From the NCBI RefSeq assembly GCF_023657595.1, contig NZ_CP098323.1, positions 4,240,001 through 4,304,000 of the forward strand: a DNA stretch of 64,000 bases, in the 5' to 3' direction. The notes beneath the pieces are model-generated. The model saw nothing but the letters and a program-made list of their open reading frames with translations, was not told where the DNA came from and did not search any database. Below are positions 1 to 64,000 of the stretch, piece by piece. The stretch comes from Cytobacillus firmus. Its GTDB lineage: Bacteria; Bacillota; Bacilli; Bacillales; Cytobacillaceae. The position numbers and the translations under genes are program-made. Every line of letters begins with the position of its first letter. Within the stretch, counting starts at the first letter, position 1.

Positions 1-173
1 TCTATCATCGTATTTCCAATATCAAGGATCGCTTCGATCATAATTTGGGCAATCCGCTCCAAGGCTGCCTTTTCAATAGGGGATGTCCACTCTTTCACTT
101 CTTCAAAAAGGGAGATTTGCTGTTCCAGATAACCAAGTGTGTCTTCAATCTTTTCCCTGTCTACGAAATACAT
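1..173 (-). CDS. yutE: YutE-like HepT/DUF86 family protein (5' part only)
   Basis: The N-terminal 57 residues run off the left edge of the window. The protein opens MYFVDREKIEDTLGYLEQQ, which matches the start of the Bacillus YutE/DUF86 (HepT-like, HEPN superfamily) family as I remember it. The ATG at 171-173 has a good Shine-Dalgarno AGGAGGA about 10 bases upstream. HepT proteins elsewhere are toxins paired with MntA nucleotidyltransferases. The Bacillus YutE branch is usually solitary, and the catalytic RxxxxxH motif would lie outside the window, so toxin function cannot be judged. It is divergent from the next gene; the neighbouring yutD and lipA agree with B. subtilis order. Confidence 0.75.
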   Translation of the reverse strand, partial: MYFVDREKIEDTLGYLEQQISLFEEVKEWTSPIEKAALERIAQIMIEAILDIGNTMI

Positions 174-340
174 AACGCTTCGTTCCTCCTATGAAGATTT
201 CAGGCTCCTGGTTTAGAGCATCCGGCTGCATCCGTGTCGTCACAGCCACCCGAAATCCTAAAGTTCTCTATACCTTTATATTGTATATAAAGTTTTCAAT
301 ACCTTCAATGGGATCACATTGAGTTATTTCAGTTCCGGGG

Positions 341-369
341 GGATAAACCTTATAAGGACATGCTATAAT
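341..369 (+). promoter_or_regulatory. Probable SigA promoter with extended -10
   Basis: TGCTATAAT at 361-369 is a consensus extended -10 element. The -35 region 17 bases upstream (GGATAA) is poor, as is common for extended -10 promoters. It lies about 30 bases before the start of the DUF3055 gene. Confidence 0.5.
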
Positions 370-400
370 CGGTATATAAAACAACTAAGGAGTGTTATAT

Positions 401-667
401 TTGGCAGAACGCTTTTTCTTATATGATGATCTTGAAGATACAAAAACCAGATTTGTCAGCTTTATGGGGGAAAACCAGCGATTCGATTTAGCTATCGTTC
501 GTTCGGATCGCTATTACGGCAAACAATTGGTCCTTGATATTCAGGGAAGCCGCTTTGCCATCATAGGAGAAGATGACTTAAAGGAAGAAGGCTATCTTGA
601 GCATGTATTTCAGCTTTCTGAGGAAGATGCAGAGGACCTTAAATCATTTCTGATGGAAATCGTTTAA
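401..667 (+). CDS. DUF3055/SAV0927-like small cytosolic protein
   Basis: An 88-residue acidic protein starting MAERFFLYDDLEDTKTRF. I recognise it as the DUF3055 (SAV0927-like) family of Firmicutes, of unknown function. The start is a TTG at 401-403: AAGGAG at 387-392 sits eight bases before it, while the upstream in-frame GTG at 392 overlaps that Shine-Dalgarno. No signal peptide or membrane segment is visible. It is transcribed alone, from the promoter at 341-369 to the hairpin at 691-725. Confidence 0.75.
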   Translation: MAERFFLYDDLEDTKTRFVSFMGENQRFDLAIVRSDRYYGKQLVLDIQGSRFAIIGEDDLKEEGYLEHVFQLSEEDAEDLKSFLMEIV

Positions 668-690
668 TATACGATAATAAACAGATACTA

Positions 691-725
691 AAGGGGAACC
701 TATTTTGGTGGGTTCTCCTTTTTCT
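691..725 (+). terminator. Rho-independent terminator after the DUF3055 gene
   Basis: AAGGGGAACC pairs with GGTTCTCCTT (one G-U pair) across a short loop and is followed by a T-rich tail. Confidence 0.75.
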
Positions 726-769
726 TCTTTAAAGACCCTGCTTCCTATAACTTCTTAAGGAGTGATGGC

Positions 770-1057
770 ATGGACGATAAAGAAAGACGCACATACACCG
801 ACTTCTCAAATGTGGAAACCCAAAGGAATTTCCTGATTCCCGAGGACTTGCCTGAAGGGGCATATGGCGCTCCCAGAAATGCGGATGAACCGGTAGAGAA
901 TAAAAGCACCCCATGGCGGGAGGGCCAGCGCTATTACAGCGCCTTTAACTATGAGTTCAAGTCCCTTCACCAAAACTTGCCGCGGCAAATGCCAGGTGCG
1001 CACCCTCCGCATGACGATCCTGATAAAAACGAAGAACCGCCATACACAGAGACTTAA
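770..1057 (+). CDS. Small hydrophilic conserved Bacillaceae protein
   Basis: A 95-residue soluble protein rich in Pro, Asp, Glu and Asn, with no membrane segment. AAGGAGTG at 757-764 precedes the ATG at good spacing. I do not recognise a characterised family, though the motif ENKSTPWREGQRYYSAFNYE looks like a conserved core. Similar proteins in related genomes tend to be labelled simply as cytosolic protein (from memory). It is convergent with yutD and shares the terminator at 1073-1103. Function unknown. Confidence 0.65.
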   Translation: MDDKERRTYTDFSNVETQRNFLIPEDLPEGAYGAPRNADEPVENKSTPWREGQRYYSAFNYEFKSLHQNLPRQMPGAHPPHDDPDKNEEPPYTET

Positions 1058-1072
1058 GCAAGGCGCATGCGC

Positions 1073-1103
1073 AAAAAGGGCCGGGTTTCCCCTGCCCTTT
1101 TTA
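1073..1103. terminator. Bidirectional terminator between convergent genes
   Basis: A perfect nine-base stem, AAAAAGGGC at 1073-1081 with GCCCTTTTT at 1094-1102, has A/T runs on both sides. It overlaps the last codon of yutD, so it can stop transcripts from both directions. Confidence 0.8.
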
Positions 1104-1376
1104 GCTTTTAACTTTTTTCACAACAAAATAGGCACAGCCGAAATTACAGAACTCGTAAAGGTATTCTGTAAGTGTGCTGATTTTTGTATCAAATGAAGCC
1201 TTCTGGCTCTGATCATCGAAAAAACCGCGGAGACGAAGCTGTCCATATCCCCAGTCCCCGACAATATAGTCATATCTGGATAAAATTTCGCTATATCTGG
1301 CCCGGAATGCCTCCTCGTTGAAACCATCCCGTTCTTCCTGGATCAATTCATAACTGATATTGTTAATGCTAACCAA
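1101..1376 (-). CDS. yutD: YutD, DUF1027 family protein
   Basis: A 91-residue protein closely resembling B. subtilis YutD (DUF1027) from memory, including EEAFRARYSEILSRYDYIVG and CNFGCAYFV near the C-terminus. The molecular role is unknown. The start is chosen as TTG at 1374-1376: GAGGTG at 1383-1388 lies six bases upstream, while the in-frame GTG at 1383-1385 is part of that Shine-Dalgarno. With this start the protein begins MVSINNISYEL, which lines up with the B. subtilis N-terminus. It is divergent from the YhcN/YlaJ lipoprotein gene. Confidence 0.85.
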   Translation of the reverse strand: MVSINNISYELIQEERDGFNEEAFRARYSEILSRYDYIVGDWGYGQLRLRGFFDDQSQKASFDTKISTLTEYLYEFCNFGCAYFVVKKVKS

Positions 1377-1544
1377 TTTTTTCACCTCATTTTAAGAGCA
1401 TATGTAACAGTATTATATTGAAAATAACATGATATGAAAACAAACCAATATTTTGTCTTTATTTAAATTATAACTGATTCCCCATCAATTACTAAGAGAA
1501 AAAAATTTAGACGTGGCAACTCTATAAATGAGGAGGTGTTAATA

Positions 1545-2231
1545 GTGAAGAAATCACTAATCATTCTTGGCATTAGCGGCATGGCTGCACTGACTGCCTG
1601 CCAAAATAATGCCGCAAAAGAAGATATCTATGAAGAAACCGGTCATACCGTAAATGTAAATGACCAGCGTGCTGATTTATACAATAGGGATATGGGCAAC
1701 GGCCAAAACGGCCGAAACAATATGGGTGAAGACTTTGGCTATGTACGCCATCAAAAAAGCCCAATTATGGGAGACAACGTTTCAGCAGACCACTATGCTG
1801 CCATTGACCGTGAACAGGTTGCAGATATTATCGGGAAATATTGCACAGAAGTTCCGAATGTGGACGATATTTCAACTCTTGTTACAGATGAAGAAGTCCT
1901 GATTGTATATAATACTGACACAAAAAACCGAAATCAGACAGCTGATCAGGTCAAGAAGATGGCTATGTCTGTTGTCCCAAGATGGTATCATGTCTATGTA
2001 AGTGATGATACCTCTTTAAGGAAAAATGTTGAGAACTATGCAACAGTGGACTCTGATGGACGTAATGCTGAAAATGGCATTAACCAGTTAATCAAACAAA
2101 TGCTTAAATCTCCTCAAGGAGAAAGAATGAGTGAAAGTGAAAATGAAAACGGTGAAATGCAAGGCGAAAGAAACGATGATATGGATAAAGATGATCTTGG
2201 AGAAACCGTCAAAAAAGCAGGAAACCGGTAA
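1545..2231 (+). CDS. yutC: YhcN/YlaJ family sporulation lipoprotein (YutC position)
   Basis: A 228-residue exported lipoprotein. The N-terminus MKKSLIILGISGMAALTAC is a signal peptide ending in a lipobox with Cys19. The middle and C-terminal part (roughly residues 80-190) matches the Spore_YhcN_YlaJ family, including a stretch beginning HYAAIDREQVADII; a highly charged Glu/Asn/Met-rich tail follows. Family members are spore-associated lipoproteins. The position between yutD and lipA corresponds to yutC in B. subtilis. The start is GTG 1545-1547, behind AGGAGGTG at 1531-1538; the upstream in-frame GTG at 1536 overlaps that site. Confidence 0.8.
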   Translation: MKKSLIILGISGMAALTACQNNAAKEDIYEETGHTVNVNDQRADLYNRDMGNGQNGRNNMGEDFGYVRHQKSPIMGDNVSADHYAAIDREQVADIIGKYCTEVPNVDDISTLVTDEEVLIVYNTDTKNRNQTADQVKKMAMSVVPRWYHVYVSDDTSLRKNVENYATVDSDGRNAENGINQLIKQMLKSPQGERMSESENENGEMQGERNDDMDKDDLGETVKKAGNR

Positions 2232-2266
2232 CAGGAAAGTTTCCTCCCCAGAAAACCTTTTCAAAG

Positions 2267-2300
2267 AAGAGAGTCCAGCGATGGCGCTGGACTCTTTTTA
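2267..2300. terminator. Bidirectional terminator between yutC-like gene and lipA
   Basis: GAGTCCAGC at 2271-2279 pairs with GCTGGACTC at 2286-2294. It is flanked by an A-rich stretch on one side and TTTTTAATTT on the other. Confidence 0.85.
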
Positions 2301-2302
2301 AT

Positions 2303-3220
2303 TTATGCTTGCTGAATTTCCTTTTCTCCCATAATCTGCTTTTGTTTAGCTGCCGCATTTACCTGCTCATCAGCATGGTAGGAAGATCGGACAAGAGGAC
2401 CTGCTTCACAATGGCTGAATCCTTTGCTCATTGCAATGTCCTTCAGCTCCTGGAATTCTTCAGGTGAATAATACTTCAGCACTTTAATATGTTTCTTGGA
2501 TGGCTGCAGGTACTGCCCTATTGTCATAATGTCAACATCATGAGCACGCAAATCATCCATTACTGCAATGATTTCCTCTTTCGTTTCACCAAGCCCGATC
2601 ATCAGGCTGGATTTTGTAGGGATATCCGGCTGCATTTCTTTTGCACGCTTTAAAAATTCAAGAGAGCGCTTATATTTCGCACGTGCTCTTACTCTTGGAG
2701 TCAGGCGCTCAACAGTTTCGATATTGTGATTAAGGATATCGGGACGGGCATCCATAAGTGTTTTCAGGTTTTCATAAACACCGCCCATGTCGGAAGGCAA
2801 TACTTCAATGGTAGTAAACGGACTTTTTCTTCTGATGGCACGAACTGTTTCTGCGAAAACAGCTGCACCTCCGTCCTTTAGATCATCTCTTGCTACAGCT
2901 GTTACAACAGCATGCTTTAAGTTCATAAGAGCCACGGAATCAGCAACGCGTTCCGGCTCCTGAAGATCCAGTTCAGTAGGCAGGCCCGTTTTGACAGCAC
3001 AGAAACGGCAGGCACGTGTACAAACATCGCCAAGAATCATAAACGTAGCCGTTCTTCTTACTGCCCAGCATTCATGAATATTGGGGCATTTAGCTTCTTC
3101 ACATACAGTGTGCAGATTCTTTTCCCTCATCATTTTTTTTAGGCCAGTATAATTTTCATTTGTGTTCAACTTTATTTTCAGCCATTCCGGCTTGCGCAAA
3201 TACTCTTCTTTCTTGCTCAT
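2303..3220 (-). CDS. lipA: Lipoyl synthase LipA
   Basis: A radical-SAM enzyme that inserts two sulphurs into octanoyl groups on E2/GcvH-type proteins to make lipoyl cofactors. The 305-residue product is close to B. subtilis LipA (298 aa). The auxiliary cluster cysteines CX4CX5C are C40, C45 and C51. The radical-SAM CX3CX2C cysteines are C67, C71 and C74 (CTRACRFC). The C-terminal RSSYHAD motif is present. ATG 3218-3220 is preferred, with AAGGAG eight bases upstream; the longer GTG start overlaps the Shine-Dalgarno. Its acceptor GcvH and the suf cluster-assembly genes are encoded elsewhere in this window. Confidence 0.97.
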
Positions 3221-3252
3221 TTTTCCCACTCCTTAATCTGAAGCTAGACGTA

Positions 3253-3322
3253 AAGAAAAGCGCAAGCGCCCTTGTCCGCCACTCCCGAAACATCGAGGGG
3301 GCTACGCTGCTTGAGCTAGACC
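3253..3322 (+). repeat. Short copy of the dispersed mosaic repeat
   Basis: The segment begins AAAGAAAAGCGCAAGCGCC and ends TGAGCTAGACC. The same ends bound the larger copies at 39891-40163 and 59967-60335. This copy lacks the internal TCGTGCGATG hairpin module. It lies in the 316-base gap between lipA and lytH, where nothing else is evident. Confidence 0.65.
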
Positions 3323-3536
3323 ATTTTTCTGACTTCAGAATTTATACTTTCTGCCCATTAAAAAAGCCAGTCATACAATTCCGACTAAGCTGATTAGGCT
3401 TCACCTGATGCCACTTTATCATAATGAATTGAAGAGGACAAGCCGAAGATTCTGGTATTACCATTAATTGATATTTATTAAATTATCCATTCATCACAAA
3501 CTATATAAGCAGACCATCACAGAAGGGAGGATTTCC

Positions 3537-4529
3537 GTGCGTATTATATTTACCGCTGCTGCGGCCTTATCGTTTTTTCTGATTTCCTTATGCACCGTCA
3601 GTGCGCAAGAAAATGCAGCTGATATATATAAACAAAGAATGGCCTTATATAAAAGAGTAGAAGCTGTTACGAACATTCCCTGGTATTACCTTGCGGGGAT
3701 TGACCAATATGAAAGGAATGTCCGGCAGTCAAGAAGAGACATTCCCAAGGCTGAAGGCATAACAGGAATCTATTTTAAACCTGAAGAATGGGCGGGAATT
3801 CTGAATCCGGATCCAGCTGATGAAAACCCTGCATCCATTCAATTTTTCAATGGAATAGGATTTGACGGGGACGGGGACGGTAAAGCCAGCTTGAAAAGTG
3901 ATGAAGATGTTCTTCATTCCTTTGCAAATTTCCTTCTCTCCTATGGTACAGACCATGATAATTTAAAAATTGGATTGTGGAATTATTATAAGCGGGATAA
4001 AGCTGTTGGCATTGTCATCGGCAAAGCCCAAATTTATAAACAATTCGGCCGCCTTGATCTCGATGATCATGCCTTCCCCGTCCCCTTGAGGAGCAATTAC
4101 AGCTACAGAAATACCTGGGGTGACGCAAGGGGCTGGGGCGGCAGACGGATTCATGAGGGAACCGATATTTTTGCTGATTACGGGGTACCCGTCCGGGCTA
4201 CCTCCTATGGAATAGTGGAAATGAAGGGCTGGAACAAATATGGAGGATGGAGAATTGGCATCCGTGACATTAATAACAATTACCATTATTTTGCCCACTT
4301 AAGCGGGTTTGCCAAGGAGCTCAGAGTCGGCCAAATCGTCGAACCCGGCATGATGATAGGCGGAGTAGGAAGCTCCGGATATGGGCCTCCGGGTACATCA
4401 GGCAAATTCCCGCCACATCTTCATTATGGCATCTACAAAGACAACGGCTATACTGAATGGTCCTACGATCCATATCCACACTTAAGATTATGGGAAAGAC
4501 AGGAACGGATTAAAGCCAGAAGAAAATAA
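3537..4529 (+). CDS. lytH: LytH-type M23 peptidoglycan endopeptidase
   Basis: A 330-residue secreted peptidase resembling B. subtilis LytH/YunA, an L-Ala-D-Glu endopeptidase that removes peptide side chains during spore cortex maturation. A signal peptide covers residues 1-23 (ending TVSA). The M23/LytM zinc motifs are HEGTD (H206, D210) and HLH (H294, H296). The start is GTG 3537, behind AGAAGGGAGG at 3521-3530; upstream in-frame codons have no ribosome site. The gene lies next to lipA as in B. subtilis. Sporulation-stage expression is expected from the family, but I did not identify a sporulation promoter. Confidence 0.9.
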   Translation: MRIIFTAAAALSFFLISLCTVSAQENAADIYKQRMALYKRVEAVTNIPWYYLAGIDQYERNVRQSRRDIPKAEGITGIYFKPEEWAGILNPDPADENPASIQFFNGIGFDGDGDGKASLKSDEDVLHSFANFLLSYGTDHDNLKIGLWNYYKRDKAVGIVIGKAQIYKQFGRLDLDDHAFPVPLRSNYSYRNTWGDARGWGGRRIHEGTDIFADYGVPVRATSYGIVEMKGWNKYGGWRIGIRDINNNYHYFAHLSGFAKELRVGQIVEPGMMIGGVGSSGYGPPGTSGKFPPHLHYGIYKDNGYTEWSYDPYPHLRLWERQERIKARRK

Positions 4530-4570
4530 ATGAAGGACTGCCCATTAGCCAGGCAGTCCTTCATTTATTA
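4528..4570. terminator. Strong terminator between lytH and metS
   Basis: A 15-base perfect stem (4528-4542 with 4552-4566) is followed by an AT-rich tail. It sits between convergent genes and overlaps the final codons of lytH and the stop region of metS. Confidence 0.85.
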
Positions 4571-4675
4571 TTTAGCTTTTTTTGCTTTGGACACAGCATT
4601 CATGATACTTGCTGCAAGGCCGCCCCAGATAATGAGCATCCCAACCACCATCATTGTAATTGCACTTATAGACAT
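4568..4675 (-). CDS. metS: MetS-type small subunit of an NSS transporter
   Basis: A 35-residue single-span membrane peptide, MSISAITMMVVGMLIIWGG then a Lys-rich tail. It fits the methionine/alanine importer small-subunit family first described as MetS, which accompanies an NSS symporter. AAGGAGGT lies inside the upstream gene at suitable spacing, and the start overlaps the symporter stop in a TAATG junction, implying translational coupling. The partner and probable substrates are inferred from the family. Confidence 0.85.
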   Translation of the reverse strand: MSISAITMMVVGMLIIWGGLAASIMNAVSKAKKAK

Positions 4676-6192
4676 TATTGAGATACCTCCTTATCAGCTG
4701 GTATTGTAAGCTTAGTCTGTGTATCATTCTTTTTAATAGCCATAAACACAAATCCTAAGATAATGGCTCCAATTGCTACTCCCCATCCGGATAAGAGAAG
4801 AAAGCTGGTAGGATACCCTTCATAATTCTCTTTAATATTCGTAATAATGTTTTGAACCATCATATAGCCAAGCACGATTGGTGTAATAGCTGTCAAGCAT
4901 ATCTTCCACCAGGAACCAAGTCTTATATCAGAAACAGCATCTGCATGATTTTGAAGATTCTTGAGCTCTTTTAGCACCCAGCCAACAATAACAACCTGTA
5001 CCAGGCCTGCTAACGCAACACCAAATTGGTTGATAAAGTAATCAGCCGCATCCAGGAAGTATAAACCGCCCTGAGTCGCAAAAAGTATGGAAATTACAGC
5101 AGATAAACCGCCGCCAACAAGAACAGCTTTATTACGAGATACATTAAACTTATCCTGTACACCGGCAACAAATGTTTCAACAATTGAGATTAACGACGTT
5201 AAGCCAGCCAGTGTTAAACAGATGAAGAAGAAAGAACCGAATAAGCCATTTAAAGCAGGGAATTCGTTAATGATCTGCGGGAATACAACGAATGCCAATC
5301 CCACACCTGATGATACTACCTCATTAATGCCTACACCCTGCTGTGCAGCCATAAATCCAAGTGCCGCAAAAACACCGATACCAGCAAGAAGTTCAAAACC
5401 GGAGTTTGCAAAGCCGGTAATGAAGGCGCTGTTTGTCAAATCCGTTTTCTTTGGAAGGTAGCTTGAATAGGTTACCATGATGGCAAATCCAATTGATAAG
5501 CTAAAGAAAATCTGGCCGTAGGCCGCTACCCAGACTTTAGGATCCGCTATCATTTCCCAGTTTGGCTTAAAGAATGCATCCAAACCAGCAATAGCTCCGT
5601 CGAGTGTCAATGCGCGAACAACAATAATTAAGAATAAAACTACAAGGACAGGAATAAAAATTTTGTTCGCGATTTCGATACCTTTTTTGATCCCTTTAAA
5701 CAGGATTCCAAGCGTCACAACCCAAACAATAACTAATGGTATAAATACTCCTGGTACAATTCCGCCTACATCTCCAGGCGTTTCTGCAAGCTTTAAATAT
5801 TCTCCAAAGAGGAATCCATTTGGATCGTCACCCCATTTAAGGTTAAACGAGAAGCCTGCAAATGACATTGCCCATGCGATGATAACTGCATAATATGTTG
5901 AAATCACAAATGAAATGGCGACCTGCCACCAGCCCAGCCATTCGTATTTTTTACTTAATCTTGCATAAGACAATGGCGCTGATCCGCGATACTTATGGCC
6001 AATTGTAAATTCCATGATCAAAAGCGGAATACCTGCTGTCAGCAAGGCAAACAAATATGGAAAAAAGAATGCTCCCCCTCCATTTTCATAAGCAACTGCC
6101 GGGAAACGCCAAATGTTTCCTAGACCAATTGCTGAACCCACGGCTGCCATAATAAACCCAGCTCTGGATCCCCACTGCGGACGATTATCCAT
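4675..6192 (-). CDS. NSS family Na+-dependent amino-acid symporter
   Basis: A 505-residue polytopic protein with about 12 membrane segments. The N-terminal signature MAAVGSAIGLGNIWRFP is typical of the neurotransmitter:sodium symporter family (unwound TM1 with Na+/substrate ligands). The gene is translationally coupled to metS, so the pair probably imports methionine, alanine or related neutral amino acids, as MetPS does in Corynebacterium; substrate choice is inference. No SAM riboswitch precedes it, unlike the other methionine genes here. The ribosome site before the ATG is a weak GGGGG. Confidence 0.88.
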   Translation of the reverse strand: MDNRPQWGSRAGFIMAAVGSAIGLGNIWRFPAVAYENGGGAFFFPYLFALLTAGIPLLIMEFTIGHKYRGSAPLSYARLSKKYEWLGWWQVAISFVISTYYAVIIAWAMSFAGFSFNLKWGDDPNGFLFGEYLKLAETPGDVGGIVPGVFIPLVIVWVVTLGILFKGIKKGIEIANKIFIPVLVVLFLIIVVRALTLDGAIAGLDAFFKPNWEMIADPKVWVAAYGQIFFSLSIGFAIMVTYSSYLPKKTDLTNSAFITGFANSGFELLAGIGVFAALGFMAAQQGVGINEVVSSGVGLAFVVFPQIINEFPALNGLFGSFFFICLTLAGLTSLISIVETFVAGVQDKFNVSRNKAVLVGGGLSAVISILFATQGGLYFLDAADYFINQFGVALAGLVQVVIVGWVLKELKNLQNHADAVSDIRLGSWWKICLTAITPIVLGYMMVQNIITNIKENYEGYPTSFLLLSGWGVAIGAIILGFVFMAIKKNDTQTKLTIPADKEVSQ

Positions 6193-6560
6193 AGTAAATC
6201 CTACCCCCTGTAAATTCTCCCAATTAAAAAGAACAATGGGAACTTTTTATATTTTCAGATAATTAAAACTGACTAAGCCTAGTATAGCTAGTTTTTGTTA
6301 TTCTGTCAAAACATTATTTTCCTAATAGTAATATTTTTCGAAATAATTAGTTTTAGTACAATACCACAGTAAAGCGTCAATAAAAATTAATATACTCCTA
6401 TTTTAATTTCCATTTGGATTCCACCCGGTCAGGAGTTATCCTACCAAAACTGACCACGTTATCCCTGTCCTCACCTCCTTTGTAAAATTTATTCCTAAAA
6501 CTTAAAAACTTTCGTTTTTTATTCAGATAATTCAAAATTATATTTTGTGAATGTTAAAAT
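6193..6560. other. AT-rich intergenic region with no recognised feature
   Basis: The gap between the divergent NSS gene and the YflT/DUF2382 gene. I see no ORF, strong hairpin or known riboswitch here. The only interpretable signal is the SigB-like promoter just downstream at 6568-6592. Confidence 0.5.
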
Positions 6561-6567
6561 TAACCTC

Positions 6568-6592
6568 GTTTGTTCTTCGTGGCCCCGGGAAT
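6568..6592 (+). promoter_or_regulatory. Probable SigB promoter
   Basis: GTTTGT (6568-6573), a 13-base spacer, then GGGAAT (6587-6592). This resembles the SigB consensus GTTTAA-N13-15-GGGTAT and sits 70 bases before a general-stress-type gene. Confidence 0.55.
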
Positions 6593-6662
6593 ATAACCAA
6601 TGTGCTTAAAAGTTTCCAAATATAGCATAAGCATAAATGAAATACTGAGGAGGTTTTTACAA

Positions 6663-7529
6663 ATGGATACCAATATTATCGGAGTTTATAATTCACAAAG
6701 GGAAGCAGTAAATGCCATTCAAGAACTGCAAAATGACGGATACCCTGTTCAGGAGCTTTCGATCATTGCACAGACTGAACATCTGGATACATCTCTTGAA
6801 GATAAAACGGGTGTTCATACAGAAACCTTCGAGACTAAGAATAGAGACAGCAGTGAAAGTGCAGGTTTCTTAAACAGTCTGGCATCCTGGTTTGATGATG
6901 ACCGCATGAGCAGCAACTCTGCAGGTGAAAAGTTCAGAGAACTGGGCATGTCAGAGGATGAAGCCCGCAAGTATGAAACGTATGTGAACGAGGGGAAAAT
7001 CATTTTATACAGTGAAAGTATGGATACTCCAAAAGGCTTTTCCGGTGCAGGGACTGCAGAAATCAGAGAGGACAGCACTTACACAGGCGGATATGATGAA
7101 CTAAGAAATTCAACTGCAGATGATGAGCAATCATTAAAACTGCGGGAAGAACAGCTCGATGTGTCGAAAGAACGTGTACAAGCCGGAGAAGTTGAAATCC
7201 AGAAGGACGTTGTAGAAGAACAAAAAACAATAAATATACCTGTCGAGCATGAAGAAGTATATGTAGAAAGAAGAAAAGTGGATGATCCGGATGGCGCCGG
7301 CGTCTCACCAATATCGGACGATGAAACAATCAGGATTCCTATTACAGAAGAGCGTGTGGAAGTCTCCAAAAAGCCCGTTGTCACCGAAGAAATTGTCGTA
7401 GGCAAACGGGAAGTTGAGGAAACACAGCAGGTCAAGGAAAATCTCAAGAAAGAAGAAGTGCATTTTGAGGGCGGCCGTGAACACATTACAGATGATGAAG
7501 ACTTAAATAGAAAAAATAATAACCTATAA
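6663..7529 (+). CDS. General stress protein: YflT-like N-terminus fused to DUF2382
   Basis: A 288-residue soluble protein. Residues 1-110 resemble the YflT/GsiB-type heat-induced stress domain (opening NIIGVYNSQREAVNAIQEL). Residues about 150-275 are a YsnF/AvaK DUF2382 domain, with alternating charged segments such as LREEQLDVSKERV. The fusion is common in Bacillaceae and usually SigB-controlled, which fits the promoter at 6568-6592. The ATG at 6663 follows GAGGAGG; the longer upstream frame has no ribosome site. The biochemical role is unknown. Confidence 0.8.
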   Translation: MDTNIIGVYNSQREAVNAIQELQNDGYPVQELSIIAQTEHLDTSLEDKTGVHTETFETKNRDSSESAGFLNSLASWFDDDRMSSNSAGEKFRELGMSEDEARKYETYVNEGKIILYSESMDTPKGFSGAGTAEIREDSTYTGGYDELRNSTADDEQSLKLREEQLDVSKERVQAGEVEIQKDVVEEQKTINIPVEHEEVYVERRKVDDPDGAGVSPISDDETIRIPITEERVEVSKKPVVTEEIVVGKREVEETQQVKENLKKEEVHFEGGREHITDDEDLNRKNNNL

Positions 7530-7531
7530 AT

Positions 7532-7560
7532 AAAAGGGTTCCCTCAGGGGGAACCTTTTC
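7532..7560 (+). terminator. Terminator after the YflT/DUF2382 gene
   Basis: AAAAGGGTTCCC pairs with GGGGAACCTTTT across a four-base loop, with one bulge. Confidence 0.75.
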
Positions 7561-7579
7561 ATTTATGTTGGACAACACC

Positions 7580-7616
7580 AAAAAAAGGCCTTCTCTCAAA
7601 GAGAAAGCCTTTTTCT
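7580..7616 (-). terminator. Terminator of the NhaC-type carrier gene
   Basis: AAAAAGGCCTTCTC and GAGAAAGCCTTTTT form a long stem with one mismatch. Read on the minus strand it lies just after the carrier stop codon. Confidence 0.75.
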
Positions 7617-7623
7617 ATAGTGT

Positions 7624-9201
7624 TTAACTTGCCCTATTTTCCTGCCAGGCTTCTTTTTTACCGCGGCCAAGGAAAGCAAATGCCGCTACAAGAACAGCTA
7701 CTGTAAGTAATGCGATAACAGTGCTGCCAGTAAATCCGATGACCAGATATCCAACAGCAGCGATTCCTGCTGAAATCAAGGCATATGGAAGCTGAGTCAT
7801 CACATGGTCTATATGGTTACAGCCTGCCCCTGTTGAGGAAAGGATCGTTGTATCGGAAATCGGTGAACAATGGTCACCGAATACTGCACCCGCCAGGACA
7901 GCTGACATAGCCGGCAATAGCAGATTCATATCTGTTGCAGCAGCAATGTCTCCAGCAATCGGAAGCAGGATTCCGAAAGATCCCCATGAGGTTCCAGTAC
8001 TGAAAGCCATAATTCCCGCTATGGCGAAAAGTAAAAACGGAAGCCATGATGTGCTCATATTTGAGCTTTCCACCAGACCGGCTAAATACTTTCCAGTTTC
8101 CAAACGGCCGATTAAATCAACAATCGCCCAGGCAAACAGCAGGATATAAACAGCTGGAAGCATGGATTTAATGCCTTCCCATACCCCTTTTCCAAAAACA
8201 TTTGGATTAACGCCTTTCAAGGAGAACGCCTGACGGAAGAATAAACCAAGCGAAACCAATAGACCCACCAGGCCACCAAGGATTAGGGATTTAGAGACAT
8301 CCGTGTTCTCAAATATTTGTAAAACGGTCGCATTTCCTTCAACCGCCTGTGAACCCGTCCAAAACATTGAGCCCACTGTACCAATAACAAGAGCTATAAT
8401 CGGCCAGACAAGATCACCAACAGATCCTTTAGAACTTGTTGGAAGGTCGTCCTTCAGTTCACCAGGTGCCGGCTTCTCAGGATCCATTACTAGCCCCTCT
8501 TCAACCGCCCGCTTCTCATGCACTTTCATTGGCCCAATCTCTATGCCTCTTATCGCCACGATAAATACAATAGCAAGAGTAGCCCATACATAAAGGTTCA
8601 TGGGAATCATTTGAATAAATGCCGAGAAAGCTGAATACTCGGTAACATTATGTGCAGCAAGGATTGTTCCGATCAGCGCAATAATATATGCTCCCCAGCT
8701 CGAAACCGGTGAAACCACACAAACAGGTGCTGAAGTCGAATCAATCAGGTACGCCAGCTTTGCACGGGATACGCGCTGGCGGTCTGTAATCGGACGCGAA
8801 ATCTGACCGACTGCCAGAGCATTGAAATAGTCGTCAATGAAAATGATAATACCTAAAACAGCTCCGACAATCTGTGCGCCTGCACGGGTCTTGACCCGCT
8901 TCATCGCCCATTCTCCAAAAGCGCGGCTTCCGCCTGAGATAGATATAAACGCAGTAATAACTCCTAATACAAGCAAGAATAGAATAATATATACATTCCA
9001 GGTGTTCAGCTCTCCGTCTGAAACAAAAATTCCTTTTACAGCATCCCAAATGATGCTGAAAGTTTCTGTGATGCTGAATTCAGCCAGCAATAGCGCGGCT
9101 GTAACGATCCCCACTCCCAGTGACAGCAATACGCGCCTGGTCAGGATAACCATAGCGATTGCTACCAAAGGCGGCAGCAGGGAGAAAATCGTGTTAGTCA
9201 T
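7624..9201 (-). CDS. NhaC-superfamily carrier, probable lysine transporter (LysW-like)
   Basis: A 525-residue membrane protein of the NhaC Na+/H+ antiporter superfamily with about 12 spans. Family signatures include IIIFIDDYFNALAVG and SPVSSWGAYI. Sequence alone would give Na+/H+ antiporter, but the gene sits directly behind a lysine riboswitch. NhaC-type genes under L-box control have been proposed as lysine transporters (LysW, from comparative genomics). Lysine transport, perhaps coupled to Na+ or H+, is therefore the better hypothesis. The ATG at 9199-9201 has a good GAGGAGGA ribosome site. It is a single-gene unit ending at the 7580-7616 hairpin. Confidence 0.85.
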   Translation of the reverse strand: MTNTIFSLLPPLVAIAMVILTRRVLLSLGVGIVTAALLLAEFSITETFSIIWDAVKGIFVSDGELNTWNVYIILFLLVLGVITAFISISGGSRAFGEWAMKRVKTRAGAQIVGAVLGIIIFIDDYFNALAVGQISRPITDRQRVSRAKLAYLIDSTSAPVCVVSPVSSWGAYIIALIGTILAAHNVTEYSAFSAFIQMIPMNLYVWATLAIVFIVAIRGIEIGPMKVHEKRAVEEGLVMDPEKPAPGELKDDLPTSSKGSVGDLVWPIIALVIGTVGSMFWTGSQAVEGNATVLQIFENTDVSKSLILGGLVGLLVSLGLFFRQAFSLKGVNPNVFGKGVWEGIKSMLPAVYILLFAWAIVDLIGRLETGKYLAGLVESSNMSTSWLPFLLFAIAGIMAFSTGTSWGSFGILLPIAGDIAAATDMNLLLPAMSAVLAGAVFGDHCSPISDTTILSSTGAGCNHIDHVMTQLPYALISAGIAAVGYLVIGFTGSTVIALLTVAVLVAAFAFLGRGKKEAWQENRAS

Positions 9202-9296
9202 TTCTTGTCCTCCTCTTGTTTTTTTGGATCACCGCCATGCGGCATGTCCGTTTTGCAATCAGGGGAAACAACAAGGATGATGACGAAAACCAAAAT

Positions 9297-9570
9297 AAAA
9301 AAAGAGTAACGATAGAGAAAAATCTATCATTACTCTTTTGAAGTAATTAGTTTCTCCATCACGATCTGTAGCTCCCCATTATGATGGGCTTTGACAAAGT
9401 ATATTCATACTTTCCCCTCATAATGACAGTGTTACTCCTATTCGAAGTAACCCCAGCATGATTAGTTTTGACTCACTAATTCTGCTTCGGCAACATTCCC
9501 TTTCGGCTGCGGTCGTCGTTGTCATCCTCACACAGCGTACTTTTGAATCCTGCACCTCTACCCCATCGGA
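9297..9570 (-). promoter_or_regulatory. Lysine riboswitch (L box) with terminator
   Basis: Read on the minus strand, the leader contains the L-box core blocks GGTAGAGGTGC (around 9551-9562), AAAGTACG, CAGCCGAAAGGG, GTTGCCGAAGC and CTGGGGTTAC. A P1 helix can form between CGAT..GTAG (around 9561-9568) and CTAC..ATCG (around 9361-9370). A strong terminator follows: a stem built on AGAGTAATGATAGA / TCTATCGTTACTCT at 9297-9340, then a T run. High lysine should favour termination and switch the carrier off (inference from the class). Confidence 0.9.
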
Positions 9571-9590
9571 TATGATAAGGTTTTTATGAA

Positions 9591-9619
9591 ATTATAGTAG
9601 AATTTTATCAAAATACTAA
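9591..9619 (-). promoter_or_regulatory. Promoter of the lysine riboswitch transcript
   Basis: On the minus strand there is a perfect -10 TATAAT (9591-9596). TTAGTA lies 17 bases upstream (9614-9619) as a weak -35. Confidence 0.6.
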
Positions 9620-9633
9620 CCTATTAGCAAGAG

Positions 9634-10380
9634 TTATTGGCCGGCCGGTATTTCTATTGATGGCGAGGTGCCCCCTCCGCCATTGTAAAATTGCGGGACC
9701 TTTCCCGGGTAAATGCCATAAGCCGCCAGCACATCCTCCTGTACTGTGATAATTTTGGTGGCAAAAGGAATGATAATTTGAACCTGTACGTCCAGGCGGA
9801 CCAGCACCTTCACTTCCACATTATTTATACCGTGATCCTTTGTCTCAGTTATGAAATTGGAGGTAACGGAACCGACTGCATTAAACTTCACCGGTATACG
9901 GGGACCCAAGTTACCAAGGAGGGCATTATTGGTTGCCTGGCCAAGCGGCACGTAATAGACAATTCCATTTGAGTGCTGCATTTCCTCCGTATTGATTTCC
10001 ACATCTGTAAAGGACTCCAACGCATCCAAATCGCCCTTTTCCGCTTTCTTAATATTATCCTGAACCAGTTCGGTTACTTCCGCTTTGACTCTGTTCAGCT
10101 TTTCCACGTTTATGCTGACAACACCGCTCTCGCTTGCTTCAAACATATCTTCTAAATCCATCACATTGGTAATTTTTTTATTAATCGCATTGTTTATCAC
10201 CAATGATGCAATTTTCCTTGTCTGTGAATCGGCATAGCTCATGAGTGTTGGCTTAAGCCCTTCATTGATAATCCAGAGGCCGGCAGCTGTTGAAATAACA
10301 AAAAATACAAAGGTCAGAAGAAATACATAGCGAAATGGAAGAGGACCTTTCCGGGGCAGCCGGCCGCGAAATTTTGCCAA
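9634..10380 (-). CDS. yunB: Sporulation protein YunB
   Basis: A 248-residue protein with one N-terminal membrane anchor (about residues 17-38) and an extracytoplasmic domain; it resembles B. subtilis YunB. YunB is a SigE-controlled, mother-cell sporulation protein whose mutants show a sporulation defect; the mechanism is unknown. Motifs include GPRIPVKFNAVGSVTS. The start is TTG 10378-10380, eight bases after AAAGGGGGG. The B. subtilis neighbours yunC and yunF lie upstream, with an HD-GYP gene and repeat copies in between. Confidence 0.9.
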   Translation of the reverse strand: MAKFRGRLPRKGPLPFRYVFLLTFVFFVISTAAGLWIINEGLKPTLMSYADSQTRKIASLVINNAINKKITNVMDLEDMFEASESGVVSINVEKLNRVKAEVTELVQDNIKKAEKGDLDALESFTDVEINTEEMQHSNGIVYYVPLGQATNNALLGNLGPRIPVKFNAVGSVTSNFITETKDHGINNVEVKVLVRLDVQVQIIIPFATKIITVQEDVLAAYGIYPGKVPQFYNGGGGTSPSIEIPAGQ

Positions 10381-10469
10381 AACAAATCCCCCCTTTACAA
10401 GCTATATGTATGCTGTAAAGGAGGGAACTAGGCTCAAAAATTTAAAATAGTTTATCGCAGTCTAACGGA

Positions 10470-10660
10470 CAGTAAGAAGGACAAAGACTAAGAACGCCAC
10501 ATCCTCCCAAAAGCTGCCGCTTTCGGTCGTGCGATGTATCGCTGCCGTAGCTTTCCTTGTCCTGTGGCAACGTCTTTGTGACCCACTTCCTCCCAAAAGC
10601 TGACGCATTTGGTCGTGCGATGCTCATGCTGACGAAGCCTTCCTTGTCATGTGGGCCTCA
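10470..10660 (+). repeat. Mosaic dispersed repeat, two hairpin modules without outer ends
   Basis: Two tandem modules occur here. Each has CCTCCCAAAAGC, a short loop, a pairing arm and the invariant TCGTGCGATG: hairpins at 10507-10526 and 10593-10612, invariant blocks at 10527-10536 and 10613-10622. The flanks GACTAAGAACGCCAC and GACGAAGCCTTCCTTG are shared with the copies at 39.9 and 60.0 kb. The AGAAAAGCG and GGAGCTAGAC ends are missing. One pair in each hairpin is mismatched, suggesting decay. Nothing else is evident in this 330-base gap. Confidence 0.75.
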
Positions 10661-10710
10661 ACTATCAATCAGTGGGGGATAAGAAAAGCCCCACTGAAGA
10701 AAGTTTCACT

Positions 10711-11805
10711 TTATTGTTGTACTAAAGTCGTATCACAGCCTGTAATAACAGAATTCAATTCAAGCCCTAAATCCGCTTCATAGGGCTCCACATTCCTGCC
10801 CTTTTCTTCAAGTATGCGGATGACAGGCCTGTCGCTGAGACCCGGATTCTGCCGGCAGACAACACCTTTTCTTCCGTCATTCAGCTCGACTGTAACACCA
10901 ACTGGATACACGGCAACCGCCTGCCGGAAAACTTCAATGACTTTCTTATCAAATAATTTTCCGGCCCCTGCATACAGAACTTCCAGGCCTTCATGCGGGA
11001 GCATAGCCTGTCTGTAAATGCGGTTGGATGTTACTGCGTCAAACACATCGGCAATCGCAATTATCTTGCCGAATTCATGAATCTCCTTCCCCTGCAGGCC
11101 GCGCGGATAGCCTGAACCATTTAATCTCTCATGATGCTGAAAGGCGCAATGCGCAACGAGGAGAGGGATCGTCTCTACCTTTCTTAATATATTAAATCCA
11201 TCTTCCGGATGCTTCTTTATTGATTCAAATTCGTCCTCTGTCAATTTACCCGGTTTCATAAGAATATCTGCAGGCACCTTCATCTTTCCGACATCATGAA
11301 GAATAGCACCCAGCCCCAGGATTTCAAGTTCCTTTGGCAGGAGCTGAAGCTTCATCCCGATTGCCAGTGAATACAGAGTTACATTCAGGGAGTGTGTGAA
11401 GATATAGTGATCATATGTATAAACATCTGATAGGATCGTAAGAAGCTCTTTATTTCCCCTTATTTCAATGAGTAGCTGACGTATCAGCCCTGAGAGCCGC
11501 TTGGAGGCATTCTCAATTACCAGAGAGCCTGATAACTCTTTATTTGCTTGTACTTCCTTCAGAACGGTTTCAATGGTTTCGATAGCCTGTTTGCGCATTT
11601 TGGGAGTCAGAGGGTCCTTATATTGGATATCCTCAGTGCGCAAATCCTTAATATACACATAGGTAATACCCATTTCCTGCAGTTTATGTATTAATTTATC
11701 AGCCAGCTCCACACCTTCTTGCAAAAGGACCTGACCCTTGTCATTATATATAGCTTTGGCCAAAACACTGCCAGTCTCAATTGTATTGGTTGCTGCTAAT
11801 CTCAT
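10711..11805 (-). CDS. HD-GYP domain phosphodiesterase (putative c-di-GMP hydrolase)
   Basis: A 364-residue cytosolic protein without membrane segments. The HD-GYP domain spans roughly residues 125-300, with metal-binding HD at H170-D171 (LHDVGK) and the extended HHERLNGSGYP motif at 224-234. These domains hydrolyse cyclic di-GMP to pGpG or GMP. All motif residues look intact, so activity is likely. N-terminal residues 1-60 resemble a small DUF3391-like region often fused to HD-GYP. GGGAGATATAT precedes the ATG. It is not part of the B. subtilis yun order, so it is an addition here. Confidence 0.9.
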   Translation of the reverse strand: MRLAATNTIETGSVLAKAIYNDKGQVLLQEGVELADKLIHKLQEMGITYVYIKDLRTEDIQYKDPLTPKMRKQAIETIETVLKEVQANKELSGSLVIENASKRLSGLIRQLLIEIRGNKELLTILSDVYTYDHYIFTHSLNVTLYSLAIGMKLQLLPKELEILGLGAILHDVGKMKVPADILMKPGKLTEDEFESIKKHPEDGFNILRKVETIPLLVAHCAFQHHERLNGSGYPRGLQGKEIHEFGKIIAIADVFDAVTSNRIYRQAMLPHEGLEVLYAGAGKLFDKKVIEVFRQAVAVYPVGVTVELNDGRKGVVCRQNPGLSDRPVIRILEEKGRNVEPYEADLGLELNSVITGCDTTLVQQ

Positions 11806-12027
11806 ATATATCTCCCATTATCCTTTTTTCGGTGCTACCTTATATTTCGGGAATTATTTGGTTTTATTTACATTATACGACAAAATTTCCGGCATGAGAG
11901 TAAGTTTATGATATATTTCCGGATAGAAAGATTTATATGAAGATAACCTGTTTTTACGTTCGGATAGAGTAATTTATGTGCAGAGCGCTCATGCATTAAA
12001 AAAAGACAGCCCTATTCAGGCATGCCT

Positions 12028-12330
12028 TTAAATCATTTTTAGAAGTGCTTCTTTTCCAATGGTTCCTTTAACAATACCCAGTTCCTCCGCCTCATAAGTG
12101 ACAGATTCAAGCGGGGCATTTAACAGCTGATCTATCGTTTTTACACCGACAGCCCTGCCGGCAATTACTTTTCGGTCCTTAAGCTTCTCATTCAGCAAAG
12201 CTACATCCAGAGCTCCGCACATGATATACCCTTTATCATTCGTTACCACCAGCAGATTGGTCTTCGGCAGCTGCACTGAAACACTCAAAAAAGTGTGGCC
12301 ATCTATATCAATCGGCTTCAAATCAATCAT
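12028..12330 (-). CDS. yunC: YunC, DUF1805 family protein
   Basis: A 100-residue protein matching B. subtilis YunC (101 aa, DUF1805) from memory, with the core DKGYIMCGALDV then LLNEKLKDR and AGRAVGVKT. Structures exist for the family but no firm function. The ATG at 12328-12330 is chosen because the longer GTG start at 12340-12342 overlaps the AAGGAG ribosome site. It lies between yunB and yunF, in conserved order. Confidence 0.9.
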   Translation of the reverse strand: MIDLKPIDIDGHTFLSVSVQLPKTNLLVVTNDKGYIMCGALDVALLNEKLKDRKVIAGRAVGVKTIDQLLNAPLESVTYEAEELGIVKGTIGKEALLKMI

Positions 12331-12392
12331 ACCTGCACCCACTCCTTTCCTTTTCCCTTACACAATATGTGCGGACAAGGAAAAGGGTGAAA

Positions 12393-12441
12393 GTGACAGG
12401 CACCTATACCAGTTGGCTGAAGTGGTGTAGGTGCCTGTCAC
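12393..12441. repeat. 19-bp inverted repeat containing GTGACAGGCACC, possible terminator
   Basis: The arms at 12393-12411 and 12423-12441 are complementary over 19 bases with a single G-U pair, around an 11-base loop. The structure ends six bases before the yunF stop, on the minus-strand downstream side, so it could terminate yunF transcripts although no T run follows. A related motif, GTCAGGCACCGG, occurs near 45490. Confidence 0.7.
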
Positions 12442-12446
12442 CCGCT

Positions 12447-13292
12447 TTAGAATAAATCAAGCTGTCTTGGAGCAAGCTGCTGATATTCGATATCCAGCAT
12501 TTCGATCATTTGTTTAGCGTTGTCTGCCGCGTCACCGCCAGAGTTGTTGTTGAAAACGACGAATACATTTTTACATTTTTTCTCGAGCAATTTCAGATGT
12601 TTTGCCCATTCTGTCAGTTCTTTTTCGTTATAGCGGTAAAGATAGCGGACCTCCCGCCAGTTGTCCGCATTCTTTTTCTGCCAGCCGTGAAAATTGCGTC
12701 CATGAAAACGAACGAGCACCTTGTCAGTACTGGTTGTTTCCAGAACTGTCGGAACTGAACCTTCACCGGCTTGCGGCTCGTCACAGATGCTGTGAATCCA
12801 GTCTTCCTCTTTCATAAAGCTTAATGTGCTTTCCCTGAACTCCGGACGAAACCATGATTGATGCCTGAACTCCAGGGCACATGGGATATCCCCCATCTGC
12901 TCCTTGCACCAGCGGAGGAAATCGACATTGGCTTTTTTGCAGTCAAACCATGGCGGAAATTGAAACAGTACCATAGCCAGTTTGCCGGATTCGATATAAG
13001 GCTCCAATGAATCTTTAAACGCTTCAAACATTTCTTCTTTGCTTTCAAAAGGGATTTCACCTCTCTGATGACCTGTCATGCCCTGGTAGGCTTTTACTAT
13101 GAATTGAAAAGATTCAGGCGTGTCCTTTACCCATTTGGAAGAGTTACGCTTTGGCTGCACCGCATAAAAAGCAGAGTCCACCTCCACAGTAGGGAAATGG
13201 CCCGCATATTCTTTTAGCTTATCTCTAGGTGAAACATTGCCCGTATATAGGCTATCATGGTCGCCCCAGCCTGTTACGCCGATGATAATCAT
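12447..13292 (-). CDS. yunF: YunF, DUF72 family protein
   Basis: A 281-residue protein of the DUF72 (TIM-barrel-like) family, resembling B. subtilis YunF. Characteristic elements are GVTGWGDHDSLY at the N-terminus, PRDKLKEYA..FPTVEVDSAFYA, and VVFNNNSGGDAADNA near the C-terminus. The function of DUF72 proteins is not established. It ends QLAPRQLDLF. The ATG at 13290-13292 has a GGAGG site upstream. It appears to be transcribed alone. Confidence 0.9.
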   Translation of the reverse strand: MIIIGVTGWGDHDSLYTGNVSPRDKLKEYAGHFPTVEVDSAFYAVQPKRNSSKWVKDTPESFQFIVKAYQGMTGHQRGEIPFESKEEMFEAFKDSLEPYIESGKLAMVLFQFPPWFDCKKANVDFLRWCKEQMGDIPCALEFRHQSWFRPEFRESTLSFMKEEDWIHSICDEPQAGEGSVPTVLETTSTDKVLVRFHGRNFHGWQKKNADNWREVRYLYRYNEKELTEWAKHLKLLEKKCKNVFVVFNNNSGGDAADNAKQMIEMLDIEYQQLAPRQLDLF

Positions 13293-13661
13293 TGAAACAC
13301 CTCCGTTTTTTTACTCTACTTTTCTTTTAACGGAAAATTTTGTACTGAAACTCTATATGATTATAATTTATTAAAAGTTTCAATTTCCAAGATTTTTAAT
13401 CCAGTTTACCATAGGATTTTTTAAACTTCCTTTAAAATAATAAACAATTGATTGCTAAGCATTGATCTTATTGAACTCCAAGTTCTTGCCATATATAAAA
13501 CAAGACGCTTCCTCCTTAACTCTAAGAAAGCGTCCTATGGCTGTGAAGTATTCTTATTTTGTTACTCCTCTGATTTTACCCTATATTGGGAAGTTGCTAC
13601 TTATATAAATTAAAGGGGCGAGTATAAGCTAGTTGAAGGTTTTGCTCCTTTTGCACTTTTA
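13293..13661. other. AT-rich gap, only a terminator recognised
   Basis: The region between yunF and the ger operon. Apart from the hairpin at 13495-13536, I see no ORF with a ribosome site, no repeat copy and no known RNA. Confidence 0.5.
13495..13536 (-). terminator. Probable terminator of the first ger operon
   Basis: On the minus strand, GACGCTTTCTTA pairs with TAAGGAGGAAGCGTC (small bulges) and is followed by TTGTTTTA. It lies about 125 bases after the gerC-type stop. Confidence 0.55.
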
Positions 13662-14840
13662 TTATTTCGATTTATTCATTTTTCTGCCTTGAGTCTGGAA
13701 TTGTTTAATGTTAACCTTCACGTTAATATTAATTGAAGCTTCAGGAAACCGTTCCTCCCAATTTCCCTTTACTTTTTTCCACACTTTCGGTTGATTGATT
13801 CGTAAACTCTCTCCAAATCCAGCGACATCTACTTTTAATTCTTTTTGGGTCTTGGTTAATCCAGCTTCCATTAATCGCATAAATTCTTTTTCAATTGTTT
13901 TTTCTGCATCTCGAATAAACTTCTCATTAAAAGCATCACTGTTTGGAATCCAATCTTCAGATAATCGGCCTTCAGTATTAATGTTTACTGTATACGAAAT
14001 GTCCTCTCCATTAACCTTAGGCCTAATTGAACTTTTTAGCTGATCAATTTCATATGTAATGATTTTGTCCGTTTCTTTATCGACTCCTGTTACGGCACCT
14101 GCTTTTGCTTCACCTGTAATACAATTAATGCCAAAGGTTTCATCTTCATTAAGCTCCCCAATCATTTTCTGTGTATTCCCTTTGATAACTGCTGCCCCAA
14201 TGATTTGAACTCCACCTTTAAATTTTTGTACTTTCTGAACCAAAAAACTTGAACTGGCCGACATTTTTTCCGAGAAATCGCCTAAGGATAATTTTGGGGG
14301 CATTTTTGCTGTTTTCGTTTTCATATTTTCAGTTATAGACAATAGCTTTAAAGCAGGTACTGGATCCTTTGTTCCTTTTATGCTTAATATTTCGCTTGCT
14401 CTCTCCTCTGAGATCAATACATGAACTGTCCGTCTTATTTCATGGTCGCGAAAGAAAAAATTCAATAATTGGAGCAAATTAATGGATTGTGCTGCTTCCT
14501 TACTAATGACCAATACTTTTAAATGGGAATAATTCGGACTGCGACTTGTAGCCGTGGAAGCTTCACGGCCCGCTTCAAATAAAGAGGACTCATCGATTGT
14601 TAAGTTTTGGAATGGCTCTGCTTGACTGCCGCCGCCTCCATTCTCTCCAGCCAATACTTTAGGTACTACAGTTTGAATTGTAAATTCAGGAGTTATGTGT
14701 TTTGCTGAAGATTCTTGATAATCCACTCCGACACCACAGGCCAGACCTATATCTTCAATATCAACGCGATCCCAACACCCTCCCATAAAAAGAATCGAGA
14801 TGCAGCAGCATATCAAGATGCTTTTTTTAATTCTTCGCAT
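13662..14840 (-). CDS. Ger(x)C family germinant-receptor lipoprotein
   Basis: A 392-residue lipoprotein, the C subunit of a GerA-type nutrient germinant receptor in the spore inner membrane. The signal peptide ends in the lipobox LFMGGC, followed by WDRVDIEDIGLACGVGVDY, typical of the GerC family. The three-domain C-subunit architecture is expected over residues 25-390. The start overlaps the end of the B-subunit gene by 14 bases, indicating coupling. A-B-C order is conserved (A at 15937, B at 14827). The germinant cannot be inferred from sequence. Confidence 0.92.
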   Translation of the reverse strand: MRRIKKSILICCCISILFMGGCWDRVDIEDIGLACGVGVDYQESSAKHITPEFTIQTVVPKVLAGENGGGGSQAEPFQNLTIDESSLFEAGREASTATSRSPNYSHLKVLVISKEAAQSINLLQLLNFFFRDHEIRRTVHVLISEERASEILSIKGTKDPVPALKLLSITENMKTKTAKMPPKLSLGDFSEKMSASSSFLVQKVQKFKGGVQIIGAAVIKGNTQKMIGELNEDETFGINCITGEAKAGAVTGVDKETDKIITYEIDQLKSSIRPKVNGEDISYTVNINTEGRLSEDWIPNSDAFNEKFIRDAEKTIEKEFMRLMEAGLTKTQKELKVDVAGFGESLRINQPKVWKKVKGNWEERFPEASININVKVNIKQFQTQGRKMNKSK

Positions 14841-15924
14841 TTCGTTTCCTCCTTATGAAGGCAATTATTAAAAAAAGGATGGGGATAATTCCTGTAATTA
14901 TGATGGCCATGTTGCCAATATAGTCAGCTAATTTAAAAACTCCATTTATATCTTCCGGATACATCGCACATAGATAAATGAATGGTATAAGACCATACAC
15001 AAAAGGTTTGTACGCTTTCTTAAAAACTTGACTCAAACCTAAACTAGCAAAATAAAAATTCATTATAAAGGATGTAAACGTTGTAATCACCCAAAGAATG
15101 ATAAAAAAGCTTTCAAACCTTTCTAAAAGGAGGAATTTCATTTCAATTGATTTGACCAGTTCGATCGTCGGCCATGTTAACTGCCTAACCTCATCTACTG
15201 TTAATGAGCCAATAACAGCTATTACGATCAGGATATACAAAAATAACGGGATAAATATTCCCACGGCTGCAGCTTTCATAGCTTGTTGTGGACGTTGCAT
15301 ATATGCGATTAAAATAAGAAAACTTTCAATTCCAGCAAGAGATAAAGTTGTTGGCTTAATCCCGTTGACAACTGGCTTAAATCCTTCACCTAAGACAGGG
15401 CGAAGGTTATTTAGATCAACATTTGTCACACTAAGACCCAGCATAAAAAAAATAAATACCAAAACAACCGGAAAGTAAATTTGAAGCAATTTTACAATAG
15501 GATATATGCCGCTGATCACGATATACACGCCTACTGCGATATAAACGATAATCACTGCTTCTATCGGAGTTTTATCCAGCAAATAAGCGCGAAGCACTTC
15601 AGCCATTGATCGTGCCTGATATCCACTAACTAATATAAAATACATCATAATAAATAGATTAAAAACAAGACCTGCCCATTTGCCAACCAATATAGGACTA
15701 AATTGATAAATCGTCATTCCTTTAAATCGAAGGCATAACTTGGTTATAAAAAAAGCAGCAACAAATGTGATTCCGCCACTAAAAAGCATACTGATCCAAA
15801 TATCAGGCGTTTGAACTTCCTCTGCACTTACGCGGGGTAATGTTACAATCCCCACACCAATGATTGTCATTACTAAAGCGACTGTAGCCTGTGTAGGTGT
15901 AATTTTTTCGTTTGAACCATTCAC
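14827..15924 (-). CDS. GerB-type germinant receptor permease subunit
   Basis: A 365-residue integral membrane protein of the spore-germination permease family (APC superfamily) with about ten spans. It opens EKITPTQATVALVMTIIGVG. B subunits are thought to form the amino-acid/ligand-sensing pocket of Ger receptors. The start is a GTG (15922-15924) with AAAGGAAG upstream, 12 bases after the A-subunit stop. Second gene of a gerABC operon; specificity unknown. Confidence 0.92.
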   Translation of the reverse strand: MNGSNEKITPTQATVALVMTIIGVGIVTLPRVSAEEVQTPDIWISMLFSGGITFVAAFFITKLCLRFKGMTIYQFSPILVGKWAGLVFNLFIMMYFILVSGYQARSMAEVLRAYLLDKTPIEAVIIVYIAVGVYIVISGIYPIVKLLQIYFPVVLVFIFFMLGLSVTNVDLNNLRPVLGEGFKPVVNGIKPTTLSLAGIESFLILIAYMQRPQQAMKAAAVGIFIPLFLYILIVIAVIGSLTVDEVRQLTWPTIELVKSIEMKFLLLERFESFFIILWVITTFTSFIMNFYFASLGLSQVFKKAYKPFVYGLIPFIYLCAMYPEDINGVFKLADYIGNMAIIITGIIPILFLIIAFIRRKRNAKN

Positions 15925-15936
15925 TATGATCTTCCT

Positions 15937-17502
15937 TTATTTAATCCGAGTGGAGTCTTTGGGTTTTAACATTTCAGGTCTCTCTTTAAGAACACTATAT
16001 GGTAATCGAAGTATTGCATCCTTCCAATCTTTAAATTGATACGGAACAAATGGAGAGGTATATTCAACACCAAAACTTTTAAGCTTGACAAGGTGAATCG
16101 TAATGGCCATCGCAAACATAATAATTCCAAATAACCCTAATACAGCAGCTGAAAGCATCATTCCAAAGCGTAAGATTCGAATAGCTATTGCCGCCCCATA
16201 CTGCGGTAAAGAAAAGGAAGAAATTGCCGTAACTGCCACAACAATGACCATCATTGGGCTGACTAAGCCCGCTGTAACAGCCGCCTCCCCAATAACAAGC
16301 CCTCCTACAATTCCAACTGTTTGTCCAATTGGTTTAGGAAGCCTTACACCTGCTTCCCGCAGTATTTCAATTGTGATTTCCATCAATAATGCTTCTACAA
16401 TGCTTGGAAATGGCACTCCTTCCCTGCTTCCTGCAATCGAAATTACTAAATCAGTTGGAATTAACCCTGGATGATACGAAATAAGTGCTACATATAATGA
16501 AGGAGCAAATAAAGAGACAAACGCTGCTCCAAACCGCATGAAGCGAATGAGGGTGCCAACAAACCATCGTTCATAATAATCTTCCGGCCCCTGAATAATA
16601 GAGGTAATCGTGACTGGCAGCAGCAATACAAAAGGCGTCCCATCAACTAAGATGGCTACACGTCCTTCTAATAATCCACTTGCTACTTTATCCGGCCTTT
16701 CAGTTGTTATGAGTTGTGGAAACGGTGATAAAAAATCATCTTCAATGAACTGCTCAATAATCCCCGATTCAAGTATTTGGTCAATATCAATTTTTTCTAA
16801 TCGTTTTTTAGCTTCTTGGATGATGCTGTCATTTGTAATATCTTTTATATATGCCATGATAACCGGTGTTTGACTTCTGCGTCCGATTGTATATTTGTCT
16901 AAAACTAAATGGGGATCTCTAATTCGCTTTCGAATTAAAGACATATTCACAAAGATATTTTCGACAAACCCTTCTCTTGCCCCCCTTACAGAAGCTTCTG
17001 TAATTGGTTCTTCAATTTGTCTTGATGGCCATTTTTTTGTTCCAAGTATAAGGGATGTATCGACGTTATCAATTAGTAATGCCGTATCTCCATTCAAAAC
17101 CCCTATCACACAGTCTTCTATCTTGTTGTTTTCTTCGACATCGGTTAGCGTTACAACATGGTCTTTAATGATTTCTTTGATGTGCGAGCCGGTGGCCCTG
17201 TCTTGTTTTACATAGCATTCTCGCATTTGAAGTTCTAACATGATTGACTTTAATATTTGTTCATGAATTTGCTCTTTATCGGCAAGCCCTTTAATAAAAA
17301 CGACAGCTGCTTTAACGTTATATAAGTCAATATTAAATCTGCGAATCGCGATATCAGGGTTATTTCCTAAAATATTTTGTATTTGCTCGAGGTTAGAATC
17401 CAAACTAGATGAAAAGAATACATCTGTCCCATGTATCTTTACTTGTTGATGAGCATTTTTCGTTTGTTTTTTCTTTTTTTGCAGCCAAGCCCATTGATTC
17501 AT
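15937..17502 (-). CDS. GerA-type germinant receptor A subunit
   Basis: A 521-residue protein of the GerA spore-germination family. A soluble N-terminal domain (about residues 30-270) contains RDPHLVLDKYTIGRRS. It is followed by a membrane domain with signatures SPFPQLITTERPD and GREGVPFPSIVEALLMEI (approximate residues 265-520). Oligomeric A subunits have recently been proposed to form ion channels. ATG 17500-17502 is preferred over the GTG nine bases earlier because the AGGTGAGGG ribosome sequence overlaps that GTG. A possible small gene lies 96 bases upstream. Confidence 0.92.
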   Translation of the reverse strand: MNQWAWLQKKKKQTKNAHQQVKIHGTDVFFSSSLDSNLEQIQNILGNNPDIAIRRFNIDLYNVKAAVVFIKGLADKEQIHEQILKSIMLELQMRECYVKQDRATGSHIKEIIKDHVVTLTDVEENNKIEDCVIGVLNGDTALLIDNVDTSLILGTKKWPSRQIEEPITEASVRGAREGFVENIFVNMSLIRKRIRDPHLVLDKYTIGRRSQTPVIMAYIKDITNDSIIQEAKKRLEKIDIDQILESGIIEQFIEDDFLSPFPQLITTERPDKVASGLLEGRVAILVDGTPFVLLLPVTITSIIQGPEDYYERWFVGTLIRFMRFGAAFVSLFAPSLYVALISYHPGLIPTDLVISIAGSREGVPFPSIVEALLMEITIEILREAGVRLPKPIGQTVGIVGGLVIGEAAVTAGLVSPMMVIVVAVTAISSFSLPQYGAAIAIRILRFGMMLSAAVLGLFGIIMFAMAITIHLVKLKSFGVEYTSPFVPYQFKDWKDAILRLPYSVLKERPEMLKPKDSTRIK

Positions 17503-17598
17503 CTCCCTCACCTGCTTACATAAAATATTTTTTCGAGACTGGTAAGTTTTAAGTTACACTTTAGGTGTAGAAATTTTGATTAAGAGGATGCTAAATCT

Positions 17599-17721
17599 TT
17601 AACTGGATTTTATTGATCGTAACCATTTTGAAACTTTGGAAATAGAATAGGGAATTATAAAAGCTAAACATGCACCTAATAAATGTTCCCATTTTGGAAG
17701 GAAAGATATGATATTCTCCAT
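17599..17721 (-). CDS. Possible 40-aa membrane peptide heading the ger operon
   Basis: Reading on the minus strand from ATG 17719-17721 gives a 40-residue peptide beginning MENIISFLPKWEHLLGACLA. It continues with a hydrophobic stretch and ends in a basic tail (KVSKWLRSIKSS). AGGTGATG sits upstream at usable spacing. The profile (single span, positive C-terminus) suits a small inner-membrane protein. Some Bacillus ger operons carry an additional small D gene encoding a short membrane protein, but those are usually longer with two spans, so homology is not claimed. No other explanation of this gap was found. Confidence 0.45.
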   Translation of the reverse strand: MENIISFLPKWEHLLGACLAFIIPYSISKVSKWLRSIKSS

Positions 17722-17875
17722 AAACTCATCACCTGCTATTTATTTTCACCTAACACTTTAGTTATCATTCATTTTATAAAAGATGGAAATCCTAAATGAA
17801 GACATAAAGAAATCGGCAGGACTTGGAGTGGAAAGATACAGGTTGACTAACTGCCTTAGTAGAGTCTCTTAAACA

Positions 17876-17916
17876 AAAAAATGATTGAACGGCATAGCCG
17901 TTCAATCATTTTTTAA
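17876..17916 (-). terminator. Terminator of the suf operon
   Basis: AAAAATGATTGAACGGC pairs with GCCGTTCAATCATTTTT around a three-base loop, just past the sufB stop. T runs are present on both strands. Confidence 0.9.
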
Positions 17917-17926
17917 AAATTTATTA

Positions 17927-19324
17927 TTAACCAATAGAACCTTCCATTTCGAACTTGATCAGGCGGTTCATTTCTACTGCGTATTCCATTGGAAGTTCTT
18001 TCGTAAATGGCTCGATGAAGCCCATTACGATCATTTCTGTTGCTTCTTCCTCTGAAACTCCGCGGCTCATAAGGTAGAATAGCTGTTCTTCAGATACTTT
18101 TGAAACCTTCGCTTCATGCTCAAGAGAAATGTTGTCGTTCAGGATTTCATTGTATGGAATCGTATCTGAAGTTGACTGGTTATCCATAATTAACGTATCA
18201 CACTCGATATTGGCGCGTGCACCTTCCGCTTTGCGGCCGAAGTGAACGATTCCGCGGTATGTTACTTTACCGCCCTGCTTGGAAATCGATTTCGATACGA
18301 TCGTTGAAGACGTGTTTGGTGCAAGGTGGATCATTTTCGCACCTGCATCCTGATGCTGCCCTTTGCCTGCTAATGCAATGGAAAGGGTCATGCCGCGTGC
18401 GCCTTCTCCTTTAAGAATAACTGCCGGATATTTCATTGTCAGTTTTGAACCGATGTTTCCGTCAATCCATTCCATTGTTGCGTTTGATTCACAAACCGCA
18501 CGCTTCGTAACCAGGTTGTATACATTGTTTGCCCAGTTTTGGATGGTTGTATAACGGCAGTATGCGTCTTTTTTGATGATGATTTCAACAACAGCACTGT
18601 GAAGTGAGTTTGTTGTATAAACAGGTGCTGTACAGCCCTCTACATAGTGGACATGTGCGCCTTCATCAACAATAATTAGGGTACGCTCAAACTGCCCCAT
18701 GTTCTCAGAGTTAATTCGGAAATATGCCTGCAGCGGCGTATCAACTTTAACCCCTTTAGGAACATAAATGAACGATCCGCCAGACCAAACCGCTGAGTTT
18801 AATGCAGCGAACTTGTTGTCTGTTGGAGGGATAACCTTTGCCCAGTGCTCACGGAAAATATCTTCATTTTCGCGAAGAGCGGAATCGGTATCTTTGAACA
18901 CAATTCCTTTCGCTTCAAGGTCTTCCTGCATGTTATGGTAAACAACCTCTGATTCATACTGTGCAGAAACACCAGCAAGATACTTCTGCTCCGCTTCCGG
19001 AATACCCAATTTATCAAACGTTTGTTTGATTTCTTCAGGAACCTCATCCCAAGAGCGTTCAGTTTTTTCAGAAGGCTTTACATAATACGTAATTTCATCA
19101 AAGTTTAATGACGCTAAATCTCCGCCCCATTGCGGCATAGGCATGTTGTAGAAATGGTCCAATGATTTTAAACGGAAGTCAAGCATCCATTGTGGCTCTT
19201 CCTTCAATTTTGAAATCTCTTCAACAATTTCTTTTGTCAAACCGCGTTTTGATCGGAAAATGGAAACGTCTTTATCGGCAAAACCATACTTGTAATCGCC
19301 GATCTCAGGCATCTTTTTTGCCAT
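17927..19324 (-). CDS. sufB: SufB, Fe-S cluster scaffold subunit
   Basis: A 465-residue protein, the same length as B. subtilis SufB. It forms the SufBCD scaffold on which nascent Fe-S clusters are built with sulphur from SufS/SufU. The core beta-helix region includes [20 protein letters not shown] and VEGCTAP. The C-terminal part carries [17 protein letters not shown]. The ATG at 19322-19324 follows GGAGGA; the longer frame (MNPFLYEW...) lacks a ribosome site. It is the last gene of sufCDSUB and is followed by a strong terminator. Confidence 0.97.
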
Positions 19325-19430
19325 CGTCGTATTCCTCCATTCATATAGGAAAGGGTTCACACCCTATCAATTCATAGTTTTTTAGCACACAAGGCAGACG
19401 AAAAAGTTTTTAATCAAACGTTTGATTAAT

Positions 19431-22409
<2,979 letters not shown>

Positions 22410-22426
22410 AGTGATCCCCCTAACGC

Positions 22427-23212
22427 TTACGCTTCTTGCCCAACTGTTTCGTCTTCAATGCCCAATTCTTTCTTAATCCAGTCATATCCTTCAGCTTCTA
22501 AGCGCTGTGCAAGCTCCGGTCCGCCTGATTTTACAACGCGGCCCTGCATCATCACGTGAACATGGTCAGGTGTGATGTAGTTAAGAAGGCGCTGGTAGTG
22601 TGTGATAATTAAGCATCCAAACTCTTCTCCGCGCATTTCATTGATTCCTTTTGAAACAACTTTCAATGCATCGATATCCAAACCGGAATCGATTTCATCC
22701 AGGATAGCCATTTTAGGTTCAAGCATCATTAATTGAAGAATTTCATTGCGCTTCTTTTCTCCGCCTGAGAAACCTTCATTAAGATAACGCTGAGCCATGT
22801 CAAGATCCATTTCAAGGAATTCCATCTTGCTGTCCATTTTGCGGATGAATTTCATAAGAGAAATTTCATTTCCTTCTTCAAGGCGGCTGTTAATTGCAGA
22901 ACGTAAAAAATCGGCATTTGTTACGCCGCTGATTTCACTTGGATATTGCATTGCAAGGAACAGGCCGGCACGTGCGCGCTCGTCAACTTCCATTTCAAGA
23001 ACATCTTTACCATCTAAAGTGATGCTTCCCTGTGTTACTTCATATTTTGGATGGCCCATGATAGCAGAAGATAAAGTAGATTTACCTGTACCGTTCGGCC
23101 CCATAATTGCGTGAATTTCTCCGCCTTTAATCTCAAGGTTTACACCCTTTAGTATTTCTTTTCCCTCAATAGAAACATGAAGGTCTTTAATTGTAAGTAC
23201 TGATCCTGCCAT
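22427..23212 (-). CDS. sufC: SufC, ATPase of the SufBCD complex
   Basis: A 261-residue ABC-type ATPase. Walker A is GPNGTGKST (about residues 36-44), the signature is FSGGEKKRNE, and Walker B is MAILDEIDSGLD, all in their usual order. It drives conformational change of SufBCD during Fe-S assembly and is cytosolic, not a transporter. Start ATG 23210-23212 follows GGAGGT; the upstream GTG-type extension adds six residues without a site. First gene of the operon, with a 170-base leader after the predicted promoter at 23383-23411. Confidence 0.97.
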   Translation of the reverse strand: MAGSVLTIKDLHVSIEGKEILKGVNLEIKGGEIHAIMGPNGTGKSTLSSAIMGHPKYEVTQGSITLDGKDVLEMEVDERARAGLFLAMQYPSEISGVTNADFLRSAINSRLEEGNEISLMKFIRKMDSKMEFLEMDLDMAQRYLNEGFSGGEKKRNEILQLMMLEPKMAILDEIDSGLDIDALKVVSKGINEMRGEEFGCLIITHYQRLLNYITPDHVHVMMQGRVVKSGGPELAQRLEAEGYDWIKKELGIEDETVGQEA

Positions 23213-23382
23213 AATATATACCTCCGTCAATAAAAGAAGATTTGTAAATCGGTTTCATCCGCAAATCTCTATTCTCATTTTATTCTCATTACAATCTTAT
23301 AACAAATCAAATATCATAGCAACTCTTTGAGACCATTAACAAACTTTTCAAACGAAAAAGTTTAGAAAGCCTGTAAATATAA

Positions 23383-23411
23383 ATTTTATCATATAAAATC
23401 TTTGTCATCAA
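23383..23411 (-). promoter_or_regulatory. Probable SigA promoter of the suf operon
   Basis: On the minus strand TTGATG (23406-23411), a 17-base spacer and TAAAAT (23383-23388). It is followed by a roughly 170-base leader to sufC. No known Fe-S regulator site was recognised. Apart from this and the hairpin at 23488-23515, the 333-base gap appears empty. Confidence 0.6.
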
Positions 23412-23487
23412 AGAGTGAAATTACCGGAAACCAGCATGTCCTGTCTATTTTTTCCCGGTACTGTAATTTCATGTATTGCAAAAAGAA

Positions 23488-23515
23488 AACCAGTGCATCA
23501 TTGGCACTGGTTACT
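23488..23515 (-). terminator. Hairpin/terminator downstream of the small ORF at 23546-23734
   Basis: AACCAGTGC and GCACTGGTT pair around a short loop. On the minus strand the stem is followed by TTCTTTTT, so it can end the transcript of the small ORF. Confidence 0.7.
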
Positions 23516-23545
23516 ATTTACTTCATTATTATATATACCTTTAAC

Positions 23546-23734
23546 TTAGGAATGAATTTTTCTTTCAAGATCTGCAACTAATCGCTGGCTTTGAAGATAA
23601 TCTTCTTCACGTCTTTTTTCAACTTCCATTCGAATATCATGTTTCCGGCTGTACACTTCATATCCAACTCCATGGGCAGCTTGCATAGCTTTTTCCATTT
23701 CACTCGTGTAGTTCAGCTGTAACTGACTGATAAT
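23546..23734 (-). CDS. Small charged ORF with no standard start codon, possibly coding or decayed
   Basis: A 62-codon frame on the minus strand ending at 23546. It contains the helix-prone segment MEKAMQAAHGVGYEVYSRKH and then an Arg/Glu-rich coiled stretch (EVEKRREEDYLQSQR). AAAGGA lies seven bases before an ATT codon at 23732-23734; the first ATG is at 23696-23698 (50 aa) and lacks a ribosome site. The downstream terminator suggests a real transcript. Use of an ATT start, as in infC, is possible; a damaged start is equally possible. No family recognised. Confidence 0.4.
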   Translation of the reverse strand: MISQLQLNYTSEMEKAMQAAHGVGYEVYSRKHDIRMEVEKRREEDYLQSQRLVADLERKIHS

Positions 23735-23956
23735 GAATCAATCCTTTCGGTTTTTATGCTTTTCAGCATTTGGTTTTACATCTAAAATCTTAACACTCAC
23801 ACTATACCCCGCACAAAGCGGAAAAAACCTGATTTTTTTAGCAAAATAAGGAATGAGAACTGGTGAAACGCTTTCATACTTCCTATCCTTAGAATACTGG
23901 CTGAATGCTCTGGATTAATGGTTGTTTTTATAAATTTTCTGAAAAATCACCATTGC

Positions 23957-23990
23957 AAAAGAAAACTCCTGCTGCCAAGCAGGAGAAGAT
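23957..23990 (-). terminator. Terminator of yurZ
   Basis: On the minus strand CTCCTGCT and AGCAGGAG pair around a short loop and are followed by TTTTCTTTT. Confidence 0.8.
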
Positions 23991-23992
23991 TT

Positions 23993-24364
23993 TCAGTGAT
24001 TTTGCTGATTCAATTCGGTCATGGCCTCCTGGACGAGCGTAACCGCCTGGCTCATGGCCGCTCCGCCACCAAAAGCTGCTGTTACTCCTACTGCCTCAAG
24101 AATCTCTTCTTCGGATGCCCCTTGATCAATGCAGCCTTTCGTGTGGTAAATAATGCAATATTCATCCTGAGAATATAAACTGATGCCGAGCGCGATCAGC
24201 TGCTTCTCTTTTTGAGATAAAACCCCTTCTTTAAAGCAGGCTTCTGTAAAAGCATTATAATGCTTTGCCAAATCAGGCATTTTTTCAGTGAAAACTCCTA
24301 ATCCGACTTTATAATCATGCAGGGCTTCTTCTATTGAGTTTGAAGGTTCATGATAATGTTCCAT
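23993..24364 (-). CDS. yurZ: YurZ, carboxymuconolactone decarboxylase/AhpD-like protein
   Basis: A 123-residue helical protein of the CMD/AhpD-like family, matching B. subtilis YurZ. The conserved segment DEYCIIYHTKGC has the Glu/Cys/His pattern of the family and GAAMSQAVTLVQEA follows. AhpD-type members reduce peroxiredoxin partners through a CxxC pair; here the cysteines are not a CxxC, so redox activity is uncertain. ATG 24362-24364 is chosen because TGGAG lies just upstream. The gene sits between suf and met, as in B. subtilis. Confidence 0.88.
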   Translation of the reverse strand: MEHYHEPSNSIEEALHDYKVGLGVFTEKMPDLAKHYNAFTEACFKEGVLSQKEKQLIALGISLYSQDEYCIIYHTKGCIDQGASEEEILEAVGVTAAFGGGAAMSQAVTLVQEAMTELNQQNH

Positions 24365-24450
24365 CGATCTCCACTCCATTTCAAATAGTATCAAGGTTAG
24401 TATGTTTGATTGCATTTCAATCTATACGGGAAGTGGGGCTGCTGATCCAC

Positions 24451-24484
24451 AAAAAAAAGCAGGCGCTGTGAACGCCTGCTTTTC
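24451..24484 (-). terminator. Terminator of metNPQ
   Basis: AAAAGCAGGCG and CGCCTGCTTTT form an 11-base stem immediately after the metQ stop codon. Confidence 0.88.
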
Positions 24485-24489
24485 TGCCT

Positions 24490-25335
24490 TTACTCAGATA
24501 CCGGCACAACGGCACCTTCATATTTTTCAAGAATGAAATCCTGGATTTCCTTTGAACGAAGCACTTCTATAAGAGCTTTAATTCCTTCTTTTTCTTCATC
24601 ACCTGTGCGGACTGCTATCACATTTACATATGGTGATTCTTTGTCCTCGATGGCAATTGAATCTTTAAGAGGATTTAACCCTGCATCGATTGCATAGTTG
24701 GAGTTAATCAGGACTGCGTCTCCTTCTCCATTATTGTAGATCTGAGGAAGAAGTGATGCTTCATATTCAGTATCAAACTTTAATTTTTTCGGATTTTCTT
24801 TTATATCTTCCAGTGTTGCTTCCGTTTTTTCCACATCTGCATTTAAAGTGATAAGTCCCTCAGCTTCAAGCATGGAAAGGATGCGGCCATGGTCAGCGAC
24901 AGAGTTGCTCATGATGATTGTTGCACCCTCAGGAAGCTCCTCAAGGTTCTTATACTTTTGGGAATACACACCGATTGGTTCAATATGAATTCCGCCTGCA
25001 TTCGTAAAATCATATCCATGCTCAGCCTTTTGTGACTCAAGATAAGGAATGTGCTGGAAGTAGTTTGCATCAAGCTCTTTAGATTCAAGAGCTTGGTTTG
25101 GCAATACATAATCCTGGAATGTCACAACATCAAGTTCAAAGCCTTTTTCTTCAAGTAATGGCTTTGCTTCGTCAAGAATTTCAGCATGAGGGACATTGGA
25201 AGCCCCCACTGTAATCTTTTTGCTTTCTTTACTATCTCCGCCTTCACCGGCATTGCCGCCCTCTTCTGAAGTGCCGCAAGCTGCAAGTACAAGTGCAACT
25301 GCCAGTGCAAGAACAAGTGATAACCATTTTTTCAT
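24490..25335 (-). CDS. metQ: MetQ, D/L-methionine-binding lipoprotein
   Basis: A 281-residue lipoprotein of the NlpA/MetQ family and the substrate receptor of the MetNPQ importer. The signal peptide ends LVLAAC (lipobox). The mature part includes ITVGASNVPHAEILDEAKP and the downstream NYFQHIPYL motif typical of methionine-binding members. Third gene of the operon; it shares the SAM riboswitch upstream of metN. NlpA-family specificity (methionine) is supported by that riboswitch. Confidence 0.95.
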   Translation of the reverse strand: MKKWLSLVLALAVALVLAACGTSEEGGNAGEGGDSKESKKITVGASNVPHAEILDEAKPLLEEKGFELDVVTFQDYVLPNQALESKELDANYFQHIPYLESQKAEHGYDFTNAGGIHIEPIGVYSQKYKNLEELPEGATIIMSNSVADHGRILSMLEAEGLITLNADVEKTEATLEDIKENPKKLKFDTEYEASLLPQIYNNGEGDAVLINSNYAIDAGLNPLKDSIAIEDKESPYVNVIAVRTGDEEKEGIKALIEVLRSKEIQDFILEKYEGAVVPVSE

Positions 25336-25347
25336 GTCAATCTCTCC

Positions 25348-26016
25348 TTATCGTTTGTCTAATTTTGTTGTAATGATATCTCCAATAAACTGGATGATAA
25401 ATACGATGATTAGAATAATGACGGTCGCCATAAGCGTTACATCACTTCGGCTCCGCTGGAATCCTTCCAGATAAGCCAGATTTCCTAGACCCCCGGCGCC
25501 GATTACACCAGCCATGGCTGTGTAGCCAACCAGCGCGATAGCTGTCACGGTTATTCCCGAAACAAGGGCGGGCATTGATTCCGGAAGCAGAACCTTCCAG
25601 ATGATCGTGCTTGTTTTTGCGCCCATTGACTTGGCCGCTTCAATTACCCCTTTGTCAATTTCCCTCAAGCCGATTTCCACCATTCGGGCATAAAACGGGG
25701 CAGCACCAATAATTAATGCAGGCAAAGCTGCATCCTCCCCAATCATTGTCCCAAGCAAAAACTTCGTAAATGGAATCAGTAATACAATAAGGATAATAAA
25801 TGGAATCGAACGGAAAATATTGACGAACGTAGAGATAATTTTATTGATTGCTGCATTTTCCCAGATATTCCCCTTTGAGGTCAAAAAGAGCAGCAGCCCC
25901 AAAATCGCTCCTAAAATAAACGTTGCAATAACAGAAATAGCTGTCATATAGAGAGTTTCCACAGTAGCTTCCCACATGGAGTCCCATTTCACATTTGGAA
26001 ACCATTCATTAAGCAT
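25348..26016 (-). CDS. metP: MetP, methionine ABC transporter permease
   Basis: A 222-residue permease with about five to six spans, of the MetI/MetP type. It has the EAA loop EAAKSMGAKTSTIIWKVLLPE and the C-terminal GAGGLGNLAY. It pairs with MetN and MetQ to import methionine. Its start overlaps the metN stop by eight bases, and metQ follows after 12 bases. Confidence 0.95.
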   Translation of the reverse strand: MLNEWFPNVKWDSMWEATVETLYMTAISVIATFILGAILGLLLFLTSKGNIWENAAINKIISTFVNIFRSIPFIILIVLLIPFTKFLLGTMIGEDAALPALIIGAAPFYARMVEIGLREIDKGVIEAAKSMGAKTSTIIWKVLLPESMPALVSGITVTAIALVGYTAMAGVIGAGGLGNLAYLEGFQRSRSDVTLMATVIILIIVFIIQFIGDIITTKLDKR

Positions 26017-27034
26017 TGGAAATCACCTCCACGCCCACCTGCTGAGAATGGATAAATTCAATCGCTTTTGCAACTTCCTCTGCTTCTCCATCAACATGGA
26101 TGAATAAGGTACCGTAGGAACCATTCTGCGTCTGGGAAATCTTCCCCTGCAGAATATTAACAGTTACCTGGAAGTGACGGATCAGGTTTGTAATCAATGG
26201 CTGTTCAGCTGATTCACCGACAAATCCTAATTGGACTACTTTTCCTTTTGGATACAAATCGACCAGATGATCAATTGTTTCCTTCGTTTCTTCAGGCTCT
26301 GTCACCTGCTGGACAAAGCGCTTTGTAATCACAGCTTTCGGATTCTTAAAGACATCCAATACAGGGCCGATTTCCACAATCCGTCCGCCTTCCATAACAG
26401 CAACCCGATGGCAGATTTTACGGATTACGTGCATTTCATGTGTAATGAGGACAATGGTTAAGCCCAGCCGCTCATTGATGTCAACAAGCAGCTCCAAAAT
26501 GGAGTCTGTTGTCTGCGGATCAAGGGCAGATGTTGCCTCATCACAAAGCAGCACTTTTGGATTATTGGCAAGGGCTCTGGCAATCCCAACTCTTTGCTTT
26601 TGACCCCCGCTAAGCTGGGAAGGATAGGCATCTTCTCTTCCTTCCAGACCGACGAGTTTAATGAGCTCATCTACTCTTTTGAGCCTTTCCTGCCGGGAAA
26701 CACCTGCGATTTCAAGCGGAAATGCAATATTCTCTCTTACTGTCCTCGACCATAACAGGTTGAAGTGCTGGAAAATCATGCTTATTTCCTGCCGTGCTTT
26801 TCTTAGCTTGCTTCCCTTTATCTTTGAAACCTCATTGCCTGCTACTGTTACACTGCCATGGGTAGGAAGCTCCAGCCCATTCAGCATGCGGATTAAGGTA
26901 CTTTTACCTGCACCGCTGTATCCGATAACACCGAAAATTTCTCCTTCTTTTACCTCCAGGTTTACATCGTCAACTGCTTTTACCTGACCGCTTTTTGAAG
27001 AGAAAATCTTCTGTACATCTTTTATAGAAATCAA
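26009..27034 (-). CDS. metN: MetN, methionine ABC transporter ATPase
   Basis: A 341-residue ATPase, exactly the B. subtilis MetN length. Walker A is GYSGAGKST, the signature LSGGQKQR, and Walker B VLLCDEATSALD. A C-terminal NIL regulatory domain (about residues 265-341) is responsible for methionine feedback inhibition in characterised homologues. The start is judged to be TTG 27032-27034, since AGAGGTG at 27044-27050 would overlap the longer GTG start. It is the first gene behind the SAM-I riboswitch. Confidence 0.95.
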   Translation of the reverse strand: MISIKDVQKIFSSKSGQVKAVDDVNLEVKEGEIFGVIGYSGAGKSTLIRMLNGLELPTHGSVTVAGNEVSKIKGSKLRKARQEISMIFQHFNLLWSRTVRENIAFPLEIAGVSRQERLKRVDELIKLVGLEGREDAYPSQLSGGQKQRVGIARALANNPKVLLCDEATSALDPQTTDSILELLVDINERLGLTIVLITHEMHVIRKICHRVAVMEGGRIVEIGPVLDVFKNPKAVITKRFVQQVTEPEETKETIDHLVDLYPKGKVVQLGFVGESAEQPLITNLIRHFQVTVNILQGKISQTQNGSYGTLFIHVDGEAEEVAKAIEFIHSQQVGVEVISNA

Positions 27035-27134
27035 CGTGATAGTCACCTCTTTTATCGAAAGATACAGATAATAATTAATAGACTGCTTTTATTCCCTATT
27101 TTTCACTCTATATAGGCTTTCATGCGCAAAAGCA

Positions 27135-27292
27135 AAAATGCCTTTCTGCACATGAGCAGAAAGGCATAAAAAAATTTAGTCCTTTCTCTCATCTATCAAA
27201 GCTATGCTTTGAGTGAATTGGCACCATTTCAACTAATTGACGGTTGCCGGGCTTCATAGGGCACTTCCCTCCACCTCTCTTGATAAGAGTGT
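27135..27292 (-). promoter_or_regulatory. SAM-I riboswitch (S box) controlling metNPQ
   Basis: The minus strand reads CTTATCAAGAGAGGTGGAGG, then CCCGGCAACC and, further on, GATGAGAGAAAGG. This is followed by a perfect terminator hairpin (ATGCCTTTCTGC / GCAGAAAGGCAT, about 27135-27169) with a T run. All class-defining S-box blocks are present. SAM binding should cause termination. Confidence 0.96.
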
Positions 27293-27352
27293 AACGTTCT
27301 ATATTAAATTAATACTTTAAATGAATTAAGCAGTTTTTTAATTACGTTTGCT

Positions 27353-27382
27353 ATCGTATCATAGCCATTAAAAAGGTGTCAA
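27353..27382 (-). promoter_or_regulatory. SigA promoter of the metNPQ leader
   Basis: A consensus -35 TTGACA (27377-27382), an 18-base spacer and TACGAT (27353-27358), about 60 bases before the S box. Confidence 0.6.
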
Positions 27383-27429
27383 CGATGAAATTTCAAACTT
27401 TCGGAAAAAAGTGAATGGTAAATTTTCCT

Positions 27430-28746
27430 TTACGCTTTTGCAGCTAGCGATGTGAGACCTGCAGCTGCTTCTATCGCCTGTTCCAGGTCTTCAATTAAAT
27501 CTTCTGCATTTTCGATGCCGATCGAAATCCGAATCAGGTCCTCCGGCACTCCTGCAGCTTTTAACCCTTCCTCATCCAGCTGCTGATGAGTAGTGCTTGC
27601 AGGGTGGATAATCAGGCTCTTTGCGTCCCCGACATTTGCCACATGTGCCCATAGCTGCAAACTATTGATCAGCTTGGCTCCAGCCTCTCGTCCGCCCGCA
27701 ATTCCAAATACAGCCACTGCCCCGGCTCCTTTTGGCAAATATTTATCTGCCAAGTCTTTGTCCGGGTGGCTTTCATGACCTGGATAGAGCACCCAATTAA
27801 CGGCTGGGTGCGCCTCCAGATATTCCACTACCTTTTTGGTATTGGCAACATGCTCCTTCATTCTCACATGCAGAGTCTCAAGACCCAGTGTGAACTGGAA
27901 TGCACTTTGCGCACTCATTGCAGGTCCTAAGTCTCTTAACAGCTGTACCCGTGCTTTGATAATATAAGCAGCTTCGCCAATTGCTTCGCTATAGACAATA
28001 TCATGGTAGCTCGGATCAGGCTCTGTAAAGCCCGGAAACTTAGGAGAATTCCAGTCAAATTTTCCGCCATCTACAATAACTCCCCCCATTGTGGTCCCAT
28101 TGCCGAGCAGCCATTTTGTCGCTGAGTGTATGACAATGTCAGCTCCATGTTCAATAGGCCTGCAAAGATAAGGGGTAGCAAAAGTGTTATCGACAATCAG
28201 CGGCACACCGTTTTCGTGGGCAATTGCGGCAACCTTTTCAATATCCAGGATTTTCAGGCTGGGGTTTCCAATCGTTTCGGCGAAGACAGCCTTTGTTTTA
28301 TCTGTAATGGCGCTCCGGAAATTTTCCGGATCCTTTGGATCCACCAGTTTTACCTTTATTCCATACTTGGGAAGTGTAACTGCAAATAAATTATAAGTGC
28401 CCCCATATAAATTGGATGCGGCAACAATTTCATCACCAGCTTCGGCGATATTTAAAATGGCAAGTGTAATAGCAGACTGGCCGCTGGCAAGAGCCAGCGC
28501 ACCCACTCCTCCTTCAAGCATGGCCACTCTTTCCTCAAACACACTGACAGTTGGATTATGTATCCTGCTATAAATATATCCCGGTTCTTTCAGGGCAAAG
28601 AGATCTGCAGCGTGATCTGTATTTTTGAACTGATAAGCATTATTCTGATAAATTGGGACCGCCCTCGCGCCAGTTACAGGGTCAGGCTTCAGCCCCCCAT
28701 GTACTCCAATTGTTTCAAAGCGGTAATTTTTCTGTTTGTCCGTCAT
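27430..28746 (-). CDS. metY: O-acetylhomoserine sulfhydrylase (aminocarboxypropyltransferase)
   Basis: A 438-residue PLP enzyme of the Cys/Met-metabolism family. It converts O-acetylhomoserine plus sulphide to homocysteine, giving methionine by direct sulphydrylation. Features are the N-terminal ETIGVHGG, a substrate-loop region with YSRIHNPT, and the PLP lysine in [15 protein letters not shown] (mid-protein). The length (about 430 aa) and [16 protein letters not shown] favour the MetY/OAHS branch over cystathionine gamma-synthase. ATG 28744-28746 follows GAGGAGA. The SAM riboswitch just upstream supports a methionine role. Confidence 0.92.
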
Positions 28747-28797
28747 CGCTATCTCTCCTCTATAAAAATGTTTGTATTTCATTTCTTAAAAGCAGAA

Positions 28798-28932
28798 AAA
28801 CCCTCTTCATAAGAAGAGGGCTTTATCGACTCTTCTTATCTTCCAGAGCATTCTGCTCTGCTGGATTTAGCACCGTGTACTTTACCGGTTGCCGGGCTTC
28901 GCTGGGCCAGTCCCTCCGCCTCTCTTGATAAG
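28798..28932 (-). promoter_or_regulatory. SAM-I riboswitch (S box) controlling metY
   Basis: On the minus strand CTTATCAAGAGAGGCGGAGG, AAGCCCGGCAACC and a closing segment are followed by the terminator CCCTCTTC / GAAGAGGG with a T run (about 28798-28826). It parallels the copy in front of metNPQ. Confidence 0.95.
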
Positions 28933-28961
28933 AATATTCAGTTAATTAATATTAAAACGAT

Positions 28962-28989
28962 ATTATCATACTATAAAAAAAACGGTCAA
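28962..28989 (-). promoter_or_regulatory. SigA promoter of the metY leader
   Basis: TTGACC (28984-28989), a 16-base spacer and GATAAT (28962-28967) on the minus strand. The -35 overlaps the 3' end of the preceding yusD-like gene. Confidence 0.65.
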
Positions 28990-29324
28990 GTATTGTGCAG
29001 TGAAATTTTCCCTAAACAGAAAAAAGACTCGAGCAGCAATTTTTTTCTGTAAGAGGTTTCAAGCATTATTTCGTTTTGGGAAATGGCATCCCTTAGCTTT
29101 ACTTTTCCTGTAATCAGTGACAATACAGCTTCTTCCGATCCCGAGATTTCCACATCAAAATGGCTGATGCGGCTTGCCTTCTGTATTTCCCCATTCGAAA
29201 TTTTCAAAGGAATGCATGTGTTTCCCGCCTTAATAAGCAGAGAAAAGTTTGAACTTCTTAAGAAAAATCCAAGATGCCCTTTAGCCTTTAATTCCCGGAT
29301 AAATACATCAGGTAAACTCCTCAC
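28986..29324 (-). CDS. YusD-like SCP2-type domain protein
   Basis: A 112-residue protein whose profile (FDVEISGSEEAVLSLITGKV) looks like an SCP2/sterol-carrier-like lipid-binding fold, and whose position matches yusD of B. subtilis. Function unknown. It starts at GTG 29322-29324 with AGAGGTGAGG upstream. The metY promoter overlaps its end, so it is a separate unit. Family assignment is moderately certain; the position supports it. Confidence 0.6.
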   Translation of the reverse strand: MRSLPDVFIRELKAKGHLGFFLRSSNFSLLIKAGNTCIPLKISNGEIQKASRISHFDVEISGSEEAVLSLITGKVKLRDAISQNEIMLETSYRKKLLLESFFCLGKISLHNT

Positions 29325-29409
29325 AGCCTCACCTCTTTTAATGGGGTCAATTGACTTTAATATTCAGTAATAAAGTGCTTTAATCCTTTATTTTTCATTC
29401 GACAAAATC

Positions 29410-29450
29410 AGAAAGGCATTGCCTGTTTAATTGGCATTGCCTTTTCATTT
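29410..29450 (-). terminator. Terminator of the MFS gene
   Basis: AAAGGCATTGCC and GGCATTGCCTTT pair with one mismatch, just beyond the MFS stop codon on the minus strand. Confidence 0.65.
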
Positions 29451-29468
29451 CCCGAGAAATATGTCAGA

Positions 29469-30740
29469 TCATACTATTTTCACAGAGGCTGCTGCAGTTT
29501 TTGTCTTTTTATAGCCTCTGAATACAAAGAAAAAGTAGAGAGAGCCAATCAAGTATAACGAAGCTGTAATGGTGAATACGAGTGCATATCCCCAATAATC
29601 TCCATATCTCATGACGATTCCTGTTGAAACCGGGCCCATTACAGCCCAGCCCAGATTGAACACCATCTGATTGACTGAGTTTGCCAGTCCTTTCATCGAA
29701 TCATTTACCTTTGACATCATCAATGACATTTGTATAGGATTTCCCGCATTCATCAACGCCTGCCGGAACAAAAAGCCAATGGCAGCCAGCCAAAGGTTTT
29801 CAGTATAAGCGGTTAAAAGCAGGAAAGGAAGTGACATGAGCTGCAGGATCACAACAGCTTTTACCTCTCCCACTTTTCTTACCACAACCGGTCCGATAAT
29901 CATGGCAAAGGCCGTGGCAGCCTGCCCTAATGAAATAATCATGCCAATAGCTGAATTGGAGGCTTCAAAGCGGTCTGCGAAGTATAGATTCAGATAGGGA
30001 ATAACTAGTCCTGCACCAATTCCAATCAGCAGCTGAGCAAAAGCAAACATCGCGATAATTTTGACACCGTCATTTTTAGCTGAGAGATTTTTGAATGACC
30101 AGCCTTTTATGCCCTTTGCACCTTTTCGATCTTTCGAAACCTCTGCGAAACGCAAAATTGGAAATAAGCCGGCTATGAAAAACACACTTGCAATCAGAAG
30201 GGTGATGCGTATGCTGGTGAGCTGATCCGTAAACAAAGAAAATACATCCGTTAAGATGCCACCGCTTAAGTTCCCTATCACATTTGCGCCCGTCATTATA
30301 GCAAAGTGGATACTGAATAAATGAACCCTTTGATCAGCCTTTGAATTTTCAGCCAGCCATGGTATGCCGGATACCTGAAGAAAGGCTGTTGTCAGCCCGG
30401 TTAAAAATGCAAATAAAATCAGGAGCTCCTGCATTTCAACTATACTTCTGAAGAGCATAACTACACCTGTTGCAACTGCACCAAACATCATCGCTTTTTT
30501 TCTGCCAATTCGGTCGCTGGCGATCCCTGCCGGCACAAGAATCATTGCTGTCGCGAGAGCAGTCATGGATATGATTTGTCCATTAACACTTTCTGAGTAG
30601 CCGAGCTCCCTTATGTAGAAATTATAAATTACCATGAATATCCCAAAACCAATTTGTGTAAGGATATTCGCCATAAAAGCCAATTTTATGTTGCGGTTAT
30701 AACCTTTAAATTGACCAGCCCACTCCCTGTAAAATGCCAT
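29469..30740 (-). CDS. Major facilitator superfamily transporter, substrate unknown
   Basis: A 423-residue polytopic protein with about 12 spans. It has the MFS loop motif ASDRIGRKKAMMFGAV between TM2 and TM3 and a related GPVVVRKVGEVKAV in the second half. It is probably a drug/metabolite exporter-like carrier, but no substrate can be inferred. ATG 30738-30740 follows AAGGGA; a longer start adds six residues. It is flanked by terminators, so it is probably monocistronic. Confidence 0.85.
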   Translation of the reverse strand: MAFYREWAGQFKGYNRNIKLAFMANILTQIGFGIFMVIYNFYIRELGYSESVNGQIISMTALATAMILVPAGIASDRIGRKKAMMFGAVATGVVMLFRSIVEMQELLILFAFLTGLTTAFLQVSGIPWLAENSKADQRVHLFSIHFAIMTGANVIGNLSGGILTDVFSLFTDQLTSIRITLLIASVFFIAGLFPILRFAEVSKDRKGAKGIKGWSFKNLSAKNDGVKIIAMFAFAQLLIGIGAGLVIPYLNLYFADRFEASNSAIGMIISLGQAATAFAMIIGPVVVRKVGEVKAVVILQLMSLPFLLLTAYTENLWLAAIGFLFRQALMNAGNPIQMSLMMSKVNDSMKGLANSVNQMVFNLGWAVMGPVSTGIVMRYGDYWGYALVFTITASLYLIGSLYFFFVFRGYKKTKTAAASVKIV

Positions 30741-30852
30741 GCGGATCCCTTCCTGCACTGTATGATTTTTATTTCGATTCCCTAAGTATCATACTCTTTC
30801 GGAATGGGTTTGTAAATATATTTTGAATAGTGAAAAGGCTTTTTTAAAACAT

Positions 30853-30884
30853 GCAAAAAACCAGGCTGCTTTGCTCCTGGTTTC
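30853..30884 (-). terminator. Terminator after yusE
   Basis: AAACCAGG pairs with CCTGGTTT just past the yusE stop, with a T run on the minus strand. Confidence 0.75.
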
Positions 30885-30886
30885 TG

Positions 30887-31198
30887 CTAATCGATGCTTC
30901 TGATTTTATCCAATAAATAGGGTACGGATCGGAAAGCATATAATTTTTCATGTAAAGTTCCTTTTCTGAAGATGAGGAGGCAGGGTACGCTTTCCACTCC
31001 CCATTTTTCAGCCAATTGCGGCATATAATTTAAGTCCGCTTTCCCCATTTTTTGACCTGGCAGCAATTGCTCTGTAACTGCCAGCATCTTTCCTGCCATC
31101 TGGCAGGTTCCGCACATAGGCGTATACAAATAGATAAGAATCGTTTTTTCTTCTCCGCTAATCGCTTCCTCAATGTCCTGCTGCGACCATTCCTGCAT
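30887..31198 (-). CDS. yusE: YusE, thioredoxin-family protein
   Basis: A 103-residue thioredoxin-fold protein with active-site C-G-T-C (YTPMCGTCQMAGK) near residue 29 and cis-Pro in ESVPCLLIF. It resembles B. subtilis YusE. It is likely a cytosolic thiol-disulphide oxidoreductase, partner unknown. The gene follows yusF by 15 bases, suggesting a yusF-yusE pair, as in the B. subtilis neighbourhood. Confidence 0.88.
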   Translation of the reverse strand: MQEWSQQDIEEAISGEEKTILIYLYTPMCGTCQMAGKMLAVTEQLLPGQKMGKADLNYMPQLAEKWGVESVPCLLIFRKGTLHEKLYAFRSVPYLLDKIRSID

Positions 31199-31213
31199 TT
31201 TATCATCCTTACT

Positions 31214-31567
31214 TTATCTGTCCAGATATTGTGTATAAACGTCAATGTTAGCTCCCAGCAGCACTGTTGCCAAATGGTGTTCCGGTGCTGTCGCTACTTC
31301 TCTGTACATTCTATCGATATATAGATGCTCTGCCTCTGGAAATTCCCTTTTGAATTGTTTTCTCAGCTTTTCACCTGCTGAATCGGCATCCACCAATATA
31401 TATACATCCTTATCAAACAGTGTGTCAATTAATTCATCCAGTTTGGTAATGCTTATTGTTCCATTTGTGCAGATAATTTCAACGGGCTCTCTTATAATGC
31501 TTTTAACCTTTGTTTTATCTGACTTTCCCTCGACAATAATCACTTTTTCCGGAATTCCATCGTTCAT
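31214..31567 (-). CDS. yusF: YusF, small Toprim-domain protein
   Basis: A 117-residue single Toprim domain. The conserved glutamate is in VIIVEGKSDK (about residue 15), and the DxD motif is in YILVDADSAGEK. This resembles B. subtilis YusF and the RNase M5-type stand-alone Toprim proteins. Nuclease or phosphotransfer chemistry on nucleic acid is typical of the domain, but the substrate is unknown. ATG 31565-31567 is chosen behind AGGTGAT. Confidence 0.88.
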   Translation of the reverse strand: MNDGIPEKVIIVEGKSDKTKVKSIIREPVEIICTNGTISITKLDELIDTLFDKDVYILVDADSAGEKLRKQFKREFPEAEHLYIDRMYREVATAPEHHLATVLLGANIDVYTQYLDR

Positions 31568-31824
31568 CGTCATCACCTGAAAGGAGTTATTTTGAAACTG
31601 TTCGTTTAAGCTAAAAGCCAGTAATGCATTGTTTTTATCTTAATATATTCATTATTCTCGGTTATGGTGTGAATCTCCTGCCCATTTTGGAGGTTAGGGC
31701 CGTGCTGATTTATATATTCCTAGCCAGGTTTAGGAAAGGAAATGTTTTTAAAGAAAAATATTTTTATGTCTTCTTTAAATAGCCTAATTCATTGTATGCC
31801 CGGTCATAACACTTTAGCCTATTA

Positions 31825-31856
31825 AATAAACAGCGGAAATAATTCCGCTGTTTACA
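31825..31856 (-). terminator. Terminator of yusG
   Basis: TAAACAGCGGAA (31827-31838) pairs with TTCCGCTGTTTA (31843-31854), immediately after the yusG stop. Confidence 0.8.
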
Positions 31857-31860
31857 GTAG

Positions 31861-32100
31861 TCAGCACCAGCCGCCTTCGTCACAGTCTGTGTAGCGCGCT
31901 TGCGCTTTATCTGGAACGGAGACATTCTGGTATATTTTTTGGTGTTCGGTTTCAAAATGATGGGACAAGTTGAAAGAAGAGCCTTCCGGAAGGCTGATTT
32001 GGCCAATTTTTTCGTTTTCAAGATAAAGATCTATCCCATTATTGTTAATTTTGCCGACAACCCGGTCAGTTATATCGATTTTCTGCTGCTTCAATGTCAT
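31861..32100 (-). CDS. yusG: YusG, DUF2553 family protein
   Basis: A 79-residue acidic protein of the DUF2553 family, matching B. subtilis YusG in size and position between yusF and gcvH. It ends in a Cys (DCDEGGWC), and the core includes DVTDRV-like sequence, here DITDRVVGKINNNGIDLYLE. Function unknown. AAAGGAAT lies about ten bases before the ATG. Confidence 0.85.
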   Translation of the reverse strand: MTLKQQKIDITDRVVGKINNNGIDLYLENEKIGQISLPEGSSFNLSHHFETEHQKIYQNVSVPDKAQARYTDCDEGGWC

Positions 32101-32227
32101 GGGTAATCATTCCTTTCATGCATTTGGGTACCTATAGTTTTGCCCTGTCTCTGTAAAAGAAAAATAGCAATTAAAGGTAAGAACAAAAATACTGAAGCAG
32201 CTGGACATGATTTACCCTAAAAAACGA

Positions 32228-32256
32228 AAAACCGGTTCGGAAGTGAACCGGCTCTC
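32228..32256 (-). terminator. Terminator of gcvH
   Basis: AACCGGTTC and GAACCGG pair around a short loop, with TTTTTCG on the minus-strand 3' side. Confidence 0.82.
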
Positions 32257-32259
32257 TAA

Positions 32260-32643
32260 TTAATCTTCGTTTGTCATATCTTCATATTGCTCAGCAGTCA
32301 TCAAGCTTTCTACTTCGCTTAAATCTGAAGGCTCCACCACAACCATCCATGCTTTTTCATATGGAGACTCGTTTACGAACTCAGGGTTGTCGTTAAGATC
32401 TTCATTTACTTCAACCACTTTACCGCTTAGAGGCGCATAAAGTTCAGAAACTGTTTTTACAGATTCTACGCTTCCGAATGGTTCGTTTGCACTTAGCTCA
32501 TCGCCAACTTCAGGAAGCTCAACGAATACAATGTCACCAAGTTCTGATTGCGCGAAATGCGTAATCCCAATACGTACTTTCCCATCTTCTGTTTTTACCC
32601 ACTCATGCTCTTCTGAATAACGTAATTCTTTTGGTGTGCTCAT
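32260..32643 (-). CDS. gcvH: GcvH, lipoylated H protein
   Basis: A 127-residue H protein of the glycine cleavage system, which also serves as the lipoyl relay in Bacillus lipoate synthesis (octanoyl to GcvH to E2). The lipoylation lysine is K63 in [18 protein letters not shown] 32641-32643 follows GGAGGG; the longer frame adds five residues. LipA encoded at 2303-3220 acts on this type of protein. The gcvT/P genes are not in the window. Confidence 0.96.
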
Positions 32644-32717
32644 TATGTATCCCTCCATATTAATATTTCAATTTATGATCAGTAAATCGATCTCATGGTT
32701 AATGTGGCTTCCAGCTA

Positions 32718-33077
32718 TTAGGAAAGCCATTTCTTTTCATATTCCTCTTCTTTGAAGCCCACTGTTACTTTCTCTCCATCTGTCAGCAGCGGACGCTTGA
32801 TCAGCATGCCGTCTGTTGCCAGAATATCGAGCAGTTCTTCATCTGAAGAGGTTTTTACTTTGTCCTTCAAGCCGAGCTCCCGATATTTTTGGCCACTCGT
32901 ATTAAAGAACTTCTTTAGTTCCAAACCGCTGTTTTTATAAAGCGCTTCAAGTTCGCTTCGAGAAGGCGGATTGTCTGTTATATGTATTTCTTCATAGGAC
33001 AGATTATGTTCGTCAAGCCATTTCTTGGCCTTACGGCATGTCCCGCATTTAGGATACCAATAAAAAGTCAACGCCAT
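32718..33077 (-). CDS. yusI: YusI, ArsC/Spx family protein
   Basis: A 119-residue thioredoxin-like protein of the ArsC/Spx superfamily with CGTC at the N-terminus (YWYPKCGTCRKAKKWL). It retains the RPLL segment (IKRPLLTD). It resembles B. subtilis YusI. The intact CxxC suggests a redox or reductase-like role rather than a canonical Spx, but no function is known. ATG 33075-33077 is preferred over the longer GTG-type frame. Confidence 0.85.
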   Translation of the reverse strand: MALTFYWYPKCGTCRKAKKWLDEHNLSYEEIHITDNPPSRSELEALYKNSGLELKKFFNTSGQKYRELGLKDKVKTSSDEELLDILATDGMLIKRPLLTDGEKVTVGFKEEEYEKKWLS

Positions 33078-33249
33078 TTTTTCACCACCCATTTTAGCAA
33101 ATTCAGGCTTATCCAAAATTGCTGCCTTTTAATTGAATAGTAACATAAAAGGGTGACAAAGCATAACCTTGATCACCAATTTAATATTCGACATTTTTCT
33201 ATTTGTTCCTGCAAGCCGGAAAAATTTTTTGAATGGTTATTTTTACAAT

Positions 33250-33280
33250 AATAAAGCCCCCTTCATCGGAAGGGAGCTAA
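33250..33280 (-). terminator. Terminator of the fad operon
   Basis: GCTCCCTTC pairs with GAAGGGGGC on the minus strand and is followed by TTTATTATTG. It lies just after the fadE stop. Confidence 0.82.
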
Positions 33281-33286
33281 GTCAGA

Positions 33287-35071
33287 TTAAACGGTAAAAC
33301 GTTCCGCGTCGATCAGTTTTTCTGATGCTTCACGCTTCTTTGTAATCACGTTGACTGGCGTGTGTCGTGTGAATTTGCGCAATGCTGACATCATCATGCG
33401 CAGTGCATCGCCGTTTTCAACTGCCACAAGTGTTTCCTTTGCATCCTGCTCGATTTCGTTAAATGCCTCCTGGCAGAAGATTTGAGTGTACAGGAGCTTT
33501 TGTTTGCTCTTTTCAAGGCCAGCTTTTTCAATGGCCTTTTCAGTGCGAAGAACAACAGATTCCATTGCATAAGCATTCGAAATAATATCCGCAATGTTTA
33601 CAAGTACTTCCTGTTCTTTATCAAGAGCCTTTCCATACTTTTGTGCTGCCAGACCAGCAGCAAGCAGTCCGATCTTCTTCGCGTTCTTAACCAGATATTT
33701 TTCCTGTGCAAGCGGCTCGTCGCCAGGCTCTTCAGGCATCATCATCATGAGCTCTTCCTGCAGCGCCTGTGCTTTCTGGAATAACGGAAGCTCTCCCTTT
33801 AGTGCTTTGCGGAGGTACGTGCCTGGTACTAATAGGCGATTGATTTCGTTTGTTCCTTCGAAAATACGGTTAATGCGTGAATCACGGTAAGCTCTTTCAA
33901 TCTCATATTCAGCCATGAAACCGTAGCCCCCGTGGATCTGAACACCTTCATCTACTACGTAGTCGAGGACCTCCGTATTGAAAAATTTATTCATGGAGCA
34001 CTCAATGGCATATTCAGCAATTGACTTTGCGACTTCCTTGCCATCTTTTATTTCCTCATCTGTAAGCTTGCTCATACGGTCCTCGAACAAACCTACTGTA
34101 CGATACACTGCACTTTCCGCTGCATAAATCTTTGAAGCCATTGTGCCCAGTTTTTCTTTAGTCAAATTAAATTGAGAGATAGGTGTCTTAAACTGCTGGC
34201 GCTGGTTCGCATACTGAACAGCCAGTTCGAATGCACGCTTCGCTCCGCCAACTGCTCCTACACCTAACTTATAGCGGCCAATATTTAAGATATTAAAAGC
34301 AATCACATGGCCCTTGCCGAATTCACCCAGCAGGTTTTCCTTTGGCACCTTGGCGTCTTCAAGAATTAACGTACGGGTAGAAGAGCTCTTGATTCCCATT
34401 TTCTTTTCTTCTGCCCCTACAGATACACCTGGGAATTCTCTTTCAACGATGAATGCAGAAAAGTGTTCGCCGTCAACTTTTGCATATACTACGAATACAT
34501 CTGCGAAGCCTGCATTTGTTATCCATTGCTTTTCACCGTTTAATACATAGTGTGTGCCCTCAGCATTCAGCTTGGCGGTTGTTTTTGCTCCAAGAGCGTC
34601 AGAACCTGAGCTTGGCTCTGTCAATGCATAAGCGGCAAGCTTTTCGCCTGTAGCAAGTTCAGGAAGGTATTTTTGCTTTTGCTCTTCATTTCCGAATAGA
34701 ACAATCGGAAGAGAGCCAATGCCGACATGGGCGCCGTGAGAGATGGAAAAGCCGCCTGCACGCGCCATTTTCTCTGCAATAAGTGCTGAGCTTACTTTAT
34801 CTAATGCAAGTCCGCCGTATTCCTCTGGAACATCTGCGCCTAATAGGCCAAGGTCTCCAGCTTGCTTCAATAGTTTTACAGAACGGTCAAATTCATGGTT
34901 TTCAAGATGTTCAATTTGCGGTACAACTTCATTCACTACATAATCTTCAGTCGTCTTAGCAATCATAACCTGCTCATCTGTATAATCTTCAGGTGTAAAA
35001 ACCCGGTCATAGGAAACATCTTCGATTAAAAAGCTTCCGCCTTTGATAAGATTTTCAGTTTGATTTGACAT
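33287..35071 (-). CDS. fadE: FadE, acyl-CoA dehydrogenase
   Basis: A 594-residue flavoenzyme, the same length as B. subtilis FadE (YusJ). It catalyses the first, FAD-dependent dehydrogenation of fatty acyl-CoA in beta-oxidation. The acyl-CoA dehydrogenase core (about residues 25-400) has YALTEPSSGSDA and EKQWITNAGFADVFVVYA. HGGYGFMAEYEIERAYRD and the FEGTNEINR motif near residue 400 follow, then a roughly 180-residue C-terminal extension typical of this long-chain subgroup. Third gene of fadN-fadA-fadE; a hairpin separates it from fadA. Confidence 0.95.
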   Translation of the reverse strand: MSNQTENLIKGGSFLIEDVSYDRVFTPEDYTDEQVMIAKTTEDYVVNEVVPQIEHLENHEFDRSVKLLKQAGDLGLLGADVPEEYGGLALDKVSSALIAEKMARAGGFSISHGAHVGIGSLPIVLFGNEEQKQKYLPELATGEKLAAYALTEPSSGSDALGAKTTAKLNAEGTHYVLNGEKQWITNAGFADVFVVYAKVDGEHFSAFIVEREFPGVSVGAEEKKMGIKSSSTRTLILEDAKVPKENLLGEFGKGHVIAFNILNIGRYKLGVGAVGGAKRAFELAVQYANQRQQFKTPISQFNLTKEKLGTMASKIYAAESAVYRTVGLFEDRMSKLTDEEIKDGKEVAKSIAEYAIECSMNKFFNTEVLDYVVDEGVQIHGGYGFMAEYEIERAYRDSRINRIFEGTNEINRLLVPGTYLRKALKGELPLFQKAQALQEELMMMMPEEPGDEPLAQEKYLVKNAKKIGLLAAGLAAQKYGKALDKEQEVLVNIADIISNAYAMESVVLRTEKAIEKAGLEKSKQKLLYTQIFCQEAFNEIEQDAKETLVAVENGDALRMMMSALRKFTRHTPVNVITKKREASEKLIDAERFTV

Positions 35072-35095
35072 TTACTTTCCTCCATTCTGTTTTTG

Positions 35096-35121
35096 CGGAG
35101 AAAAGCCTGTGGGCTTCTCTC
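35096..35121 (-). other. Intercistronic hairpin between fadA and fadE
   Basis: GGAGAgAAGCC and GGCTTtTCTCC form a stem around CACA in the 66-base fadA-fadE gap. There is no T run, so it is more likely an RNA-processing or stability element than a full terminator. Confidence 0.5.
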
Positions 35122-35137
35122 CAAATTTCGATTCATC

Positions 35138-36313
35138 CTATAAAAGTTCAAATACTCCGGCTGCGCCCATGCCGCCTCCGATGCACATTGTTACTACTCC
35201 GAATTGCTGATTGCGGCGTTTCATTTCATGAATTAGAGACAGAGTGAGCTTGGCTCCGGAACAGCCCAGCGGGTGCCCGAGTGCAATAGCACCTCCGTTA
35301 ACATTTACCTTCTCTTCATCCAATCCCAGCTCACGGATAATTTGAATGGATTGGGATGCAAAAGCTTCATTCAATTCAAATAAACCGATATCCGAAAGCT
35401 CCAGCCCTGCAAGCTTTAATGCTTTAGGAATGGCCACAACCGGGCCGACACCCATAATCTCAGGAGGAACACCGCCTACGGCAAAGCTTCTGAATTTAGC
35501 CATTGGCTTCAATCCTGATGATTCTGCCTTTTCCCGGTCCATAACCATTACCGCTGCTGCTCCATCACTTGTCTGAGATGAATTTCCAGCTGTGACACTG
35601 CCGGTTACCGAGAATGCGGGACGCAGTTTTCCAAGTGATTCTATTGTGGAATCTGCACGAACACCTTCATCCTGGCTGAATTGGATTGTCTTTTCTGTCA
35701 GCTTATTGTCTTTTCCAACAGTTCTGAACGTTACGTCTACAGGTACAATTTCATCTGCAAATTTGCCTTCCTGAATTGCCTTCGCAGCCTTCTGATGACT
35801 TCTGACAGCAAATGCATCCTGGTCTTCACGTGTAATACCATACTTTTTTGCAACCTCTTCAGCTGTATGTCCCATACCCATATAATATTGAGGAGCTGTT
35901 TCCGCCAGTTTGGCGTTCGGGCGGACTACATGCCCCATCATTGGCACCAGGCTCATAGATTCTGCACCGCCAGCGATAATTGTATCTGCATGGCCAATCA
36001 TGATTTTTTCAGATGCATAGGCAATAGCCTGCAGGCCTGAGGAACAATAGCGATTGATCGTTATTCCCGGCACTTCATGTGAAAGTCCGGCAAGGGCGCC
36101 GATATTCCTGGCCATGTTCAGCCCCTGTTCTGCTTCAGGCATAGAACATCCGATAATTAAATCATCGATATTTCCTTCATAATTTCCTGCACGCTTTAGG
36201 GTTTCTTTTACTGCGAGCGCTCCTAAGTCATCCGGCCTGACATTTGCAAGCGTACCTTTTTTGGCTTTTCCGACCGGTGTCCTGGCACCTGCAACTATAA
36301 CCGCTTCTCTCAT
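35138..36313 (-). CDS. fadA: FadA, 3-ketoacyl-CoA thiolase
   Basis: A 391-residue thiolase, the B. subtilis FadA length. It cleaves 3-ketoacyl-CoA with CoA in beta-oxidation. The nucleophilic cysteine is in [10 protein letters not shown] (about residue 90); the catalytic His lies in [19 protein letters not shown], and the second cysteine in CIGGGMGAA near the C-terminus. Start ATG 36311-36313 is preferred to the adjacent ATG at 36314-36316 because of spacing from GAGGG. Second gene of the operon, 39 bases after fadN. Confidence 0.95.
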
Positions 36314-36352
36314 CATGTTCCCTCTCTTTCTATTAATGTCCCACTCTATCAC

Positions 36353-38737
36353 TTAATTGCGCAATGGTTTCCCTTTTAAAAGCATGTGCTGCATGCGCTG
36401 CTGTGATTTTGGTTCCGCAACAAGACTAAGGAATGCTTCGCGCTCCAAGTCAAGCAAGTATTGCTCATCAACCTCTGTTCCGTATGGCACTTTTCCGCCT
36501 GCAATTACATAGGCAAGCTTTTTGGCAATTTTCAAATCATGCTCTGAGATATAGCCGGAGTAAAGCATTGCCTGTGCTCCAAGCAGAAGGGTTGCATAAC
36601 CTGTTTCACCGACAACAGGCACTTTTTTGCGGACAGGGGGCTTATAGCCTTTCTCATACAGCGCAAGGACAGCCTGCTTTGCATCATAAAGGAGATGATC
36701 CCCATTTACACTGATGCCATCTGCCAGGTTCAGGAAGTTATTGTCTCTTGCTTCCTCGCCAGATGTTGAAACCTTTGCCATTGCAATCGATTCAAACACT
36801 TTATTCGCAACCTTTTGAAGGTCAAATTCAACACCATTTGGCATATTTTCAAGATGCTTCAAATAAAGCTCCTTGTTTCCGCTTCCTCCCGGGATCAGGC
36901 CGACACCCACTTCAACTAGCCCCATATATGTTTCGCTTGATGCCTGAATATGTGCAGCAGGCAGACATACCTCAGCCCCCCCGCCAAGTGTCATGCCAAA
37001 TGGAGCGGCAACAACCGGCTTCGCGCTGTACTTAATTTTCATCATGGCATTCTGGAAGTGGCGGACTACCATATCCAGTTCATAAATATTGTCATCCTGC
37101 GCTTCCATGAGAATCATTCCAAGATTGGCACCTACGCAGAAGTTCTTGCCCTGATTCCCGATTACAAGCCCTTTGTAGTTCTTCTCCACTTCATCTACCG
37201 CAAAGTTGATCATCTGGATAATATCCAATCCAATGGCATTGCTTTGCGAATGGAACTCCAGCAATGCAACCCCATCGCCTATATCAACAAGGCTTGCACC
37301 GGTATTCTTTTTAATAACACCTTTTTGCTTCTTAAGCTGTTTTAAATTAATTACTTTAGGGTTTTCCTCGATTAATCTGTACTCGCCATTATGATAAAAA
37401 TATTTCTGTCCTTCTTCTTCTTTGTAGAAGGAATTAATGCCTTTTTCCAGCATCTCTTTTACCCATGCCGGCACTTCTTCGCCTGCTTCCTCCATTTTTC
37501 GAACCGATTTCTCTACTCCAATAGCATCCCAGGTTTCAAACGGGCCAAGTTCCCAGCCAAAGCCCCATTTCATCGCCCGGTCTATCGCTGTCACATCATC
37601 AGCTATTTCTCCGTGAAGCTGTGCTGAATAGAGAAGGGCCGGGCTGAGAATGTTCCACAATAATTGGCCAGAACGATCATCTGAATATACAAGCGCTTTC
37701 AATTTTCCTGCAGTGCCTTTTTCCTGTTTGGCCAGTTCAGTCGAAGCTGTCTTAAGCTTTTGGCGCGGGCCATATTCCAAAGTTTCCGGATTCAGCTCCA
37801 GAATCTCTTTGCCCTTTTTCAGGAAAAATCCTTGCCCTGTTTTGCTTCCGAGCCAGCCTTTTTCCTGCATCACTTTCATGAAGTCCGGAACTTCAAAAAC
37901 TTCCTTTTCTTTACCGTCCACCTGGTCATAAACATTGTTTGCCACGTGTATAAATGTATCAAGGCCTACTACATCAAGTGTTCTGAAGGTAGCACTTTTC
38001 GGCCGGCCAATCAGCGGACCTGTTATGGAATCCACTTCGTCAACACTGTATCCGCCCTTGAGCATCTCCTGCACTGTAACCAGCAGGCCATACGTGCCGA
38101 TCCGGTTGGCGATAAAGTTCGGTGTATCTTTTGCTTCAACTACTCCTTTTCCCAGTACATCTTCGCCAAATTGCTTCATAAATGACAGCACTTCAGAAGA
38201 AGTGTTTTTAGTAGGTATGACTTCAAGAAGCTTTAAGTAGCGGGGAGGATTAAAGAAGTGTGTTCCCAGGAAGTGTTTTTGAAAATCTTCCGAGAGCCCT
38301 TCTGACATTGCTTCAACAGATATCCCTGACGTATTGGAACTGACAATGCTCCCTGGCTTGCGGTGCTGGTCTACTTTTTCAAATACCTGCTTTTTTATGC
38401 TGAGGTTTTCCACAACAACTTCAATAATCCAATCGACATCTTTCAGACGCTCCATATCATCTTCAAAGTTTCCTGCCTCAATCAAAGCTATATTTTTTTT
38501 AGAAGTTAATGGAGCAGGCTTTTGTTTTAACAGCTTTTGGCGGTTTCCTTCACTGATTCTATTGCGGACTTCTTTATTTTCAAGAGTAAGCCCTTTTGCC
38601 TTTTCGGCATCCGTTAATTCGCGAGGCGCTATATCCAGTAAAAGTGTTGGAATTCCGATATTGGCCAAATGGGCTGCGATCCCCGATCCCATGACTCCGG
38701 AGCCTAATACTGCCGCCTTTTTTATTTGTTGGATCAA
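36353..38737 (-). CDS. fadN: FadN, bifunctional 3-hydroxyacyl-CoA dehydrogenase/enoyl-CoA hydratase
   Basis: A 794-residue fusion of a 3-hydroxyacyl-CoA dehydrogenase module (NAD Rossmann GSGVMGSG, residues 12-19; HFFNPPRYLKLLE mid-domain) and a C-terminal crotonase module (about 510-790, with GMTLGGGAEV). This is the domain order of B. subtilis FadN (789 aa) rather than E. coli FadB. The start is taken as TTG 38735-38737, behind AAGGGGG; an in-frame ATG 39 bases upstream overlaps the FadR operator and has no ribosome site. First gene of the operon. Confidence 0.93.
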   Translation of the reverse strand: MIQQIKKAAVLGSGVMGSGIAAHLANIGIPTLLLDIAPRELTDAEKAKGLTLENKEVRNRISEGNRQKLLKQKPAPLTSKKNIALIEAGNFEDDMERLKDVDWIIEVVVENLSIKKQVFEKVDQHRKPGSIVSSNTSGISVEAMSEGLSEDFQKHFLGTHFFNPPRYLKLLEVIPTKNTSSEVLSFMKQFGEDVLGKGVVEAKDTPNFIANRIGTYGLLVTVQEMLKGGYSVDEVDSITGPLIGRPKSATFRTLDVVGLDTFIHVANNVYDQVDGKEKEVFEVPDFMKVMQEKGWLGSKTGQGFFLKKGKEILELNPETLEYGPRQKLKTASTELAKQEKGTAGKLKALVYSDDRSGQLLWNILSPALLYSAQLHGEIADDVTAIDRAMKWGFGWELGPFETWDAIGVEKSVRKMEEAGEEVPAWVKEMLEKGINSFYKEEEGQKYFYHNGEYRLIEENPKVINLKQLKKQKGVIKKNTGASLVDIGDGVALLEFHSQSNAIGLDIIQMINFAVDEVEKNYKGLVIGNQGKNFCVGANLGMILMEAQDDNIYELDMVVRHFQNAMMKIKYSAKPVVAAPFGMTLGGGAEVCLPAAHIQASSETYMGLVEVGVGLIPGGSGNKELYLKHLENMPNGVEFDLQKVANKVFESIAMAKVSTSGEEARDNNFLNLADGISVNGDHLLYDAKQAVLALYEKGYKPPVRKKVPVVGETGYATLLLGAQAMLYSGYISEHDLKIAKKLAYVIAGGKVPYGTEVDEQYLLDLEREAFLSLVAEPKSQQRMQHMLLKGKPLRN

Positions 38738-38761
38738 CTTTATTTCCCCCTTTTGCTTTTT

Positions 38762-38779
38762 TGAATGAATACTCATTCA
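38762..38779. promoter_or_regulatory. FadR (TetR-family) operator
   Basis: A perfect interrupted palindrome, TGAATGA-ATAC-TCATTCA. It matches the B. subtilis FadR box and sits just upstream of fadN. Binding should repress the operon until long-chain acyl-CoA accumulates. Confidence 0.9.
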
Positions 38780-38996
38780 TTTTATTTTCAAAAAAAATAT
38801 GCATCTCTTCTGAATGAGTTCTGTTAATTATAACTATAAAATATTTGCAAAATTTACGCAACGATTTTAAGCGGAAATTTAAAAATGTTTTGAAATTTAA
38901 TGGTGTCCAGCTGTAATTTTTTTGTGCAATTTGTGATAAGTGTTTTGGACACTCTAAAAAGGAAACATTCTTAGTTCGTGAGCGGAGGTGAAAGAA

Positions 38997-39128
38997 ATGG
39001 GAAAAATGAAAAAAGATCCTTCTAAGGCAGGAGTCAGCGCTGCAAGTGTCCAGGGAGATGCGGGCCCGACTGTTGAAAGGGAAGGTCCTAAAAAGAGAAA
39101 CAGCCAAAATAATCAATATAAGCGATGA
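38997..39128 (+). CDS. yuzL: YuzL-family small protein
   Basis: A 43-residue basic peptide, MGKMKKDPSKAGVSAASVQG then GPTVEREGPKKRNSQ. It fits the YuzL-like family, with conserved DPSKAG and GPT segments. AGGTGAAA gives a usable ribosome site before the ATG. Size and Lys/Gly/Asn-rich composition resemble small acid-soluble spore proteins, but a role has not been shown. It is too short for routine gene calling. Confidence 0.7.
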   Translation: MGKMKKDPSKAGVSAASVQGDAGPTVEREGPKKRNSQNNQYKR

Positions 39129-39258
39129 TCCGTTTTAGAGTCAGGCTGCCTTAAAGTTTGCATTATGCATATAGGTAAATCATCTTCAGCAGAATAGCAA
39201 ATATTTTTCAGAGGCAAGATATGTTCGAATAACGCTATTAGAATTGGAGGAACAAATT

Positions 39259-39528
39259 ATGCAGCAAAATATGAACATGCAGAATCAGCAGGGTATTATG
39301 CAGCAGCCTCCTGCTGTCATTTCCACTAAAGATTCCCTTTACTTAACAGACATGCTTTCCTGGAATCTTCTTGCCTGTAAAAAAGCGCATTTTTACGCGC
39401 AGCAATGCCAGGACCAGGAGCTAAAAACACATTTCGAGCAATGCGGCCAAATGCATCAGCGTCACTATGAGCAGCTGCTTGTTCATTTAAACCAGCAAAG
39501 TCAGCAAAACTTTATGGGAATGCAATAG
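39259..39528 (+). CDS. yusN: YusN-like spore coat protein
   Basis: An 89-residue Gln/Met/His-rich protein. The N-terminal MQQNMNMQNQQGIMQQPP is low-complexity; the rest is a helical CotF-like half domain (STKDSLYLTDMLSWN, CKKAHFYAQQCQD). It resembles B. subtilis YusN. GGAGGAAC precedes ATG 39259-39261. It pairs with the CotF-family gene 15 bases downstream, so the two are likely coat components expressed together in the mother cell. Confidence 0.78.
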   Translation: MQQNMNMQNQQGIMQQPPAVISTKDSLYLTDMLSWNLLACKKAHFYAQQCQDQELKTHFEQCGQMHQRHYEQLLVHLNQQSQQNFMGMQ

Positions 39529-39543
39529 GAAGGAGTCTTGAAA

Positions 39544-39891
39544 ATGAACCAGAACCAGAATCCAAATACGATTCAAAATCCCGAAACACAGGTGAATAAA
39601 ACACCGCAAATGAATGAGCGGGACTTTACAAATGATATTCTGACTACTGAAAAGTATATGACAGATGCCTATTCGGTTGCCTTAAATGAGGCAAGCCACC
39701 AGAGCCTGTATCAGGATATTCTTGCGGCATTTAATGAAACACAAAACCAGCAAAGAGAATTCTATAACCTAATGTTCAAAAAAGGCTGGTATAAGGTTGA
39801 AGCCGCAGACCAGCAAAAACTCCAGCAATCTTATCAGCAGTTCCAGGGCTATACGAATCAATTGCCTTATGGCAATGGCCAGATGCAATAA
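39544..39891 (+). CDS. CotF-family spore coat protein
   Basis: A 115-residue protein of the coat F family (helical, ferritin-like), with FTNDILTTEKYMTDAYSVAL and FYNLMFKKGWYKVEAADQQ. The Asn/Gln-rich N-terminus is typical of coat proteins. ATG 39544 lies eight bases after AGGAAGGAG; the TTG six bases earlier is too close to that site. Its stop codon TAA is shared with the first bases of the mosaic repeat at 39891. Confidence 0.85.
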   Translation: MNQNQNPNTIQNPETQVNKTPQMNERDFTNDILTTEKYMTDAYSVALNEASHQSLYQDILAAFNETQNQQREFYNLMFKKGWYKVEAADQQKLQQSYQQFQGYTNQLPYGNGQMQ

Positions 39892-40163
39892 GAAAAGCGG
39901 AAGCGCCTTGTCCCCGAAGGAACGCAGACTAAGAACGCCACGTCCTCCCAAAAGCTACCGCTTTTGGTCGTGCGATGGTTATGCTGACGAAGCCTTCCTT
40001 GTCCTGCGGGCCTCAGGCATAAGACGGTTCCTGGAAGAAGGCGTTCTTCCTTCTGCAAGGAAACGGCTTATGACCTCGATGGGGTAGGCGCTCCTCCTAA
40101 AAGCTAACGCTTTTAGTCGTGCGATGATGATGCTGTCGAAGTGTTCCTTGTGGAGCTAGACAA
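39891..40163 (+). repeat. Mosaic dispersed repeat, full copy with two hairpin modules
   Basis: The copy is bounded by AGAAAAGCGGAAGCGCC and GGAGCTAGAC. It contains two modules, hairpins 39948-39967 and 40097-40116, each followed by TCGTGCGATG (39968-39977, 40117-40126). A larger stem-loop with CATAAG / CTTATG ends lies between (about 40018-40074). GCGCC near the left end can pair with GGCGC near 40087-40091. The element starts at the stop codon of the preceding gene. Apart from the terminator at 40186-40224, nothing else is seen in the gap. Confidence 0.85.
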
Positions 40164-40185
40164 TTATCGAATTTGCAATATGCTT

Positions 40186-40224
40186 AAAAAAACCGCTGCT
40201 TTTGATGGCAGCGGTTTTTTTAAA
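40186..40224. terminator. Terminator between repeat copy and yusU
   Basis: AAAACCGCTGC and GCAGCGGTTTT form a strong stem, with A and T runs on the two sides. Confidence 0.85.
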
Positions 40225-40236
40225 TACAAAATGTCT

Positions 40237-40485
40237 TTACTTTTTTTTGCTTCTCATCTCTTCATTCAGTGTTTTAATTTCAGATATGAGAGTTTTCATT
40301 TCTTCTTTTGCATCAGGATATGTATCATTCCAGTGCTTGGCTAAAGGCGGCATGGATTTCGCAATAAAAGAGTACAGTGCCCATGCTTCAACCTTTTCTT
40401 TTAACTCCGGAGAGGCCTCGCCGATTAGGAGTTCGGTATATTTTTCAAGCAGGCCATCCAGCTGTTCCTTCAATTGATCATTCAT
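40237..40485 (-). CDS. yusU: YusU, DUF2573 family protein
   Basis: An 82-residue helical, charged protein of the DUF2573 family resembling B. subtilis YusU, including EYTELL-like LEKYTELLIGEASPELKEKV and SMPPLAKHWN. Function unknown. It is encoded directly after the siderophore operon genes (overlapping by eight bases), as yusU adjoins yusV in B. subtilis. Confidence 0.85.
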   Translation of the reverse strand: MNDQLKEQLDGLLEKYTELLIGEASPELKEKVEAWALYSFIAKSMPPLAKHWNDTYPDAKEEMKTLISEIKTLNEEMRSKKK

Positions 40486-41242
40486 CAGGAATCCTCCTTT
40501 TACTGCTGCAGGAGTGTGGACAAGTCCCGCATCGTTTACCGCTGCTGGTCAAGTAAGAGTAGCAGCATGTTTTTCTGGGCCGCACCATTTCCCCGGTGTT
40601 TTCACTCAATATTTTCCTGCTGTCAAATTTCTTTAAGGGATTCGTATTTTCACAGCCGAATAAATTGCCCGGAGCTTCCTCCAGGATAAACCTATAATCT
40701 TCAGCCGCCCTTTCTGAATGCATTTCCAAGGGTAAAATCTTATCGTAAAGCCAGAACAGATAAATCGCTATATTCTCCCAAAGAATTAGTCTAGAGACTT
40801 TTCCTTCGCTAGCTATTCTATTGATCAGCGGAAAGATATGGCCCTTAAATAGAGTCCTCACCGCATCCTCTCTCCATTGATCCCTATCCATCCCAGCCCC
40901 TTGACCCTGAAGGCGGACAAAACGAAAACCCGGAAGCCACAGCCCATCTCTTTCCTGACTGACAATTGTAATATTTTCATGCCTGATATCCAATTTCACA
41001 TTCCAGGACGTCATGCAGTATAAGTAAATGACAGGCAAAAAGGCATACCTTTTTATTAAAATTGAAGCCGCCGTTTTGTTATCAGGTGCTCCTAACTGGT
41101 TTTTCACTGCTTCCAGATATGCACCCGTTTGAGTTGGGTCCAGCAAATTTTCCACTTTAATGGTTAAAGGAGAGCTCTTCCCTTTCCGGGCAAGTCTGAA
41201 TTGCCCGAGAGCTTCTTCCTGTTCGCCTGTTAATTTAATCAT
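40478..41242 (-). CDS. FhuF-like siderophore-iron reductase (IucA/IucC C-terminal-type)
   Basis: A 254-residue protein with a C-terminal cysteine motif RKTCCYSYLTSSGKRCGTC, i.e. CC-X10-C-X2-C, the 2Fe-2S binding pattern of FhuF ferric-siderophore reductases. It would release iron by reducing the imported ferric siderophore in the cytosol. Its ATG (41240-41242) overlaps the ATPase stop in an ATGA junction, linking it to uptake. The N-terminal part resembles the C-terminal domain of IucA/IucC-like proteins (from memory). Start chosen downstream of AAGGGG. Confidence 0.8.
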   Translation of the reverse strand: MIKLTGEQEEALGQFRLARKGKSSPLTIKVENLLDPTQTGAYLEAVKNQLGAPDNKTAASILIKRYAFLPVIYLYCMTSWNVKLDIRHENITIVSQERDGLWLPGFRFVRLQGQGAGMDRDQWREDAVRTLFKGHIFPLINRIASEGKVSRLILWENIAIYLFWLYDKILPLEMHSERAAEDYRFILEEAPGNLFGCENTNPLKKFDSRKILSENTGEMVRPRKTCCYSYLTSSGKRCGTCPHSCSSKRRIPDE

Positions 41243-42063
41243 CCCTGAAGTCCTTGCCCCTTTAAAATACATCGCCCTTTTCCATATGGGATGCATAGCG
41301 GTGTGCCGAATAATGGGTCAATCGTTACTTCGCATTCCATGCCAAACACGTTTTTAACCAATCCGCAATTAATGACATGTTCCGGCTTGCCCTGAGCAAA
41401 AACCTTTTGATTTTTTATCGCAACAATATTATGAGCATAGCGGCAGGCCAAATTCAAATCATGAAGCACCATGACGATGGTACGCTTTTCCTTTTCATTC
41501 AACTCGAATAATAAATCAAGTATTTCAATTTGATGTGTCATATCCAAATAGGTTGTTGGCTCATCCAACAGAATGGTATCTGTATCCTGTGCCAGAGTCA
41601 TGGCAATCCAGGCCCTTTGACGCTGTCCCCCTGATAGCGAATCCACTGTCCGGTCTTTCAATTCTTCCATTCCTGTTGCCTTCAAAGCATTTCTGACTTT
41701 TAATTCGTCTTCAGTAGACCATTGCTTCAGCCATGTTTGATAAGGGTATCTTCCCTGTTTGACAAGCTGAAGAACTGTGAGCCCTTCCGGAGCTGAAGGA
41801 GATTGAGGCAGAATCGCCATCTTTCTGGCTACATCTTTCGTGGAAAGTTTGGCTACAGCCTCACCTTCCAATAATACAGCACCAGATTTCGGCTTTAGCA
41901 GCCTGGCAATAGACCTTAGCAATGTCGATTTCCCGCAGCCATTTCCACCAATAAATACAGTGATTTCCCCTTTAGGTATTTCCAGGTCCAGTTCATTAAT
42001 AATAATGGTGTCTCCATATGACAAGGTTAAGTCTTTTGTAGCGATTGCTTGCCCTGCTGTCAT
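41239..42063 (-). CDS. yusV: Siderophore ABC transporter ATPase (YusV/FecE type)
   Basis: A 274-residue ATPase of the iron-siderophore/B12 type. Walker A is GGNGCGKST, the signature LSGGQRQRAWIAMTLAQD, and Walker B TILLDEPTTYLD, followed by VLHDLNLACRYAH. It resembles B. subtilis YusV, which energises several hydroxamate/citrate-type siderophore permeases. GGAGAGGG precedes the ATG. Here the binding protein and both permeases are encoded alongside it. Confidence 0.93.
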   Translation of the reverse strand: MTAGQAIATKDLTLSYGDTIIINELDLEIPKGEITVFIGGNGCGKSTLLRSIARLLKPKSGAVLLEGEAVAKLSTKDVARKMAILPQSPSAPEGLTVLQLVKQGRYPYQTWLKQWSTEDELKVRNALKATGMEELKDRTVDSLSGGQRQRAWIAMTLAQDTDTILLDEPTTYLDMTHQIEILDLLFELNEKEKRTIVMVLHDLNLACRYAHNIVAIKNQKVFAQGKPEHVINCGLVKNVFGMECEVTIDPLFGTPLCIPYGKGRCILKGQGLQG

Positions 42064-42144
42064 CTCTGCCCTCTCCTTTTCCTAATATTTATATCTATAG
42101 GCTCTCCAGTTGCCTGTATCATACGAGTTTCAAGCTTTTCCAGC

Positions 42145-43200
42145 TTATGCGTTTCTTGTCTTGAAAAGCAGGTAAATAAAGTAAGGTGCGCCGATGCTGG
42201 CAGTAAACACCCCCGCCGGAATTTCAAGCGGCGAGAACAAAGTCCTGCCTATCAGATCGGCTGCCATGACCAGGATGCCGCCAATCAGAGCAGAAGCCGG
42301 AAGCAAAGCACCAAAAGCAGAGCCTACCATCCTTCGTGCCATATGAGGAGCCATTAAGCCGACAAAGCCTATCCCTCCGCCGAATGCGACAGCGCCGCCA
42401 ATTAATGCCGTGCTGACCATCAGCAGCAGAAAACGGTATTTCTGTACAGTGCTGCCTACACCCATGGCAATATCATCGCCAAGTTCCTGGATATTAACAT
42501 TGCGCGCCAGAATAAACGCAAGTACTAGAAACACGAGTGTCCACGGGACTAAAATTGCTACATTATCCCAATTCGAACCGTAAACTGTCCCGGTTATCCA
42601 GATATTCGCCTGGCTGGCCTGATAAATTGGCCCAAAGACCATCATCAAGGTGGTGAGTGCCTTCATTAAGCTTGCAAGCCCAATCCCAATTAAAACAAGG
42701 CGTATTGGCGACACTCCATCCTTGTAGGCTAGAAAATAAACAAGGAAAGCCAAAATAGCAGCACCCGCAAAAGCTGCAAGAGGCATCCAATTAATACTTA
42801 CAGTTAATGCATTATTTTTATCACTAAAGAAAGCAAGAAAACCTACAACTGCTACAGATGCTCCCCCTGTAATCCCGATAATATCAGGAGATGCAAGCGG
42901 ATTTCTTATAATACCCTGCAGGATTCCCCCCGCAGCAGCAAGCGCCATTCCCACCATTAAGGCAACGATGATTCTTGGAAGTCTGAATGACTGAATGATC
43001 AGTCTATCCATATCCGAGCCCCCGCCAAAGAATACCTGTACTACCTTTAGCGGGCTGATCTTCATTTCACCTGTACCGGTGCTGATCACGAAGACTCCAG
43101 CAGCCGCTGCTGCCAATAATAAAAATGTGATAAGTGCTTTCCGGTTTACTAAAAAAGATATCTTATCGCCAAAAAGGCGCAGGTTATAATATTTTTTCAT
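42145..43200 (-). CDS. FecCD-family siderophore permease (second subunit)
   Basis: A 351-residue membrane protein with about nine to ten spans of the FecCD family. It has LPRIIVALMVGMALAAAGGILQGI, RNPLASPDIIGITGG and the ATPase-contact region FVGLMAPHMARRMVG. With the next gene it forms the heterodimeric channel for a ferric siderophore. The starts overlap by one base (TAATG). Confidence 0.93.
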   Translation of the reverse strand: MKKYYNLRLFGDKISFLVNRKALITFLLLAAAAAGVFVISTGTGEMKISPLKVVQVFFGGGSDMDRLIIQSFRLPRIIVALMVGMALAAAGGILQGIIRNPLASPDIIGITGGASVAVVGFLAFFSDKNNALTVSINWMPLAAFAGAAILAFLVYFLAYKDGVSPIRLVLIGIGLASLMKALTTLMMVFGPIYQASQANIWITGTVYGSNWDNVAILVPWTLVFLVLAFILARNVNIQELGDDIAMGVGSTVQKYRFLLLMVSTALIGGAVAFGGGIGFVGLMAPHMARRMVGSAFGALLPASALIGGILVMAADLIGRTLFSPLEIPAGVFTASIGAPYFIYLLFKTRNA

Positions 43201-44201
43201 TATTTATTGAACCCCCTTCTGGCAATATACACAAAGAAAGGAGTTCCAATGACGGCGGTCATGACGCCGACAGGTACTTCCTGCGGCATGATGATGTACC
43301 TGGATGCTATGTCTGCAATCAGAAGGAGCATTCCGCCGAGAAGACCCGCATAAGGAATAACCCAGCGGTGATCAATGCCAACGACAGCCCGGGTCAAATG
43401 TGGAATGACAATTCCGAGGAAACCAATGGGACCTGCGACAGCTACCGCTCCTCCTGACAGAAGAACGATAACAATGCCTGCACCCAATTTAAGCAATCCT
43501 GTTTTCAGGCCAAGCCCTTTTGCAACGTCCTCACCCATTGACAGGACATTCAATTTTCCAGCAATGATGAGTGAAAAGATCCAGCCGGCCAGTAAATATG
43601 GGAATACAGCTGCGAGGGTCTCAAGCTTCCTTCCGGATACAGACCCCGCCAGCCAAAACAGCACCTGCTCAAGGGCAGTCTCATTAATGACGAGAAAGCC
43701 TTGTGTCATCGAAGCAAACATGGCACTCATCGCCGCACCGGCAAGGGTTAATTTCATAGGCGTCAGCCCTTCCCTGCCGATGGAGCCGATAATATATACA
43801 AATATAAATGAAACAGCTGCTCCCAGAAATGATACCCATGTAAAGACCTGCAGATTACTGATGGAAAATAGCGTTACTGTAATGACAACTGCAAATCCGG
43901 CACCTGCGTTAATCCCGAAGATCTCAGGAGCAGCGAGAGGATTCTTTGTTAATGACTGGAGCAGGACACCCGCAATCGCTAAGCTTGCCCCTACCGCCGC
44001 TGCAATCAGAGCTCTCGGCAGACGGACAGATTGAATGATTATATGTTCATTCGTTCCATCGAAGTTTGTAAATGCATCAATTGCCATCTTCCAGGTTGTG
44101 TCGGTATATCCGTATACAATACTGAAAGACATTAATACTAATAATAGGAGAGCAGCTGCAATTAGCCCAGCCCATCTCAGAGAATTTGTTTTTAATAGCA
44201 T
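43200..44201 (-). CDS. FecCD-family siderophore permease (first subunit)
   Basis: A 333-residue permease with the FecCD signatures LPRALIAAAVGASLAIAGVL, KNPLAAPEIFGINAGAG and GFLGIVIPHLTRAVVG. It is the first gene of the minus-strand transporter operon, divergent from the binding-protein gene. Fur boxes lie in the 225-base divergent region. The substrate is probably a hydroxamate or citrate-hydroxamate siderophore by family (YfiZ/YfhA-like), not proven here. Confidence 0.93.
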   Translation of the reverse strand: MLLKTNSLRWAGLIAAALLLLVLMSFSIVYGYTDTTWKMAIDAFTNFDGTNEHIIIQSVRLPRALIAAAVGASLAIAGVLLQSLTKNPLAAPEIFGINAGAGFAVVITVTLFSISNLQVFTWVSFLGAAVSFIFVYIIGSIGREGLTPMKLTLAGAAMSAMFASMTQGFLVINETALEQVLFWLAGSVSGRKLETLAAVFPYLLAGWIFSLIIAGKLNVLSMGEDVAKGLGLKTGLLKLGAGIVIVLLSGGAVAVAGPIGFLGIVIPHLTRAVVGIDHRWVIPYAGLLGGMLLLIADIASRYIIMPQEVPVGVMTAVIGTPFFVYIARRGFNK

Positions 44202-44283
44202 AGCGAGACCCTTCTTGCGTCTATTTAATAATGTTTAGTTATATTTTCAGTCTATTGTACAGAGGAATAGCTGTCAATGAGTT

Positions 44284-44298
44284 TGAAAATCATTTTCA
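44284..44298. promoter_or_regulatory. Fur box 1
   Basis: A perfect 7-1-7 palindrome, TGAAAAT-C-ATTTTCA. It is nearest the minus-strand permease genes, so it probably controls them under iron sufficiency. Confidence 0.9.
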
Positions 44299-44319
44299 TT
44301 GGTCATTTAAAAAATTAAA

Positions 44320-44334
44320 TGAAAATGATTTTCA
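44320..44334. promoter_or_regulatory. Fur box 2
   Basis: A perfect 7-1-7 palindrome, TGAAAAT-G-ATTTTCA, in the middle of the divergent promoter region. Confidence 0.9.
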
Positions 44335-44342
44335 TTTACCTA

Positions 44343-44371
44343 TTGACAACGTAAAGCGTTCACATTAGTAT
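44343..44371 (+). promoter_or_regulatory. Promoter of the siderophore-binding protein gene
   Basis: TTGACA (44343-44348), a 17-base spacer and TAGTAT (44366-44371). It is immediately followed by Fur box 3. Confidence 0.75.
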
Positions 44372-44383
44372 AAAAGTATCAAA

Positions 44384-44398
44384 TGAAAATGATTATCA
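44384..44398. promoter_or_regulatory. Fur box 3
   Basis: TGAAAAT-G-ATTATCA, nearly the consensus Fur 7-1-7, located at the expected transcription start of the plus-strand gene. Confidence 0.9.
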
Positions 44399-44426
44399 TT
44401 AACAACACAAAATGGAGGAGTACATA

Positions 44427-45395
44427 ATGAAATTCAAGTCTTTACTTGCCATTCTTTCAGTTTTCACAATCTTGTTCCTGGCAGCCTGCGGGAATAGCAG
44501 CGAACAGGATGAGAAAGCCGATAAGGAAAAAGAAGGAACTAAAACAGAAGATACTAGCTATACAATTGAGCATGCAATGGGGACAACCAAGCTTGATAAA
44601 GCACCTGAAAAAGTAGTCATTTTGACAAACGAAGGTACTGAAGCATTACTTTCCATGGGGGTTACTCCAGTTGGTGCCGTTCAGTCCTGGACTGGCGATC
44701 CGTGGTATGACCATATCGCTGATGATATGAAAGATGTTCAGGTTGTTGGTACAGAAAGTGAAGTAAATGTAGAAGCAATCGCAGCGCTGCAGCCGGACCT
44801 TATTATCGGCAACAAGATGCGCCAGGAAAAAATCTATGATCAATTAAATGACATTGCTCCTACTGTCTTTGCTGAAACATTGCGCGGAGACTGGAAGGAA
44901 AATTTCGAGCTTTACGCAAAAGCAATCAATAAAGAAGAAGAAGGCAAAAAAGTCCTTGCTGATTATGACAGCCGCATCGAAGAAATTAAAACGGGCCTTG
45001 GTGATAAATTAGACCAGGAAGTTTCCATTGTCCGCTTCATGGCTGGGGATGTCCGCATCTACCATAAAGACTCCTTCTCAGGCGTCATTCTTGACCAAAT
45101 TGGACTTGCGCGTCCGGAAAGCCAGAATGTTGATGACTTCGCTGAAAAGAATGCTACGAAAGAGCGCATTCCTGCCATGGATGGAGATGTATTATTCTAC
45201 TTCACATATGAAACAGGGGATGGCGAAGCAAATAAACTTGCTAAAGAATGGATTGAAGATCCATTATTCAAAAACCTTAAAGTAGCTCAGGAAGGCAATG
45301 TACATGAAGTAAGCGACACCATCTGGAATACTGCCGGAGGCGTTATTGCTGCTAACCTGCTATTGGATGACATTGAGAAATACCTTGTGAAGTAA
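44427..45395 (+). CDS. Siderophore-binding lipoprotein (YfiY/FhuD type)
   Basis: A 322-residue lipoprotein of the iron-siderophore binding family (PeriplaBP_2). The signal peptide ends in the lipobox LFLAACG. Conserved helices and the binding-cleft motif (EKVVILTNEGTEALLSMGV, LQPDLIIGNKM) are present. It delivers ferric siderophore to the divergent FecCD permeases. ATG 44427 follows GGAGGAG; five residues upstream in frame are unlikely. Resembles B. subtilis YfiY. Confidence 0.92.
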   Translation: MKFKSLLAILSVFTILFLAACGNSSEQDEKADKEKEGTKTEDTSYTIEHAMGTTKLDKAPEKVVILTNEGTEALLSMGVTPVGAVQSWTGDPWYDHIADDMKDVQVVGTESEVNVEAIAALQPDLIIGNKMRQEKIYDQLNDIAPTVFAETLRGDWKENFELYAKAINKEEEGKKVLADYDSRIEEIKTGLGDKLDQEVSIVRFMAGDVRIYHKDSFSGVILDQIGLARPESQNVDDFAEKNATKERIPAMDGDVLFYFTYETGDGEANKLAKEWIEDPLFKNLKVAQEGNVHEVSDTIWNTAGGVIAANLLLDDIEKYLVK

Positions 45396-45506
45396 TGCAA
45401 AACTTGTGATTGCGCTCCCATAATACCCCCTCTTTTATGAGAGCTCAAATATATATTAAATTCGGCGCCTGCCTAACAGACTCGAGTGGTCAGGCACCGG
45501 AGCTTA

Positions 45507-45541
45507 ATAAAAAAGGAACCTGACCCAGGTTCCTTTTTTAT
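45507..45541 (+). terminator. Terminator of the siderophore-binding protein gene
   Basis: AAAAAAGGAACCT pairs with AGGTTCCTTTTTT around a four-base loop. Confidence 0.9.
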
Positions 45542-45662
45542 TTGCCCTCACTATCTTCTTAAAGTTCCCCGACACCTAAACCTTTTTTTATTGCCTTCCA
45601 TTCATAAGTTTTCCAAAACCGGCAACAATAAGCGTAATGCCGAAAATGATGGTGATTTACCT

Positions 45663-47156
45663 ATGAGAAAATGGTTGAAGAATAAACGGATTAAAGAGGA
45701 TATAGAGCATAAGGAATGGGAGCAATCCTTCATTAAATCCAAAGACTTTAAAAAAATCTTTTATTATAACCAAAAAACGAATGTGCGTTTTGGACTTACT
45801 TTCATGGCTACATTAATCGATGAAAATATTATTCAGGATGGTATTCTCCCTAATCTGCTCGAAGACGAATTCCGGGAAATCGAGGACATTAAACAGCTTG
45901 TCCCTGTGGCTGATGTGCAGATTTGCGACGACCCTTCTTTAATTGAACAAAAGCTGATGAATGGATACGTCATGCTGACAATTGAGACAGAGCTCAAACA
46001 TTTCGGCTTTATAGCTGCGCAAAAAGAAATAGTCAGAGGTCTAAGCCAGCCTGAGGTTGAGTTTTCTGTTATCGGGCCTAAGGAAGCCTTTGTAGAATCG
46101 ATGGGCCAAAATTTAAATTTAATCCGGAAACGTCTGCCCGTAAAAGAACTGATCATTGAAGAATTCACACTGGGAAGCCTGTCAAAGACTTCAGTCGCAA
46201 TTCTTTATATGGAAAATATCACGAATGAGGATAATGTAAACACTGTCAGGCAGAGACTTAAGAACGTACAGTTTGATGCCATCACAGACAGTTCTTATAT
46301 TGTCCAGCTGATTAGCGATAACTCCAATTCCCCTTTCCCGCAGCTGCTTGATACTGAGCGGCCTGACAGGGTCGCGGGGATTTTGGCAGAGGGAAAAATC
46401 GCAATTGTGGTTGACGGTTCACCCCATGTATTAATAACGCCAACCACCCTCGTTGAGTTTTTCAGCTCTTTTGAAGATTATTTTTTAAATTATATTTTAT
46501 CTTCGTTTTTCCGGCTTATCCGCTTGTTTGCGGTTGCGTTTTCTATTCTGATTACACCTATTTATGTAGCAACTCTTTCATATCATTATGAATTGATTCC
46601 AAAGGATTTGATGAGTACCTTAATCACATCAAGGCGGGAGATTCCACTTCCTCCTATTCTTGAAGCGCTGTTTTTAGAGCTTACGATTGAATTGCTTCGC
46701 GAGGCTGGAGCACGTCTTCCGACGAAGGTCGGCCAGACAATCGGTATCGTGGGAGGAATTGTAATAGGAACTGCATCAGTAGAAGCAGGCCTGACGAGTA
46801 ACGTCCTGCTAATTATTGTAGCCCTTGCAGCTCTCGCTTCCTTTACAACACCTGTATACAGGATGGGCAATACGATTCGTTTGCTTCGCTTTCCTTTTCT
46901 GTTTTTCGCAGAGTTATGGGGCCTGCTCGGAATTGTATTTTGCTTCTGTGTACTGTTGACTCATTTAACCAGGCTGACTTCACTTGGAAGGCCATTCCTT
47001 GAACCGCTCTACCCCCCTCGGGTGGTGGATATGAAGGATGCCCTTATCCGGCTTCCATTTGAAGCACAATCCAAAAGGCCGATTTTTTTAAGAACTAAAA
47101 ATCCTATCCGTTTTAACAAGAAAAAAGCAAAAAAGAAAAAAGATATTGATGAATAA
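45663..47156 (+). CDS. GerA-type germinant receptor A subunit (second operon)
   Basis: A 497-residue GerA-family protein with SPFPQLLDTERPDRVAG and SRREIPLPPILEALFLELTI in the membrane domain, paralogous to 15937-17502. The start is ATG 45663 (MRKWLKNKRIKED), with a weak GGTGAT seven bases upstream. A 59-codon in-frame extension into the preceding terminator is unlikely to be translated. First gene of a plus-strand gerABC operon; ligand unknown. Confidence 0.9.
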   Translation: MRKWLKNKRIKEDIEHKEWEQSFIKSKDFKKIFYYNQKTNVRFGLTFMATLIDENIIQDGILPNLLEDEFREIEDIKQLVPVADVQICDDPSLIEQKLMNGYVMLTIETELKHFGFIAAQKEIVRGLSQPEVEFSVIGPKEAFVESMGQNLNLIRKRLPVKELIIEEFTLGSLSKTSVAILYMENITNEDNVNTVRQRLKNVQFDAITDSSYIVQLISDNSNSPFPQLLDTERPDRVAGILAEGKIAIVVDGSPHVLITPTTLVEFFSSFEDYFLNYILSSFFRLIRLFAVAFSILITPIYVATLSYHYELIPKDLMSTLITSRREIPLPPILEALFLELTIELLREAGARLPTKVGQTIGIVGGIVIGTASVEAGLTSNVLLIIVALAALASFTTPVYRMGNTIRLLRFPFLFFAELWGLLGIVFCFCVLLTHLTRLTSLGRPFLEPLYPPRVVDMKDALIRLPFEAQSKRPIFLRTKNPIRFNKKKAKKKKDIDE

Positions 47157-47210
47157 TGAAGCAGGTATCTGCTCAGAGCCTTTTGAGATTATCATATGGA
47201 GGTGAACCAG

Positions 47211-48311
47211 ATGAAGGAACAGCCTATACCAGAGAGATTACAAATATCCCCCTTTTTAGTATTTTATATGGTCATGTCCATACAAATCGGAATTGGCGTG
47301 TTGGGTTATCAGAGGATTATTGCAATGGATGCAGGATATGATGCCTGGATATCCATTTTATTTGCCGGCGGATGCATTCATGTAATTATTTGGTTAATCT
47401 ATAAAATCTGCGAGACTGCTGGCGGTGATATTGTAACTGCACATAAATACGTTGCAGGAAACTTTATTGGCAAAGCACTCAGCGCCATTTTCATTGGCTA
47501 TTTTATCCTGTTTTCCTTAACAGTTTTAAGGACGTTTATAGAAGTCATTCAGGTTTGGATGTTTCCGGAAATCAACACCTTCTGGTTCTCCTTCGGCTTT
47601 TTGGCGCTTTGTGTATACATTATTTTTGGGGGATTTAGGACTGTCGTGGGTATCGCATTCTTCGGGCTTATTTTGCCGGCCTACCTTCTCCTTACATTTG
47701 GCTGGGCGATTAAATTCTCCAACTTTTACAATCTGCTGCCCATTTGGGATCATTCCATAAAAGAGATGCTTACAGCTTCTTATAATATGTCCCTTACTTT
47801 TATTGGGTTTGAAAGCATCATTTTTTTCTATCCTTTTATTAAAGAACCAAGGAAATCCCAGAAATGGGCTCATTTGGCCGTAATGACAACTACTCTTATA
47901 TATACAATTTTAGCCATCATTACCTTTGCCTATTTTTCCGAAGAACAGCTGTCTAAACAAATTTGGGCCAGTTTAACAATGTGGAAAATAGTGGAGATGC
48001 CCTTTGTTGAACGTTTTGAATATATTGGAATCGCCAACTGGAACTTAATCATTCTTCCTAATATATGCATATCCGTATGGATCGCCTCCCGGCTCGTTAA
48101 AAGGGTCTTTAATATCCGCCATAAAGTGGGCGTGTTTTTTGTTGTTGCCGCAGTGCAATCCATTATTACTTTTTTGGATACAAGGGAAAAAATTAATATG
48201 CTTAATGACTATGTTGGTAAAATGGGATTTATTTTTAACTTTATTTATATTCCTTTGCTTTTCGCTGCTGTCATGATAGCCAAAAAGCTAAAAAAGGGGA
48301 AAAAGAAATGA
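47211..48311 (+). CDS. GerB-type germinant receptor permease subunit (second operon)
   Basis: A 366-residue permease-like protein with about ten spans, paralogous to 14827-15924. It opens MKEQPIPERLQISPFLVF and shows the GerB pattern GIGVLGYQRIIAMDAGYDAW. GGAGGTGA gives a strong ribosome site before ATG 47211. Its end overlaps the next gene by four bases (ATGA). Confidence 0.9.
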   Translation: MKEQPIPERLQISPFLVFYMVMSIQIGIGVLGYQRIIAMDAGYDAWISILFAGGCIHVIIWLIYKICETAGGDIVTAHKYVAGNFIGKALSAIFIGYFILFSLTVLRTFIEVIQVWMFPEINTFWFSFGFLALCVYIIFGGFRTVVGIAFFGLILPAYLLLTFGWAIKFSNFYNLLPIWDHSIKEMLTASYNMSLTFIGFESIIFFYPFIKEPRKSQKWAHLAVMTTTLIYTILAIITFAYFSEEQLSKQIWASLTMWKIVEMPFVERFEYIGIANWNLIILPNICISVWIASRLVKRVFNIRHKVGVFFVVAAVQSIITFLDTREKINMLNDYVGKMGFIFNFIYIPLLFAAVMIAKKLKKGKKK

Positions 48312-49366
48312 AAAAACTGCTGCTTATCGGTCTTTTGCTGCTGCTTTCCGGCTGTGTGGACAAAGAAATACTGGATGATATTAACATTGAAGTAGGGGTT
48401 GGCTACGATTTAGCAGAGGATTCAAAAGACAAATACAGAGGGACAGTATTATTTCAGGAATTCCAGCCTGATAAAAGTGTGATTAACCAGACCTTTTCAG
48501 GGAACGGAAAACTCCGGCAAGATCTTTTACTAGATGTGACCCGGCAATCATCGGAGCCGGTAGTGACAGGCGGGTTAAAGGTGGCCGTCTTCGGACCTGA
48601 GATTTCCAAAAAGGGGATCTATGATCTGATAGATTCTTTTCAAAGAGACGCAAGTATAGGAGCACGGGTATTTGTTGCGACCTCGGAAGATAAAGCGGAA
48701 GATGTGATGAAGGGAGAGTATGGAACAAGGGGAAATTCAACTTACATTTATAACTTGATACAGCATAATATCGAGCACCGGGATATACCGAAAACCAACC
48801 TCCACATTTTATCCCGTAATTATTACGAAAAAGGGAAAGATACTTTTCTTCCCCGCCTCAAAAAGATTGGGGATGATAAAGTGGAGATCATTGGAGTTAG
48901 CCTTTTTGATCAGGATAAGGAGGTAGAAATTCTGCCTGTAAAGGATTTGTTCTTTTTTAAGCTGCTGGTTGACAAATATAGTGAAGGAAATTTCGACGTT
49001 AAATTAAAAAAAGACGATATTGCTGCTGTAAAAAGTATAAAATCCAAACATAAAATTAAGATTACTGATAATCACGCTACCATTCACATTAATATAGAAG
49101 GCATTATCCGTGAGTATACCGGCAATAAGCTAGCGTCAGAAGTGGTTGGTGACGTTGAAAAGAAGCTGGAGAGAAAGATTGAAAAGGAATGTCTCAGACT
49201 ATTGAAAATGTTTCAGGAGCTTGGGATTGATCCAGTTGGGCTGGGTCAAATTAAGAAAACGCAGCACCGGAATTTTGATTATAAAAAGTGGGAGGATGAT
49301 TATAAAACACTTGGATTTGATGTTAAATGCAATGTAACAATTGAAGAAACCGGCATTATTGAGTAA
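48308..49366 (+). CDS. GerC-type germinant receptor lipoprotein (second operon)
   Basis: A 352-residue lipoprotein with lipobox LLLSGC, followed by VDKEILDDINIEVGVGYDLA, matching Ger(x)C subunits. Coupled to gerB by the ATGA overlap. With the first ger operon the genome has at least two full receptors in this window, suggesting response to several germinants. The operon ends at the hairpin 49369-49396. Confidence 0.9.
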   Translation: MKKLLLIGLLLLLSGCVDKEILDDINIEVGVGYDLAEDSKDKYRGTVLFQEFQPDKSVINQTFSGNGKLRQDLLLDVTRQSSEPVVTGGLKVAVFGPEISKKGIYDLIDSFQRDASIGARVFVATSEDKAEDVMKGEYGTRGNSTYIYNLIQHNIEHRDIPKTNLHILSRNYYEKGKDTFLPRLKKIGDDKVEIIGVSLFDQDKEVEILPVKDLFFFKLLVDKYSEGNFDVKLKKDDIAAVKSIKSKHKIKITDNHATIHINIEGIIREYTGNKLASEVVGDVEKKLERKIEKECLRLLKMFQELGIDPVGLGQIKKTQHRNFDYKKWEDDYKTLGFDVKCNVTIEETGIIE

Positions 49367-49368
49367 GA

Positions 49369-49396
49369 GCGGGCTTTAATAAGCCCGCTCTTTCTA
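49369..49396. terminator. Terminator between the ger operon and rodA
   Basis: GAGCGGGCTT and AAGCCCGCTC pair around TAAT and serve both convergent units. Confidence 0.88.
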
Positions 49397-49397
49397 T

Positions 49398-50570
49398 TTA
49401 ATCACTAGTTGAGAACATATATTTTTTATAATGGTAGCGAATCGAGAATATCAGTCCCATGGCCAGCATATTCCCCATCAGCGAGCTTCCTCCATAGCTG
49501 ATGAAAGGAAGCGGAATGCCTGTGATAGGCAAAAGGCCGATGGTCATTCCGATATTCTGAAAGACATGGAATGTTACCATGCTGATAACACCCACACAAA
49601 TATAGGTATAGAAATTGTTCTTCGTTTCCATGCCAATCTTGGTAATATGGTAAATCAGCAGAAAGAAAAGGCTGACCACAATGCTTGCCCCTACAAAGCC
49701 AAATTCTTCACCTACAATACTGAAAATAAAGTCAGTATGGCTTTCAGGCAGGTAGACCTCCCTCGTTCCATATCCTTTCCCGCTTGTTTCACCGGACCCA
49801 ATGGCAAGGAGAGAACGTGTCAGCTGAAACCCGGTTGAACTTTGGTAATTATAGGGATCGATCCAGGAATAGATGCGCGCAAACTGATATTCCTTTACTC
49901 CCAGATACTTCTCAAGGATATCCGGATGCCATAAAACAAAATATAAAATGGTGCCTGCCAGAGCCGCTCCTGTTCCAAATATAGGGGCCAGCAGCTTCCA
50001 GCTGATTCCTGAAATGAAGATCATGCCAAGCATGATTGCCAGAAATACAAGGCTTGTCCCTAAATCGGGCTGCTGCATAACCAGCAGCAGGGGCACCATT
50101 GTTAATCCAACCAATTTAATCAGCAGCCATAAATCAGTCTGTATGGTTTTGAATTGATTTTTTTGATGATGCTCGTCAATCGTTTTGGCCAATACCAGAA
50201 TAATGAACACTTTAACAAGCTCAGCTGGCTGAAGGGATCCCATCCCAGGAACCTTGTACCATGCTTTTGCCCCATTAATGACAGGAGCTATGCTTGCTGG
50301 CGCCACAACCAGGAATCCAAGCAGTACAATGCCCAGGCCATACACATACCAGGAAATCTTCTTTAGCTGATCGGAATCCAGTGTGATTACGGCAGCGATG
50401 ATTCCTGTTCCAACGGCATACCAGACAACCTGCTTCAAAAGGAAGTTTTCTGTATATTGTCCTGTAGTCTGTGCGCTGTAAATAGATATGGCACTTACCA
50501 GGAATAGCAGCATCAATATTAATACTAAGCCCCAATCCAGCTTAGGAGGTGTATATCGATTTGAGGTCAT
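49398..50570 (-). CDS. rodA: RodA/FtsW-family SEDS glycosyltransferase
   Basis: A 390-residue SEDS protein with about ten spans, a peptidoglycan polymerase that pairs with class B PBPs during elongation. Family signatures are NGAKAWYKVPGMGSLQPAE, the catalytic-loop ESHTDFIFSIVGEE and the C-terminal PFISYGGSSL. Length and motifs fit RodA better than FtsW/SpoVE, which are also SEDS proteins; related Bacillus genomes carry several paralogues, so the exact role is inferred. A weak AAAGGAG precedes the ATG. Confidence 0.85.
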   Translation of the reverse strand: MTSNRYTPPKLDWGLVLILMLLFLVSAISIYSAQTTGQYTENFLLKQVVWYAVGTGIIAAVITLDSDQLKKISWYVYGLGIVLLGFLVVAPASIAPVINGAKAWYKVPGMGSLQPAELVKVFIILVLAKTIDEHHQKNQFKTIQTDLWLLIKLVGLTMVPLLLVMQQPDLGTSLVFLAIMLGMIFISGISWKLLAPIFGTGAALAGTILYFVLWHPDILEKYLGVKEYQFARIYSWIDPYNYQSSTGFQLTRSLLAIGSGETSGKGYGTREVYLPESHTDFIFSIVGEEFGFVGASIVVSLFFLLIYHITKIGMETKNNFYTYICVGVISMVTFHVFQNIGMTIGLLPITGIPLPFISYGGSSLMGNMLAMGLIFSIRYHYKKYMFSTSD

Positions 50571-50817
50571 GATTATTCTTCTCCTTTAAAAAACAAAACC
50601 ATTTACCTTTTAAGGCATAACGGAGCACAGTGCAAGGAATAGCATATGTACCTCACAATTATTCCTCGCTACAATATTTCATTATATTTTTTATAGAGAT
50701 AAATCACAACTTCTAAAAGCGAATGGTTATTATTTCAAATTTTTACGATTACTGAGAATGGTTATTTACAGCCATATTCAGCACAGTCTTAGATACACTA
50801 TTCGTATGCAAAAGGTA

Positions 50818-51600
50818 TTAAGACCCGGTTTTAAACTCCCCGCTGAAATATCTCACTTTTATATCATCTCTCATCCACTCGAGATTATTAGGCACCTGGG
50901 GGATGCTGTATCCGATGAAAATAGGCGTTGTAATATAGCGCGGAACAATTTTCGCGTAAATCTCCCTGCCCAGCTTGTAGAAAAACAAGTTATAACTATT
51001 GCTTGGAAAAGGGAAGGCATTCAGAATATAATGCGCGGCAGTCTGGATACATTTCGCAAAGTACGGAATATCATCCTGATCAGCAAGCTTCACATTAAAC
51101 TCATAAAAGCCGATTCTCGGGGAAGTCGATAAAGTGAACACCGTGCCGCTTTCCTCATGAATAAGGAGCCCTTCAAAATCCTGCGCCTGGATTTTTTCCT
51201 TGTAATCAATGTTTTTCAATCCCACAATCTGCATATGCGGATGGGCGATACTTCCCCCGGATAATGGCCCGTGGTTTTTGAAAAATAATACAGATTCATA
51301 TTCCCCGCTTTCTTCCATAAGCAGCCAATGTTTTAAACCAAATGAAATTAACCTGACCAAATGCTCCTCAGGGTAAACAGACAGCTCACCATCACATTGA
51401 TCCGTTTCAATCAGCACCGTCTGATAGGAGTTTTCCAGAACAGGATACTTATTTTTCAGCAAAATAATTGAATCCTCTACGGCAATGATTTCGGTCAGCT
51501 CCTCCCTTGCACAAAAAGGGCAGCTGATATCCTTATTCCGAATGCTATTAGGCTTTTGGACCCCAATCCCCGTATTAAAATGCAAATGTGTATCTGACAT
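50818..51600 (-). CDS. DUF4931 / GalT-like HIT superfamily protein
   Basis: A 260-residue protein with a zinc-type CPFCARE near residue 27 and a HIT-like AHPHMQIVGL (about residue 137), the pattern of galactose-1-phosphate uridylyltransferase-related proteins. I place it in the DUF4931 group. A nucleotidyl-transfer or hydrolase activity is possible but the substrate is unknown. No operon partner. The 247-base gap before it shows nothing I can name. Confidence 0.75.
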   Translation of the reverse strand: MSDTHLHFNTGIGVQKPNSIRNKDISCPFCAREELTEIIAVEDSIILLKNKYPVLENSYQTVLIETDQCDGELSVYPEEHLVRLISFGLKHWLLMEESGEYESVLFFKNHGPLSGGSIAHPHMQIVGLKNIDYKEKIQAQDFEGLLIHEESGTVFTLSTSPRIGFYEFNVKLADQDDIPYFAKCIQTAAHYILNAFPFPSNSYNLFFYKLGREIYAKIVPRYITTPIFIGYSIPQVPNNLEWMRDDIKVRYFSGEFKTGS

Positions 51601-51699
51601 CTCTCTGACACCTGCTTTTCTGTAATCTCTCCTTCTATATTATCATGAAACTGGGAGTAGGGTATCTGTGCCAGTTTCATGGGTGCTCTAGTCAGAAGG

Positions 51700-51925
51700 C
51701 TCATGGGGGGCGGGGAGGGAGTTCGGACATTCATCGGATTTTTCCGGGGAGTTGAGTCTGAAGTTGCACCGTGTTCGGACTCAAACTGACCGCTTCCTGC
51801 CGCTTGTGTCTGAAGTTGCACTGACTTCTGACTCAAACTGACTTTATCCTGTGGTTTGTGTCGGAAGTTGCACCGACTTCGGACTTTCACCAGACTTTTC
51901 GGGAGTTTTGTGTCGGAAGTTTCCG
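51700..51925 (-). repeat. Degenerate tandem repeat of about 65-70 bases
   Basis: Three to four imperfect copies of a unit containing GTCTGAAGTTGCAC and TTCGGACTCAAACTGAC. An AAGT...ACTT arrangement makes each unit partly palindromic. The minus frame stays open over most of it, giving a Gln/Ser-rich translation. It fills the 51601-51990 gap. No ribosome site at the start of that ORF was found. Confidence 0.75.
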
Positions 51926-51944
51926 CCAAAACTTTATCTCGTAA

Positions 51945-51983
51945 ACTAAAAGAATCAGCGGGGTAATTAATCCTCCCCGCTGA
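51945..51983 (-). terminator. Probable terminator of the YtkA-like lipoprotein gene
   Basis: AGCGGGG and CCCCGCT pair around an A/T-rich loop, followed on the minus strand by GATTCTTTT. Confidence 0.6.
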
Positions 51984-51990
51984 AAAGTAT

Positions 51991-52755
51991 TTATTGCACC
52001 GTTAATTCAGTTTCTGTGTGCTCGTGAATGTCGTCGCCTTTTTCCACATGTGTCGTGATGGTGTATGTGCCTGCATTTGTAAACTGATGGCCGGCTGTGT
52101 ATTTGCCCGGTTCTGTTTCAGACATGTTCACCCATTGAGGTGTTGCACCATTCAGCGAGATTTCAAGTTTTACTTTAGCATCCCCCAGCGGTTCCCCTTC
52201 ATTATCAACCAGGACAGATAATTGTGTTTGTTCGTTTGATTGGATTTGGTCAGGGGCCTGCAGTTCAATGGATACCTCACCGCCATGCCCGTGAGAGTGG
52301 CCTTCTTCATGGCCCTCATTTTCCTGATCATGCCCCGTTCCTGAGTCCTCCGCTTTTGCTTCACCAACTTGTATCGAAACCATTGGCATAGTATGCTGGC
52401 TTCTTGCTGTTACATGGGACTGAACATAGTAAAGGCCTTCCTCAGTAAAAGCATGATCAGCAGTATATTTACCCTCTGATCCGTGCTTTGCCTCTATCAT
52501 TTCACCGTTTTCTTTTTGTCCTTCCTGCCAGACTTCAAATTTCACCTCATCTGCATCTGTTACAGCCTCACCGCCTTGTTTAACAGTGACAGCAAGGGCT
52601 GCCTCCTCACCAGGGTTAATCGTTTCAGACACCTCGATGACAGCTTCAATGATTTGCGGCACTTCGTCTTTTTTTGCTGGCTTTTCTTCTTCAGATTGGC
52701 TGCATCCGCCAAGAACCAGTAAACCCGCCATTATGCTGAATAATATCTTTTTCAA
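51991..52755 (-). CDS. FixH/YtkA-like lipoprotein with two domains and a histidine-rich linker
   Basis: A 254-residue lipoprotein (lipobox LVLGGC) with two YtkA/FixH-like beta domains, about residues 35-135 and 155-254; the C-terminal GKYTAGHQFTNAGTYTITTH repeats the N-terminal GKYTADHAFTEEGLYYVQSH. A His-rich linker (GHDQ...EEGHSHGHGG) lies between. Such proteins occur near metal or respiratory functions, so metal binding is a reasonable but unproven guess. AGAGAGGGACATT is the region before ATG 52753-52755. Confidence 0.8.
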   Translation of the reverse strand: MKKILFSIMAGLLVLGGCSQSEEEKPAKKDEVPQIIEAVIEVSETINPGEEAALAVTVKQGGEAVTDADEVKFEVWQEGQKENGEMIEAKHGSEGKYTADHAFTEEGLYYVQSHVTARSQHTMPMVSIQVGEAKAEDSGTGHDQENEGHEEGHSHGHGGEVSIELQAPDQIQSNEQTQLSVLVDNEGEPLGDAKVKLEISLNGATPQWVNMSETEPGKYTAGHQFTNAGTYTITTHVEKGDDIHEHTETELTVQ

Positions 52756-52841
52756 TTTAATGTCCCTCTCTTTATCTATATTGTTCTTTGATAAGATAAC
52801 TATAAAAGCTATTTGTGATAAAACAATGAAATCTTTTCAAA

Positions 52842-52868
52842 AAGTAAAAGGCCCTTTCAGGCCTTTTG
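52842..52868 (-). terminator. Terminator after the TPR-like gene
   Basis: AAAAGGCC and GGCCTTTT form a stem around CTTTCA, 40 bases after the gene on the minus strand. Confidence 0.65.
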
Positions 52869-52909
52869 AGATTTAGTACAAAGGATTGCTTTTTATTATG
52901 TATTTTATA

Positions 52910-53365
52910 CTATATGGATGCAAGATCATTCAGGACCACTTTTTTGTCCTCTTCTTTGGCGATGTCTTCTGCTGCCTCGAAAGCAAGCTTTTTATACTTC
53001 TGTACATTTTCTTCATCGCCGGCTATTTGACAGGCGCGGGCCAAAGCTTCAAAGGCAAATGCCAAATCAAAGTCCCCAATTTTGTTAGAAAGACAAATTT
53101 CCAGATTTCTTTTAGCATGAAAAAGAGCAGGCTCAGCCCGGTTTAAGACTGTATATACCCTGGATATCTGCCACTCTCCCCTTGAAAGGTTAACAGGCTG
53201 ACCTGCAATTCCCCAATGATAGCGGGATGTATGTACCATATGTATCATTTCCAGGTTTTCATCTTCCGTTCTATCAGGATTCTCCATTAAGTCCCATACT
53301 TTGTTGAATAAACTGATGGCCATTTTTTTATGTTCGTCTTTTTCCATTAATACCTGCTGCACCAT
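52910..53365 (-). CDS. TPR-like helical protein of unknown function
   Basis: A 151-residue all-helical protein. The segment SRGEWQISRVYTVLNRAEPA and FEALARACQIAGDEENVQKY suggest tetratricopeptide-type helical pairs, but no clear TPR consensus can be asserted. ATG 53363-53365 is preferred because AAGGAG lies nine bases upstream and the ATG nine bases earlier overlaps that site. It is divergent from the SpoIIP-like gene. Confidence 0.7.
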   Translation of the reverse strand: MVQQVLMEKDEHKKMAISLFNKVWDLMENPDRTEDENLEMIHMVHTSRYHWGIAGQPVNLSRGEWQISRVYTVLNRAEPALFHAKRNLEICLSNKIGDFDLAFAFEALARACQIAGDEENVQKYKKLAFEAAEDIAKEEDKKVVLNDLASI

Positions 53366-53486
53366 TTCAGACATCTCCTTTTAATAGGCTCTTATAATAA
53401 ATTCGTCCAACAGCCCGATTTCCCTTTCGTCCCTTATCTTCTAATTCAACTTATCCGTCATATATTTAGAGAGTGGAGGGATTGAT

Positions 53487-54620
53487 ATGAATTCTAAATT
53501 AAGTTTCCATTCTCTTTTCTTTTATATAAACAGCTGGCTTTTCAGTATTTGTGCAGTCGTGGCGCTTGCCGGGGCTGTTACGCTTTATCCGGCTGCCTTT
53601 TCTTCGTCACATATGAATGTGCTGCTGAAGGATATTAAAGCCGACCAGCTCTTCATTCACTTTTTAAAAGCTGAAAATCATTATTTTTATAAGGAAGCTC
53701 CTGCCGAAAGCTACTCACTGTCCGGAACCCTCTTTAAGCTGGCAACCAATACACAGCCGCAGGATATTAGAACGTTCCTTGGCCGGGAGCTCCCTGGTTT
53801 TTCAATTTTTGATACCGGTATTGCCGTTGCCGGAGAGGGAACCGATTTCACCAACCTGCCAGTGGAATCCGCCCCTCCACTTGAAGTTCTTTTAAAAGAA
53901 AAAGAATTGGCTATGAATAACGGCCAAAGTGAGGAAAATGCTGCTCCCCCGGTAATTCCGGACAAAAAAGGGGTTTTCATTTACCATTCCCACAGCTGGG
54001 AATCGTTTGCTCCATTATTAAAAGATGTAAAGAATACAGATGAGGCCGTCAGCCCCAATGAACAGGTGAATGTTATTGCTGTCGGGAAAAAGCTTAGTGA
54101 AGAATTGGCGAGAAAAGGCATAGGTGCTGAGCATGATAAAACCAACATAGCCGCAGAACTGAAAAAGAAGGGCTGGAACTGGGAAAATTCCTATGCGATG
54201 TCCAGAGAAACTGTCCAGACTGCCATGACAGAGAATAAAGATGTTAAATTCCTGATTGATATCCACAGGGATTCGCTGCCCCGCGGGAAAACAACCGCAT
54301 TAATTGGCCAGGAGTCATACGCCCGACTGTTTTTTGTCGTCGGCAAGGAGCACAAAAACTATGAACAGAACTTACAAGTGGCTACAGAGCTCCACCAGGC
54401 ACTGGAAGCAAAATATAAAGGAATTAGCAGGGGGGTCATTGTGAAAGGAAAAAGTGAAGGCAACGGCATATATAACCAGGATCTTTCCGAACGGGCCCTT
54501 CTGCTGGAATTCGGAGGTGTGGAAAATAATCTGGATGAACTGAATAATTCCATTAACGCATTTGCGGATGTGTTCAGCGATTATTACTGGAAGGCAGAAC
54601 CGGTCAATGCGAAAGATTAG
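53487..54620 (+). CDS. SpoIIP-family peptidoglycan hydrolase paralogue
   Basis: A 377-residue protein with an N-terminal anchor (about residues 13-36) and a C-terminal SpoIIP amidase/endopeptidase domain. Zinc/catalytic residues visible are H167 and H169 (YHSHSWE), H260 (IDIHRDSLPRGK) and E341 (LLLEFGGVENN). SpoIIP degrades septal peptidoglycan during engulfment. This is likely a paralogue of the usual gpr-linked spoIIP, since its context is different. A small gene overlaps its end. Confidence 0.88.
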   Translation: MNSKLSFHSLFFYINSWLFSICAVVALAGAVTLYPAAFSSSHMNVLLKDIKADQLFIHFLKAENHYFYKEAPAESYSLSGTLFKLATNTQPQDIRTFLGRELPGFSIFDTGIAVAGEGTDFTNLPVESAPPLEVLLKEKELAMNNGQSEENAAPPVIPDKKGVFIYHSHSWESFAPLLKDVKNTDEAVSPNEQVNVIAVGKKLSEELARKGIGAEHDKTNIAAELKKKGWNWENSYAMSRETVQTAMTENKDVKFLIDIHRDSLPRGKTTALIGQESYARLFFVVGKEHKNYEQNLQVATELHQALEAKYKGISRGVIVKGKSEGNGIYNQDLSERALLLEFGGVENNLDELNNSINAFADVFSDYYWKAEPVNAKD

Positions 54621-54804
54621 CGCTTGCCATTATTGTCTCCTGTTTACTTTTTTCAGCACCTGTTTTCTTTACCTTCTGTTTGGCATAAGCACGATTACGG
54701 TTGCCTGCCTTTTTTCAGGAATCACCCTCTCCATTATCAATTTAATAGAGGATGAAATGAAGGCATTCAGACGGGAACACAATGGCCGATACAGGAAAAA
54801 ATAA
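54607..54804 (+). CDS. Small two-span membrane protein overlapping spoIIP-like gene
   Basis: A 65-residue peptide with two hydrophobic segments (about residues 9-25 and 26-45) and a basic C-terminus (FRREHNGRYRKK). ATG 54607 is inside the last codons of the SpoIIP-like gene (14-base overlap), with GGAAGG about 11 bases upstream. No family recognised. The overlap suggests co-translation, but it is weak evidence. Confidence 0.5.
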   Translation: MRKISACHYCLLFTFFSTCFLYLLFGISTITVACLFSGITLSIINLIEDEMKAFRREHNGRYRKK

Positions 54805-54856
54805 TTGTTTTCTGCTTTAATAGTAGATAATGAAGCAGAAAATAGGAGTGATGAAA

Positions 54857-55600
54857 GTGAAATTGGCTATTATAACAGGCGCATCAAAAGGGTTAGGAGC
54901 TTCCATTGCCAGGAGAATGATCACTGAAGGGACAGGAATCATATCTGTATCAAGGACCGAAAACCCGGAATTGGCGAAACTTTCTGCAGAAAAACAAGTA
55001 TTCTATGCCCAATTTTTCTGCAACCTGTCCTCACCGGATGAGCTTGAATCTGTTTTCAGCGAACTGACAGCATTATTGCAGGAAAAACAGCCTGAGACCG
55101 TATATGTATTTAACAACGCAGGGGTCATAGATCCAATCGGTACAGCCGGGAATCTCAATCATGCGGCATTAATACAAAATGCTCACGTTAATCTGATTGC
55201 TCCTATAATGATTTCGAACATCCTGCTGCGTGAAGTTTCAAGTGAAATGGTCATTGTTAATATAACTTCAGGCGCTGCGGAAAGACCTATACAGGGGTGG
55301 AGTGCTTACTGCAGCACTAAGGCCGGAATAAATATGTTCACGGAAACTGCTGCATTGGAATTGCAGACAGCAGGAAGCAGCCATAAGATTATTGCCTTTA
55401 GTCCAGGTGTCATGGACACAGATATGCAGGGAACCATTCGTTCTTCAGCGAAGGAAGCATTCCATGATCTGGAGAAATTCCAGGAATATAAAGAGAAAGG
55501 AATGCTAAGGGATACGGAAACTGTGGCAAGCGCATTGGCCGGTCTGCTGCATAAGGAGATTGAGAGCGGAAAAGTTTATTATGTTAACGACTTAATTTAA
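54857..55600 (+). CDS. SDR family reductase (YueD/benzil-reductase-like)
   Basis: A 247-residue short-chain dehydrogenase. NADP-binding TGASKGLG is near residue 8, then NNAG, and the catalytic YCSTK (YxxxK) with the preceding Ser in NITSGAAERP. It resembles YueD-type proteins that reduce benzil in vitro; the physiological substrate is unknown. GTG 54857 is preferred: AGGAG lies eight bases upstream, whereas ATG 54851 is only two bases from it. Confidence 0.85.
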   Translation: MKLAIITGASKGLGASIARRMITEGTGIISVSRTENPELAKLSAEKQVFYAQFFCNLSSPDELESVFSELTALLQEKQPETVYVFNNAGVIDPIGTAGNLNHAALIQNAHVNLIAPIMISNILLREVSSEMVIVNITSGAAERPIQGWSAYCSTKAGINMFTETAALELQTAGSSHKIIAFSPGVMDTDMQGTIRSSAKEAFHDLEKFQEYKEKGMLRDTETVASALAGLLHKEIESGKVYYVNDLI

Positions 55601-55607
55601 ATATGTA

Positions 55608-55638
55608 AAATGCCGGCTGGCGGGCCGGCTCTTTTTTA
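55608..55638. terminator. Terminator between SDR and KdpD-like genes
   Basis: GCCGGC and GCCGGC form a GC-rich stem around TGGCGG, followed by TCTTTTTTA. Confidence 0.78.
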
Positions 55639-56271
55639 TTTATCTTCTAATATATTACTATCGACAACACCATGGTGAATTCGCAGCACTTCATGGTTAT
55701 TTTCCCTTTCTATAACAAAAAAACCATTTGAGAAGTCGGAGGATAATTCTTTAAAGAAGATGCCCTTTATACCATTCTCGTGGCTTTCTCCAATGATTAG
55801 ATGATAATCCGAGCCTTTTTTGACGATCTGGGCCGGCAGCCCTTTATCCGTAACATCAGAAGGATCATAAATCTTTCTGGAAACTTCTGCGACATGAATA
55901 TCCACTCCATCAAGCAGCTGGAATAATTCATTAACCAGGGAAGGCTTTACCATCCGCTCCAGCTTGGTTTGAACTGCCTGTCCAAGAATAATCTGGGTAA
56001 TTTTATACTCCTGAACCACATCAGCAATCACCTTGGCTGTTTTTTTGCCCCCGGCATACTTGGAGAGCATCTTCAGCCCGTATTGCTCTGCTAAACTTTC
56101 GAACAAGTATTTTGTCTGAAGCTCGTTAAAATTAAACTCTTCCTGTTTCCGGTTTTCTACTGAGAGTATATAGCCCTCTCCCTGAAAAGCTTCCTTCAGT
56201 TTTTTTCCTCTCTGGGCCAGTCTTTCCGCATGATTGGGATTGCTTACACAAATTAAAATATTTTCCTTCAT
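55636..56271 (-). CDS. KdpD-type universal-stress-domain protein
   Basis: A 211-residue soluble protein starting MKENILICVSNPNHAERLAQ. Its first 140 residues resemble the USP-like domain found in KdpD sensor kinases, including KITQIILGQAVQTKLERM. No kinase or membrane part follows, so it is a stand-alone domain. ATG 56269-56271 follows GAGAGGTG. Any link to potassium sensing is inference; no kdp genes are in the window. Confidence 0.7.
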   Translation of the reverse strand: MKENILICVSNPNHAERLAQRGKKLKEAFQGEGYILSVENRKQEEFNFNELQTKYLFESLAEQYGLKMLSKYAGGKKTAKVIADVVQEYKITQIILGQAVQTKLERMVKPSLVNELFQLLDGVDIHVAEVSRKIYDPSDVTDKGLPAQIVKKGSDYHLIIGESHENGIKGIFFKELSSDFSNGFFVIERENNHEVLRIHHGVVDSNILEDK

Positions 56272-56449
56272 TTTAACACCTCTCCCACCGGATTCTATTT
56301 TCAGTATAGCACGAATACCATGGAATAAACCCCGCGGCAAAAGGGCACCCTTGAATATGTTTAAATGAATTAATTATTTTTAGAAAATATGAATAAGAAC
56401 TTCTCTGCCCGGACATACTAATCCTACAAGTGTAAATCCCCCTTTTTTC

Positions 56450-56480
56450 CGCTTCCTGTTAAGGAAGCATTTTTTTTTAT
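56450..56480 (+). terminator. Plus-strand terminator-like hairpin with no identified gene
   Basis: GCTTCC and GGAAGC pair around TGTTAA and are followed by ATTTTTTTTT. Neighbouring genes lie on the other strand. Within about 110 bases upstream only a ten-codon frame opening at an ATG near 56390 (MNKNFSARTY) is seen. Confidence 0.6.
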
Positions 56481-56513
56481 AAAATTGACCCCTGCCTTTC
56501 TGCAGAGGCCTGT

Positions 56514-57248
56514 TTATTGAATTATATTCAAGAACTGGCTAGTGCGCACTTCTTTTGGACTGGAGAATATCAGTTCAGGTCTGCCGCGTTCCACAACAAT
56601 ACCGCCGTCCATGAAAATGACTTCATCTGCTGCTTCCCTCGCAAATCTCATCTCATGAGTAACGACCACCATTGTCATTCCTTCAGCGGCCAGATCCTTC
56701 ATTACCTTCAGCACTTCCCCAACTAGTTCAGGGTCCAGTGCCGATGTAGGCTCATCAAATAGCATAACCTTTGGCTCCATTGCAAGAGCCCGTGCAATCC
56801 CTACCCGCTGCTGCTGGCCTCCTGAAAGCTGAAAAGGATAATAGGCAGTTTTATCCGCTAAACCAACTTTTCTTAAAAGCATTTCCCCCTTTTCCTTTGC
56901 CATTTCTTTTGATTCGCCTTTCACTGTAACCGGCCCCTCCATGACATTTTCGAGTGCAGTCATATGCGGAAATAAGTTATAGTTCTGAAAAACCATTCCC
57001 GTAAGGCGCCTGAAAGGAGGTATTTGCCTTTTCAAGACCTTCTTAGAAAAGTCGAGGACTTGATCGCCAATAGCAAGCAGGCCTGAAGTAGGCTGCTCCA
57101 GTAAATTTAAGCACCTAAGCAAGGTTGTTTTTCCGGAGCCGGATGGCCCAATCACTACAACCACTTTTCCTTTCTTCACTTCCAAATTAATTCCTTTCAG
57201 TACTTTCAGCTGATCAAATTGCTTATGCAAATCCTTAATATTAATCAT
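56514..57248 (-). CDS. TcyC-type amino-acid ABC transporter ATPase
   Basis: A 244-residue polar amino-acid ATPase. Walker A is GPSGSGKTT, the signature [18 protein letters not shown], and Walker [13 protein letters not shown]. It is the third gene of a receptor-permease-ATPase operon. Members with this order include TcyABC (cystine), and the permease resembles E. coli YecS; cystine is therefore the leading but unproven substrate. Confidence 0.88.
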
Positions 57249-57266
57249 TAATAGCCTTGCCTCTTT

Positions 57267-57968
57267 TCATGAAGAAATATATCGGTCCAGACGGCGTTCA
57301 AGCCTTCCCTGCACGATTGAGAGCATAAAGCAAATCACCCAATATATGAAGGCAGCCTGCGTATATAGAAGCAAAAATTCATAATTAGTTGCGGCTATTT
57401 CCTGTGCTCTTCGGAACATCTCTGTAACCAGAATCATGGAAGCCAGAGATGTATCTTTTACAAGACTGATGAATGAGTTGGATAACGGCGGTATCGATAC
57501 TCTGGAAGCCTGTGGAAGGATAATCCTCTTAAGCGTCTGCGAATAAGACATGCCTATGGAATATCCCGCTTCCCATTGTCCTTTTGGGATCGAAAGGATG
57601 GCAGCCCGGATAATTTCAGAGGCATACGCCCCTGCATTCAGCGAAAATCCTATGATCGCTGAAGGGAAAGGATCTATAATGACACCAACCGTCGGAAGCC
57701 CGTAAAAAATGATGAACAGCTGCACAAGAAGCGGCGTGCCCCTTATGGCTGATACATAAATTCTGGCTATTGTCTCCAGTGCCTTATTTCCTGAAATACG
57801 GGCAAGTGCCGTAAATATTGCCAATGCCAGCCCGCATATAAATGAAATCAGAGTTAATGGGATGGTATAAATAATGGCACCCTCCAGCAATGGCTGGAAT
57901 GAATTCTTGCCAATCTCTATAAGTCTTTCGATCCTTTCCGGGTTGGCAAAAATACTACTTAAGTACAT
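57267..57968 (-). CDS. TcyB-type amino-acid ABC transporter permease
   Basis: A 233-residue permease with about five spans and the HisM/YecS-type EAA loop ([20 protein letters not shown]). [18 protein letters not shown] is strongly conserved with cystine/polar amino-acid permeases. ATG 57966-57968 overlaps the end of the binding-protein gene by 14 bases, so the two are translationally coupled. Confidence 0.88.
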
Positions 57969-58776
57969 CTTCGCCAAACCATTTTTCTGAAATTTTCAAA
58001 TAAGTGCCATCCTCTATCATTTCGGTCAATGCTTTATTGACTTCATCAACCAATGTATCGCTTCCCTTTCTGAACATTAGTCCACTTTGGGATGCATCTT
58101 CGGATTCATCTGCGATTTTGACTGGAGCGTCAGGCTTATGTTTTTTAAAATCCAAAAAAGACAAATTATCGTTGAGTGTAACATCTGCACGCTTTGAATT
58201 AATCAGCTCAATCGCCTGGTTAAATCCGTCTACTCCTACAATTTCTGCTCCATAAGACTTTGCCAGATCAGCATAATTGCTTGTCATGGACTGTGCGGCT
58301 TTCAAACCCTCTATGTCTTCAAAACTTGAAACTGAACCATTGGATTCATGTGTAATCAAAACAGCTGCAGAAGAAATATAAGGATCCGAAAAATCGTATT
58401 TCTCCTGGCGATCAGGGCGAATCCCCACCTGGTTTGCGATCATATCAAATCGTTTTGAATCCAATCCGGCGAACATGGCATCCCATTGTGTTTCCAGAAA
58501 TTCCGGCTTCACACCAAGCCTTTTGGCCACTTCCTTTGAGATGTCCACATCAAAACCGGTAAGTTCGCCTTTATCGTCATGGAACGTGAATGGCGGATAA
58601 GTGCCTTCCGTTCCTATTAACAGCTTTCCCTCATCCTGCACTTTTGCCCATAAATCCTGCCCCTCCTCTTCTGATGCAGTCTCATCCTGATTGTCCGGGT
58701 TTGCTTTATTCGTTCCGCACCCTGAAATGATTAAAACGAAACAGATTAGAACAGCACTAAAAAAAGTCTTTTTCAT
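57955..58776 (-). CDS. TcyA/FliY-like amino-acid binding lipoprotein
   Basis: A 273-residue lipoprotein (lipobox LIISGC) of the bacterial periplasmic-binding family 3. Substrate-cleft motifs [20 protein letters not shown] and [20 protein letters not shown] are characteristic of cystine/FliY-type receptors. The [18 protein letters not shown] linker is low-complexity. First gene of the operon; preceded by GGAGGCAAACAG. Cystine specificity is a family-based inference. Confidence 0.85.
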
Positions 58777-58850
58777 CTGTTTGCCTCCTGTTTAAGAAAT
58801 GATTTTATTTTATCTTTTCCTAAAGTGCTTAGTTTATAGGAGGCCAAAGA

Positions 58851-58880
58851 AAAAAACCCTCTTTCTAATAGAAGGCTTTA
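58851..58880 (-). terminator. Probable terminator of the DUF2935 gene
   Basis: On the minus strand CCTTCT and AGAAAGAGG can pair, followed by a run of seven T. Confidence 0.5.
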
Positions 58881-58885
58881 GGAAA

Positions 58886-59713
58886 CTAAGAATAAGATGG
58901 TTTTTTCAATGAGCATTTAGAAGCCTCTTCCGCCAGTTCAGGAGCATAGAAGCTGAGCTTTTTAATTAAATAGCAGGCTTCAGGGAAATGATGTTCGAGA
59001 AATCTCAGGGTTGTTTTATTGAGAATCCTTTTGCCGGCGTATTTCTGGACTATTCCCTTAATGTATTCATTCATTTCAATCACAGCCAGCCCTACATCCC
59101 GGGCCATTTCCTGCTGGCGCGGAAACCCTGGCTGCGTAAACCGGAGATATCCTTTCATATGTCGGTTCTGCACCATAAAACCCTGAAAAATCCGGGTATA
59201 AATTTCTGCCTGTTCATCTACAAATACCTCAATTGGATCGATTGAATTTCTCAGAAGAACGATGTGTCCCAGCTGATCCTCCAGCCACAAATCCAGCAAT
59301 TCAAAAAGGGATTGCTGTGGCGGTGTGAGTCCTTTTGCATAATAGGACAGCAGACGCAAATATTCCTGATTTTCACTTAATGTGCCGTTAAAATAAGTTG
59401 GCGAAAGATTTAGATTGATTAAATTATTGATTCTCAGATTCTGAAGCTTTCCCTCAAATTGAAAATAGCCGTTTGCAATTGGCCATATCTCCAGGGCCAA
59501 GGCAATTGCCTCCTGAGAGGATGCCTGTATAGACGGAGATAACTGATTAAGCCTATTTCTAAGGTTACGGAAGGCTTGTCTGTATTCATCCGCTCTTTTT
59601 ACATACTTGCTTTCTGTTGGAGAAAGATAGTCCCTGACAAAAATCGCATGGTCTTCAAGAATCTCCAGCCAAAAGGCATGCTCCTCCCATGGCGTCAATC
59701 CTATTTCATTCAT
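58886..59713 (-). CDS. DUF2935 family protein
   Basis: A 275-residue helical protein of the DUF2935 family (two tandem halves, ferritin-like), with a WEEHAFWLEILEDHAIFVRD start and VIEMNEYIKGI near the end. Conserved Glu/His residues suggest a di-metal bundle, but the function is not established. ATG 59711-59713 follows GGGGGGATC; the longer frame adds five residues. Confidence 0.8.
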   Translation of the reverse strand: MNEIGLTPWEEHAFWLEILEDHAIFVRDYLSPTESKYVKRADEYRQAFRNLRNRLNQLSPSIQASSQEAIALALEIWPIANGYFQFEGKLQNLRINNLINLNLSPTYFNGTLSENQEYLRLLSYYAKGLTPPQQSLFELLDLWLEDQLGHIVLLRNSIDPIEVFVDEQAEIYTRIFQGFMVQNRHMKGYLRFTQPGFPRQQEMARDVGLAVIEMNEYIKGIVQKYAGKRILNKTTLRFLEHHFPEACYLIKKLSFYAPELAEEASKCSLKKPSYS

Positions 59714-59835
59714 TAAAGATCCCCCCATCCTTTTAAATGTATATGCCTTTTAAAAAGGAAAGATGAAGGCCGCTCCGGATAAAAAAGGAGTGATTTAGAA
59801 AAAATAAGGTAGCAATCAAAGAAAGGAGAATCGCC

Positions 59836-59967
59836 ATGACAAAGAAGTTCAATAAAGGCAGCAATAATCAAAATTCACCAAGAGGGAATCAATCCCCGAT
59901 CAGCGGTGATAACAGCAAAGGCAATAAGAGGAATAAAGATCAAAAGGATAAGACTGATTTGGATTAA
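59836..59967 (+). CDS. Small Asn/Lys-rich spore-like peptide
   Basis: A 43-residue hydrophilic peptide (MTKKFNKGSNNQNSPRGNQS) rich in Asn, Lys, Gly, Asp and Ser, with AGAAAGGAG eight bases before ATG 59836. Composition resembles small acid-soluble spore proteins, but no named family can be assigned. Its TAA stop lies at the first bases of the mosaic repeat at 59967. It is a lone plus-strand gene among minus-strand neighbours. Confidence 0.6.
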   Translation: MTKKFNKGSNNQNSPRGNQSPISGDNSKGNKRNKDQKDKTDLD

Positions 59968-60335
59968 GAAAAGCGCAAGGCGCCCGCCTACCTAGGAACG
60001 CAGACTAAAACCGCCACGTCCTGTGGCAACGTCTGCATGACCCGCATCCTCCCAAAAGCTGTCGCTTTTGGTCGTGCGATGTTTATGCTGACGAAGCCTT
60101 TCTTGTCCTGCGGGCCTCAAGCATAAGACAAGCCGGCTGAAAGGTTGTTCTTTAACCTTTAGGACGGATTGAAAGAAATGTTGAGGCGACTGCCCAGGGA
60201 CGACCAGCATAAGACGTTCCCTGTAAGAAGGTGTTTTTTCCTTCTGGAAGGGAGCGGCTTATGACCTCGAGTCCCTAGGAGCCGAAACAAGACAAGCTTA
60301 TGACCTCGAGCCGATGGCGCCTGGAGCTAGACAGT
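59967..60335 (+). repeat. Mosaic dispersed repeat, longest copy
   Basis: The copy is bounded by AGAAAAGCGCAAGGCGCC and GGAGCTAGAC. It has one hairpin module (60052-60071), then TCGTGCGATG (60072-60081). A larger stem-loop spans 60208-60263 (CATAAG / CTTATG ends, with AGGGAC and GTCCCT outside). GCTTATGACCTCGA is seen twice (around 60257 and 60298). It starts at the stop codon of the 43-aa peptide. Apart from the hairpin at 60373-60405, nothing else is in the gap. Confidence 0.85.
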
Positions 60336-60372
60336 TATCGAAGTTCAAAGTTATACTTTTTAATCTTTTAAA

Positions 60373-60405
60373 AGAAAACCGGCTTCCTTATCGAAGCCGG
60401 TTTCT
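60373..60405. terminator. Terminator between repeat and 70-aa gene
   Basis: AAACCGGCTTC and GAAGCCGGTTT form an 11-base stem with a T-rich tail. Confidence 0.85.
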
Positions 60406-60616
60406 ATTCGTCATCACCTGAAATTTTAATCGCTGGTGTGTTGTTATACAGATAGGTTGGAGCCATGTTTTGTTTCTCATTACGATGATTCATAGCTTCT
60501 TGCAATTTTAGATTTGCATCCTCTGTTTCTGTCTTGCTGTTAATTTGGGAGTGCACAGTCAGATCCTCCAGCTTTTCATTAAGCCTGATATTCGTTTCAG
60601 CAGTAGTATCATTCAT
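60404..60616 (-). CDS. 70-residue hydrophilic protein of unknown function
   Basis: An acidic/Asn-rich soluble protein (MNDTTAETNIRLNEKLEDLT) without membrane or signal features. AAAGGAGGATTAG is a strong ribosome site before ATG 60614-60616, and a terminator follows, so I consider it a real gene. No family is recognised. It is carried upstream of the repeat copy and downstream of def. Confidence 0.6.
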   Translation of the reverse strand: MNDTTAETNIRLNEKLEDLTVHSQINSKTETEDANLKLQEAMNHRNEKQNMAPTYLYNNTPAIKISGDDE

Positions 60617-60694
60617 TTAACTAATCCTCCTTTTGTTATAGTTTGTTATAAGTGGTTATTAAATATTTACCGCTTTCTGTTTCCATAAAATAAA

Positions 60695-60726
60695 ACAAAA
60701 AGCATAAACCCATGGCCTATGCTTCT
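60695..60726 (-). terminator. Terminator of def
   Basis: AGCATA and TATGCT pair around a GGC...GGG loop region on the minus strand and are followed by TTTTTGTTTT. It overlaps the end of def. Confidence 0.65.
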
Positions 60727-61318
60727 AAAAGTTCTTCATAACTGAGTTATCCGGAATTTTAAACGGGTCGTTTTTATCAATTCGATCATAAAACATTATT
60801 CCGTTCAGGTGGTCGATTTCATGCTGCATTATGATTGACGGAATCCCCTTAAACCGGTGTGTCACTTCCTCGCCATCAAGATTATGTGCTTTTACCTTAA
60901 TGCGCTCATAACGGGGCACATACCCTTTTACGTCACGGTCTACAGACAGGCAGCCTTCACCCTCTGGAAGAAAAATAACACCGATAGAGTGGCTGATAAT
61001 TTTCGGGTTAATTAAATAATGCTCCTGTGGCTCACCTTTTTCATTGGTAAAATAAGCAGTAAACATGCGCTTGTTCAGGCCAATTTGGTTGGCGGATAGC
61101 CCAATGCCCGGACGCAAACCATATTTTTTTGCAACAGCAGGGTCCTGGCTGTTTTTCAAATACTGCATCATCGCAATCAGCGTTCCGCGATCTTCTTCAG
61201 TCAAAGGCACTGTGACTTCTTTTGTTACTTCACGCAGGACTGGATCACCCTCACGTACAATATCCTTCATCGTAATGATTGTATCAGCATTAAATTTACT
61301 CATAAATAAACAATTCAT
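60725..61318 (-). CDS. def: Peptide deformylase (DefB/YkrB type)
   Basis: A 197-residue PDF with the Gram-positive (type II) insertions. Motif II EGCLS and motif III QHEIDHLNG supply the metal ligands (Cys, His, His) and the catalytic Glu. Motif I reads GIGLSANQIG rather than the usual GVGLAAPQ-like; the essential Gln is kept. It removes N-formyl groups from nascent proteins. The start is uncertain: ATG 61316-61318 is given, but the downstream in-frame ATGs at 61303 and 61270 are alternatives. Confidence 0.9.
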   Translation of the reverse strand: MNCLFMSKFNADTIITMKDIVREGDPVLREVTKEVTVPLTEEDRGTLIAMMQYLKNSQDPAVAKKYGLRPGIGLSANQIGLNKRMFTAYFTNEKGEPQEHYLINPKIISHSIGVIFLPEGEGCLSVDRDVKGYVPRYERIKVKAHNLDGEEVTHRFKGIPSIIMQHEIDHLNGIMFYDRIDKNDPFKIPDNSVMKNF

Positions 61319-61647
61319 CTACCTTTACATTTAGTGTTTTTAGATATTTTAAAAAGCAAGCTCCAATGTGGGATTGTATTTATTATTTCTATGCAGTTAA
61401 TTGTCTGCCTGGCCACACTGCATTCTTGAGCGAGCCTTTTCTGAGTTATTCCGTATTTCCTTTATTTTATTTTTGATCCTGCCACCTTTTGGGCCGAAAC
61501 TGATCTTATGGTAGCATTTCAGATGTCAGGATGTCTAATAGTTTAGACATTTCGCAGCTGCACACAAAATTTTTCCGCGAAAAATAGAAGATAACAGCGA
61601 AATTTTGATTCAATTTAACTTCTTTATCCGCAAAAAATGCAAAAATC
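61319..61647. other. Intergenic region with no recognised feature
   Basis: Between def and the antiporter gene. I see AT-rich sequence with no convincing ORF, riboswitch, repeat copy or promoter beyond the terminator at 61648-61676. Confidence 0.45.
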
Positions 61648-61676
61648 CAGTGCAGATCCTCTCCACACTGGCTCCC
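61648..61676 (-). terminator. Terminator of the antiporter gene
   Basis: CCAGTG and CACTGG pair on the minus strand just after the antiporter stop and are followed by ATTTTTGC. Confidence 0.65.
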
Positions 61677-61683
61677 TATTTGA

Positions 61684-63174
61684 CTACGCCTCTGCTTCAA
61701 CCAGAGTTTCATCTGGTTTTTTCTTTTTCAGCAGCAGCTTTAGCTCTCTTTTATATTTCCTCTTAGTAAGAATGTAAAGAAAATCTCCCTGCTCAATTTG
61801 GGTGTTGCCTGTTGGAGTAATTAACTCATCTTTACGAATAATTGCATTGACGAGTGCGCCTTCAGGAAATGGAATCTCCATCAGATTTTGACCGATAATG
61901 AATGCATCTTCTTCAATTTCAAATTCAATCATTTCAGCATCTGCTTTCCCAAGGGAGACCAATTCCAGGGAATGCATGGGAGTAACCTTTTCAGGCCCAG
62001 TCAGACCAAGCTTTTCAGCTAACAATGTAATTGTTGATCCCTGAATAAGAGCGCTGGTCAGGACAACGAAAAAGACAACATTGAAAATCTCGTGACTGCC
62101 TTCCACGCCGGATAGCAGCGGAAAAGTGGCCAGCACAATTGGCACAGCCCCTTTTAATCCTGCCCAAGATAAGAAGATCAATTCTTTCATCGAAAAGCCC
62201 ATTTTAATGGTGGTTAGAAAAACAGCAGCAGGTCTGGCAACAAATATGAGAAGTGCTGAAAGAGCCAGGCCTTTTAGCAAAATGTCAGATTGGAAAAGTT
62301 CATTCGGAAAGACCAGAAGTCCTAAAATAACGAACATCGCAATTTGCATCATCCAGGCAAAGCCTTCCGTAAAACGGAAAACAGAGTGGCGATAAGCAAT
62401 GTCTGCGTTCCCAATCATAATACCTGCCACATATACAGCAAGAAGGCCGCTGCCTCCCAGATAAGCTGTTATTCCATATGTCAGCATGGCAAAACCAGTT
62501 GCAAACACAGGATAAAGCCCGCTTGAATCCAAGTTAATTTTATTCAATGACCATATTGCGAACTTGCCAAACAAGAGACCCGCTATTGCTCCTACTCCCA
62601 TTTGGATAAAGAAGGAACCAACAAGTGAGAAAATGCCCGAGCCGGGAGTCATGATCAGCTCAATCATGGCAACTGTCAGGAACACTGCCATGGGATCATT
62701 GGAGCCGGACTCGGCTTCAAGTGTGGCGGAAATCCTGGGCTTTATATTTTGCCCTTTTAATACAGCAAAAACGGCAGCTGCATCAGTTGAACCGACAATC
62801 GCACCAAATAGCACCGCGACAGGCCAATCAACACCGAGAATAAACTTTGCTGCCACAGCAACAAGTCCGGTAGTAATCACAACACCTAAGGTTGCCAATG
62901 ATAAGGAGGGTACAATGACCGTCCGGGCTGTTTTCCAGTTCGTCTGCAGTCCACCTTCAAACAAAATAATGATAAAGGCCAAAACCCCAATCATCTGCGC
63001 AATTCTCGCATTATCAAAATAAATGAATTGCCCCAATCCCATTCCGACCGCGATAAACAGAACCAGAGCGGGTACGCCAAGCCGTGCAGAAAATTTAGTT
63101 GTCATAACACCAATAATAAAAAGAATAGCAGCCAGCAGGATAAGTGCATCTGTGTGCCAAATAAATTCAGCCAA
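61684..63174 (-). CDS. CPA-family cation/proton antiporter with TrkA-C domain (NhaP2/CvrA type)
   Basis: A 496-residue membrane protein with about 12-13 spans and the CPA exchanger core GSTDAAAVFAVLKGQ and ESGSNDPMAVFLTV, followed by a cytosolic TrkA_C-like domain (about residues 400-480, IGQNLMEIPFPEGALV). This is the K+/H+ antiporter-type architecture, so K+/H+ exchange is likely; Na+/H+ cannot be excluded. The start is taken as TTG 63172-63174, with AGAAGGTG at suitable spacing; the GTG nine bases earlier overlaps that site. Confidence 0.85.
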   Translation of the reverse strand: MAEFIWHTDALILLAAILFIIGVMTTKFSARLGVPALVLFIAVGMGLGQFIYFDNARIAQMIGVLAFIIILFEGGLQTNWKTARTVIVPSLSLATLGVVITTGLVAVAAKFILGVDWPVAVLFGAIVGSTDAAAVFAVLKGQNIKPRISATLEAESGSNDPMAVFLTVAMIELIMTPGSGIFSLVGSFFIQMGVGAIAGLLFGKFAIWSLNKINLDSSGLYPVFATGFAMLTYGITAYLGGSGLLAVYVAGIMIGNADIAYRHSVFRFTEGFAWMMQIAMFVILGLLVFPNELFQSDILLKGLALSALLIFVARPAAVFLTTIKMGFSMKELIFLSWAGLKGAVPIVLATFPLLSGVEGSHEIFNVVFFVVLTSALIQGSTITLLAEKLGLTGPEKVTPMHSLELVSLGKADAEMIEFEIEEDAFIIGQNLMEIPFPEGALVNAIIRKDELITPTGNTQIEQGDFLYILTKRKYKRELKLLLKKKKPDETLVEAEA

Positions 63175-63411
63175 TACGATCACCTTCTTTATTCAGATTT
63201 AATCAAAGGATATAGGTTATAAACAATGTTCTATCATTATTGAGGTTTTCTTTTATTGCAACAGGAAAATGCCAGGAGAGATTATGACAGCAGCTCATTG
63301 CGGATCTTAGCATGGTGCAGAGCTTCTATTAGAAAGAAGTGACAGTGAGTCGCTGGCTTTGTTTCCAATAAGATTAACTTTTGCCGCTTCCACTGTCTTT
63401 ATCGTTTTTTA

Positions 63412-63450
63412 ATGTAACATAAATATATCATATCATATATTATGTTACAT
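63412..63450. repeat. 39-bp near-perfect palindrome, candidate operator
   Basis: Outer arms ATGTAACATAA and TTATGTTACAT are complementary, and the AT-rich centre (ATATATCATATCATATAT-like) is nearly symmetrical. It lies about 240 bases upstream of the antiporter and 28 bases past the GNAT terminator. Too AT-rich for a strong terminator and without a T run. The rest of the 63184-63511 gap shows nothing I can name. Confidence 0.6.
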
Positions 63451-63477
63451 CGCACTTCATATGCATGCTTTTTCTAA

Positions 63478-63513
63478 AAAAAAAATCGGACTTGCCCTTA
63501 GGCAAATCCGCTA
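63478..63513 (-). terminator. Terminator of the GNAT gene
   Basis: CGGATTTGCC and GGGCAAGTCCG pair on the minus strand and are followed by ATTTTTTTTT, immediately after the GNAT stop. Confidence 0.85.
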
Positions 63514-63966
63514 AATTTCTTTAGATAGATGGATCATCTCAGCTTCCATTTTAAACTCCTTATAACCGCAGCTTTTATAGAGGTTTACCGCACTATCCCA
63601 GGCAATATTTGTTTCCAGGACAACTTTTATGTAACCGGCTGCTTTAGCATGATCCTCCAGTTTCCGTACCATCATTCGGGCAATGCCCTGACCCCGGAAT
63701 TCCTTTTTTACAGACATTCGCTGCAGCCTGCACAACCCATTGCCTTCATTGGTAATTGCACCCGTACACACCAGTTCAGTATCAATTAAACCAGCCAGAA
63801 AAAGAGCACCTTCAGCGCTGTATGTTTCTGTAAGACTGTTCAAATCAGGATTTAACGAATGGTCAATAAACCCGAAGCGTTCCTGGAATCCATTCAAAAT
63901 TAATTCTTTTGCAGCAGTTTCGTGATCTATTGAGATCGGAGCAATCTTTATATGCGATTTAATCAT
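63511..63966 (-). CDS. GNAT-family N-acetyltransferase
   Basis: A 151-residue GNAT protein. Motif A (VKKEFRGQGIARMMVRKLED) carries the acetyl-CoA pyrophosphate-loop Q/RxxGxG/A pattern. Downstream LETNIAWDSAVNLYKSCGYK is the usual beta6-alpha4 region. The substrate is unknown. ATG 63964-63966 is preferred over GTG 63972, since TGAGGTG forms the likely ribosome site. The last 28 bases of the window lie upstream of it and are not interpretable. Confidence 0.85.
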   Translation of the reverse strand: MIKSHIKIAPISIDHETAAKELILNGFQERFGFIDHSLNPDLNSLTETYSAEGALFLAGLIDTELVCTGAITNEGNGLCRLQRMSVKKEFRGQGIARMMVRKLEDHAKAAGYIKVVLETNIAWDSAVNLYKSCGYKEFKMEAEMIHLSKEI

Positions 63967-64000
63967 TTTCACCTCAGCAGCAGTCAGCTTTTTATCGCAT

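Follow-up and report, generated by a model that had tools for sequence, protein, structure and literature searches.

What kind of repeat lies directly behind cotF in Cytobacillus firmus, and why do its small hairpins stay paired? The DNA analysed here is one stretch of 64,000 nt (the window), in which an earlier note had pointed out five hairpin modules and argued for a mosaic repeat under selection for structure. The modules, at 10507-10526, 10593-10612, 39948-39967, 40097-40116 and 60052-60071, were all recovered as exact matches on one strand, with TCGTGCGATG directly after each. The reading that we consider probable is a three-level composite, non-autonomous mobile repeat in which the fold is kept and the modules are passengers. 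At the first level, outer elements of two families, A and B, would insert in trans beside gene ends, with B making a TTTAT target duplication and A often landing downstream of a stop codon and upstream of a terminator. Both would carry, at the second level, a cassette of the RNA family Bacillaceae-1 (Rfam RF01690), and at the third level a module of ~58 nt would sit exactly in a UCCU hairpin loop, or in the loop at the 3' end of A. In kind this is a composite MITE/BOX-like non-autonomous repeat, and its unusual property is the nesting of loop within loop.

A module in the loops of Bacillaceae-1

Within the window, when one mismatch is allowed, the motif has five matches where 1.79 would be expected; a count of five was reached in 5 of 100 shuffles. 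Over the genome, a 19-mer on the motif found 40 places at up to two mismatches, against none for the reversed pattern. The TCGTGCGATG block, which had been taken as invariant, is constant within the window but varies elsewhere (CCGTGCGATG, TCGTGCAATG). The repeat unit is longer than the hairpin: it spans ~58-59 nt, from the base after one TCCT through a second TCCT, in the layout TCCT, hairpin, TCGTGCGATG...TTCCTTGTCCT. A covariance model (R1) was built from an alignment (A1) of 44 distinct copies, that is, 44 of the 45 listed, with the palindromic copy at L006 omitted. The model matched 111 places in the genome at an E value of at most 1, 66 of them with at least 45 bits. The proposed search of relatives with such a model also bore fruit: the module was found in 48 of 101 genomes, this one included, although the filters used lose weak matches, and in 31 of the 36 genomes of the same genus by count of the matches listed. 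Copies spread in this way over genome and genus rule out a single recent segmental duplication as the explanation. The omitted copy, near G000:C1:1535082 in this genome, has the module hairpin with inverted TCGTGCGATG on both sides, forming a long near-perfect palindrome.

The three elements of the window resolve into the following features.

10451 to 10455, no strand: target duplication TTTAT, left (sequence and orthologue comparison)
10456 to 10709, plus strand: outer element of Family B, partly deleted, with a Bacillaceae-1 cassette; the orthologous site in a relative (L307 in G010) has no element
10473 to 10655, plus strand: Bacillaceae-1 cassette with both loops filled by modules (RF01690 match 10473-10591, 35.9 bits)
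10506 to 10563, plus strand: module 1, 58 nt, in the hairpin-1 loop, between TCCT at 10502-10505 and TCCT at 10560-10563
10592 to 10650, plus strand: module 2, 59 nt, in the hairpin-2 loop with CCCAC/GTGGG as closing stem; TCAT has replaced the right TCCT
10710 to 10714, no strand: target duplication TTTAT, right (sequence and orthologue comparison)
39891 to 40185, plus strand: outer element of Family A, right end approximate, directly after the cotF stop codon (39889-39891)
39916 to 40010, plus strand: rearranged Bacillaceae-1, in which one module links hairpin 1, left half (GCCAC), to hairpin 2, right half (GCGGG)
39947 to 40005, plus strand: module of 59 nt at the fusion point; TCCT at 39943-39946 precedes it and TCCT at 40002-40005 ends it
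40017 to 40072, plus strand: CATAAG/CTTATG stem-loop arm of the outer element (from the sequence; paired in folds)
40090 to 40156, plus strand: 3'-end loop GCTCC/GGAGC with a module of the CTAAAAGC type (sequence and context classification)
40186 to 40223, no strand: probable bidirectional intrinsic terminator abutting the element (by eye and from hairpin alignments; a simple scan did not list it)
59966 to 60375, plus strand: outer element of Family A, right end approximate, from the stop codon of a small ORF onward
59989 to 60114, plus strand: Bacillaceae-1 cassette with hairpin 1 open and hairpin 2 filled (RF01690 match 59989-60062, 61.2 bits)
60051 to 60109, plus strand: module, 59 nt, in the hairpin-2 loop, closed by CCCGC/GCGGG (sequence and alignment A1)

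The mosaic described in the earlier note is thus real, but it was incomplete, as it missed that the flanks are Bacillaceae-1, that the module lies inside the loops of this RNA and that there are three nested levels. Host hairpins in this genome are mostly RF01690, which has 45 matches at an E value of at most 0.001, 40 of them above the family cut-off. The gathering threshold was passed by the elements at 60.0 kb (61.2 bits) and 10.5 kb (35.9 bits); the element at 39.9 kb, a rearranged remnant, gave no RF01690 match at E values up to 5. The cassette consists of a basal stem and two short hairpins with RUCCU loops, which are either open, as in hairpin 1 at 60.0 kb (GTCCT, 60018-60022), or filled by a module. 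At 10.5 kb, the match contains 59 bases inserted at loop 1, hairpin 2 was read from the sequence, and the form of module 1 recurs at other loci in alignment A1. Since the module starts right after TCCT and itself ends with TCCT, its excision would restore a standard RUCCU loop.

The same nesting is seen directly across the genome and its relatives. Among 137 distinct module contexts, 8 had no left TCCT and 129 were classified: 98 as UCCU loops, 21 as the 3'-end loop GCTCC/GGAGC and 10 as other. At least four of the five closing pairs formed in 85 of the 98 UCCU-loop contexts, for which shuffled partners gave a mean of 0.546 and a maximum of 0.653, and in 19 of the 21 3'-end contexts, for which shuffling gave an equal value (0.906). 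The UCCU-loop contexts include hairpins other than RF01690 in other species, such as GCGAC/GTCGC and CAGTC/GATTT. In a search whose filters also lose weak matches, RF01690 was present in 65 of the 101 genomes, this one included. By comparison of the lists, 24 of these 65 had no module match, several of them carrying at least 40 Bacillaceae-1 copies. Conversely, seven genomes had the module and no RF01690 match; three of them (G043, G054 and G070) held 24-46 copies each, and the 11 loci read there had the module in other hairpins, while the remaining four (G039, G058, G073 and G098) had one match each, some weak. Because RF01690 is distributed more widely than the module, the compact loop appears to be the commoner condition, into which the module came as a unit of its own. 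For the same reason, the wider spread of compact loops, the module's first entry into a UCCU loop would have been an insertion. At any single locus, the direction may have been insertion or deletion.

Bacillaceae-1 RNA reportedly goes back to Weinberg, 2010. To our knowledge, the nesting of one loop in another is unusual for bacterial repeats. We searched the openly licensed literature for TCGTGCGATG, GGAGCTAGACA, Bacillaceae-1, bcr1 and nested or MITE-type repeats and did not find this nesting described; the accessible portions of the Bacillaceae-1 papers hold no description of the RNA as cargo of a mobile repeat or of modules in its loops. A review ranks Bacillaceae-1 among the most abundant sRNA families and, in the portion available, leaves its function blank in a table (PMC9029176). 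The 74-bp Bhal-1 family of B. halodurans, likened here from an excerpt of its description, might be Bacillaceae-1 (PMC2267715). The elements of the window have the basal stem and the two RUCCU hairpins of RF01690 and are, in addition, repeat cargo with filled loops. If, as seems probable, many Bacillaceae-1 copies in Cytobacillus-type genomes are mobile cargo, the copy number and genomic context of this RNA have to be read differently.

Pairing and covariation of the arms

Three of the five hairpins of the window are perfectly paired, but those at 10507-10526 and 10593-10612 contain mismatches. The first has the arms CCAAAAGC/GCTTTCGG, with A.C on the plus strand and G.U on the minus strand, and the second has CCAAAAGC/GCATTTGG, with an A.A mismatch; the GCATTTGG mismatch is common to 13 of 120 distinct modules. 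The module at 40097 indeed has the arms CTAAAAGC/GCTTTTAG, as would follow from a compensatory change, but in this genome the pair is a subfamily trait. All own-genome modules listed or aligned here that have both CTAAAAGC and GCTTTTAG lie in the 3'-end loop of the outer element, and this confinement makes the pair look like a single inherited change in this genome. Two hairpin-1 copies pair CTAAAAGC with GCTTTCGG.

The stronger evidence for covariation comes from other genera. Across genera, the arms occur as CCAAAAGC/GCTTTTGG, CTAAAAGC/GCTTTTAG, TTAAAAGC/GCTTTTAA, GAAAAAGC/GCTTTTTC, GGAAAAGC/GCTTTTCC, GAAAATGC/GCATTTTC, GAAAAGGC/GCCTTTTC, CCGAAAGC/GCTTTCGG and CTATAAG/CTTATAG. For the counts, the arm register was fixed from TCCT in 203 instances, of which 24 out of register were dropped, leaving 27 distinct arm pairs. 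Two MAFFT alignments (A2 and A3, made from 44 of 47 rows) were excluded because of a wrongly placed gap in the 3' arm; also set aside were one further count (P1), partly out of register for a subfamily, and the row of L263, which showed a wrong stretch. Watson-Crick cells made up 77.3% of the 27 distinct arm pairs and 66.3% (sd 1.5) after shuffling, a value not reached in any of 1,000 shuffles, which ignore relatedness. Cells changed on both sides numbered 17 compared to 4.3 (sd 1.7), again with none of 1,000 shuffles reaching the observed count and with relatedness ignored. Double changes were seen at five pairs of the hairpin compared to 2.6 after shuffling (8 of 1,000 reached five). In the C. 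firmus genome alone, the covariation score exceeded all 500 shuffles, and doubly changed pairs showed no excess (3 compared to 2.2; 183 of 500 shuffles reached three). The proposed selection on a folded structure is therefore supported by the covariation of arms across genera, as measured against shuffles that ignore relatedness. The fold may be kept because an enzyme or a partner recognises the folded single strand, as DNA or as RNA. Pairing between TCGT and ACGA on the two sides of the second small hairpin was considered as well, but was dropped since it does not hold in the TATCGCTGCCG form.

The basal stem of Bacillaceae-1 exists within this one genome in at least five paired versions: CGCAGAC/GTCTGCA (with one C.A), CAAAGAC/GTCTTTG, CGTCAAC/GTTGACG, CATCTGC/GCAGATG and CTTCAAC/GTTGAAG. 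These versions, together with the several arm types that stay paired in different genera, speak against neutral debris, in which GC-rich inverted repeats would arise by slippage and gene conversion and their structure would be unselected. Such an origin would suit the copies that are truncated, fused or tandem and the GCATTTGG mismatch in 13 of the 120 distinct modules; we regard it as very unlikely.

Mobility of the outer elements and exchange of their cargo

Families A and B are unrelated and non-coding, and both carry the Bacillaceae-1 cassette. We placed 18 loci of the genome in nine relatives by their flanking gene ends and compared four close ones (G002, G010, G007 and G019). The orthology tally covers 17 loci (L040 was left out) and 62 of 68 possible comparisons. 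In 33 of the 62, none of the element marks was present, although one of these sites (L293) and, judged by its equal gap, probably another (L329) hold an inverted Family B that the mark patterns missed. At least one element-free relative was found at 14 of the 17 loci, or at 13 without L056, where two comparisons keep letters like the left end of A that may be deletion scars. The comparison of empty and filled sites, suggested in the earlier note, covered the Family B element at 10.5 kb: the site in G010 (L307) reads ..AATAG-TTTAT-TGTTG.., with a single TTTAT, and the own copy (L018) has TTTAT on both sides. Element-free orthologous sites and the TTTAT duplication together support the view of a dispersed mobile repeat. 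At the L030 site, a Family B element is present in G002 (L293) and a Family A element in the own genome, and G010 has neither.

Family B is thus a non-coding element with the target-site duplication TTTAT. Head-to-tail units of it in this genome are joined by one TTTAT, and its short form has 148 bp. For Family A, the stop codon of the gene to the left abuts the element at 8 of the 11 loci listed (L003, L006, L011, L017, L028, L030, L042 and L056), where a terminator-like hairpin follows, as judged by eye. The copy behind cotF, whose product is a CotF-like protein of 116 residues, is of this kind; the closest named orthologues of this one protein point to the Cytobacillus firmus/oceanisediminis group. 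The orthologous cotF spacers are short and without an element at L127, L130, L131, L133, L134 and L135, and hold other versions of the element at L128, L129, L132 and L153; the AAAAGC-like starts of some short spacers could be scars, to judge from their letters. No terminal inverted repeats of Family B were evident by eye, and with the ends of A blurred as well, a classical MITE is not proven. Among the copies listed (40 candidates scored for each family), none was a gene-sized autonomous partner. Three side observations concern these elements. In another genome (L236, G016:C4:355300-362300), fourteen head-to-tail 312-bp copies of Family A with Bacillaceae-1, 99% alike, occupy 1015-5521. A cassette of ~112 bp lies between two Family B hairpins at L353 and L354, at the place that Bacillaceae-1 takes elsewhere; spacing suggests 14 copies of it in the own genome, and two were read. 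Both Family A elements have promoter-like matches (TAGACA..) at the same place near their 3' ends (40157-40184 and 60328-60357), in a number expected by chance per scan.

The cargo differs between relatives at one and the same locus. Module presence and absence were observed directly at two loci only, where loss of a module by deletion between TCCT repeats would give the same picture. L003 of the own genome has a module in hairpin 1, where its counterpart L336 (G019) reads GCCAC-GTCCT-GTGGC, and the hairpin-2 module is common to both; L022 of the own genome has a module in hairpin 2, where L291 (G002) reads CCCGC-CTCCT-GCGGG. Fusions like that at 39.9 kb are seen at L011, whose orthologue L288 has two empty hairpins, and at L320, whose orthologue L302 again has two empty hairpins and whose own-genome counterpart is the long module palindrome of L006. 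Whole cassettes are exchanged in place at four loci (L042/L295, L003/L300, L011/L323 and L002/L328), the relative having a short CCCCGA segment and the own genome a whole Bacillaceae-1 cassette. Modules and cassettes probably travel for the most part with the outer elements, and through recombination that involves dispersed copies and TCCT repeats.

Two other origins of the filled loops have to be weighed against this composite. The module could have belonged from the start to a long Bacillaceae-1 hairpin, the compact RUCCU loops being deletions between TCCT repeats. Compact loops have just the sequence that recombination between the flanking TCCT repeats would leave, and at L346, compared with L030, one TCCT is joined directly to another. 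We nevertheless consider this origin unlikely, given the 24 of 65 Bacillaceae-1 genomes without a module match, several of them with at least 40 copies, and the modules of G043, G054 and G070, genomes that have no RF01690 match. The module could also be a unit of single-strand transposition like REP or IS200/IS605 elements, with TCCT as its left and right cleavage site. This would accord with a conserved hairpin beside a short constant motif on both sides and, by sequence, with the lack of a target duplication beyond TCCT. However, the profile for the Y1 (IS200-type) transposase, PF01797, had no match in the complete genome, which holds many close copies, and in the contexts classified the module is nested in hairpin loops and not free. 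The Y1/REP explanation was rejected on the PF01797 result, and we hold it to be quite improbable.

The composite repeat shares features with several known systems. BOX elements of Streptococcus pneumoniae, as far as an excerpt describes them, are likewise composite, modular and strongly folded, and their internal modules vary in number (PMC3049150), but their modules stand in series (boxA-boxB-boxC), whereas here one module lies inside the loop of another. The bcr1 repeat of the Bacillus cereus group is likewise MITE-like and of high copy number with a TTTAT motif, a likeness taken from partial descriptions (PMC6542083, PMC3446304). Two Family B queries were compared with plasmids: one search had no match, and the other matched five records, none named as B. 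cereus group. A link to bcr1 thus found no support from plasmid similarity, which is not homology evidence. REP/BIME repeats with their RAYT share a hairpin with a constant flank, dispersal and a mosaic build, but differ in that no Y1 transposase (PF01797) is present in this genome.

Strand of the RNA and the CsrA question

AGGAY loops are found in sRNAs that titrate CsrA. As read from the sequence, the RUCCU loops of Bacillaceae-1 are AGGAY on the minus strand, so that one strand presents repeated GGA in hairpin loops. The modules keep the GGA motifs at their edges and add AAGGAA; mobile repeats would therefore distribute CsrA sites if the RNA is read from the minus strand. We consider it doubtful that the element is such a minus-strand RNA distributing candidate CsrA-binding sites, and less likely still that Bacillaceae-1 is a mobile regulatory RNA platform, with minus-strand CsrA-type GGA hairpins carried by transposable repeats. 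If it were, a module entering a binding loop would multiply sites, CsrA in these spore formers would be tuned by the number of copies and the filling of their loops, and upon loss of csrA the loops would decay while the element kept spreading.

Several observations agree with the minus strand. According to the accessible part of the RMfam paper, the reverse complement of Bacillaceae-1 fits the CsrA motif, and its discoverers were uncertain of the strand (PMC4333381). Fold z-scores were lower on the minus strand for three forms (-3.3, -4.6 and -3.4 versus -2.5, -3.2 and -1.2). Whole-element minimum energies, however, were lower on the minus strand for two of the window's elements, while the third and short B showed little difference between strands. 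Wobble-type cells in the arms of the 120 distinct modules comprise 46 A.C and 6 G.T on the plus strand, but 26 of the 46 A.C cells stem from one arm type, and the asymmetry vanishes when each distinct arm pair is counted once (82.4% versus 82.9%). Orientation relative to neighboring genes, with crude ORF calling, did not clearly favor either strand at 50 own loci (17 convergent, 16 with both genes opposed, 11 with both in the same direction and 6 divergent).

The distribution of csrA gives equally mixed evidence. The gene is present in the own genome and above the cut-off in 94 of the 101 genomes, but copy number ranges from 0 to at least 45 among csrA-bearing species. In G040 (99% complete), the sole csrA match is an S1-domain ORF, and most RF01690 matches (28 of 38) have a length of just 56-62 nt; hairpin-1 RTCCT was present in none of the 18 short copies read and in five of the eight longer ones read. 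We prefer these length and read counts to a pattern count for the same genome (2 of 19 contexts with the loop), which came from a sample enriched for short copies. The pattern in G040 agrees with the CsrA proposal, and points to an element that can multiply without its loops. In contrast, G056, a draft (94% complete) without a csrA match, keeps RTCCT in 16 of 17 contexts and disagrees. Natural variants with filled, empty, fused or missing loops make the CsrA question, as well as that of RNA or DNA, testable.

Two minor observations may be added. The window also contains minus-strand riboswitches, one for lysine (9361-9568) and two for SAM (27186-27289 and 28833-28934). In the G056 draft, which has no csrA match, Bacillaceae-1 cores are arranged in tandem with a 59-bp step from position 1501 of L367 (G056:C174).
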